Source of the DNA: a virus
Length of the DNA stretch: 25,698 nucleotides
Strand: one strand, 5' to 3'
Virus record (IMG/VR): IMGVR_UViG_3300006735_000214
Coordinates: 1 to 25,698 of that record
A program made the translations under genes and the position numbers. Of this stretch, positions 1 to 25,698 are shown piece by piece (the first letter of the stretch is position 1; each line of letters opens with the position of its first letter). The notes below the pieces were generated by a model. The model saw nothing but the letters and a program-made list of their open reading frames with translations, was not told where the DNA came from and did no database searches.

Positions 1-209
1 AAAGTGTGTAGAAACTAGTTGTAGAAATACAAACAGAAGCGTATTTATCTAATGCTTAGGTTAGTATTGTTTTCTTTAACAGGGGTGGTGAGAAAACTAT
101 TACTGCTTATGCCACATTTGAGGGAGGAGCATATAAAGGCGGCGTGGGAGGCGGGGCATCACCGGCGACGGGCGAGCCGCCTCACCGGAGACTCATGGAG
201 TTGTAGGAA
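1..209. other. Leader region with GC-rich patch; no confident gene
   Basis: No complete start-to-stop gene is visible. Positions 2-52 could be the last 16 codons of a gene entering from the left, with stop TAA at 50-52. Another frame is open from 60 to the TAG at 204-206 and would encode a Gly-rich tail, but it has no ATG start. Positions 120-195 are far richer in G+C than the rest of the window and contain a 7-bp inverted repeat (148-154 with 177-183, 22-base loop). A TATAAAG string at 132-138 could be an archaeal TATA box for the next gene. That is speculative, because it lies inside the GC-rich patch. Confidence 0.4.
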
Positions 210-374
210 ATGAACAGACACGAAAGGATTCTTAATAGAATCAAAGAATTAGCAGAAGAAGTGAAGAACGAACCCTTCACCAAGACGGAAAATAGTGGTA
301 GTCGTGTAGGGTGGATTAGCGGTGAAGCACTACTCGCTTGGATTGCAGAATACGAATCCATCTATACGGAGTGA
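210..374 (+). CDS. Small hypothetical protein, 54 aa
   Basis: This small ORF starts at ATG 210 and stops just before the helicase gene, with a 5-base gap. The N-terminal half is a charged, Glu/Lys-rich predicted helix. The C-terminal half contains two Trp residues in a short hydrophobic stretch. I recognise no family. The start is supported by a purine-rich TAGGAA sequence just upstream and by tight packing with the next gene, which suggests co-transcription and perhaps coupled translation. It could be an accessory factor for the helicase, but nothing in the sequence demonstrates this. Confidence 0.5.
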   Translation: MNRHERILNRIKELAEEVKNEPFTKTENSGSRVGWISGEALLAWIAEYESIYTE

Positions 375-379
375 TTTGA

Positions 380-1810
380 ATGCTAAAAGGAACACAAGAA
401 CAAGACTTAATTTGGAATGAAATGGAACACGGCAAAAACCACATGGTTATCAAAGCCGGTGCTGGAACTGGAAAGACCTTCACTATCGTTGAAGGTTCTA
501 ACTTGATGGAAGGCGAGAAGGCTTTCCTCTGCTTCAATAAAAGCATCGCCCGTGAATTAGAGAAGCGTCTTCCCGAAGATGTGTATGCCGCAACATTCCA
601 TTCAATGGGACTTCGTGCTATCAAACAACAAGGATGGTGCAAAGTAGACAAGAGCAAAACCTACAAAATTGTAGAGCGGGTTTTGGGCAAGGATTATTTC
701 GCAGTGCCACTTGTAAAGTTGGTTGGATTGATGAAGGGTTCAATGGTTGATGCCAAAGACCGCCGTTCAATTGCTAGACTTGTGGATGAATATCACATTA
801 CTTTCAACTCGGATAACGATGAAGTGTTGGCTTTTGACAATCTTCCTCGTATCATGGAATTGTGCAAGGACATGAAAACTGTTGATTTTGACGACATGAT
901 TTGGTGTCCTATTGTAAACAACATTCCATTGCAGAAATACGATGTTCTGTTTGTAGATGAAGCACAGGATTTCAATGAAGCCCAAAGGCAATTGATTTAC
1001 CGTAGTGTTGAACCCGAAGGCCGTTGTATTGTTGTTGGAGACCCCAACCAAGCAATCTACGGATTCCGTGGTGCTGATTCTTCTAGTATGGATATGTTTG
1101 TGGACCTTCTCAAAACTACAAATAGAGAAGTAAGTATTTTCCCACTAACTTTGACTTGGCGTTGCCCTATCAATGTAGTGAAGGAGGCCAATCGTTATGT
1201 TTCTAACTTCCATTGTCGTGAGGATGCTGATTTGGGTTCGGTCAAGGAGAACGCTCCCTTGAATCCAGTTAAGGATGATATTGTTCTTTGTCGCTACAAT
1301 GCGCCTCTCGCTACAGCGTTCTATAGTTTATTGGCTGATGGAAAGTCTGCCTACATTCTAGGAAAGGACATGACGAAAGGCCTTGTCAATTATGTGAACA
1401 AGGTTGCTCGCAAAAAGAAGGGAATGGCAAGTGGTGAGTTTCTAACTTTGCTAAGTGCAGACTTCTCCAAAAACTATAACCGTTTGGTTGCTGCGGAAAA
1501 GCAGAATCAAGCAAATGCTCTTGAAGATAAATTCAATTGTGTGAGTATCTTTGCTACCAAGGCTGATACTGTTCAAGGAATTATTGATGAAATCAACAGA
1601 GTGTTTTCTTCGGATGGCAAGGGTGAAATCATGTTGTCTACGATTCACAAGGCGAAAGGTCTTGAGGCTGACAATGTGTTCATTCTTGCTACTGAGAGAA
1701 TGCCCCATCCAAAGGCGATAAACCCACAGGAAGAGCGAAACATTTGCTATGTGGGCATCACACGGGCCAAGAAGAATTTGTTCTATTGTGGCCCTGCTCC
1801 ACGCAGTTGA
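380..1810 (+). CDS. UvrD/Rep-like superfamily 1 DNA helicase
   Basis: The 476-residue protein is an ATP-driven DNA-unwinding enzyme of superfamily 1A, expected to act in viral replication or repair. The canonical motifs are in order: Walker A GAGTGKT (residues 27-33); Walker B/motif II DEAQD (193-197); motif III VGDPNQAIYGFRGA; motif IV LTWRCP; motif V STIHKAKGLEADN; and motif VI YVGITRAKK near the C-terminus. It is shorter than cellular UvrD/PcrA (about 700 residues), so the accessory 1B/2B subdomains are reduced, as is usual for phage helicases such as Dda-type enzymes. It follows the 54-aa gene directly and is followed by a structured non-coding stretch, so it may end a transcription unit. 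Its exact role (replicative, repair or recombination) cannot be read from the sequence. Confidence 0.93.
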   Translation: MLKGTQEQDLIWNEMEHGKNHMVIKAGAGTGKTFTIVEGSNLMEGEKAFLCFNKSIARELEKRLPEDVYAATFHSMGLRAIKQQGWCKVDKSKTYKIVERVLGKDYFAVPLVKLVGLMKGSMVDAKDRRSIARLVDEYHITFNSDNDEVLAFDNLPRIMELCKDMKTVDFDDMIWCPIVNNIPLQKYDVLFVDEAQDFNEAQRQLIYRSVEPEGRCIVVGDPNQAIYGFRGADSSSMDMFVDLLKTTNREVSIFPLTLTWRCPINVVKEANRYVSNFHCREDADLGSVKENAPLNPVKDDIVLCRYNAPLATAFYSLLADGKSAYILGKDMTKGLVNYVNKVARKKKGMASGEFLTLLSADFSKNYNRLVAAEKQNQANALEDKFNCVSIFATKADTVQGIIDEINRVFSSDGKGEIMLSTIHKAKGLEADNVFILATERMPHPKAINPQEERNICYVGITRAKKNLFYCGPAPRS

Positions 1811-1988
1811 TACTCCATCTATGATGGTCGGGTTTACCAGTAATGAAGAGAGAAGGCTCCTTCGGTGAAGGGGGTTCGTTCTACCTCCATCTCTTCCCCC
1901 GATTGTCATATTTGTCTATACTATACCATTGCCTTCGGGTTATGGCGATGTAGCCCATTTGGATGGAATCTACAATGGAGAAATACGA
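1811..1988 (+). other. Highly structured intergenic region (possible ncRNA or terminator/leader)
   Basis: These 178 bases between the helicase stop and the next good start are dense in inverted repeats. CCATC/GATGG pairs at 1815-1819/1823-1827. TCGGG/CCCGA at 1828-1832/1898-1902 encloses GAAGAGA/TCTCTTC at 1845-1851/1890-1896, which encloses a 7-bp hairpin with a 3-base loop (1857-1863/1867-1873). A 7-bp hairpin lies at 1927-1933/1944-1950, overlapping an alternative TGTAG/CTACA stem (1949-1953/1970-1974). A TTG-initiated extension of the next gene through 1929 is open but coincides with these hairpins, so I treat it as non-coding. It could be a small RNA, a terminator plus 5' leader, or a processing site. 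Confidence 0.5.
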
Positions 1989-2162
1989 ATGAAAATGAGA
2001 GATATCATACAAAGGGATTCGTATAGGTTTTTCAAAAAGGAATATCTTGAAAGACCTTACGAATTAGAAAAAAAGCGTAGAGAAATCTACAAAGAATTGA
2101 GAAGTTTAGGAACGCCTTCTTACAAAGCGTTTCAGTTATCACAACAGAGGATGAAAATATGA
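1989..2162 (+). CDS. Small basic hypothetical protein, 57 aa
   Basis: The start ATG at 1989 has a GGAG ribosome-binding site about nine bases upstream. An in-frame TTG at 1929 would add 20 residues but overlaps a hairpin. The protein is rich in Lys, Arg and Glu and is probably helical, with no Cys and no membrane segment. The stop overlaps the next start as ATGA. No family is recognised. Its basic helical character would suit a nucleic-acid-binding accessory protein, but that is a guess. Confidence 0.55.
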   Translation: MKMRDIIQRDSYRFFKKEYLERPYELEKKRREIYKELRSLGTPSYKAFQLSQQRMKI

Positions 2163-2287
2163 ATGAAGAAGAAATTATTGAATTGACGATTATAGCCGAT
2201 GTTCACATGTCTTGCGTGTGGGCTAACGACGGAGAACCGATTTGGCCTTTAGGCGGATTGAACCATGTTATGGGAGTTGATGTTTGA
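2159..2287 (+). CDS. Small hypothetical protein, 42 aa
   Basis: ATG at 2159 overlaps the upstream TGA (ATGA), and the stop TGA shares one base with the next ATG at 2287. This chain of overlaps is the main evidence that it is translated. The N-terminus is acidic (Asn-Glu-Glu-Glu). The middle is mildly hydrophobic with a single Cys, followed by a Gly/Trp/Pro-containing stretch. No family is recognised. Confidence 0.45.
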   Translation: MNEEEIIELTIIADVHMSCVWANDGEPIWPLGGLNHVMGVDV

Positions 2288-2862
2288 TGAATATTTTCGC
2301 ACTATCCCGTTCTCCTGTAGAATCTGCTCATCAAATGATAGACAAACATGTAGTGAAAATGCCCACGGAAAGTTGTCAAATGTTGCACACAAATTGTCTA
2401 TACTTCTTGTTTTGGGAGTCTCATGGACGAGAACCTTCTCTCAAAGAATTGAAAGAATTTCACAAAGAATCTCACTTCAATTACTTGATGAAGCCAGCCA
2501 TGCTCAATCATCCTAGCACAATTTGGGCTAGAAAGACAAAGGCTAATTTCATGTGGCTCTACAACCACGCTCTTGCATTGTGTGAAGAATATACCTATCG
2601 CTACAAAAAGAAACATGGAACAGAAAAGAGAATTCTAGATTCGTTTACCTTTTCATACGATGAAGAGGACTTGACTCCTGTTTCTATCGCTATGGCAGAC
2701 GAATACCGTTTGCCCGAAGAAAAGCATACTTGGGATTTTGTTATCCGTTCCTACCGACATTATTACCGTGAAGGTAAGTGGAGTTTTGCTTACTGGCTAC
2801 GAAGAGATAACCCCGAATGGTTTCCAGTCTCATTTATTGTAAACAAAATACGAGGTGAATAA
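2287..2862 (+). CDS. Conserved phage protein of unknown function, 191 aa
   Basis: I choose ATG 2287, which overlaps the preceding stop, rather than the TTG one codon earlier. The protein matches a pattern I recall from many marine phage genomes: an N-terminal MNIF strand, then DKHVVKM, then a CQMLHT-like helix. These are followed by MKPAMLNHPSTIWARKT, a Trp-Leu/Ala-Leu helix, EYTYRYKKKHG, and a C-terminal region with EYRLPEE and an RxxPEWF-like end. The conserved His, Lys, Asp and Arg residues suggest an enzyme or nucleic-acid-binding protein. Some relatives carry DNA-glycosylase-like labels that I do not consider proven. It sits in a run of small genes, three bases before the next start. Confidence 0.6.
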   Translation: MNIFALSRSPVESAHQMIDKHVVKMPTESCQMLHTNCLYFLFWESHGREPSLKELKEFHKESHFNYLMKPAMLNHPSTIWARKTKANFMWLYNHALALCEEYTYRYKKKHGTEKRILDSFTFSYDEEDLTPVSIAMADEYRLPEEKHTWDFVIRSYRHYYREGKWSFAYWLRRDNPEWFPVSFIVNKIRGE

Positions 2863-2864
2863 AA

Positions 2865-3113
2865 ATGAATGACACAAACAAACACAAAGGAATTACGCAA
2901 GACGAAGCATTGAAAGTTTGGGAAACAAAAGGCATACCTATGGGTAAATGTGATTATTGTCTAAACTTCTTTCCTATGACTCACCTCAATGAATTGAGAG
3001 CGCAAAGGCACATCATGTTTCAAGACGAGATTTGTGTTAAGTGCTTTGAAGAAAAGAAAAGAACAGGTGGCTACACCAAAGAACAATTGAAACTATGGGG
3101 TGAACAAGAATGA
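2865..3113 (+). CDS. Small four-Cys zinc-finger protein, 82 aa
   Basis: ATG at 2865 follows a GAGGTGA ribosome-binding site that overlaps the end of the upstream gene. Cysteine pairs C29-x2-C32 and C57-x2-C60, separated by 24 residues, form a probable treble-clef or zinc-ribbon site. The segment before them is helical, and the C-terminal tail is charged with a Lys-Glu-Gln-Leu helix. Its stop overlaps the next start (ATGA at 3110). It is one of at least ten tiny zinc-binding proteins in this window. A role as a DNA, RNA or protein adaptor is likely, but the specific function is unknown. Confidence 0.6.
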   Translation: MNDTNKHKGITQDEALKVWETKGIPMGKCDYCLNFFPMTHLNELRAQRHIMFQDEICVKCFEEKKRTGGYTKEQLKLWGEQE

Positions 3114-3481
3114 TTGACATAGAAAAATATACAGGACACTTAGCAAACGAAGGACAGACTTGGCGAAAGTCAAAGTGGATGCTCAAGAATGCTAAAACGA
3201 TTGAGCAACATAAGGCCACCAGCGCACTATTGGAAGACGCACCGCTTCTCCTTGAGGAGGTCAAGCGGTTGCGTGAAGAACTTGACAGGGCAGAGAAAGA
3301 ATGTGGCGCATTGTGGAGTATTACGGATTGTTGGTCTATGTGTATGGATGACTATTCCATGCACGACCAATACGAAGACCTTGACGAGCGTTATGCTCAC
3401 GCAGACTGGGGAATTATTCTCAAAGAATTATACACATACACAGAAGAAGATGGATGGCAACCGAAGGAGATGAATGAATGA
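3110..3481 (+). CDS. Hypothetical coiled-coil protein, 123 aa
   Basis: It is coupled by ATGA overlaps to both neighbours (3110-3113 and 3478-3481). Residues about 45-65 form a strongly charged Leu/Glu/Arg heptad-like helix ending in EKECG, consistent with a short coiled coil. The C-terminal half is acidic and rich in Asp, Tyr and Trp. Similar small phage proteins of this composition are common and uncharacterised. No catalytic motif is visible. Translational coupling to two zinc-finger genes suggests a shared process. Confidence 0.5.
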   Translation: MIDIEKYTGHLANEGQTWRKSKWMLKNAKTIEQHKATSALLEDAPLLLEEVKRLREELDRAEKECGALWSITDCWSMCMDDYSMHDQYEDLDERYAHADWGIILKELYTYTEEDGWQPKEMNE

Positions 3482-3783
3482 ACGAAAAATGTTGCCAATG
3501 TAGCCATTGTGATGGGAGCGGTTTCATGGAAGTTATTGATAATACACATGATGTTGTTTACAAAGAGCCATGTTATTGCACCCTTCAACACGAAAGGGAG
3601 ACAGAAACTCTAACAAAGGATATAGCAGCCCTCTTTCTTGAAAAGAGCAACTTTGAAAAAATTGCCTTGACTCTCGCTAGTGCGATTGTTGATAAACACA
3701 AAGATGATGACTATTCCTTCTTTCAATTACAGAGCCTATGCACTCAAAAAAATGATGCTTGGATTCTCAATTGGATAAACTAA
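3478..3783 (+). CDS. Cys-rich N-terminal (DnaJ-like CxxCxGxG) small protein, 101 aa
   Basis: The ATG at 3478 overlaps the upstream stop. The N-terminus carries C5, C6, C8 and C11 followed by Asp-Gly-Ser-Gly-Phe, then C32-x-C34. CxxCxGxG-like spacing recalls the zinc repeats of DnaJ and similar phage mini-proteins. The remaining two thirds is a helical, charged domain without cysteines until residue 87. It probably binds one zinc ion. The gene ends 26 bases before the next start; that gap contains a small hairpin (3784-3788/3793-3797). No specific function is assignable. Confidence 0.55.
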   Translation: MNEKCCQCSHCDGSGFMEVIDNTHDVVYKEPCYCTLQHERETETLTKDIAALFLEKSNFEKIALTLASAIVDKHKDDDYSFFQLQSLCTQKNDAWILNWIN

Positions 3784-3809
3784 ATACTTGATAGTATGGA
3801 TGTGATAAC

Positions 3810-4040
3810 ATGGGAAAGAGTCACATATCAATGATTGAAGATGCTTTTGAAGAGTTAGGCAATACCTTAACTTTGAATGAGATTTATGATTTCGTAGACA
3901 ACCGTTGGAATAAATCACCCAACAAGAGTAAGATTAGAAGTCTTCTATCAAAGCGTCCTCAATTTGTTTCAGTAGAAACAACTCTTGTCTCCAACCAACG
4001 GGGACATAAATTCCAAGCAAATGTTTGGGAGAAAATATAG
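3810..4040 (+). CDS. Putative winged-helix DNA-binding protein, 76 aa
   Basis: ATG 3810 follows a GTGAT ribosome-binding sequence. The pattern is an N-terminal helix, a short strand, an LNEIYDFV helix, a Lys/Asn/Ser-rich helix entering KIRSLLSKRPQFV, then a wing-like beta hairpin. This resembles small winged helix-turn-helix domains of the HARE/DEK-C type. Two other proteins in the window (17544 and 17743) share the same plan. The stop TAG shares its last base with the first base of the tRNA-Arg, so the gene and the tRNAs are probably on one transcript needing RNase P/Z processing. It is probably a transcription regulator; the target is unknown. Confidence 0.5.
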   Translation: MGKSHISMIEDAFEELGNTLTLNEIYDFVDNRWNKSPNKSKIRSLLSKRPQFVSVETTLVSNQRGHKFQANVWEKI

Positions 4041-4114
4041 GGTGTATGGTGTAATGGATAGCATTCGGGCCTTCTAAGCCTGAGATGGGGGTTCAATTCC
4101 CTCTATGCCCGCCA
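4040..4114 (+). tRNA. tRNA-Arg (anticodon UCU), with encoded CCA
   Basis: A full cloverleaf can be folded. The acceptor stem GGGTGTA (4040-4046) pairs with TATGCCC (4104-4110) with two wobbles. The D arm has GG in its loop. The anticodon stem CGGGC/GCCTG holds loop CTTCTAA, giving anticodon TCT. A four-base variable loop is followed by a T arm GGGGG/CCCTC with loop TTCAATT. The discriminator is G4111 and CCA is encoded at 4112-4114. It would read AGA codons, which the viral genes use often. It begins inside the stop codon of the upstream gene and lies five bases before the tRNA-Leu. Confidence 0.93.
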
Positions 4115-4119
4115 TTCAA

Positions 4120-4203
4120 GTCGGGGTGGCTGAGTTAGGTTAAAAGCGCAGGGCTTAAACTCCTGTCCGTAAAGGTTCGCAGGTTCAAATCCTGCCCCCG
4201 ACA
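4120..4203 (+). tRNA. tRNA-Leu (anticodon UAA), long variable arm
   Basis: The acceptor stem GTCGGGG (4120-4126) pairs perfectly with CCCCGAC (4196-4202), with discriminator A4203. The anticodon stem CAGGG/TCCTG holds loop CTTAAAC, giving anticodon TAA. A long class II variable arm follows, as expected for leucine. The T arm is GCAGG/CCTGC with loop TTCAAAT. No CCA is encoded, in contrast to the adjacent tRNA-Arg, so CCA must be added after transcription. It would decode UUA, a codon common in this AT-leaning genome. Confidence 0.95.
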
Positions 4204-4229
4204 TTTGATTCCACAAGGAAGTGAAAAAA

Positions 4230-4478
4230 ATGAAAACAGTAGAATTTAGATTAATAAACAGTAACGAGATGCCTCCTATCGTGATTACGAGAGGAGAGAA
4301 AGATGAATTAAAAGTGGTCATTAACAACCATGACAGGATTTGGTTGTCAATAAATCGGCGCACAATTGCCGGTATCATAGAAGCCATGCAAGAACAATTG
4401 GATGGTATTCTACAGGGCTACTTGGAAGAACAGTATGCCTTTGAGAAGGCAGACCGTGAATTTATGGAGGGACAGTAG
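4230..4478 (+). CDS. Hypothetical protein, 82 aa
   Basis: I choose ATG 4230, with an AGGAAGTGA ribosome-binding site just upstream, over the in-frame GTG at 4221. The N-terminal half is predicted to be beta-strand (alternating Val/Ile/Arg around the IVITRGEKDELKVVINN segment). The C-terminal half is a charged amphipathic helix rich in Glu and Gln. No family is recognised. The stop TAG overlaps the next GTG start by one base. It is the first gene after the tRNA pair. Confidence 0.5.
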   Translation: MKTVEFRLINSNEMPPIVITRGEKDELKVVINNHDRIWLSINRRTIAGIIEAMQEQLDGILQGYLEEQYAFEKADREFMEGQ

Positions 4479-4948
4479 TGTTCACTTGTTCTATTTGTGA
4501 AAAGCAATTCCAACCTTGGAGTTTAGCCTTTCAGGAGCGAAGAGGTGGAAAGGATGTCTGTAGGGATTGTAAAACATTGATGAAGCAATCTCGTAGCGTA
4601 AAAAACAGCAATAAAAAAATTGATAATCTAGTTTCTGCACTAGAAAATCGTATTCTTTCTCTTGAGGAGGAAAGGGGTATGTCCTCTTTTATTGCTGAAA
4701 CAGCCATTAAAGGTGAAGTGGCTAATTTGGATTGGGAGAGAATTATTACTCCTATCTTAGAGTCTTTTCTGCAAGAAAATCTTGCTCCCTTTAGGCAAGA
4801 GTTAGAAAGGATGCAAAACCAGTTAGTGCTATTGCACAGCAGGATGATGGAAAAAGCAAATCCATCAAAAAAGAAAAAGCGGAAGTCTCCCGCATTAGAA
4901 GATTGGAAAGAAAATCAAAATCTAGAAAGAGACTATTGGAGTGAATAA
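4478..4948 (+). CDS. N-terminal zinc finger plus coiled-coil protein, 156 aa
   Basis: The GTG start at 4478 overlaps the previous stop. The first 31 residues carry C4-x2-C7 and C28-x2-C31, a probable zinc-binding treble clef. Residues about 40-65 and 105-130 form charged, Leu/Glu-rich helices likely to be coiled coils. The C-terminus is very basic (a Lys-Lys-Lys-Lys-Arg-Lys run) and then acidic. This domain order suggests an oligomeric nucleic-acid-binding or adaptor protein. No specific family is recognised. It sits two bases before the next gene. Confidence 0.55.
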   Translation: MFTCSICEKQFQPWSLAFQERRGGKDVCRDCKTLMKQSRSVKNSNKKIDNLVSALENRILSLEEERGMSSFIAETAIKGEVANLDWERIITPILESFLQENLAPFRQELERMQNQLVLLHSRMMEKANPSKKKKRKSPALEDWKENQNLERDYWSE

Positions 4949-4950
4949 AT

Positions 4951-6111
4951 ATGGAAATACCAAGAGAAGCAATTGAATTAACTTACGAAAGAGAAGGATA
5001 CACCACAATACAAGCAAAGCGAGAATTGGGTAATGGTCGTTGGGATAAAGCCCTCAAGAGGCACCTAACCCTACTCTCCGAAGCAGACAATTATGACGAG
5101 GCTAAAATGGAATGGTTGGCGACAGGTAATGTTTGGTGGAAGCCTTACAATGAATCTGTAACGTCTGCACCCGATTGGGTGCATGAATCTCATCAAGGAT
5201 ATGGAAAATGTCTTTGTGGACATCCTGTCAAATATCACTTTGAAATTAAAAACACAGTGAATGGGACGATTGAATGTGTCGGAAGCGACCACATCAATAC
5301 CTACTTGATTATCCGAGCCATTAGAGAATCTACAGGACTCGCTGATGAATTTATTACTGATGAAATGATTGCAGAATGGATTGATGTTCGGGTTGAAGGA
5401 ATGAAAAAAGAGTCTTGGTGGGAACAGCACGGGACACTATTTACTTACAAATTTGATAGAATCAAAGATTTAGATTTGCGTATGAATGTTAGGGTCAAAG
5501 GAACCTATTACGATTCTTCTCTAGGAATGTGGCGTGATAAAACCTTCATTCGCAAGAGGGCTATGAACGGACAAATGGCTTCCCTTGTTTGGAGATGGAA
5601 CCATCCGGATAACCCTAAGCGTCAAATTGAAACCCGTGGATATCCTAACCGCCAACTACTAGCAGATTTGGATGATTTTTACTATGAATCTAAAAAATAT
5701 CAAGCGGTTGCTGATGCGGAGGATGAAATGCTAACGGATAGAATCAAACAATCTAAAGAGACCCGAATAGAAAAGCAGCAAGGTTTCGTGGATGCTAAAA
5801 TGTCCTTTTATGGTATTCCAACATACCGTTCTTTGAAAAATAATTCTTCCCTCCCCAAGTGGGAGACTAGATTTGTGGAAGATATTGAAAACAGGATTAT
5901 TCGTCATCCGAATAAATCGCTTTCTATCAACCAACTCAATAAGTTGTGGGATATTTTCACCCCCGCTACGGACAAGCAGAAAAACCACATGATGAAACTA
6001 GGTTTCACCGAGGAAGAGACAGAAGTGACAAAACGGCAAGCCTCTTCCTTGATACAGGCTAAACAGGATGGCTTAAATAGTGAATACGAGGTAGATGAAA
6101 CAGGAAGGTGA
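4951..6111 (+). CDS. Conserved hypothetical protein with CxCGH-type zinc site, 386 aa
   Basis: ATG 4951 starts two bases after the previous stop. Near residues 80-115 is a CLCGH element (C87, C89, H91) followed by Lys-Tyr-His-Phe and, about 18 residues on, Glu-Cys-Val-Gly-Ser (C109). I recall this knuckle (cysteines plus a VGSxH-like turn) from phage proteins of unknown function. The C-terminal ~50 residues (ATDKQKNHMMKLGFTEEE, then helix) resemble a small helical module often found at the ends of phage single-strand-binding or recombination-related proteins. The middle is rich in Trp and Arg. It precedes the ubiquitin-like gene, whose ribosome-binding site overlaps this stop codon. No enzymatic motif is visible. 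Confidence 0.55.
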   Translation: MEIPREAIELTYEREGYTTIQAKRELGNGRWDKALKRHLTLLSEADNYDEAKMEWLATGNVWWKPYNESVTSAPDWVHESHQGYGKCLCGHPVKYHFEIKNTVNGTIECVGSDHINTYLIIRAIRESTGLADEFITDEMIAEWIDVRVEGMKKESWWEQHGTLFTYKFDRIKDLDLRMNVRVKGTYYDSSLGMWRDKTFIRKRAMNGQMASLVWRWNHPDNPKRQIETRGYPNRQLLADLDDFYYESKKYQAVADAEDEMLTDRIKQSKETRIEKQQGFVDAKMSFYGIPTYRSLKNNSSLPKWETRFVEDIENRIIRHPNKSLSINQLNKLWDIFTPATDKQKNHMMKLGFTEEETEVTKRQASSLIQAKQDGLNSEYEVDETGR

Positions 6112-6116
6112 TTATT

Positions 6117-6323
6117 ATGATTACATTGACAATTATGAATGAAACAGGACACACAGAATTAGCGCTTGAGGCTTCTCAGATTATTGAACAGATTGGAAGT
6201 CATCCAACCCATTGGATTTTTATTGATGGGGAATTGGTGACACGAGCCGATATCGCAGAAGTCAATTGGGATGAGGTAGATTCAGTTCAACTCAGCCCTG
6301 CTATCGTTGGAGGCTGCTACTGA
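6117..6323 (+). CDS. Ubiquitin-like (ThiS/MoaD-type beta-grasp) modifier, 68 aa
   Basis: I choose ATG 6117, six bases after a GGAAGGTGA ribosome-binding site; an in-frame GTG at 6108 is less likely. The protein has the size and strand-helix-strand pattern of MoaD/ThiS: an ITLTIM strand, a helix LEASQIIEQI, then WIFIDGELV, the usual conserved NGE/DGE turn. WDEVDSVQLSPAIVGG is very like the GDxVxLxPAVAGG end of ThiS/MoaD. The diglycine is G65-G66 and is followed by Cys-Tyr, so maturation would need removal of two residues. The JAMM protein at 9885 is a candidate protease, and the E1-like protein at 9318 would adenylate the exposed Gly-Gly. The job could be protein conjugation or sulfur transfer; the sequence does not decide. 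Confidence 0.72.
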   Translation: MITLTIMNETGHTELALEASQIIEQIGSHPTHWIFIDGELVTRADIAEVNWDEVDSVQLSPAIVGGCY

Positions 6324-6367
6324 GTTAGCATCCCTCAATCGCTATATCCTCTTAGCCGAATCGCTAT

Positions 6368-6441
6368 GCCCCTCTATAGAAACTACACTCATTGTAGGGA
6401 GGTAGTCCAGTCACTACTACCTCTGCTCTCTGTAGAGGGGC
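6368..6441 (+). ncRNA. Putative structured RNA, three-way junction
   Basis: A 12-bp outer stem with one G-U wobble joins 6368-6379 to 6430-6441. Inside it lie two perfect hairpins: 6383-6387/6393-6397 (5 bp, 5-base loop) and 6399-6406/6416-6423 (8 bp, 9-base loop). Together they make a compact three-way junction of 74 bases. It is placed directly upstream of a good ribosome-binding site and ATG at 6450. It lacks the conserved core of a tRNA or hammerhead ribozyme. An ORF starting at ATG 6366 runs through it, so a coding reading cannot be excluded. A translational control element or a stable small RNA is my preferred reading. Confidence 0.5.
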
Positions 6442-6449
6442 GAAAAAAA

Positions 6450-6680
6450 ATGGAAGGTGCTTTGCGTGCTTCACGCATCTTCCTTGAAACTAAAGAAGCC
6501 ACTAAATTCTTAAACGATAAATTGTATCGTGAATTATTTGATATTGAAGATGCTGTAAAAGAAGGTTTCTCTCAATATATCAAAAAACACATAAAAGAGT
6601 TGGATAGATTCAATGCTTACCACAAAAAAAACTGTAAAGGAACGGTGTGTGAATTATGTCTAAAGACCCAAACTATGTGA
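6450..6680 (+). CDS. Small helical protein with C-terminal Cys/His cluster, 76 aa
   Basis: ATG 6450 has GAGGGGCG upstream and lies just after the structured element. An alternative in-frame ATG at 6366 would add 28 residues (104 aa) but has no ribosome-binding site and falls in the stem. The body is a charged helix pair. The C-terminus has a His-x3-Cys-x4-Cys-x2-Cys cluster, a likely zinc site. The 3' end overlaps the next gene by 25 bases in another frame. It follows the ubiquitin-like gene, so it could be an accessory factor or target, but that is guesswork. No family is recognised. Confidence 0.5.
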   Translation: MEGALRASRIFLETKEATKFLNDKLYRELFDIEDAVKEGFSQYIKKHIKELDRFNAYHKKNCKGTVCELCLKTQTM

Positions 6681-6814
6681 ATTATTCACGAGGCGGTAAA
6701 ATCGCTACAAAATGTAGAGTGTGCGGAGGCAACCTCTACACGGCTCAAGATATTAAACTAGAAGCCCACGAAAATTGTCTCCAAAAATATACATCAAAAT
6801 TTAGAATGTTGTGA
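6656..6814 (+). CDS. Mini zinc-finger protein (C2HC), 52 aa
   Basis: ATG 6656 lies inside the 3' end of the upstream gene, and the stop TGA at 6812-6814 sits just before the next start. The peptide has C20-x2-C23 followed by H38-x2-C41, with the usual Gly-Gly after the first knuckle. This is a compact C2HC zinc finger. The N-terminus is polar and the C-terminus basic. The position, filling exactly the gap between two genes, and the intact zinc ligands support it as real. The function is unknown; a nucleic-acid- or protein-binding adaptor is likely. Confidence 0.55.
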   Translation: MSKDPNYVNYSRGGKIATKCRVCGGNLYTAQDIKLEAHENCLQKYTSKFRML

Positions 6815-6819
6815 TTAAA

Positions 6820-8193
6820 ATGAATGAAAATAAAAAGCAAATAATTTACAGACCCCCATATCAAAGAAGAAATAACCCTGCCCTTTTGGATAGGTTGATA
6901 GAAGGAAATCTTTGGATGTACCATCAAGACTTGGACTCTTACCGTAAAACTAACATATGGGATTATTGGCACACTGATTATTCATCAGTAAAAACCTCCT
7001 TCAAGATGGACTACGCTACCGAAGCGGTAGCCCTAAGTTTTAGAAACAGTATTTTCAAGGCAGCCCTTTCTAGTGCTAGTCATACCAGCAAAAAAAATAT
7101 AGCGGAATTCGTACTTAATGGGTTCTCAGTTATTATTGAAAACCTAGGAGGCAGCCTACGGATGAACGGTCAAACTATGACTAGGACTACTGCTTCTAGA
7201 CATCTAGCAAGTCTTTGTTTTCAAACAAACAATTCCGATACTAGGGAACAGGTCAGAGATGCATTTTTCAAAATTGTCTCTCTGCCACCCGATATCAACT
7301 ATGTGATTCTAAACCGGACTCCTTACTCATTCTACGATAATAGAACTTTTATCAAGTGCCGCTTAAACACTCAGCAAATATCTTCTAAAGAAATAGCGTT
7401 GGAAATAAGTGAGGGTATTTGGGGAAAAATACCAATTACGGAATTCATGGGTTATCTATCTCATTATCTTCATGGGACTCAGAGAGGAAGTTGGGTACAC
7501 ACTTCTCCGGAAAACCTCTACCGTCGTTTGATGGGCAAAGAAGGGAGAGAGTCCGATATCAAAGTTATGAAAAACTTCCTTATGCAGAATAGGACGAGTG
7601 ATTTAATCGCTAAAAGAGCCAATGTTCTACTACAGGATACTCTTGAAAAATATCCTCTAAGAATGAGATTCTTTCAAACTAATGGGAACCAAGCACTATT
7701 CGTCAAGGGTGTAGAGAACGATTGGATTATCTTTTGGAGGTCTCATACTAAGGATGGTAGGCAGTTGGTGTCTACTAAACATATTGGTTCTCTAACAGAA
7801 GAAGGATGGACTGAAATTAGAAGGATTGAAAAAAACTTTGGCAAGGATATTTCCGATTTCACTTGGAGAATCACTATTTCCGATTTAGATGAAGGTGTTC
7901 AATTAGGATTCCCCAAAGAAGGAGAGACCGACAACGGGTTTGATTGGCAACAAAAGTATCAAATTATGGGAGTATGTGTAGATAATCTACAGCGTAATTC
8001 TCCCCAAGTGGACCAAGCCATTTCTAGGGCTCTAGTTGTTTTGAACGATAAAGTCACTAAACCTATGGTAAGCACTATGCATAGCATCTATGAGGCCCCT
8101 AATAGAATAGATTTCTCATCCCTTACCCTACTTAATGGCTCAGTATATTTTTCTATGAGCCATTCTCAACAACAAAACGAGGAGGAGGAATAG
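6820..8193 (+). CDS. Large hypothetical protein, 457 aa
   Basis: I choose ATG 6820, just after a GTGAT ribosome-binding sequence that overlaps the previous stop. GTG 6811 would add three residues. I do not recognise the family. The N-terminal ~60 residues are rich in Arg, Tyr, Trp and Asn. The central part is helical with basic patches (TRTTASRHLASL). The C-terminal third alternates Trp/Phe-rich strands, and the tail is a Gln/Glu run. No Walker, HNH, RVT or zinc motif is visible. Its stop TAG shares a base with the GTG of TFB, so the two are translationally coupled; a role linked to transcription or genome handling is possible. This is the largest unassigned gene in the window. Confidence 0.6.
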   Translation: MNENKKQIIYRPPYQRRNNPALLDRLIEGNLWMYHQDLDSYRKTNIWDYWHTDYSSVKTSFKMDYATEAVALSFRNSIFKAALSSASHTSKKNIAEFVLNGFSVIIENLGGSLRMNGQTMTRTTASRHLASLCFQTNNSDTREQVRDAFFKIVSLPPDINYVILNRTPYSFYDNRTFIKCRLNTQQISSKEIALEISEGIWGKIPITEFMGYLSHYLHGTQRGSWVHTSPENLYRRLMGKEGRESDIKVMKNFLMQNRTSDLIAKRANVLLQDTLEKYPLRMRFFQTNGNQALFVKGVENDWIIFWRSHTKDGRQLVSTKHIGSLTEEGWTEIRRIEKNFGKDISDFTWRITISDLDEGVQLGFPKEGETDNGFDWQQKYQIMGVCVDNLQRNSPQVDQAISRALVVLNDKVTKPMVSTMHSIYEAPNRIDFSSLTLLNGSVYFSMSHSQQQNEEEE

Positions 8194-9014
8194 TGGTTCC
8201 TTGTTCCGAATGTGGAGAAAATGAATTCACCTTTAACGAGTTTTTAGGTGAAAGTGTTTGTGATTATTGCGGTCTTGTTGTCGTTACCCAACCCTTTGAG
8301 CAAGAGATTAGACTCTACGACGAGCAGGGTAATCCTATACGCTCTGTTGATAAATCAGTAGGTTCCAAGGCTGTCAATAAATACGATAGAGTCATGGCAA
8401 GCCATATTCTTAGAGGCCTAACTCTTAGTAAAATGTGTATGGCATCTATTACTCAATCCCGTTCCCTCATAGATAGGTTAGAGAATGCTTACCTTTCTTG
8501 TTTCCGAGGAGGTGTTTTCGGTGTATCTTCTTATGAGGCTAGAGCCACTGCTATTACCTATTATCTTCTTAGAGAAAGAAATCTGCCTTACACACTCAAG
8601 CAAGTATGTGCAGAGTTTGGTTCTAGTACGAAAGAAGTTTCTAAAATAGCAAAGAGAATAGCAAAGCATTTCGGGAATGCAGGAACAAACCCAATGAATT
8701 ATCTAGGTCTTGTTGAAAAATTTTCAACTAACTTAGGCGACCTAGACTTTTCTAGATGCTCCGGAATAGTATTTTCATTTTTTGAGAAAACTCTACAGAG
8801 TAGACAGGAGACAATTAAACCCAACTATGTAGCAGCCGTAATTTACATTACGAATCTTCTTGAATACAAAAGACTGACTCAATCAGCAGTTGGGGAAGAA
8901 TGTGGTTGTTCATCAAGAACGGTTAGAATGATGACCAAAGAATTGCTTACCATGGTTGGTAAAACAGAAAAAGAAATTAAAGGCAAGGGAATACAATGGC
9001 TGGCTTCGGTGTAA
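8193..9014 (+). CDS. tfb: Transcription initiation factor B (TFB/TFIIB-like)
   Basis: This 273-residue protein is an archaeal-type TFIIB. It bridges TBP at the TATA/BRE promoter and RNA polymerase. The N-terminal zinc ribbon is C4-x2-C7 ... C23-x2-C26 followed by GLVV, the standard TFB ending. A linker with DKSVGSKAVNKYDR stands where the B-reader/linker lies. Two helical repeats follow, each typical of cyclin folds (YEARATAITYYLLRE and KPNYVAAVIYITNLLEY). The second repeat ends in a helix-turn-helix-like segment (LTQSAVGEECGCSSRTVR) that in TFB contacts the BRE. The protein is somewhat shorter than the usual ~300 residues. GTG start overlaps the upstream stop. Carrying its own TFB would let the virus direct host RNA polymerase to viral promoters. 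The inference of an archaeal host rests strongly on this gene. Confidence 0.9.
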   Translation: MVPCSECGENEFTFNEFLGESVCDYCGLVVVTQPFEQEIRLYDEQGNPIRSVDKSVGSKAVNKYDRVMASHILRGLTLSKMCMASITQSRSLIDRLENAYLSCFRGGVFGVSSYEARATAITYYLLRERNLPYTLKQVCAEFGSSTKEVSKIAKRIAKHFGNAGTNPMNYLGLVEKFSTNLGDLDFSRCSGIVFSFFEKTLQSRQETIKPNYVAAVIYITNLLEYKRLTQSAVGEECGCSSRTVRMMTKELLTMVGKTEKEIKGKGIQWLASV

Positions 9015-9042
9015 AATTAGAAAAAATAAAGGAGGAATAAAT

Positions 9043-9315
9043 ATGAAAAAAGAATTAAAAAATTATTGTGCGTTTTGTGATGAGGCGATGCAAGACTATG
9101 AATCAAACAACCCTGCCCCTTTCATTTTCAAGAGCGTCTATGATAGGGTCTGTAGGGATTGTGATAATTTTGTTTCTGCTACAAGGATGCTATGCACGAC
9201 AGAGGAACAAGTTAGTTTTATTCAAAACTTATTGATGATGAGTTTTAGCCTCAAAAAGGCTAGAAAGAAATCAATGGAGATATTTGAAAAAATGAATGAA
9301 CAAAAGGAGGAATAA
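9043..9315 (+). CDS. Small four-Cys zinc-finger protein upstream of E1, 90 aa
   Basis: ATG 9043 has a strong AAAGGAGG ribosome-binding site. An open frame from 8956 overlaps TFB and is not needed. C9-x2-C12 and C37-x2-C40 form a zinc site. The remainder is a Lys/Met-rich helix that is probably amphipathic. The stop is two bases before the E1-like gene, which has an identical ribosome-binding site, so the two are almost certainly co-transcribed. Position suggests an adaptor or substrate-selection role for the ubiquitin-like pathway, but the protein has too few ligands for a RING finger. That link is inference. Confidence 0.6.
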   Translation: MKKELKNYCAFCDEAMQDYESNNPAPFIFKSVYDRVCRDCDNFVSATRMLCTTEEQVSFIQNLLMMSFSLKKARKKSMEIFEKMNEQKEE

Positions 9316-9317
9316 AA

Positions 9318-9875
9318 ATGAAAAGAAAAATATTGATAATTGGAGCAGGTGGTATTGGGAGTTTCCTTGTGCCGCTTCTAGATAAGACGGGTCTTTACAC
9401 CATTTCGGTTAGCGACCCCGACACCGTAGAAACGAAGAATTTGACTTACCAAAACTTCAATGAGGAGGATGTAGGTTCTCTCAAGGTCATGGCCTTGCAG
9501 AATAGACACTTGATTAGCCCGAACAAGTTTCCTATCTTGACAGAGCAACAACTTGCTGGCTACGACCTCGTAGTTTGTTGTGTAGATAATTTGACCGCAC
9601 GACGGCTTCTTTATCGCTCACAGGGCTTCCCTTGGCTTGACCTAAGAGCGCAGGGTAGGAACTGCGCCTACATCACTTACAAAGCCGACCCTACCACCTA
9701 CGATACTTTACTGGCAGGTCCGGATGGTAGTTTCTCTTGTCAAGGAGATGCGTGGGATGGCTCTAACGAGTCAGTCCACTTCATGCAGGTGGCCGTTGCA
9801 GGTATCGGTGCTGAATGGATTCAGCGTTGGTTTAACGATGAAGAAGTGAATGGGTTTGGAACCCTTTTTGTTTGA
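9318..9875 (+). CDS. E1-like (ThiF/MoeB/HesA family) adenylating enzyme
   Basis: The 185-residue protein is a minimal E1-type enzyme, expected to adenylate the C-terminal glycine of a ubiquitin-like protein using ATP. The Rossmann motif is GAGGIGS (residues 9-15). The ribose-binding D33 sits in SDPDTVETKNL, with N41 and Q45 of the NLxxQ motif, K56 in GSLK, and the Mg-binding D90 in VDN. The Arg usual in NLxRQ is Tyr44 here. C141 (in FSCQGD) or C116 could be the thioester cysteine. It is shorter than ThiF/MoeB (about 245 residues), close to the bare adenylation domain, without the usual CxxC zinc pairs at the C-terminus. ATG follows GGAGG. The JAMM gene is nine bases downstream. Confidence 0.88.
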   Translation: MKRKILIIGAGGIGSFLVPLLDKTGLYTISVSDPDTVETKNLTYQNFNEEDVGSLKVMALQNRHLISPNKFPILTEQQLAGYDLVVCCVDNLTARRLLYRSQGFPWLDLRAQGRNCAYITYKADPTTYDTLLAGPDGSFSCQGDAWDGSNESVHFMQVAVAGIGAEWIQRWFNDEEVNGFGTLFV

Positions 9876-9884
9876 GGTGAAAAC

Positions 9885-10487
9885 ATGGAAAATTTAACAG
9901 CAAAAGAAATATCGTTGGTGATTGAAAATACGAAGAAAGAACACTTGCTTCTTCTTAGAAAGTACGCAAAGGACTACATACAAATGGTATGGAAGGAATT
10001 GTGCGAGAAGCAATTATCTTCTTGTACGAGCCTAAACGATATGGAACATCACTTGTATTTCCATTCTGCTATATGGGAAGCCTCTACCGTTATACTTCCG
10101 AATCTTGAAGTGCAAGTAGTCATTGATGATAACTGGAAACTTCACATTTCTTCGGGGACTGCTGGTTTCGTAGGTTTCCCTAGCGAACCTAAGGGACTCA
10201 AACTTCCTATTCGTTGCTGGATTCATACACATCCCTTTGGTCGTGCATATTTTTCGGGTATTGATTGGAAAACAGTTTCAGTTTGGGGCAGTCAAATGAA
10301 GTGTGCTTATGTGTTAGGAGGAGGGCAGCACTATGGTTTTTGGGACCAAAGCGCTCCTCAAGAGTTATCCATTTACCACAATGACTTTTTTGACCACACT
10401 TCTAATCAATTTTTAGAACGCCCTGTTGAGATACAACAAAAGAGTATGTCTCTAGGGCTGAAAGAGAATCTAAAGGAGGGAGAATGA
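9885..10487 (+). CDS. JAB/MPN (JAMM) metallopeptidase
   Basis: This 200-residue protein is a probable zinc-dependent isopeptidase or modifier-processing protease. The JAMM signature is complete: H114-x-H116-x7-S124-x2-D127, in the context IHTHPFGRAYFSGID. E65 about 49 residues upstream is the likely catalytic acid. A Gly-rich loop (LGGGQHYGFW) follows, as in the MPN fold. The first 45 residues form a charged helix not needed for the fold. Relatives process ubiquitin-like precursors or cleave conjugates. Here the obvious substrate is the 68-aa modifier at 6117, with two residues after Gly-Gly. ATG is preceded by GAGGTGA. The stop is immediately followed by the next ATG. Confidence 0.85.
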   Translation: MENLTAKEISLVIENTKKEHLLLLRKYAKDYIQMVWKELCEKQLSSCTSLNDMEHHLYFHSAIWEASTVILPNLEVQVVIDDNWKLHISSGTAGFVGFPSEPKGLKLPIRCWIHTHPFGRAYFSGIDWKTVSVWGSQMKCAYVLGGGQHYGFWDQSAPQELSIYHNDFFDHTSNQFLERPVEIQQKSMSLGLKENLKEGE

Positions 10488-10709
10488 ATGACGCATACAG
10501 AAGAAGATATCGGTAAAATTGTAGATTATGAGACCTCTAACGGCATGCTAAAACATGAGCGAATTGTCCTTGTGTATTGTCAAATTTGTTCTGCTCAGTT
10601 CATTGGTCCGATTAGAGAGGCCGGTGGATTTCTAGGAGCCCATGAATTATTCCACAACTGGGAGTTTTCCGCAATGATTCAAAGTGAAAAAGGAGGATTG
10701 ATTCCTTGA
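10488..10709 (+). CDS. Small C2H2-type zinc-finger protein downstream of JAMM, 73 aa
   Basis: ATG 10488 directly abuts the JAMM stop with a GGAGGGAGA ribosome-binding site. The ligands are C31-x2-C34-x17-H52-x3-H56, with the inter-ligand loop Gly-rich. The N-terminal 25 residues are acidic. The fold would be a C2H2 finger of unusual spacing. Its zero-gap placement after the JAMM gene suggests a shared role, perhaps substrate recognition. No known family is recognised. Confidence 0.6.
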   Translation: MTHTEEDIGKIVDYETSNGMLKHERIVLVYCQICSAQFIGPIREAGGFLGAHELFHNWEFSAMIQSEKGGLIP

Positions 10710-10810
10710 GTGAACGCAGAAAAACTGTTTTATTCTTCACTAGAGTGTGTTTCTACTGCACTGGTAGTCTAGCATTCCTTGTGAATATAGGCGTGGAGGT
10801 GACGGCGTGA
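10706..10810 (+). CDS. Putative single-span membrane mini-protein, 34 aa
   Basis: A TTG at 10706 overlaps the previous TGA (TTGA) and lies nine bases after GGAGG. The peptide begins polar/basic (Ser-Glu-Arg-Arg-Lys) and continues as a hydrophobic segment of about 20 residues with two Cys, consistent with one membrane span. The stop overlaps the next GTG (GTGA). Evidence is limited to packing, ribosome-binding site and composition, so this may be a spacer. It has the look of a small holin-like or regulatory peptide, but nothing shows that. Confidence 0.35.
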   Translation: MSERRKTVLFFTRVCFYCTGSLAFLVNIGVEVTA

Positions 10811-10947
10811 GATTGAATAGTGAAGTATTATACAACAAGGAAATTAGCAGTGTGGTATGCTCAAAGTGTGGTAAGTATGTAGATGCTGACTACTTTGGTG
10901 GTATGATTAAAGTAGCACCATGTAAGTGCGTGGAGGTGAAAGAATGA
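10807..10947 (+). CDS. Mini zinc-ribbon protein, 46 aa
   Basis: The GTG at 10807 overlaps the previous stop (GTGA), with GGAGGTGA about eight bases upstream. C18-x2-C21 and C39-x-C41 make a plausible zinc knuckle pair. The stop overlaps the ATG of the methyltransferase (ATGA), so translation is probably coupled. The function is unknown. Confidence 0.5.
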   Translation: MRLNSEVLYNKEISSVVCSKCGKYVDADYFGGMIKVAPCKCVEVKE

Positions 10948-11555
10948 GCCTACACGAGAACTTTGGTAAAGGCAATACAGATGCTAACGCAAACCTTACG
11001 GCTAATGATGTAGTCTACACTCCTAGAAATATTGCTAGGCAAATGATTGCATTTTACGACCTCAAAGAAGATGATAGAGTCCTTGACCCATGCGCTGGAG
11101 ATGGTGCATTCTTTGACCAATATCCCTCACATATCCTTGGGAAGTGGCGCATGGAGATTACAGAAGGTTTGGATTTTTTTGATTGGGATGTTTCTTCAAG
11201 TCCTAAGATTGATTGGATTATTACCAACCCCCCTTACAGCATATACGAGCAGTTTGCCGAAAAAGCGTTTGAGGTTGCTGATAATGTTTGCTTTCTTATC
11301 CCTCTATCCAAAGTGGTATCAAGCCTAGGCCGAATCAATTCGGTCTTGGAATACGGAGGTTTTGTTTCTATCCATATCATTGGTGCTAGTAAGTGCGGAT
11401 TTCCTTTTGGTTTCCCTGCCGCCGCCGTTCATATGAAGCGTGGTTATGAAGGGGAAACAATAATCAAGATGTGGGAGGACCCCACACAAAAAAGCCTTCT
11501 AGAATATGTCTCATTAGCACATGAGGACGAGGAAGCCTACAGATATTCCGTGTGA
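10944..11555 (+). CDS. DNA adenine-N6-type methyltransferase
   Basis: I choose ATG 10944, with GGAGGTGAA upstream and an ATGA overlap with the previous gene; an in-frame GTG at 10926 is not needed. The 203-residue protein has the SAM-binding motif I as VLDPCAGDGAFF and the catalytic motif IV as NPPY, in the motif I-before-IV order. It starts with a VYTPRNIARQMI element typical of N6-adenine enzymes, which sits just before motif I. It has no clear target-recognition domain, so specificity may be low or set by a partner. It likely modifies viral DNA, protecting it from host restriction or marking it. No cognate restriction enzyme is visible, which fits an orphan phage enzyme. Confidence 0.87.
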   Translation: MSLHENFGKGNTDANANLTANDVVYTPRNIARQMIAFYDLKEDDRVLDPCAGDGAFFDQYPSHILGKWRMEITEGLDFFDWDVSSSPKIDWIITNPPYSIYEQFAEKAFEVADNVCFLIPLSKVVSSLGRINSVLEYGGFVSIHIIGASKCGFPFGFPAAAVHMKRGYEGETIIKMWEDPTQKSLLEYVSLAHEDEEAYRYSV

Positions 11556-11563
11556 GTGTTATT

Positions 11564-11776
11564 ATGATTGAAAAAGACCATACCTGTTTCGCATGTAAAA
11601 GCGAAAACACTGATATCCTAGTCCCCAAAGGTAGAAAGAGAAAAAGGAATTATCTTACTTATTGCCATGATTGTAAGGCTATGACTTACGCCATAAGTCT
11701 AGGAAAGACCACATACAAATTCCGAAATTATGCAGAAGTGCATTCCTATCTAAAAATGGGAGACACTATATACTGA
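11564..11776 (+). CDS. Small zinc-ribbon protein, 70 aa
   Basis: C8-x2-C11 and C34-x2-C37, separated by 22 residues with a Lys/Arg-rich loop, form a clear zinc ribbon. The C-terminal half is a beta/helix segment rich in Tyr. I choose ATG 11564; a GTG at 11552 that overlaps the methyltransferase stop is a close alternative and would add four residues. It may bind nucleic acid through the basic loop. The family is not recognised. Confidence 0.55.
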   Translation: MIEKDHTCFACKSENTDILVPKGRKRKRNYLTYCHDCKAMTYAISLGKTTYKFRNYAEVHSYLKMGDTIY

Positions 11777-11794
11777 TAACTAATTGAGTTGGGT

Positions 11795-12010
11795 ATGAAA
11801 TCAGTCGGTGATTGGGTAGCAGTTAAGGTTGAAGAAGGTCAGCATGCGTATGGCATTATTGCCACAAATGAAAACAGTGGTAAGGTCGTATCATGCGGAA
11901 AGGATAACTCCTTAATCGGTAAGAAAGTTTACTTCTCCGTTGATAATGCAAAGAAAGCCGAAGGCTATGCGTTTATCCCTTACGATGATATTTATGGGGT
12001 GGAAGAATGA
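11795..12010 (+). CDS. groES: GroES-like co-chaperonin (Cpn10)
   Basis: The 71-residue protein lies directly upstream of GroEL, with an ATGA stop/start overlap at 12007. It has the Cpn10 pattern: an N-terminal DWVAVKV strand (as in DRVIVK), a short mobile-loop region GQHAYGIIAT, NSGKVVSCG (as in RGEVLAVG), GKKVYFS, and the C-terminal IPYDDIYGVEE (as in xxxDILAxxE). It is shorter than bacterial GroES (about 97 residues), mainly through loss of roof-loop segments, similar to phage co-chaperonins. It would cap the GroEL ring and define the folding chamber. I choose ATG 11795; a TTG at 11789 is in frame. The identity rests as much on gene position as on sequence. Confidence 0.75.
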   Translation: MKSVGDWVAVKVEEGQHAYGIIATNENSGKVVSCGKDNSLIGKKVYFSVDNAKKAEGYAFIPYDDIYGVEE

Positions 12011-13533
12011 TTAAATTCGGAGATGAGGTAAAGCAAAAATTACTACAAGGCATCAATCTAGTAGCCGATACGGTCAGACCAACGCTAGGGCCTCAAGCAA
12101 GAACAGCCATTCTTCAAGGCAATCCCCCCATTGTCATTAATGATGGAGTGACTATTGCTAAACATGTATCGCATGATGACCCCTATATTCAAATGGGGGT
12201 TCAGTTGGTTCAAAGCCTAGCATTGAAGGCTCAATCAAAGGCTGGAGACGGGACTACAACCGCTTGCGTTTTAGCACAGGCTTTGTGTAATCATATAATG
12301 GCTCTTAATATTTCAAACATTCATAGATTCAAAGAAGAGTTAGAAACCACACGAGATGCCATGTTAGAAGTATTGGATGAGTTGGCTATCCCAGTAGAAG
12401 GAGTAGAAAAGATTCTAGAAGTAGCAACAATCGCTGCCAACAATGACCCTGTTCTAGGACAGTTAATTGCAGATGTTTTTTCCTTTGTAGGTAAGGACGG
12501 AGTTATTTCTGTTGAAGAAGGGCATGGACTAACCACGGAATACGAGTTGAAGCAGGGACTAGAGTTAGAAAATGGGTATTTGTCACATCTCTTTGCGAAT
12601 CAAGATAATGGGGAATGTGTTTTAGAAAAACCATTAATCTTAACAACCAACAAAGCCATTATTAATTTTGCAGATTTGCTTCCTGCCTTAGAATACGCTT
12701 CTTCGCAGAGCAGCCCCCTACTGATTATTTGCTCGGACCTTCAAGGTTCTGCGCTGTCTAATGTTCTAGCGAATGTTGTTCAAGGCCGAATTCAAGTTGG
12801 TGTTTGTAGAGCCCCTAATCACGGTGATGCTAGATTAGACGAATTGAAAGATGTTATCTCAGTGGTCGGAGGCAAACTATTCTCCAATGAAGCAAAGGAT
12901 GATTTGAAAATTGTTGATGCTTCGTGTTTTGGTTCTTGTGATAAAGTTGTGTTGAATCAAGTTGATACAACGATTGTCGGTGGAGGCGGAGATGTGGATG
13001 CAATCCAAGATAGAGTGGATTCCTTAACTGAACTTTACAAAATAGCCAACAACGATTGGATTCGTGAACGCCTAACAACTAGGATTGCTAGACTCAAAGG
13101 AGGAGTTGCTGTTATCCGTGTTGGTGGAGGTTCAAGTGTTGAATTGAGAGAAACCAAGGAAAGATTGGATGATGCCTTAAATGCGACAAAAGCCGCTCTA
13201 CAAGAAGGAGTCATCGTCGGCGGGGGATTAGGCCTTCTTGTTGCTTGGGCTGAATTAAACCGTAGAGATATGGACTTGAATCCCCTATACTCTGATGTAT
13301 TTATGACCCCTATTGATGTTTTGATTAAAAATGCTGATGGTCGTTCCCACTTATGGGATAGAATAGAACCCGATTCGGTTATTGGATTCAATGCTAAATC
13401 AAGAAAGATTGAAAATCTATGGGAAGCCGGAGTCATTGACCCAGTGAAGGTTACGAAAAGCAGCCTATCTGCCGCCTTCTCAATAGCCCTTATGTTTTTA
13501 ACCACTGAAGTTGCCGTACTTTTGGAGGAGTAG
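12007..13533 (+). CDS. groEL: Group I chaperonin (GroEL/Cpn60)
   Basis: This 508-residue protein is a GroEL-type ATP-dependent folding chamber subunit, not an archaeal thermosome. Group I hallmarks are VRPTLGPQAR near the N-terminus, INDGVTIAKHV, KAGDGTTTACVLAQ with the ATP-site D81, and IAANND. Near the C-terminus are RLKGGVAVIRVGG and RLDDALNATKAALQEGVIVGGG, containing the hydrolytic D389. It is about 40 residues shorter than E. coli GroEL, and the C-terminal Gly-Gly-Met tail is absent. The apical domain is divergent. It is coupled to the GroES-like gene by an ATGA overlap. The likely job is folding of capsid or other viral proteins. A bacterial-type chaperonin beside archaeal replication genes points to gene acquisition from bacteria, phages or archaea with group I chaperonins. 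Confidence 0.95.
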   Translation: MIKFGDEVKQKLLQGINLVADTVRPTLGPQARTAILQGNPPIVINDGVTIAKHVSHDDPYIQMGVQLVQSLALKAQSKAGDGTTTACVLAQALCNHIMALNISNIHRFKEELETTRDAMLEVLDELAIPVEGVEKILEVATIAANNDPVLGQLIADVFSFVGKDGVISVEEGHGLTTEYELKQGLELENGYLSHLFANQDNGECVLEKPLILTTNKAIINFADLLPALEYASSQSSPLLIICSDLQGSALSNVLANVVQGRIQVGVCRAPNHGDARLDELKDVISVVGGKLFSNEAKDDLKIVDASCFGSCDKVVLNQVDTTIVGGGGDVDAIQDRVDSLTELYKIANNDWIRERLTTRIARLKGGVAVIRVGGGSSVELRETKERLDDALNATKAALQEGVIVGGGLGLLVAWAELNRRDMDLNPLYSDVFMTPIDVLIKNADGRSHLWDRIEPDSVIGFNAKSRKIENLWEAGVIDPVKVTKSSLSAAFSIALMFLTTEVAVLLEE

Positions 13534-13534
13534 T

Positions 13535-13930
13535 ATGAAGAGAGCCGTGACGGTTACGCTACCTGCGCCGCATAAAGCGCAGATTATTTGTCCCATTTGT
13601 GAGGGAAATAAGTGTAAGGTCTGCCATATGGCAGGACATTTGAAAATAGATGTAGCCCCCAAGATTCCGATTCAAAGAGCGCACATTATCAAGTATGTAG
13701 TTGATAACATTCACGATGTTGCCTCCGAGATTACACGCTCTTACGGATTGACTCCGGAAATAAATACCAAAGAAGTTATCAACATAGAGAACGCACAGTA
13801 TGAGGTTGTTCAAATCTCTTCACTAGGAGGAACCTGTTGGGTTGTTAATCGTTTAGATGAATTAGAAACTCCAAGATACTTTGTTTCAAGAAAGGAATTG
13901 AAAAAATTCGCAGAGGGGTGGATTGCATGA
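13535..13930 (+). CDS. Zinc-finger hypothetical protein, 131 aa
   Basis: I choose ATG 13535, with TTTGGAGG upstream overlapping the GroEL end; the frame is also open to 13511. A tight cluster C19-x2-C22-x4-C27-x2-C30 makes a small zinc knuckle resembling half a DnaJ or rubredoxin-type site. The rest is an alpha/beta domain with a Val/Ile-rich strand near residues 90-105. The stop overlaps the next start as ATGA. The family is not recognised. Position after GroEL could suggest a chaperone cofactor, but a nucleic-acid role with the downstream PC4-like gene is equally possible. Confidence 0.55.
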   Translation: MKRAVTVTLPAPHKAQIICPICEGNKCKVCHMAGHLKIDVAPKIPIQRAHIIKYVVDNIHDVASEITRSYGLTPEINTKEVINIENAQYEVVQISSLGGTCWVVNRLDELETPRYFVSRKELKKFAEGWIA

Positions 13931-14127
13931 GCGAAACCCTAGACTTTGAGGGTAGAGTTGTAAGAAACGAAACTCATCAAATAAAAATACACCGAGGAAC
14001 CTATTATGGGAAAGAAGTTGTAGATATTCGTTGGTACAAAGACGATAAACCTACAAGGAAAGGTATCCGCCTTAACAAATTAGAATTTAAAACAATGTTA
14101 AAATTATTGAAAGACATGGAGGAATGA
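13927..14127 (+). CDS. PC4/Sub1-like ssDNA-binding transcription coactivator
   Basis: ATG 13927 overlaps the upstream stop. The 66-residue protein matches the PC4 fold: a basic, polar N-terminus followed by strands in RGTYYGKEVVDIRWYKD, where PC4 has the FKGKxxVDIRxYY segment. KPTRKGIRLNKLEF corresponds to PC4 PTRKGIxLxxxQW, followed by a C-terminal helix. PC4 proteins bind single-stranded DNA as dimers and act at transcription bubbles or in replication and repair. Together with TFB it would form a viral transcription kit. It is the same length as the core domain, without the N-terminal regulatory tail of eukaryotic PC4. The call is from motif resemblance. Confidence 0.7.
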   Translation: MSETLDFEGRVVRNETHQIKIHRGTYYGKEVVDIRWYKDDKPTRKGIRLNKLEFKTMLKLLKDMEE

Positions 14128-14129
14128 GA

Positions 14130-14504
14130 ATGAAACTAAGCAAAATTAAATTATTATCAAAGTCAAAAAACGAATTTGGAAAATGGGCTAAGGAAATGTC
14201 TAACGCCAAAAACTCTCCATTGAGCAAGGAAATGTTAGCAGATTTCAACAATTCTTGGCCTGTTGTAGAGGATACAAACGAAGTTCTCCGTGGTGCCTTT
14301 GTTGTCCACTGGCTACTTGTTTCCAAAAATCCGATTATTGATGTGAGTTTGCCCATTGTAATAGGCTCCCTCACCTACATGCAAATGGCGGCAACTACTG
14401 TTGGTAGACCCGACCTAGCAGATGCAACACAAACACTACTGCAAAACTTCTCACGAATCAATCAAATGATTCTCAATGAAAATGTAAAAACCGAAGAGGA
14501 ATAA
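14130..14504 (+). CDS. Hypothetical protein, 124 aa
   Basis: I choose ATG 14130, seven bases after GGAGG; ATG 14124 is too close to that site. The N-terminal 25 residues are Lys-rich. The body has a hydrophobic helix (VVHWLLVSKNPIIDV), a Pro/Ile/Gly segment and a final polar helix. No Cys and no recognisable motif are present. It is followed two bases later by the DNA ligase, so it may be an accessory protein in the same unit. Confidence 0.5.
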   Translation: MKLSKIKLLSKSKNEFGKWAKEMSNAKNSPLSKEMLADFNNSWPVVEDTNEVLRGAFVVHWLLVSKNPIIDVSLPIVIGSLTYMQMAATTVGRPDLADATQTLLQNFSRINQMILNENVKTEEE

Positions 14505-14506
14505 GA

Positions 14507-16033
14507 ATGCAAAGGTTAGCAATGAATTTAGAAACACTAGAAAAACTACAAGGAACAAATACTAAAGTGGACTACATTTCGTCAATGTTCTCTCATGCTG
14601 AAAGCGCAGACTTACCCATTCTCACAAAACTCCTCACTCTTGATTTGGCAAAAAATAATGTTGGAATGGGTAAAGCCAAGTCATGGATTTGCCGATTCTT
14701 TGGTATCTTTGAAGAAGAGTTTGATATGCTCTATGAGTCCACAGGAGACTTCGGAGAGACTGTTAGAATCATGGAAGCCAAAGACACTCATTCTCCTCTT
14801 TCGCTCAAAGAGTTGATTCTATTCTTGGAGAAGGATTTCTCCAAAGATGAAGACTTTGCAGAATTCAAAAGTTTCTTTGAGGGTCTTTCCGACATCGGGA
14901 GAAAATGGTTTTCCAAGTTTTGGATTAGAACGCCGAACATCGGAATACAAACAAAAGGTGTCTACAAGGCCCTAGCAAAAAGATTTGATACGCCTTTGGC
15001 TACAGTAGAATTGGATTGTGCATTCAACGACATTTCCTTTGTTGTTGAATGCTACATTGGTGATAAAATCGTCCCCTCAAACCTACAACATGGAAAGTTT
15101 ATCAAACCGATGTTAGCGAAAGTTAAGCCGATTAGTCAATGGCCGAGAGAAGTTGTTTACGACATCAAGTATGATGGCAACCGATATCAAATTCATAGAG
15201 AGGGTGATTCAGTCATCATCTTTAACAGAAGAGGTAAGGTCGTTACTCATCAATTCCTTGATGTCGTAGAGATAGTAAAAACATATACGGCAGATAACTT
15301 CATCATTGATGGAGAGATTTACCCCATTCGTAGTGATGGTTCTCCCGATGAACACAAGAAGATGGGAACGAGAGTGCATTCCAAAACTTGGGAGAAGGCC
15401 TCTACTGTGGAAGTGAAATGGGTAGCATTTGATTGTTTGAAGTGGGAAGGAACATCTATGATAAACAGTATCTTGCGAGAAAGATGGAACAAACTTTACT
15501 TGGGTTTTGGTGGAGACATCGCTACTTATCAAATTGGAGGTGACCCGATGGCCTTCTACAACCGAGCCATCTCGGAAGGTTTTGAAGGCATTATGGTCAA
15601 AGACCTTCAAGGGCTTTACAACCCTGCAAAGCGTGATTGGATTAAGTATAAGCCAAGCCGTGTAGACTTGGATGTAGTCATTGTTGGTGCTAAGACTGGC
15701 GAGCATTCCAACTCAAACCTCCTCACAAGTTTTGAAATTGCGGTTAAAGATGATGATTCCGATAGCGGCTACCAATCTATCGGTAGAGTTGGTAATGGAT
15801 TTACGGACGAAGAATTATTTTCTCTTACGAATCAATGTAAAAGAATTGTCTCCTCGTATGCCGATGGGGAATACAAATTGATTCCTCAAATAATAATCTC
15901 GGTTGATGCAGATGCTGTTTCTAGAAATAAAAACGGCGAATACGGCCTACGCTTCCCAAGAAAAACCCGCTTTAGAGATGATAAGGTTTTGAGTGAAATA
16001 AACACAATTACTGATATAATCAATCTATACTAG
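14507..16033 (+). CDS. lig: ATP-dependent DNA ligase
   Basis: The 508-residue enzyme seals nicks in duplex DNA with ATP, as at Okazaki-fragment junctions. The nucleotidyltransferase motifs are in order: motif I KYDGNR with the adenylated K221; motif III IIDGEIYPI; motif IIIa VAFDCL; motif IV EGIMVKDL; and motif V DWIKYKP. An N-terminal ~200-residue helical DNA-binding domain precedes them and an OB-fold domain follows, as in archaeal and eukaryal ligase I. The length is slightly below the usual archaeal ~560. ATG 14507 is chosen, but ATG 14522 is also possible. It belongs to the replication block that continues to the polymerase. Confidence 0.95.
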   Translation: MQRLAMNLETLEKLQGTNTKVDYISSMFSHAESADLPILTKLLTLDLAKNNVGMGKAKSWICRFFGIFEEEFDMLYESTGDFGETVRIMEAKDTHSPLSLKELILFLEKDFSKDEDFAEFKSFFEGLSDIGRKWFSKFWIRTPNIGIQTKGVYKALAKRFDTPLATVELDCAFNDISFVVECYIGDKIVPSNLQHGKFIKPMLAKVKPISQWPREVVYDIKYDGNRYQIHREGDSVIIFNRRGKVVTHQFLDVVEIVKTYTADNFIIDGEIYPIRSDGSPDEHKKMGTRVHSKTWEKASTVEVKWVAFDCLKWEGTSMINSILRERWNKLYLGFGGDIATYQIGGDPMAFYNRAISEGFEGIMVKDLQGLYNPAKRDWIKYKPSRVDLDVVIVGAKTGEHSNSNLLTSFEIAVKDDDSDSGYQSIGRVGNGFTDEELFSLTNQCKRIVSSYADGEYKLIPQIIISVDADAVSRNKNGEYGLRFPRKTRFRDDKVLSEINTITDIINLY

Positions 16034-16042
16034 GTGAAAAAA

Positions 16043-16333
16043 ATGGATAGGGGATGTTTCAACCAATTCCTCAACAAAAAGTTAGTTAGATATTCTTTAG
16101 ACAAAAAACTAACTGAATTCCAACAAGAAGTTTTAACGAATTATCTTGGTCGTTGGTTGCTTTACAAGAAAGACCGTACTAAATTTCTTTTTGATTTTGC
16201 CCAAAAAGACTTGGTTGTTTATCTCTCCGGACTGGATACAACACAATCAAAAAAGGCAATAGAAACGTTCTTACAAATAGAAAAAATACAATACAAATTT
16301 ATTATTGAAATAGGTGTCATGGATGTTAGATAG
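16043..16333 (+). CDS. Hypothetical protein, 96 aa
   Basis: ATG 16043 is preceded by AGGTGA overlapping the ligase stop; GTG 16034 is in frame but is probably part of the ribosome-binding site. The protein is basic and aromatic-rich (Phe, Tyr, Leu, Lys), with helices such as EFQQEVLTNYLGRWLL, and ends in a beta-like IIEIGVMDV segment. No family is recognised. The 3' end overlaps the next gene by 11 bases. Confidence 0.5.
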   Translation: MDRGCFNQFLNKKLVRYSLDKKLTEFQQEVLTNYLGRWLLYKKDRTKFLFDFAQKDLVVYLSGLDTTQSKKAIETFLQIEKIQYKFIIEIGVMDVR

Positions 16334-16712
16334 AAATATGTTGATAGGTATCTTTTTAGCAAAGGGAAACTTTCTTGCTAAAATAGAGTTGAGTGAAACC
16401 ACAACAATAGGGTATCATATTAGATTAGAATCTAATATCTCTCTTAGGACCAAAGAAATGAAAGAGGCTCTTAGCAGGACTCTTACCATGTATGGTTTGA
16501 AACACTCTCGTTCGGGCAGTCAAATAAGACTGTCTAGAAAATCCACAACAGAAATCGTTAATATGATTCCTCGCTCTCTACACCATTTAAATTCTAGGTT
16601 AGTTACTTTCCGAACGGTTTTAGACTTGGTGGAAGATAAGCAACATAAAACCCTAGACGGTTTAAATAGAATAATAGAAATCCTTTACGGTGAAAGCGAT
16701 GAGTCTAACTAA
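16323..16712 (+). CDS. Degenerate LAGLIDADG-fold protein, probably non-catalytic
   Basis: ATG 16323 lies six bases after AGGTG, inside the end of the previous gene. The N-terminal LIGIFLAKGNF aligns by position with the LAGLIDADG motif (as in LAGFFDAEGSF). A strand-strand-helix pattern follows (IELSETTTIGYHIRLE, then KEMKEALSRTLTMYGL), then QIRLSRKSTTEIVNMI. The C-terminal QHKTLDGLNRIIEIL resembles the KHxTxEGLxxIxxI end of these endonucleases. The catalytic acid is replaced by Lys and the other Asp by Leu, so DNA cleavage is unlikely. At 129 residues it would act as a homodimer with one motif per subunit. It may be a former homing endonuclease kept as a DNA-binding protein. The assignment is moderate. 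Confidence 0.45.
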   Translation: MLDRNMLIGIFLAKGNFLAKIELSETTTIGYHIRLESNISLRTKEMKEALSRTLTMYGLKHSRSGSQIRLSRKSTTEIVNMIPRSLHHLNSRLVTFRTVLDLVEDKQHKTLDGLNRIIEILYGESDESN

Positions 16713-17547
16713 TATGAATACAAAAAGAAGCGAGATATATGTTGGTAAAACAGGAACAGGCAAAACTACTTTGGTCAGGTCTCTTGCTCCCAATGCAATA
16801 TATTTCTATGCCAGCGAAGTGCAGGTAGCAGATATTTATTCCATCCCCTTGGACCTAGGTATTATCATAGAGGACCTAGACTATAGACCCAACACCAAAG
16901 AGATAGTGCATATTATCCGCTCTTACAAGGGCAATGTAATCTTGACTAGTAAAAATAGGAAAAGCATTCCCAAAGAGATACTAAACATTTGTAAAATTAA
17001 AAATGTAGGGACTAAAAAGTATCTAAGAGAATCTATCAAGTCTCTTTCTCCTAGGGGAGAAGAACCTGTTTCATTTGAAAGAGATGTATATTCTTTAATC
17101 AATGATTATCTTCGGGATAGCAATAGAGAAAACATAAAAGAGATTCTTTTATTCAATAAACCGGCAGACACACAAATCATTTCGTGGCTTACAGAAAATC
17201 TACACCCAAATAAACTTCTCTTCATTGATGGAGTTGTTAAAAGGCGCTGGTCCCAAGAATATTTCTATGAAATGCTTGCCTACACCCACGATGGTAAACT
17301 TTTTAGAAAGACCAACATGGCTAAAAGAGGAAAATACAGCAAGGTTCCAAGCCTCTTGAAAAGGGTAGGTTTGAAGCCGGACGAGGAAAGATTGTTTAGG
17401 CAATTGATTGAGGATGAAAATTTTCTAAAGTTAGCCAAAAAGAAATACAATAATCAAGAATACAGGCTCATGGGCTTGGGTGAAAAAATCATTAGGAAAA
17501 GCAAACCTAAGAAACCCAAAATCAAAAAATTGGAGGATTTTTTTTGA
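16699..17547 (+). CDS. P-loop ATPase, possibly an RFC large-subunit-like clamp-loader partner
   Basis: ATG 16699 follows GGTGA inside the previous gene end. The 282-residue protein has Walker A GKTGTGKTT (residues 16-24) and Walker B IIIEDLD with D59. A sensor-1-like strand follows, ILTSKNRKSIPKEILNICKI. It closely resembles the RFC large-subunit pattern of a Thr/Ser-Asn sensor, then IPKxL, then a Cys before a basic strand. The protein ends in KKLEDFF, which fits a PCNA-interacting (PIP) tail without the Gln. RFC large subunits of archaea end in such a tail. It is much shorter than cellular RFC-L (about 480). The RFC small subunit is encoded four genes downstream. An alternative is a stand-alone AAA+ replication ATPase. 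Confidence 0.6.
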   Translation: MSLTNMNTKRSEIYVGKTGTGKTTLVRSLAPNAIYFYASEVQVADIYSIPLDLGIIIEDLDYRPNTKEIVHIIRSYKGNVILTSKNRKSIPKEILNICKIKNVGTKKYLRESIKSLSPRGEEPVSFERDVYSLINDYLRDSNRENIKEILLFNKPADTQIISWLTENLHPNKLLFIDGVVKRRWSQEYFYEMLAYTHDGKLFRKTNMAKRGKYSKVPSLLKRVGLKPDEERLFRQLIEDENFLKLAKKKYNNQEYRLMGLGEKIIRKSKPKKPKIKKLEDFF

Positions 17548-17774
17548 CGAAAAAAATAATTGATGTAGTAAAGGATTCCTTGAAGAGAGGTGTTAAGTCC
17601 ACCCAAGAAATCGCTGACTACATCAATAGAACAACGAAACATGGTATAACTTCCAGCCAGTTAGGTTCAATCTTAAAACGCAAAGAATTTTTGAAACTAT
17701 CAAAAGGAAAAAACCCTGAATGGAAATTAGAAGGTGAAAACAATGAGAAAAAATGTGAGAACAACGAGAAATAA
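17544..17774 (+). CDS. Putative winged-helix protein, 76 aa
   Basis: A TTG start at 17544 overlaps the upstream stop (TTGA) and lies eight bases after GGAGG. The helix-turn-helix is visible as STQEIADYINR (helix 2) and SSQLGSILKRKEF (recognition helix), followed by a short wing ending in EWKLE. The tail is Asn/Glu/Lys-rich. The same plan is found in the next gene and in 3810-4040. It is probably a DNA-binding regulator or replication accessory factor. The 3' end overlaps the next gene by 32 bases. Confidence 0.55.
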   Translation: MTKKIIDVVKDSLKRGVKSTQEIADYINRTTKHGITSSQLGSILKRKEFLKLSKGKNPEWKLEGENNEKKCENNEK

Positions 17775-17976
17775 AAATATACGAAAGGACTTAATTACGA
17801 TTTTGAAAAAGGAAGGGCCTTTAACGGCTGCACAATTATGTTCAAAATTAATAGAAATGAAGCCGAATAGAATGGCTACACCCTATCAAGTAAGTCAAAT
17901 TCTGCGAGTCAGAGAGTTTGAGAAGGCAGAAGTCCTGCCTACGCTAACAGGTGTTTGGAAACTAAAGGAGGAATAA
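17743..17976 (+). CDS. Putative winged-helix protein, 77 aa
   Basis: I choose ATG 17743 with AAGGTGA upstream, inside the end of the preceding gene. The N-terminal 15 residues are very basic. A winged-helix follows: KDLITILKKEGPLTAAQLCSKL, then a recognition helix around TPYQVSQILRVREF, and a wing ending VWKLKEE. The end is strikingly similar in plan to its upstream neighbour, suggesting an old tandem duplication. The basic N-terminus supports DNA binding. Confidence 0.55.
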   Translation: MRKNVRTTRNKNIRKDLITILKKEGPLTAAQLCSKLIEMKPNRMATPYQVSQILRVREFEKAEVLPTLTGVWKLKEE

Positions 17977-17978
17977 AT

Positions 17979-18194
17979 GTGACGAATTATAAGAAAATGA
18001 TGGGGCTTGCTTGTTATATCGCACAGGCTCATATGCAAGATTGGAACAAGCAAGACATTGAAGAGATGGTAGATAATTGTGGAGTAGAAGCGTGTATTGA
18101 TTTTTACAAACATTATCAGTACCGCTACGGTATTGACTGTAGCAGAGTTCTAGATTGGCTAGATGAAATATACTTCAAAGAAATGGAGGACTAA
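17979..18194 (+). CDS. Hypothetical protein, 71 aa
   Basis: A GTG at 17979 lies seven bases after a strong AAAGGAGG site; the ATG two bases earlier runs straight into a stop. The protein is helical and acidic, with Cys at four positions without a zinc-finger spacing, and is rich in Tyr, Asp and Trp. It ends three bases before the RFC small-subunit gene. No family is recognised. Confidence 0.5.
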   Translation: MTNYKKMMGLACYIAQAHMQDWNKQDIEEMVDNCGVEACIDFYKHYQYRYGIDCSRVLDWLDEIYFKEMED

Positions 18195-18196
18195 AC

Positions 18197-19111
18197 ATGT
18201 TATGGACAGAAAAATACAGACCAACCAAACTAGCAGAAATTGTCGGTCAAGAACACTTTGTTATGGATGCAGAGAATTGGGTGTCTGCCAAGGACATGCC
18301 TAACATCCTTGTCTACGGAACCTCCGGAACAGGCAAGACTACAATTGCTCTTGTCCTCGCTAAGGCCATTCTAGGCCATGAAGTGGATACTAATTTCTTT
18401 GAAGTGAACGCTTCGGATGACAGAAAACTAGAAACTGTTAGAACGAAGATTAAGGATATCGCTCAAAGTGCAGTTATTGGCGATAATGTTCCTTTCCGTA
18501 TCATTCTCTTAGATGAGATGGACGGCATGACAAAGGATGCTCAAAACGCCATGAAAAGAATTATGGAAAAGTATGCTAAGAACATACGATTCATCATTAC
18601 ATGCAACGATAGGCACAAAATTATTCATGCACTTCAAAGTCGGTGCGCTAACTATCGCTTTAAACCTCTTCCGTTGGATTTAGTCCAACGCATTGTCAAA
18701 CAGGTTTTGGTAAAGGAGGGTCACACAATCCCTCCGGAAGAAGAATTGGGAGCATTCATATACTCTCTGCAAGGTGATTTGCGTAGAACGCTCACTGAGT
18801 TACAGGCCAGCATCGTATCGGGAACAACACTGACGAGGCCAATAGAAAAAGGTCTACAAGAGTATGAAGAAATAACAACACAAATAATGAATAAAAATAC
18901 CAATGAAGCATTAGATAAAATTCATCAAGCAATTTACGCAGGTCGTTCCTCTAAGGAAATCTGCATTGGATTGCACGAATACATTATCCGTTGCGATATG
19001 GAGGCTAAAATGAAATTGAAATTCCTGCGAGTGATTGGAGAAGGGGAGTGGAGGTCCACCACCATGACCCCGAAATTACTTGCTTCATGGATGGTGGGCC
19101 AACTAATATAG
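18197..19111 (+). CDS. rfcS: Replication factor C small subunit (clamp loader)
   Basis: The 304-residue AAA+ protein loads the sliding clamp onto primed DNA. It starts with the RFC signature WTEKYRPTKLAEIVGQ. Walker A is GTSGTGKT (residues 41-48) and Walker B is LLDEMDGMT (D106-E107), close to the RFC DEAD-box. Sensor 1 is FIITCND, and the SRC motif with the arginine finger is LQSRCANYRF. The C-terminal helical collar begins around residue 200 and is somewhat short for the family (usually 315-330). ATG follows AAATGGAGGA. Placement beside single-strand-binding, clamp and polymerase candidates makes this the core of a virus-encoded archaeal-style replisome. Confidence 0.96.
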   Translation: MLWTEKYRPTKLAEIVGQEHFVMDAENWVSAKDMPNILVYGTSGTGKTTIALVLAKAILGHEVDTNFFEVNASDDRKLETVRTKIKDIAQSAVIGDNVPFRIILLDEMDGMTKDAQNAMKRIMEKYAKNIRFIITCNDRHKIIHALQSRCANYRFKPLPLDLVQRIVKQVLVKEGHTIPPEEELGAFIYSLQGDLRRTLTELQASIVSGTTLTRPIEKGLQEYEEITTQIMNKNTNEALDKIHQAIYAGRSSKEICIGLHEYIIRCDMEAKMKLKFLRVIGEGEWRSTTMTPKLLASWMVGQLI

Positions 19112-19123
19112 GAGGTAAAAAAA

Positions 19124-20335
19124 ATGCAAAACGAAATAAGCAAAGCAGCAGAGAAGTTAGGTATTTCCGTAGAGGAAGCCCAACTGAAATTTGATGAGAT
19201 ACGAGCAGAAAACGGTGGCCTAGCCACGGAAAGCCCCGTGGCTGTCGCCCTTTGGCGAAGTTATGCGGCACAAGTTATCCGCAACCGTAAATCTACGAAC
19301 AGCACGAACAACAACGCCGGAAGCGGAGGTCTTGCCAAGCAAGCATTCGGATTCTTCATTTCTCTAGAACAGCCTAGGGACTTGAATGAATACAGCCGAA
19401 GAATGGCAGTAGAAGAATGGAAGGATGACCCATTCAATGCACATAAGAACGGATTTGTTGCTATCGTTGAAGAAGCAGAAAACGGATTTTATTCCGTTTC
19501 CCGCTATCACAACGACGAGGTACAAACAAAGACAGTGAAGAAACTACCTGATTGTGTCCAAGAATTGGAGGATGGTTCGGTTATCATTCCTCTTGATAAC
19601 ACTCCTCGTTATCAAAACGGAGGAGAGAATTCCAACTACGGTAAGCCACTAAACTCCGTCATGCGGAGAAGCGGTGTCTTTATCGGAAAGGTTCACGATG
19701 ATGAAGAGTACCAACTCTACAAGTTTTCTTACAAGAATAAGGGTGTTGATTTCCAACCGGAAACCTTCCAGTGGTTGAGTATGGTTGTCATTAAGGATTC
19801 TAACCGTGAAGGATATATCTATGGTTTCACCGACAAAACTATTGGAAGCCTTCGGATGAACAGCGAGCAAGACCCCGAAGGAGACCTCTACAGGGATACT
19901 TCTGCCTTGAACAAGCATAACTTGATTGCTTCTGCGGCCCCTAACCATGTTGTGTATCTTGGTAATCTCCAAGAAGCACACTCTAACATGATGGATAGTC
20001 CGGCGGCAGAGCGGTTCATTATCACGAACGGAACAGTCTGTAACATCAACATGACCGCAACTGCCAACGGTAATCGCATCATCAACATTACCGACCTTAC
20101 AGCAGAGTTTGACTACGAGGAAGAAGGTATGGTCACTTGCTGGATTCCCGAAGGAATTGATATTGACTTTGGTATTGGTTCAACGGTGACCGTTGTTGGT
20201 CGCACCTCTCAACGAGAAACGGACGAAGGACTACAACCTGTAACTATCAATGTTAGTGGTATGTTTGTCAAGGAACGCCGTGGTCAAGTTGTTGAAATTG
20301 AGCAAGCAACGGAGGAAGACTTGGACTGGTTTTGA
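19124..20335 (+). CDS. Putative RPA-like single-strand DNA-binding protein
   Basis: The 403-residue protein has a strong AGGAGGT ribosome-binding site. Its first ~45 residues are helical; residues about 55-70 form an Asn/Ser/Gly linker. The rest is largely beta-strand, with a C-terminal segment (GMVTCWIPEGIDIDFGIGSTVTVVGRT) that looks like an OB fold. It ends in an acidic tail closed by aromatics (EEDLDWF), as in many single-strand-binding proteins whose tips recruit partners. Codons here lean to C-ending forms, unlike the small genes nearby, which may reflect high expression. Position between clamp loader and recombinase supports this role. The family assignment is by context and fold pattern and is not certain. 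Confidence 0.5.
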   Translation: MQNEISKAAEKLGISVEEAQLKFDEIRAENGGLATESPVAVALWRSYAAQVIRNRKSTNSTNNNAGSGGLAKQAFGFFISLEQPRDLNEYSRRMAVEEWKDDPFNAHKNGFVAIVEEAENGFYSVSRYHNDEVQTKTVKKLPDCVQELEDGSVIIPLDNTPRYQNGGENSNYGKPLNSVMRRSGVFIGKVHDDEEYQLYKFSYKNKGVDFQPETFQWLSMVVIKDSNREGYIYGFTDKTIGSLRMNSEQDPEGDLYRDTSALNKHNLIASAAPNHVVYLGNLQEAHSNMMDSPAAERFIITNGTVCNINMTATANGNRIINITDLTAEFDYEEEGMVTCWIPEGIDIDFGIGSTVTVVGRTSQRETDEGLQPVTINVSGMFVKERRGQVVEIEQATEEDLDWF

Positions 20336-20465
20336 TACTGGTCACCATTCCCAAAGATAGGAGACATCGGGCTTAGTCTCCTTCTTCGTGTCTTGGCGTA
20401 AGCGTAGGTCAAGGGAAAAACAGACGCTCGGATAGGTGCAAGGCCTAATCCAATTTGGTGATACC
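20336..20465 (+). other. Structured intergenic leader or terminator region
   Basis: These 130 bases between two genes hold several inverted repeats: AGGAGAC/GTCTCCT at 20359-20365/20376-20382; AGCGT/ACGCT at 20401-20405/20424-20428; and GGATAGG/CCTAATCC at 20430-20436/20444-20451 with one bulged base. The GGTGA ribosome-binding site at 20457-20461 directs ATG 20466. The first hairpin might end the upstream transcript; the last could act as a 5' leader. An open frame from GTG 20436 overlaps the last hairpin and is unlikely to be the start. Confidence 0.45.
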
Positions 20466-20690
20466 ATGAACATTACAACAAAAACAATTGAAACTACAAG
20501 AGCGTTTATTCGCTATGAAAACATACAACACATCTCTTGGGAATACCTTGATGGGAAGAAAAAAGTCCTCTTGAAAATACATTCGGGTGCTCAAGACTAC
20601 ATTCTTGAAGAGTGTGACCTAGACGAATTCCAATCTTTCTATTTGGAATATAAAGCGTGGGCCTTTCACTCCGACGGGAGGGATAATTAG
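20466..20690 (+). CDS. Small beta/alpha protein, 74 aa (tandem paralog 1)
   Basis: ATG 20466 follows GGTGA. The predicted fold is a beta sheet (strands around FIRYENIQHISWEYL, KKKVLLKIHSG and DYILEECD) followed by one helix (LDEFQSFYLEYKA). The next gene has the same order of strands and a terminal helix with a Lys/Glu-x-Glu-Leu core. I judge the two to be diverged tandem copies. The stop is immediately followed by the next ATG. Function is unknown; small beta-sheet proteins of this size in phages often act as inhibitors or accessory factors. Confidence 0.5.
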   Translation: MNITTKTIETTRAFIRYENIQHISWEYLDGKKKVLLKIHSGAQDYILEECDLDEFQSFYLEYKAWAFHSDGRDN

Positions 20691-20900
20691 ATGTTGGAAT
20701 ACGATGAACAGTATATTACTTTTGAAGATAAATGGGCAGTAGATTTGAAACAGGTTAATTTTATCACACTCAAACAAAACTGGGAGGATAATAACTACCA
20801 CATTAAACTACACATAGGAACAAAGGATGTAAGAATAGTCTTAACAACTAAAAAAGAATTAGAAACATTAACAGAATATTGGAAGAACATAAACAAATAA
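20691..20900 (+). CDS. Small beta/alpha protein, 69 aa (tandem paralog 2)
   Basis: ATG 20691 immediately follows the upstream stop TAG. The strand pattern (QYITFED, QVNFITLKQ, YHIKLHIGTKDVRIVLTT) and the terminal helix ELETLTEYWKN parallel the preceding protein, so an ancient duplication is likely. It is slightly shorter and more acidic/Asn-rich. It ends ten bases before the RecA-like ATPase. Confidence 0.5.
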   Translation: MLEYDEQYITFEDKWAVDLKQVNFITLKQNWEDNNYHIKLHIGTKDVRIVLTTKKELETLTEYWKNINK

Positions 20901-20910
20901 GGTGAAAATT

Positions 20911-21705
20911 ATGATAACAAAAAAGAAAGAAGAAACAGAAATTAAGTTAGATGGCTTTGATGCCATCCTACTACAACAACAAAAAGAGTTTATTGCACAG
21001 AAGAATTATCTTCTTGCAGGAATTGAAGGTGAGGCTAAGACGGGTAAATCCGGACTTTCCATGGATACAGAATTCAAAACCTTCTACTTAGATTGTGATG
21101 TAGGAGCAGTCCCCACTTGGAAAACAAATCACAACTCTACAAACCGGATTGTGATTTACAACCCCAACGCTAAGGATGAGAATGGTGATTCCGACCCTTA
21201 CAAAACTCAAGGTAACATTAGAACATTCATTGCTCATGTCGCTCTTGAAATTAAGAAGAGTCAAGAGCCTATTCTTTTCGTTTGGGACGGTGTGGATTCA
21301 TGGCTTGATGATTGTACCACTTACATGACAGGTATGGAAAACTCTAGGATGAGGCCCTTTAAACCTCAAAAACAACAAGAATGGCATCAAAGAAATAACC
21401 CATTCAAGACTGTTATTGGCGAGGCCATTGACCTTCAATGCCATAGGCTTTTCATTACTCATACGAAAGAACCGTTTAGAGATGAACCCGCAAAAGCCAT
21501 TTGGAACAGAGTTGATTCCAAACTACACACAGTTATTCGGACGAACCAAAGAATGACCATTAAGGGAATGCAATACATTGCCACAATTAAAAGTAGCAAG
21601 TATCATCCTAAAATGGTCGGAAAGAAAATTCCTTTCTGCACCTTTGAAGAGGATGGGGTAGTTAAGTGGGAAGGTATTTCGGTACTAAAGGAGATGGAAA
21701 TTTGA
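20911..21705 (+). CDS. RecA-like recombinase ATPase (Sak4/RadA-like)
   Basis: I choose ATG 20911 with AAGGTGA upstream; GTG 20902 would add three residues. The 264-residue protein has Walker A GEAKTGKS (residues 40-47) and a Walker B-like strand ILFVWDGVDSW with D126. A sensor-like HTKEPF segment (LFITHTKEPF) corresponds to the RecA core. No N-terminal zinc or Lon-like domains are present. This is the plan of phage Sak4-type single-strand annealing/recombination ATPases, which are short RadA relatives. It would work with the single-strand-binding candidate at 19124. The stop overlaps the next gene start (TTGA). Confidence 0.75.
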   Translation: MITKKKEETEIKLDGFDAILLQQQKEFIAQKNYLLAGIEGEAKTGKSGLSMDTEFKTFYLDCDVGAVPTWKTNHNSTNRIVIYNPNAKDENGDSDPYKTQGNIRTFIAHVALEIKKSQEPILFVWDGVDSWLDDCTTYMTGMENSRMRPFKPQKQQEWHQRNNPFKTVIGEAIDLQCHRLFITHTKEPFRDEPAKAIWNRVDSKLHTVIRTNQRMTIKGMQYIATIKSSKYHPKMVGKKIPFCTFEEDGVVKWEGISVLKEMEI

Positions 21706-22499
21706 ATTTTAGAGTAGATGCTAAAGAGTTTAGAGAGGCATTGGAAGATTGTATGTTGAAGGGTAAGTATTATGACAAGAGTTCTAATCTTGGACAATAC
21801 ATTTACCTTGAAGCATCAAAAAGAAAAGACGACCTCCGATTCTTTGAGTTGAGAATTTGGAACGCCGATATGTCCACAATTGTTATGTGTGCTATCCCAG
21901 CAACTCCTCTTTCCCCTACAGATGGATTGTTATTGGATTCAAAAATCGTTTTTGATACTGCGAATACAAATGGCTTTTTGAAAGGTTTTGGAGACACCAT
22001 ATCCTTTCGTATAGAAAGGGGTAGACTTTGTATCTTCTCGGAAGATACAGACCTGTCAATTTCGCTTGTGAACGAACACCCATACGAGTCTTCTATTGAC
22101 ATGGTGAAGAATAATTCTATGCCTTTGTCAAGCGAACTTCAAGTTTATTTTGATAAGGATATTCTTCCCTCTTTTGGTAAAACTTACTTTGAAACAGCCC
22201 TAGAAGTAGACAACAAAGAATTCTCAAGCACCGTTCAAATGGCTGAAAGGATTGGTACGGGATTCAAACTAAGTTATTACGAAGATATGGGATTAGCGAT
22301 TAGCGCAGATTCAAATTCTCAAAATTTTAAAAAAACTATCACACCCTTGGTTAATCTAGGTGATGACAGCATTGTTGAAATCTCCGCACCAATTTACAAA
22401 TTCTTTAATGAATCTTTTTGGCTATTCTTAAAGGATGAATCTCCCGTCTTTGCTTGTTCAAGCAACCGGATTCTTATTCGTGCGCCTAGAATTAATTGA
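21702..22499 (+). CDS. Putative sliding clamp (PCNA-like)
   Basis: A TTG start at 21702 overlaps the upstream stop and lies eight bases after AAGGAG. The 265-residue length matches PCNA (about 245-260). Strands such as LRFFELRIWNAD resemble an early clamp beta-alpha-beta unit. FGDTISFRIERGRLCIFSEDTD looks like the clamp domain-1 repeat pattern, and a second such repeat follows in KLSYYEDMGLAISADS. There is no catalytic motif. Position immediately before the B-family polymerase and after clamp-loader genes is the main reason for the call. An unrelated accessory protein is possible; sequence identity to PCNA appears low. Confidence 0.6.
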   Translation: MNFRVDAKEFREALEDCMLKGKYYDKSSNLGQYIYLEASKRKDDLRFFELRIWNADMSTIVMCAIPATPLSPTDGLLLDSKIVFDTANTNGFLKGFGDTISFRIERGRLCIFSEDTDLSISLVNEHPYESSIDMVKNNSMPLSSELQVYFDKDILPSFGKTYFETALEVDNKEFSSTVQMAERIGTGFKLSYYEDMGLAISADSNSQNFKKTITPLVNLGDDSIVEISAPIYKFFNESFWLFLKDESPVFACSSNRILIRAPRIN

Positions 22500-22508
22500 G
22501 GGTAAACC

Positions 22509-24281
22509 ATGATTATTGCTAATAATGAAAATCAAATATACAAATCTTGGAGAAACGAAAACGGTGAGTTGGTCATTCAAGACGATGAACACCGCCCATA
22601 TTTCTTCGTTCCCGATTCGTACAGAGAGGCTAAATCCTACAGAGTAGGTAAGTTTCTCAAGCGACCACTCACCTATGAAAAGGGAGAATGGTATAACATT
22701 GATGGAAAGAAGTTGAAGAAAGTTTACTACGAATTACCTCGCCATGTTGAGGATGCGAAGAAGCCGTTCATACATCCAACCAATGGAGACATGACCTACG
22801 AAGCCGATGTATCGGTTGTTAATCGCTATGCCGTGGACAACATCAACGAGATACCAAACTACAAACTTAAGAAATTTTATTGGGATATGGAATGGCAACA
22901 AGGTGGAGAGCATGATGGCAAGATTACATCCATCGGCCTTTACAACAATGAAGAGAAGGAGTTTCATACATGGGTTTGGTATCCCGAAGAATCCTTTGAA
23001 CCAATTGACACTCCTAATGTAGATGGTTATTCCTGTTCTTTACAATCCTTTAGAAGCGAAGAAACAATGCTACGAAACTTTGTAGTGTATTTGTCTATTG
23101 AAAGACCCGACATGATGATTGCTTGGTTCGGGCTTAAGTTTGATTTACCTAAGTTATTGAGCCGTTGTATTTCTAACGACATTGACCCAAGATGTATTTC
23201 CCCGATTGGAGTTATTGATGGCATCAAAGAATACATGGAAGAGAATCTATCCTTTTCCAAACCGAATGGATATTCTTCAATCGCTCAACCCGTCAAGGGT
23301 ATGCTCATGCTCAACCTTGATGTTGCTTTTGAACGACAATGGAATGATGCACAACGAGGAACCCTACCAAGTCTAGCCTTAGACTTTGTTTCAAAGACTC
23401 TTTTCGGAGAAGGTAAGCACATTGAAACGAAGTTTACAGACCCCAATGAATTCTATTCTAGGGCTTGGCTTGAGGACAAAGAATCGTATCTACAGTATAC
23501 CATTACTGATGTAGAATTGCTCCGTAGAATTGATGAAGAGAATCATTGTAGTGAGGCTATTATTGCACTACAAAGATTGCTAAAGGCTCCCTTTGAGTCT
23601 TGTTTTTTTGCTTCACACATGGGTTCTATTTACTTCATGCGTAATGCTTCTTGGAAATGTAAAACAGGAAAGAAGTTAAAAACAAAGAAATGTGAAGCGT
23701 GTGGATTTGAGAATCCCAAAGACAAGCAACTTAAGACCTGTAAGCAGTGTGGAGAATCTTTGTCGTATTCCGGAGCCATGATTTATCATCCTCTCAATGA
23801 AGGAGGAACCAACGGGTTGCATCTAAATGTAGCGGCGTTTGACTTTGCTGGCCTCTATCCTTCAATGATAGTGGCTCGCAACATCAGTTTTGAAACCATC
23901 AGCGAAACACCCACCTTGTTTGGAGCAGATTTGAACACACCTCAAAATCTCCAACCCTTTCCGGAGGGCTACGAGGAGGATATGGTTTACTTCAAGACCG
24001 ACGAGTTGGGACTGCTCCCCCGCTCCATTCTTGAGTTGAAAGCATTGAGAAATGCCTACAAGAAGGAGATGAAGGAAGCACGAGAGAACGGCTTGAAAGA
24101 TGATGTCGTGAAGTGGAATAACAACCAAATGGCTGTTAAAAGACTCATGGCTTCTTTCTACGGAATCCTTGCCTTCAAGGGATTCGGATGGGCAGATTCA
24201 AAACTAGCGGCTAGCATTACAGCAAGCGCTAGGGAGGCCATTCGTGAAGCGGCTACAGTTGCTAAGGAGATGAAAGTATGA
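22509..24281 (+). CDS. polB: DNA polymerase B, N-terminal part (exonuclease, palm motif A, motif B)
   Basis: The 590-residue fragment carries most of a family B replicative polymerase. The 3'-5' exonuclease motifs are Exo I WDMEW (D126, E128), Exo II GLKFD (D212) and Exo III YTITD (Y330-D334). Palm motif A is FDFAGLYPSMI with D445. Motif B/fingers is KRLMASFYG (544-552), with Ala where Asn is usual in KxxxNSxYG. A four-Cys zinc ribbon (C395, C398, C411, C414) is inserted between Exo III and motif A, where most relatives have none. The gene stops two residues before the catalytic YGxTDS motif, which is in the separate downstream ORF at 24914. The stop overlaps the HNH start (ATGA). Full activity presumably needs both parts to assemble. 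Confidence 0.93.
   Translation: MIIANNENQIYKSWRNENGELVIQDDEHRPYFFVPDSYREAKSYRVGKFLKRPLTYEKGEWYNIDGKKLKKVYYELPRHVEDAKKPFIHPTNGDMTYEADVSVVNRYAVDNINEIPNYKLKKFYWDMEWQQGGEHDGKITSIGLYNNEEKEFHTWVWYPEESFEPIDTPNVDGYSCSLQSFRSEETMLRNFVVYLSIERPDMMIAWFGLKFDLPKLLSRCISNDIDPRCISPIGVIDGIKEYMEENLSFSKPNGYSSIAQPVKGMLMLNLDVAFERQWNDAQRGTLPSLALDFVSKTLFGEGKHIETKFTDPNEFYSRAWLEDKESYLQYTITDVELLRRIDEENHCSEAIIALQRLLKAPFESCFFASHMGSIYFMRNASWKCKTGKKLKTKKCEACGFENPKDKQLKTCKQCGESLSYSGAMIYHPLNEGGTNGLHLNVAAFDFAGLYPSMIVARNISFETISETPTLFGADLNTPQNLQPFPEGYEEDMVYFKTDELGLLPRSILELKALRNAYKKEMKEARENGLKDDVVKWNNNQMAVKRLMASFYGILAFKGFGWADSKLAASITASAREAIREAATVAKEMKV
24270..24278 (+). repeat. Left 9-bp direct repeat flanking the polB insertion
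   Basis: ATGAAAGTA here encodes the last Met-Lys-Val of the N-terminal polymerase fragment. The same nine bases are repeated at 24914-24922, where they provide the start of the C-terminal fragment. Removing one copy plus the intervening sequence (644 bases) restores one continuous polymerase frame. Confidence 0.85.
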
Positions 24282-24697
24282 GCATGTGGAAATTAGAAAA
24301 GAAAAGATTTCAAATGTTATTAGAGTCCGATTTTGATGGTGACGAAGAAGCGTTGGTTTCATATTTTCCCGAATTGTATAGACATACTACTAAAGCCCGA
24401 CTTAAAGCAAGTCTTAGGTCAAGACTCTATGCCTTTCTTAAAGGTAAGAACAAAAACTCTTCCTTTGAATTTGTAGGTTGTTCTGTTGATGAGTTGAAAG
24501 AACACTTGTCTTCTCAATTTACAGAAGGAATGTCGTGGGAAAATTATGGTGAATGGCATATAGACCACATTAAACCATGTGCTTCATTTAATTTAAATAT
24601 CTTAGAAGAACAAAATAAGTGCTTTCATTATTCTAATCTGCAACCTCTATGGGCTAAAGACAATTTAAAGAAAGGCGCAAAGGAGACGGAAGTATGA
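24278..24697 (+). CDS. HNH homing endonuclease
   Basis: The 139-residue protein starts at ATG 24278, overlapping the polymerase stop. The HNH nuclease core is clear: EWHIDHIKPC (general base and metal-binding His/Asp) and, after a spacer, HYSNLQPLWAKDNLKKG (the Asn/His-bearing helix of the motif). Such DH...NLQPLW...DN patterns are typical of mobile phage HNH enzymes. The N-terminal ~70 residues are basic and helical and may bind DNA. It likely promoted its own spread into the polymerase gene of related viruses. The ATGA overlap with the next small gene places it in the coupled chain. Confidence 0.88.
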   Translation: MSMWKLEKKRFQMLLESDFDGDEEALVSYFPELYRHTTKARLKASLRSRLYAFLKGKNKNSSFEFVGCSVDELKEHLSSQFTEGMSWENYGEWHIDHIKPCASFNLNILEEQNKCFHYSNLQPLWAKDNLKKGAKETEV

Positions 24698-24795
24698 CAC
24701 TACATTGTCGTATTTGTCATTCATGGGAAACTCTACATCCCAACCACAAAATATGTCATAAGTGTTATACAAAAATGAGGAGAGTAATGAAATGA
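24694..24795 (+). CDS. Mini zinc-ribbon protein, 33 aa
   Basis: ATG 24694 overlaps the HNH stop (ATGA), with an AGGAGACGG site upstream. Ligands are C5-x2-C8 and C21-x2-C24, a textbook spacing for a mini zinc ribbon. The C-terminus is basic (Lys-Met-Arg-Arg). The stop overlaps the following ATG. It is too short for most gene finders. Its function is unknown; a DNA-binding partner of the endonuclease is one possibility. Confidence 0.55.
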   Translation: MTLHCRICHSWETLHPNHKICHKCYTKMRRVMK

Positions 24796-24917
24796 TTGGA
24801 AGATTAATTGAAAAGGTAGTAAAGGTAGCAGTTGTTGGAACTGTAGTTGTCGCCACAGGTGGTCTTTGGCTAGCAGTAGGTGATGCATATCCGGAAGATA
24901 CGGAGTGGACACCATGA
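24792..24917 (+). CDS. Mini membrane protein, 41 aa
   Basis: ATG 24792 overlaps the previous stop, and its own TGA overlaps the ATG of the C-terminal polymerase ORF. The first ten residues are basic. A continuous hydrophobic Val/Gly/Ala/Leu stretch of about 20 residues follows (roughly residues 11-32), then an acidic tail. It is probably a single-span membrane peptide or part of the insertion with no function of its own. Its main observable role is to keep ribosomes moving into the polymerase C-terminal gene. Confidence 0.45.
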   Translation: MIGRLIEKVVKVAVVGTVVVATGGLWLAVGDAYPEDTEWTP

Positions 24918-24922
24918 AAGTA
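24914..24922 (+). repeat. Right 9-bp direct repeat and start of polB C-terminal ORF
   Basis: ATGAAAGTA is identical to 24270-24278. Its ATG is the start of the C-terminal polymerase ORF, and the following codons (Val-Tyr-Gly-His-Thr-Asp-Ser) are motif C. Confidence 0.85.
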
Positions 24923-25698
24923 GTTTACGGACATACTGATTCTATTTATGTGCAGATTGATTCTGTAGAGAAAGCGCAGGGAGCAATTGAACATATCAAT
25001 AATGAAGTAAGGAAGAAATTCCCTAATGTCTTAGGATTGGAAGAACATCCTGTGGTTTTAGAGTTTGAGAAATTTTACTCTTCCCTAGGAGTAGGCATTA
25101 CTAAAAACAGAAACGCTGGACTTGTTTCTTGGCAAGATGGTGTTTGGCTAGACGAACCTAAATTTGCCATGACAGGATTTTCTGCAAAAAAGATTTCCGA
25201 AACAAAGTTTGCCAAAGGAATCCAGCAAGAGGTTTTGAAAATGTGGGTGGAGCAAAAAACATTTGATGAAATCAATTCTCACCTACAGAAAAAATACAAT
25301 GATGCTCTAAGTGGAAATGTTGAGTTTGAAAGCCTTATCAAAAGAAGAAGATTCAACATTGAAAAATTTATGCTGAAATGTCCCTGTAAAAAACAGATGT
25401 CAGCGTTCAAACTAAGCAACGGGGATGACTTAATCCAAGGGCTCTATTGTTCCAAATGCGGTAAACCAAGAACCTCCTTTACAACGAGAGAGGGTAAAAA
25501 GCCGACTTATTCGGAGGGCAATGCAGCCATCATGTTCAGCATACAAAATGGTTTACTGAGAGAAGATATTGACTCGTATGTTTTTCTCAAAGTGGAACCC
25601 GTTGGGTTTTATACCCACCCTATCACAGGTAAAAAGATTGAAGGACATTATGTTGCTAGGAGAACCTACGACGACCTACGAGAATACACTCCCAACTA
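24914..25698 (+). CDS. polB: DNA polymerase B, C-terminal part (motif C and thumb), partial at window end
   Basis: The ORF is open to the end of the window (261 codons), so the true C-terminus is missing. Motif C is YGHTDS (residues 5-10) with the catalytic D9. VLEFEKFYSSLGVGITKNRNAGL is the standard palm/thumb segment after motif C in family B. A second cysteine cluster (C156, C158, C179, C182) lies in the thumb, where most relatives lack one. ATG 24914 overlaps the mini-protein stop (ATGA) and repeats the Met-Lys-Val that ended the N-terminal fragment. Together the two fragments rebuild a polymerase of at least about 850 residues, a normal family B size. Confidence 0.92.
   Translation, partial: MKVVYGHTDSIYVQIDSVEKAQGAIEHINNEVRKKFPNVLGLEEHPVVLEFEKFYSSLGVGITKNRNAGLVSWQDGVWLDEPKFAMTGFSAKKISETKFAKGIQQEVLKMWVEQKTFDEINSHLQKKYNDALSGNVEFESLIKRRRFNIEKFMLKCPCKKQMSAFKLSNGDDLIQGLYCSKCGKPRTSFTTREGKKPTYSEGNAAIMFSIQNGLLREDIDSYVFLKVEPVGFYTHPITGKKIEGHYVARRTYDDLREYTPN

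Follow-up and report, generated by a model that had tools for sequence, protein, structure and literature searches.

The locus analyzed here raises the question of whether a virus of archaea can carry a ubiquitin-like protein-modification pathway of its own. In prokaryotes, ubiquitin-like conjugation is familiar mainly as antiviral defense or as sulfur chemistry. The original prediction, made from a stretch of viral DNA of 25,698 nucleotides (the window), was that a ubiquitin-like modifier (Ubl), an E1, and a JAMM peptidase are carried together by a virus. The positions given for the three ORFs were confirmed and the genes held up as one set: a β-grasp fold is predicted for the modifier, its Gly-Gly is kept, and the trio co-occurs in the contigs of relatives, all three points having been named beforehand as tests of the prediction.

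The window is a fragment of the genome of a magrovirus, which infects Poseidoniales (Marine Group II archaea). Magroviruses are a common viral group infecting uncultured marine archaea. Compared with the reference for the magrovirus gene set (PMC10768690), the window contains the Magrovirales genes for TFB, RFC-S, PCNA, a split PolB, ligase, and GroEL/GroES. RFC, PolB, the PolB C-terminus, ligase, and GroEL were matched by family models, and GroES and PCNA were assigned by eye without a family match. Support for TFB was weak, with the ORF falling under the model cut-offs for both NF001658 TFIIB (E = 1.4e-11) and the PF08271 zinc ribbon (E = 1.9e-5). The virus has two tRNAs.

The order Ubl, X, E1, JAMM, where X is a conserved fourth component, was fixed in all viral contigs of sufficient reach (Table 1). 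When contigs were sampled independently via PolB, 17 of the 25 contained E1 and 15 contained Ubl. In the eight contigs lacking E1, the sequence upstream of PolB spans no more than about 11 kb, whereas E1 and PolB lie 13.2 kb apart in the window. Among near relatives dN/dS was 0.13–0.17 for Ubl and 0.055–0.058 for E1. Because the cassette ORFs are conserved and have low dN/dS, a chance origin is excluded. The original prediction was silent on the ORF of X, in the interval between Ubl and E1, and on the TFB gene.

Table 1. Positions of the cassette genes and their key sites in the window.
Feature	Position	Strand	Description	Basis or remark
Ubl	6117..6323	+	β-grasp modifier, 68 aa from ATG	C-terminus ...SPAIVGGCY
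Gly65-Gly66 codons	6309..6314	+	Predicted activated C-terminus of Ubl	GG in 52/52
Tail after GG	6315-6320	+	Dispensable 2-residue tail	Tail length varies among relatives
X	6811..8193	+	Conserved fourth component, 460 aa	Homologue between Ubl and E1 across viral loci
Invariant Cys codon of X	7975..7977	+	Motif GxCxDN...GDQ...ND	Cys in 66/66 viral rows
TFB	8193..9014	+	Transcription factor B gene	Inside cassette; archaeal-virus marker; pathway membership not implied
E1	9318..9875	+	Minimal adenylation-domain ThiF/E1, 185 aa	PF00899
Cys141 codon of E1	9738..9740	+	Candidate catalytic cysteine, loop 132-155	E1 alignment
JAMM	9885..10487	+	JAMM/MPN+ metalloprotease, 200 aa	Start 9 bases past E1 stop codon
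JAMM motif	10224..10265	+	Zinc/catalytic motif HTHPFGRAYFSGID = HxHx7Sx2D	Invariant in relatives

The AlphaFold model of Ubl is of moderate confidence (pLDDT 79.7) and shows the β-grasp order β-β-α-β-β-α-β. Using residues 1–66, the best structural match was MoaD (3rpf_C, Z 6.0), and SAMP2 (5lda_B) and TtuB (5gha_H) each gave Z 5.1. Ubiquitin (1ubq) gave Z 4.8, with Gly66 falling on ubiquitin residue 76; all of these Z scores are at or below 6 and come from a short protein and a moderate-confidence model. No Pfam, PHROG, or PADLOC match was obtained for the viral Ubl, there was no ThiS, Urm1, or ubiquitin family match, and its sequence profile gave chance matches only against the PDB. An alternative start (GTG at 6108) would give 71 aa. 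The C-terminus ...AIVGG, including the invariant Gly65-Gly66, was present in all 52 distinct viral Ubl relatives. It is followed by no residues in 9 relatives, by one in 4, and by two in 39. Each of 16 virus records has one Ubl copy, and tandem repeats are absent from the virus. Lysine makes up 0.85% of the viral Ubl as compared to 5.6–7.6% of its neighbors. The viral Ubl is nearly lysine-free and therefore probably serves mono-modification, not chains.

E1 matched ThiF (PF00899) at 63.3 bits against a cut-off of 28.1, and its AlphaFold model (pLDDT 93.5, pTM 0.91) has the adenylation-domain fold, with Z scores of 20.6 to UBA3, 19.7 to MoeB, 19.6 to ThiF, and 18.1–18.6 to the adenylation domain of BubCD. 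The nucleotide motifs, originally described as intact, are so in the ATP site, where GxGGxGS, D33, N41, K56, and D90 are invariant across 45 virus rows. However, the Arg of the NLxRQ motif is replaced by Tyr44 in all 45 virus rows (it is His in 22 of 33 cellular rows). The model begins at MoeB residue 30, and the N-terminal helix is missing. The absence of this Arg and this helix could alter E1 activity. The short chain has no cysteine-domain insertion; Cys141, which is Cys in 45/45 virus rows and 28/33 cellular rows, is by its conservation the candidate thioester cysteine.

The motif HxHx7Sx2D, reported originally as exact in JAMM, was present in all 77 distinct viral JAMM relatives, and Glu75 is invariant too. 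The JAMM profile matched an AMSH-like protease in the PDB (E 4.7e-4), and there was no match among phage records. JAMM reached only 17.2 bits against Prok-JAB (cut-off 25). Of the family searches proposed for the trio, the one for ThiF gave a match above its cut-off, and those for ThiS/MoaD and JAB did not. JAMM had been explained by the need to remove Cys-Tyr from the modifier. This explanation is not supported, as the tail varies freely. Judging from these loci, trimming of Cys-Tyr cannot be the sole job of the predicted protease: Ubl ends at GG in 9 of the 52 relatives, and the adjoining JAMMs are intact. A role of JAMM beyond trimming is likely because the motif is intact at all 15 virus loci where Ubl is tailless.

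No E2 or E3 was recognized by homology. The original statement that no E2 is visible thus holds in terms of homology, but it overlooked X, a conserved partner that contains an invariant Cys. In an alignment of virus, Poseidoniales, and Methanoperedens rows, the invariant columns of X are one Cys and two Asp only. X homologues adjoin many host Ubl/E1/JAMM loci, and the host X proteins have a zinc-ribbon-like start. Profile searches of X against PDB chains gave no significant match. We considered X as an E2 and found no support for this; GxCxDN is E2-like by eye only, and neither the PDB profiles nor Pfam/NCBIfam scans of the host homologues supported it. By hhalign, X matched UBE2D2 with a probability of 0.6–1.6%. 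A search with UQ_con (PF00179) of 16 virus records and 4 hosts was empty; the control was silent too, hence this search is uninformative. It is possible that X is a transfer enzyme, an adaptor, or the main substrate.

Poseidoniales chromosomes encode a Ubl, E1, and JAMM homologous to the viral set, with HMM matches to E 5e-15, about 4e-27, and 1e-20, respectively. The distribution is patchy: of 194 Poseidoniales genomes, 90 have a detected E1, 87 a detected Ubl, and 81 the two together. By these searches, a related kit with polyubiquitin-like precursors is carried by roughly half of the host archaea sampled. The viral and host Ubl profiles aligned over 66 columns with GG on GG (hhalign, E 4e-17), and the JAMM profiles aligned with E 9.6e-24. 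The host poly-Ubl ORFs contain 2–4 repeats joined after GG (a few after AG), and Ubl-Ubl-E1 and E1-JAMM fusion proteins with Gly-Gly junctions occur as well; such an arrangement would be expected of modifier precursors. A host poly-Ubl scored 20.6 bits against Urm1 (cut-off 21.8). In the literature searched, we found no description of a host set with polyubiquitin-like precursors. Thus, virus and host appear to have a ubiquitin-type tagging system in common.

Judged by sequence, the closest relatives of the viral set among those found lie on the chromosomes of the host archaea. In the E1 tree, which has a midpoint root only, the Poseidoniales rows cluster together (99/97) apart from the viral rows, and the latter do not resolve cleanly into a single group (2 changes). 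Recent capture of the viral set from the host is unsupported by this midpoint-rooted separation. E1 matches labeled 'Maricaulis' and 'Altibacter' were considered as bacterial copies and rejected; they have 55–61% identity to viral E1 with X present, and we take these loci as misbinned magrovirus contigs. Methanoperedens has related E1 genes, with neither Ubl nor JAMM detected alongside.

CBASS and PRTRC had been named as relatives. E1 is far under the cut-off of the PRTRC ThiF equivalog (TIGR03736, 39.3 bits, cut-off 144.75), the PADLOC E1-E2 defense models align to viral E1 over their E1 part only, and the host loci are closer. CBASS Cap2/Cap3, Bil, and Bub share with the viral set the logic of E1, JAMM, and Ubl and the adenylation-domain fold, whereas the viral set is virus-carried and has no E1-E2 fusion, its E1 being 185 aa long. 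Bil and Bub have a dedicated E2-like protein; X has an invariant Cys and no detectable E2 similarity. No Pfam/NCBIfam match to a CD-NTase was found among the ORFs scanned from 4951 to 11552.

The bacterial row 6e poly-Ubl/JAB-E1 operons (Iyer, Burroughs and Aravind 2006; PMC1779556) resemble the Poseidoniales loci in having tandem Ubl repeats of about 70–75 aa, a JAB/E1 fusion, and an extra metal-binding protein, for which the host counterpart is X. However, JAB is N-terminal to E1 in bacteria and C-terminal in Poseidoniales, and an inactive E2/RWD-like protein is described in row 6e, whereas X has no such detectable similarity. In contrast to these operons, the virus encodes only one Ubl, and its genes are not fused. 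The haloarchaeal SAMP system (UbaA E1, SAMP1-3, HvJAMM1; PMC4443979, PMC4895103) is also an archaeal set of a β-grasp modifier with C-terminal GG, E1, and JAMM with no recognized E2. Compared with UbaA, viral E1 is missing the N-terminal part as well as the Arg of NLxRQ, and it is far under the equivalog cut-off (NF047750, 35.3 bits, cut-off 450); unlike the SAMP genes, the viral genes are clustered and virus-encoded. In the Caldiarchaeum ubiquitin operon, CsRpn11 was shown experimentally to cut the CsUb precursor right after Gly-Gly and to remove conjugates (PMC6043591). That operon likewise pairs a JAMM with a GG modifier. However, it has an E2 and a RING E3, and the CsUb precursor tail is 9 residues as opposed to 0–2 in viral Ubl. 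In viruses, lambda and T1 phage encode a Ubl (TAPI) and a JAB protein (TAPK) (PMC1779556) but no E1, and these act in tail assembly, whereas the magrovirus cassette is in the replication region. A study of predicted archaeal viruses (RaFAH, PMC8276007) counts a MoeB/ThiF-family gene among their most prevalent auxiliary genes; its ThiF/MoeB passage makes no mention of a modifier, JAMM, or host counterpart.

We favor the idea, which we hold to be reasonably probable, that the cassette is a virus-encoded, reversible ubiquitin-like protein-modification system and a viral version of the host system. In this model the ATP-binding E1, given its fold and conserved residues, would adenylate the C-terminal Gly66 of Ubl. 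Activated Ubl might then be transferred, more speculatively, via Cys141 in E1 or via the invariant cysteine in X onto lysines of host or viral proteins. JAMM would strip the tail of 1–2 residues where present and release Ubl from its targets. With its few lysines, viral Ubl would probably be attached as single tags. The virus probably redirects, reverses, or competes with host tagging of putative targets during infection.

Alternatively, the genes could form a sulfur-carrier module, where E1 adenylates Ubl, host sulfurtransferases make a thiocarboxylate that serves tRNA thiolation or the synthesis of cysteine or cofactors, and JAMM trims the tail. The QbsE/QbsD and CysO/Mec+ systems provide parallels for such trimming, and the GGCY tail resembles QbsE. 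The rank of MoaD as top structural match of Ubl with TtuB also listed, the match of E1 to MoeB and ThiF structures, the two tRNAs, and the possibility that host enzymes supply sulfur are in line with this. Bacterial trios of a ThiS/MoaD-like protein, an E1-rhodanese, and a JAB have also been described (PMC1779556). We consider this role less likely, and on balance unlikely, because a rhodanese domain was absent from 16 large virus records (control positive in 13 of 14), with none fused to E1. The host poly-Ubl precursors also point the other way; such precursors are not known for sulfur carriers. Nor does sulfur transfer account for a JAMM retained beside a tailless Ubl or for lysine depletion.

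We regard as distinctly improbable that the set is a counter-defense decoy that, instead of modifying viral targets, disturbs a host Ubl conjugation defense through a competing lysine-free Ubl or through a JAMM that strips host Ubl from viral proteins. The homologous but patchy host system and the alignment of viral and host Ubl up to GG would suit this, as would the fast divergence of JAMM and X among near relatives (60% identity for JAMM where E1 has 96%). Borg deSAMPylases are a proposed precedent (PMC12660748). However, a JAMM or a decoy alone would suffice for pure counter-defense, whereas E1 is strongly constrained (dN/dS about 0.06) with intact ATP-site residues, and the set is kept across the viral group though the system is missing from half of the hosts sampled. 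Finally, an E1 that modifies a small peptide or protein at its C-terminus in the manner of MccB/AclA, with JAMM unrelated, is very hard to credit: AclA (9egc/9egb) and then MccB lead the E1 profile search of PDB sequences, but the candidate substrate is a folded β-grasp protein with an invariant GG, and the hosts have Ubl-E1 and E1-JAMM fusions.

A protein-modification system remains the reading we prefer. A conserved cassette of modifier, E1, and JAMM is present in an order of abundant ocean viruses. A bolder version of this reading, about which we are rather doubtful, is a complete conjugation cascade of a new type common to an order of archaeal viruses and their hosts, with a lysine-depleted Ubl, a minimal E1, JAMM, and X as a Cys-dependent E2 analogue, mirrored by the polyubiquitin-like precursors of the hosts. 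If true, the virus would control host or virion proteins through it. The use of ubiquitin-type tagging by archaeal viruses in infection becomes testable, and the set may add a new archaeal branch to the question of the origin of polyubiquitin and conjugation from sulfur carriers.

The ORFs for the modifier (Ubl), the activating enzyme (E1), and the metalloprotease (JAMM) lay where the original prediction had placed them. We gathered 52 distinct Ubl, 73 E1, and 77 JAMM sequences from relatives. Family scores fall short for JAMM and Ubl, and the identity of the trio was settled by these relatives. E1 scored 63.3 bits against Pfam ThiF (cut-off 28.1), its ATP-site residues are invariant, and structural alignment of its very confident model (pLDDT 93.5) gave Z 19.6-20.6 to adenylation domains (UBA3, MoeB, ThiF). 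The alignment pairs the first residue of E1 with MoeB residue 30; E1 thus lacks MoeB's N-terminal helix, and at 185 aa it is too short to accommodate a catalytic-cysteine insertion. A candidate catalytic cysteine is Cys141, within loop 132-155 and invariant among viruses. The Arg of NLxRQ is replaced by Tyr in all viral E1s and mostly by His in host E1s.

JAMM scored below the Prok-JAB cut-off (17.2 vs 25 bits). Each of the 77 distinct sequences has HxHx7SxxD, Glu75 is invariant, and the best PDB match to the profile was an AMSH-like deubiquitinase (E 4.7e-4). Viral Ubl matched no Pfam family. Across its 52 distinct sequences N8, G11, H12, T13, W33, and A62-I63-V64-G65-G66 are invariant. The AlphaFold model (pLDDT 79.7) has beta-grasp order; Foldseek returned chiefly ubiquitin-family chains at modest E-values, and VIA-align scored MoaD at Z 6.0 and ubiquitin at Z 4.8, the aligned range ending at Gly66. 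These Z values are not high, yet the matches listed for this predicted structure are largely ubiquitin-fold proteins that span the whole chain. Past Gly-Gly, 39 Ubls carry two residues, 4 carry one, and 9 none; Tyr, Leu, Cys, or Val closes 36 of the 39 two-residue tails. Where the neighbouring Ubl stops exactly at Gly-Gly, every viral JAMM still has its full motif. Therefore, tail trimming cannot be the sole function of JAMM.

The viral gene order is Ubl, X (the fourth cassette protein), E1, JAMM, all on one strand. Because the first loci had been retrieved with the trio itself, we re-examined co-occurrence in contigs found with the polymerase (PolB). There, E1 occurs in 17 and Ubl in 15 of 25 contigs. 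The eight E1-less contigs extend 0 to ~11 kb upstream of PolB, vs an E1-PolB distance of 13.2 kb in the window; they are too short, so none contradicts co-occurrence. Loci lacking Ubl have ≤4.5 kb upstream of E1, and Ubl, where present, lies ~2.5-7 kb upstream. Each of 16 large virus records, retrieved by trio searches, has one Ubl. Between the window and a near relative (L103), identity is 96% for E1, 85% for Ubl, and 60% for JAMM; X is likewise far more diverged, with saturated synonymous sites. This suggests recombination or rapid change inside the cassette. Contigs filed under Maricaulis and Altibacter MAGs (L105-L107) have viral-type E1 (55-61% identity), JAMM, and X, which suggests misbinned magroviruses.

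At 25.7 kb the record is a fragment; most relatives are on contigs up to 97 kb. The window encodes a UvrD-type helicase, an ATP-dependent DNA ligase, an RFC small subunit, family B DNA polymerase, a GroEL-type chaperonin, a weakly matched TFIIB-like protein, tRNA-Arg, and tRNA-Leu. The ORF lying between the two PolB parts is a possible homing endonuclease.

Features of the window and of related loci
Feature	Record	Positions	Strand	Remark
Ubl	window	6117-6323	+	68 aa
X	window	6811-8193	+	460 aa
E1	window	9318-9875	+	185 aa
JAMM	window	9885-10487	+	200 aa
GroES	window	11789-12010		read by eye; no family match
PCNA	window	21666-22499		read by eye; no family match
Endonuclease VII-like ORF	window	24278-24697		PHROG 1035; between N- and C-terminal parts of PolB gene
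ThiF-like gene and ThiS-family protein	L133	5890-7039		Paceibacterota
ICIG/ICLD domain	L290	2262-3359	-	X-related
ICIG/ICLD domain	L297	3327-4088		X-related
THKGKGG-ending protein	L122	6577-7056		Methanoperedens
THKGKGG-ending protein	L124	6649-7170		Methanoperedens
THKGKGG-ending protein	L135	6571-7068		Methanoperedens

The E1 profile, run against genomes, led to Poseidoniales chromosomes (27-36% identity, many matches near full length), where JAMM genes or E1-JAMM fusions adjoin E1. Many of these loci also have Ubl (viral profile, E 5e-15 to 1e-8). Virus-host profile alignments gave E 4e-17 for Ubl (66 columns, GG to GG) and 9.6e-24 for JAMM. The two host loci examined are chromosomal rather than proviral, given their metabolic neighbours (for example 3-hydroxyacyl-CoA dehydrogenase, GDP-mannose dehydratase, methylmalonyl-CoA mutase). 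Strong E1 matches came from 90 of 194 Poseidoniales genomes and Ubl from 87; the two coincide in 81 genomes (Fisher p 2e-36, uncorrected for kinship). Several hosts have single ORFs with Ubl repeats joined after Gly-Gly; these polyubiquitin-like ORFs of 2-4 tandem repeats occur in L249, L267, L280, and L283-L289, and a few repeats in some genomes (L287, L288) close with Ala-Gly instead. Host Ubl is also fused as Ubl-Ubl-E1 or attached to a further domain. These precursors require proteolytic cleavage after Gly-Gly, the site at which the JAMM protein CsRpn11 cuts an archaeal ubiquitin precursor (PMC6043591). At host loci L290 and L297, an X-related domain with an ICIG/ICLD motif is either fused to Ubl after Gly-Gly or has its own gene alongside; when fused, it resembles a ubiquitin-fusion precursor.

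X has 87 homologous ORFs across viral loci. Its C-terminal domain carries GxCxDN...GDQ...ND, with the Cys in 66 of 66 viral rows. Iterated profiles also found the domain in proteins adjoining host E1/JAMM loci and, weakly (E 0.05), in a protein encoded beside a related E1 of Methanoperedens; at several host E1 loci no X was detected within 6 kb. Across all these rows, no positions other than the Cys and two Asp are invariant. To the eye, the motif around the Cys looks like the active site of an E2; profile methods give no support for an E2. We treat X as a conserved partner. Downstream of related minimal E1s in Methanoperedens, proteins of ~160-174 aa end in THKGKGG, and neither JAMM nor a beta-grasp Ubl was detected next to them; they could be another kind of modifier or a substrate.

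Among known systems, the closest in architecture is the bacterial poly-Ubl/JAB-E1 operon type described by Iyer and colleagues (PMC1779556), and the closest in biology is archaeal SAMPylation (PMC4443979, PMC4895103). Viral E1 fell below the requirement of curated UbaA and PRTRC E1 models and matched PADLOC E1-E2 models over the E1 part only. The UCH-type DUB and RING proteins surveyed earlier in one Marine Group II single-cell genome belong to families other than those found here (PMC4327156). According to the RaFAH study, archaeal virus genomes often carry a MoeB/ThiF gene, for which it suggests a link to ubiquitination (PMC8276007). One magrovirus study mentions neither ubiquitin, ThiF, nor JAB (PMC10160649), and prior notice may exist elsewhere in that literature. 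Among phage records H1-H40, many crAss-like Bacteroides phages encode a distant ThiF-family protein (27-36% identity) annotated as a thiamine biosynthesis protein. After the Paceibacterota ThiF-like gene comes a protein of the ThiS family (PF02597, E 7e-7) that ends GGGW, making another small E1/Ubl pair, this one from a CPR bacterium.

Lysine makes up 0.85% of viral Ubl vs 5.6-7.6% of its neighbours; 22 of 52 Ubls are lysine-free and 5 have one lysine after residue 4. This composition fits a modifier that must not tag itself and builds no lysine-linked chains. Rhodanese domains, which typically accompany sulfur-carrying E1s, are present in the host, and none was detected in the 16 large virus records. 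Because viral Ubl is lysine-poor and the virus records are without rhodanese, we favour protein conjugation as the probable function of the cassette. Sulfur transfer is unlikely, and pure counter-defence seems less likely still. In protein conjugation, the cassette proteins would adenylate, conjugate, trim, and deconjugate the modifier.
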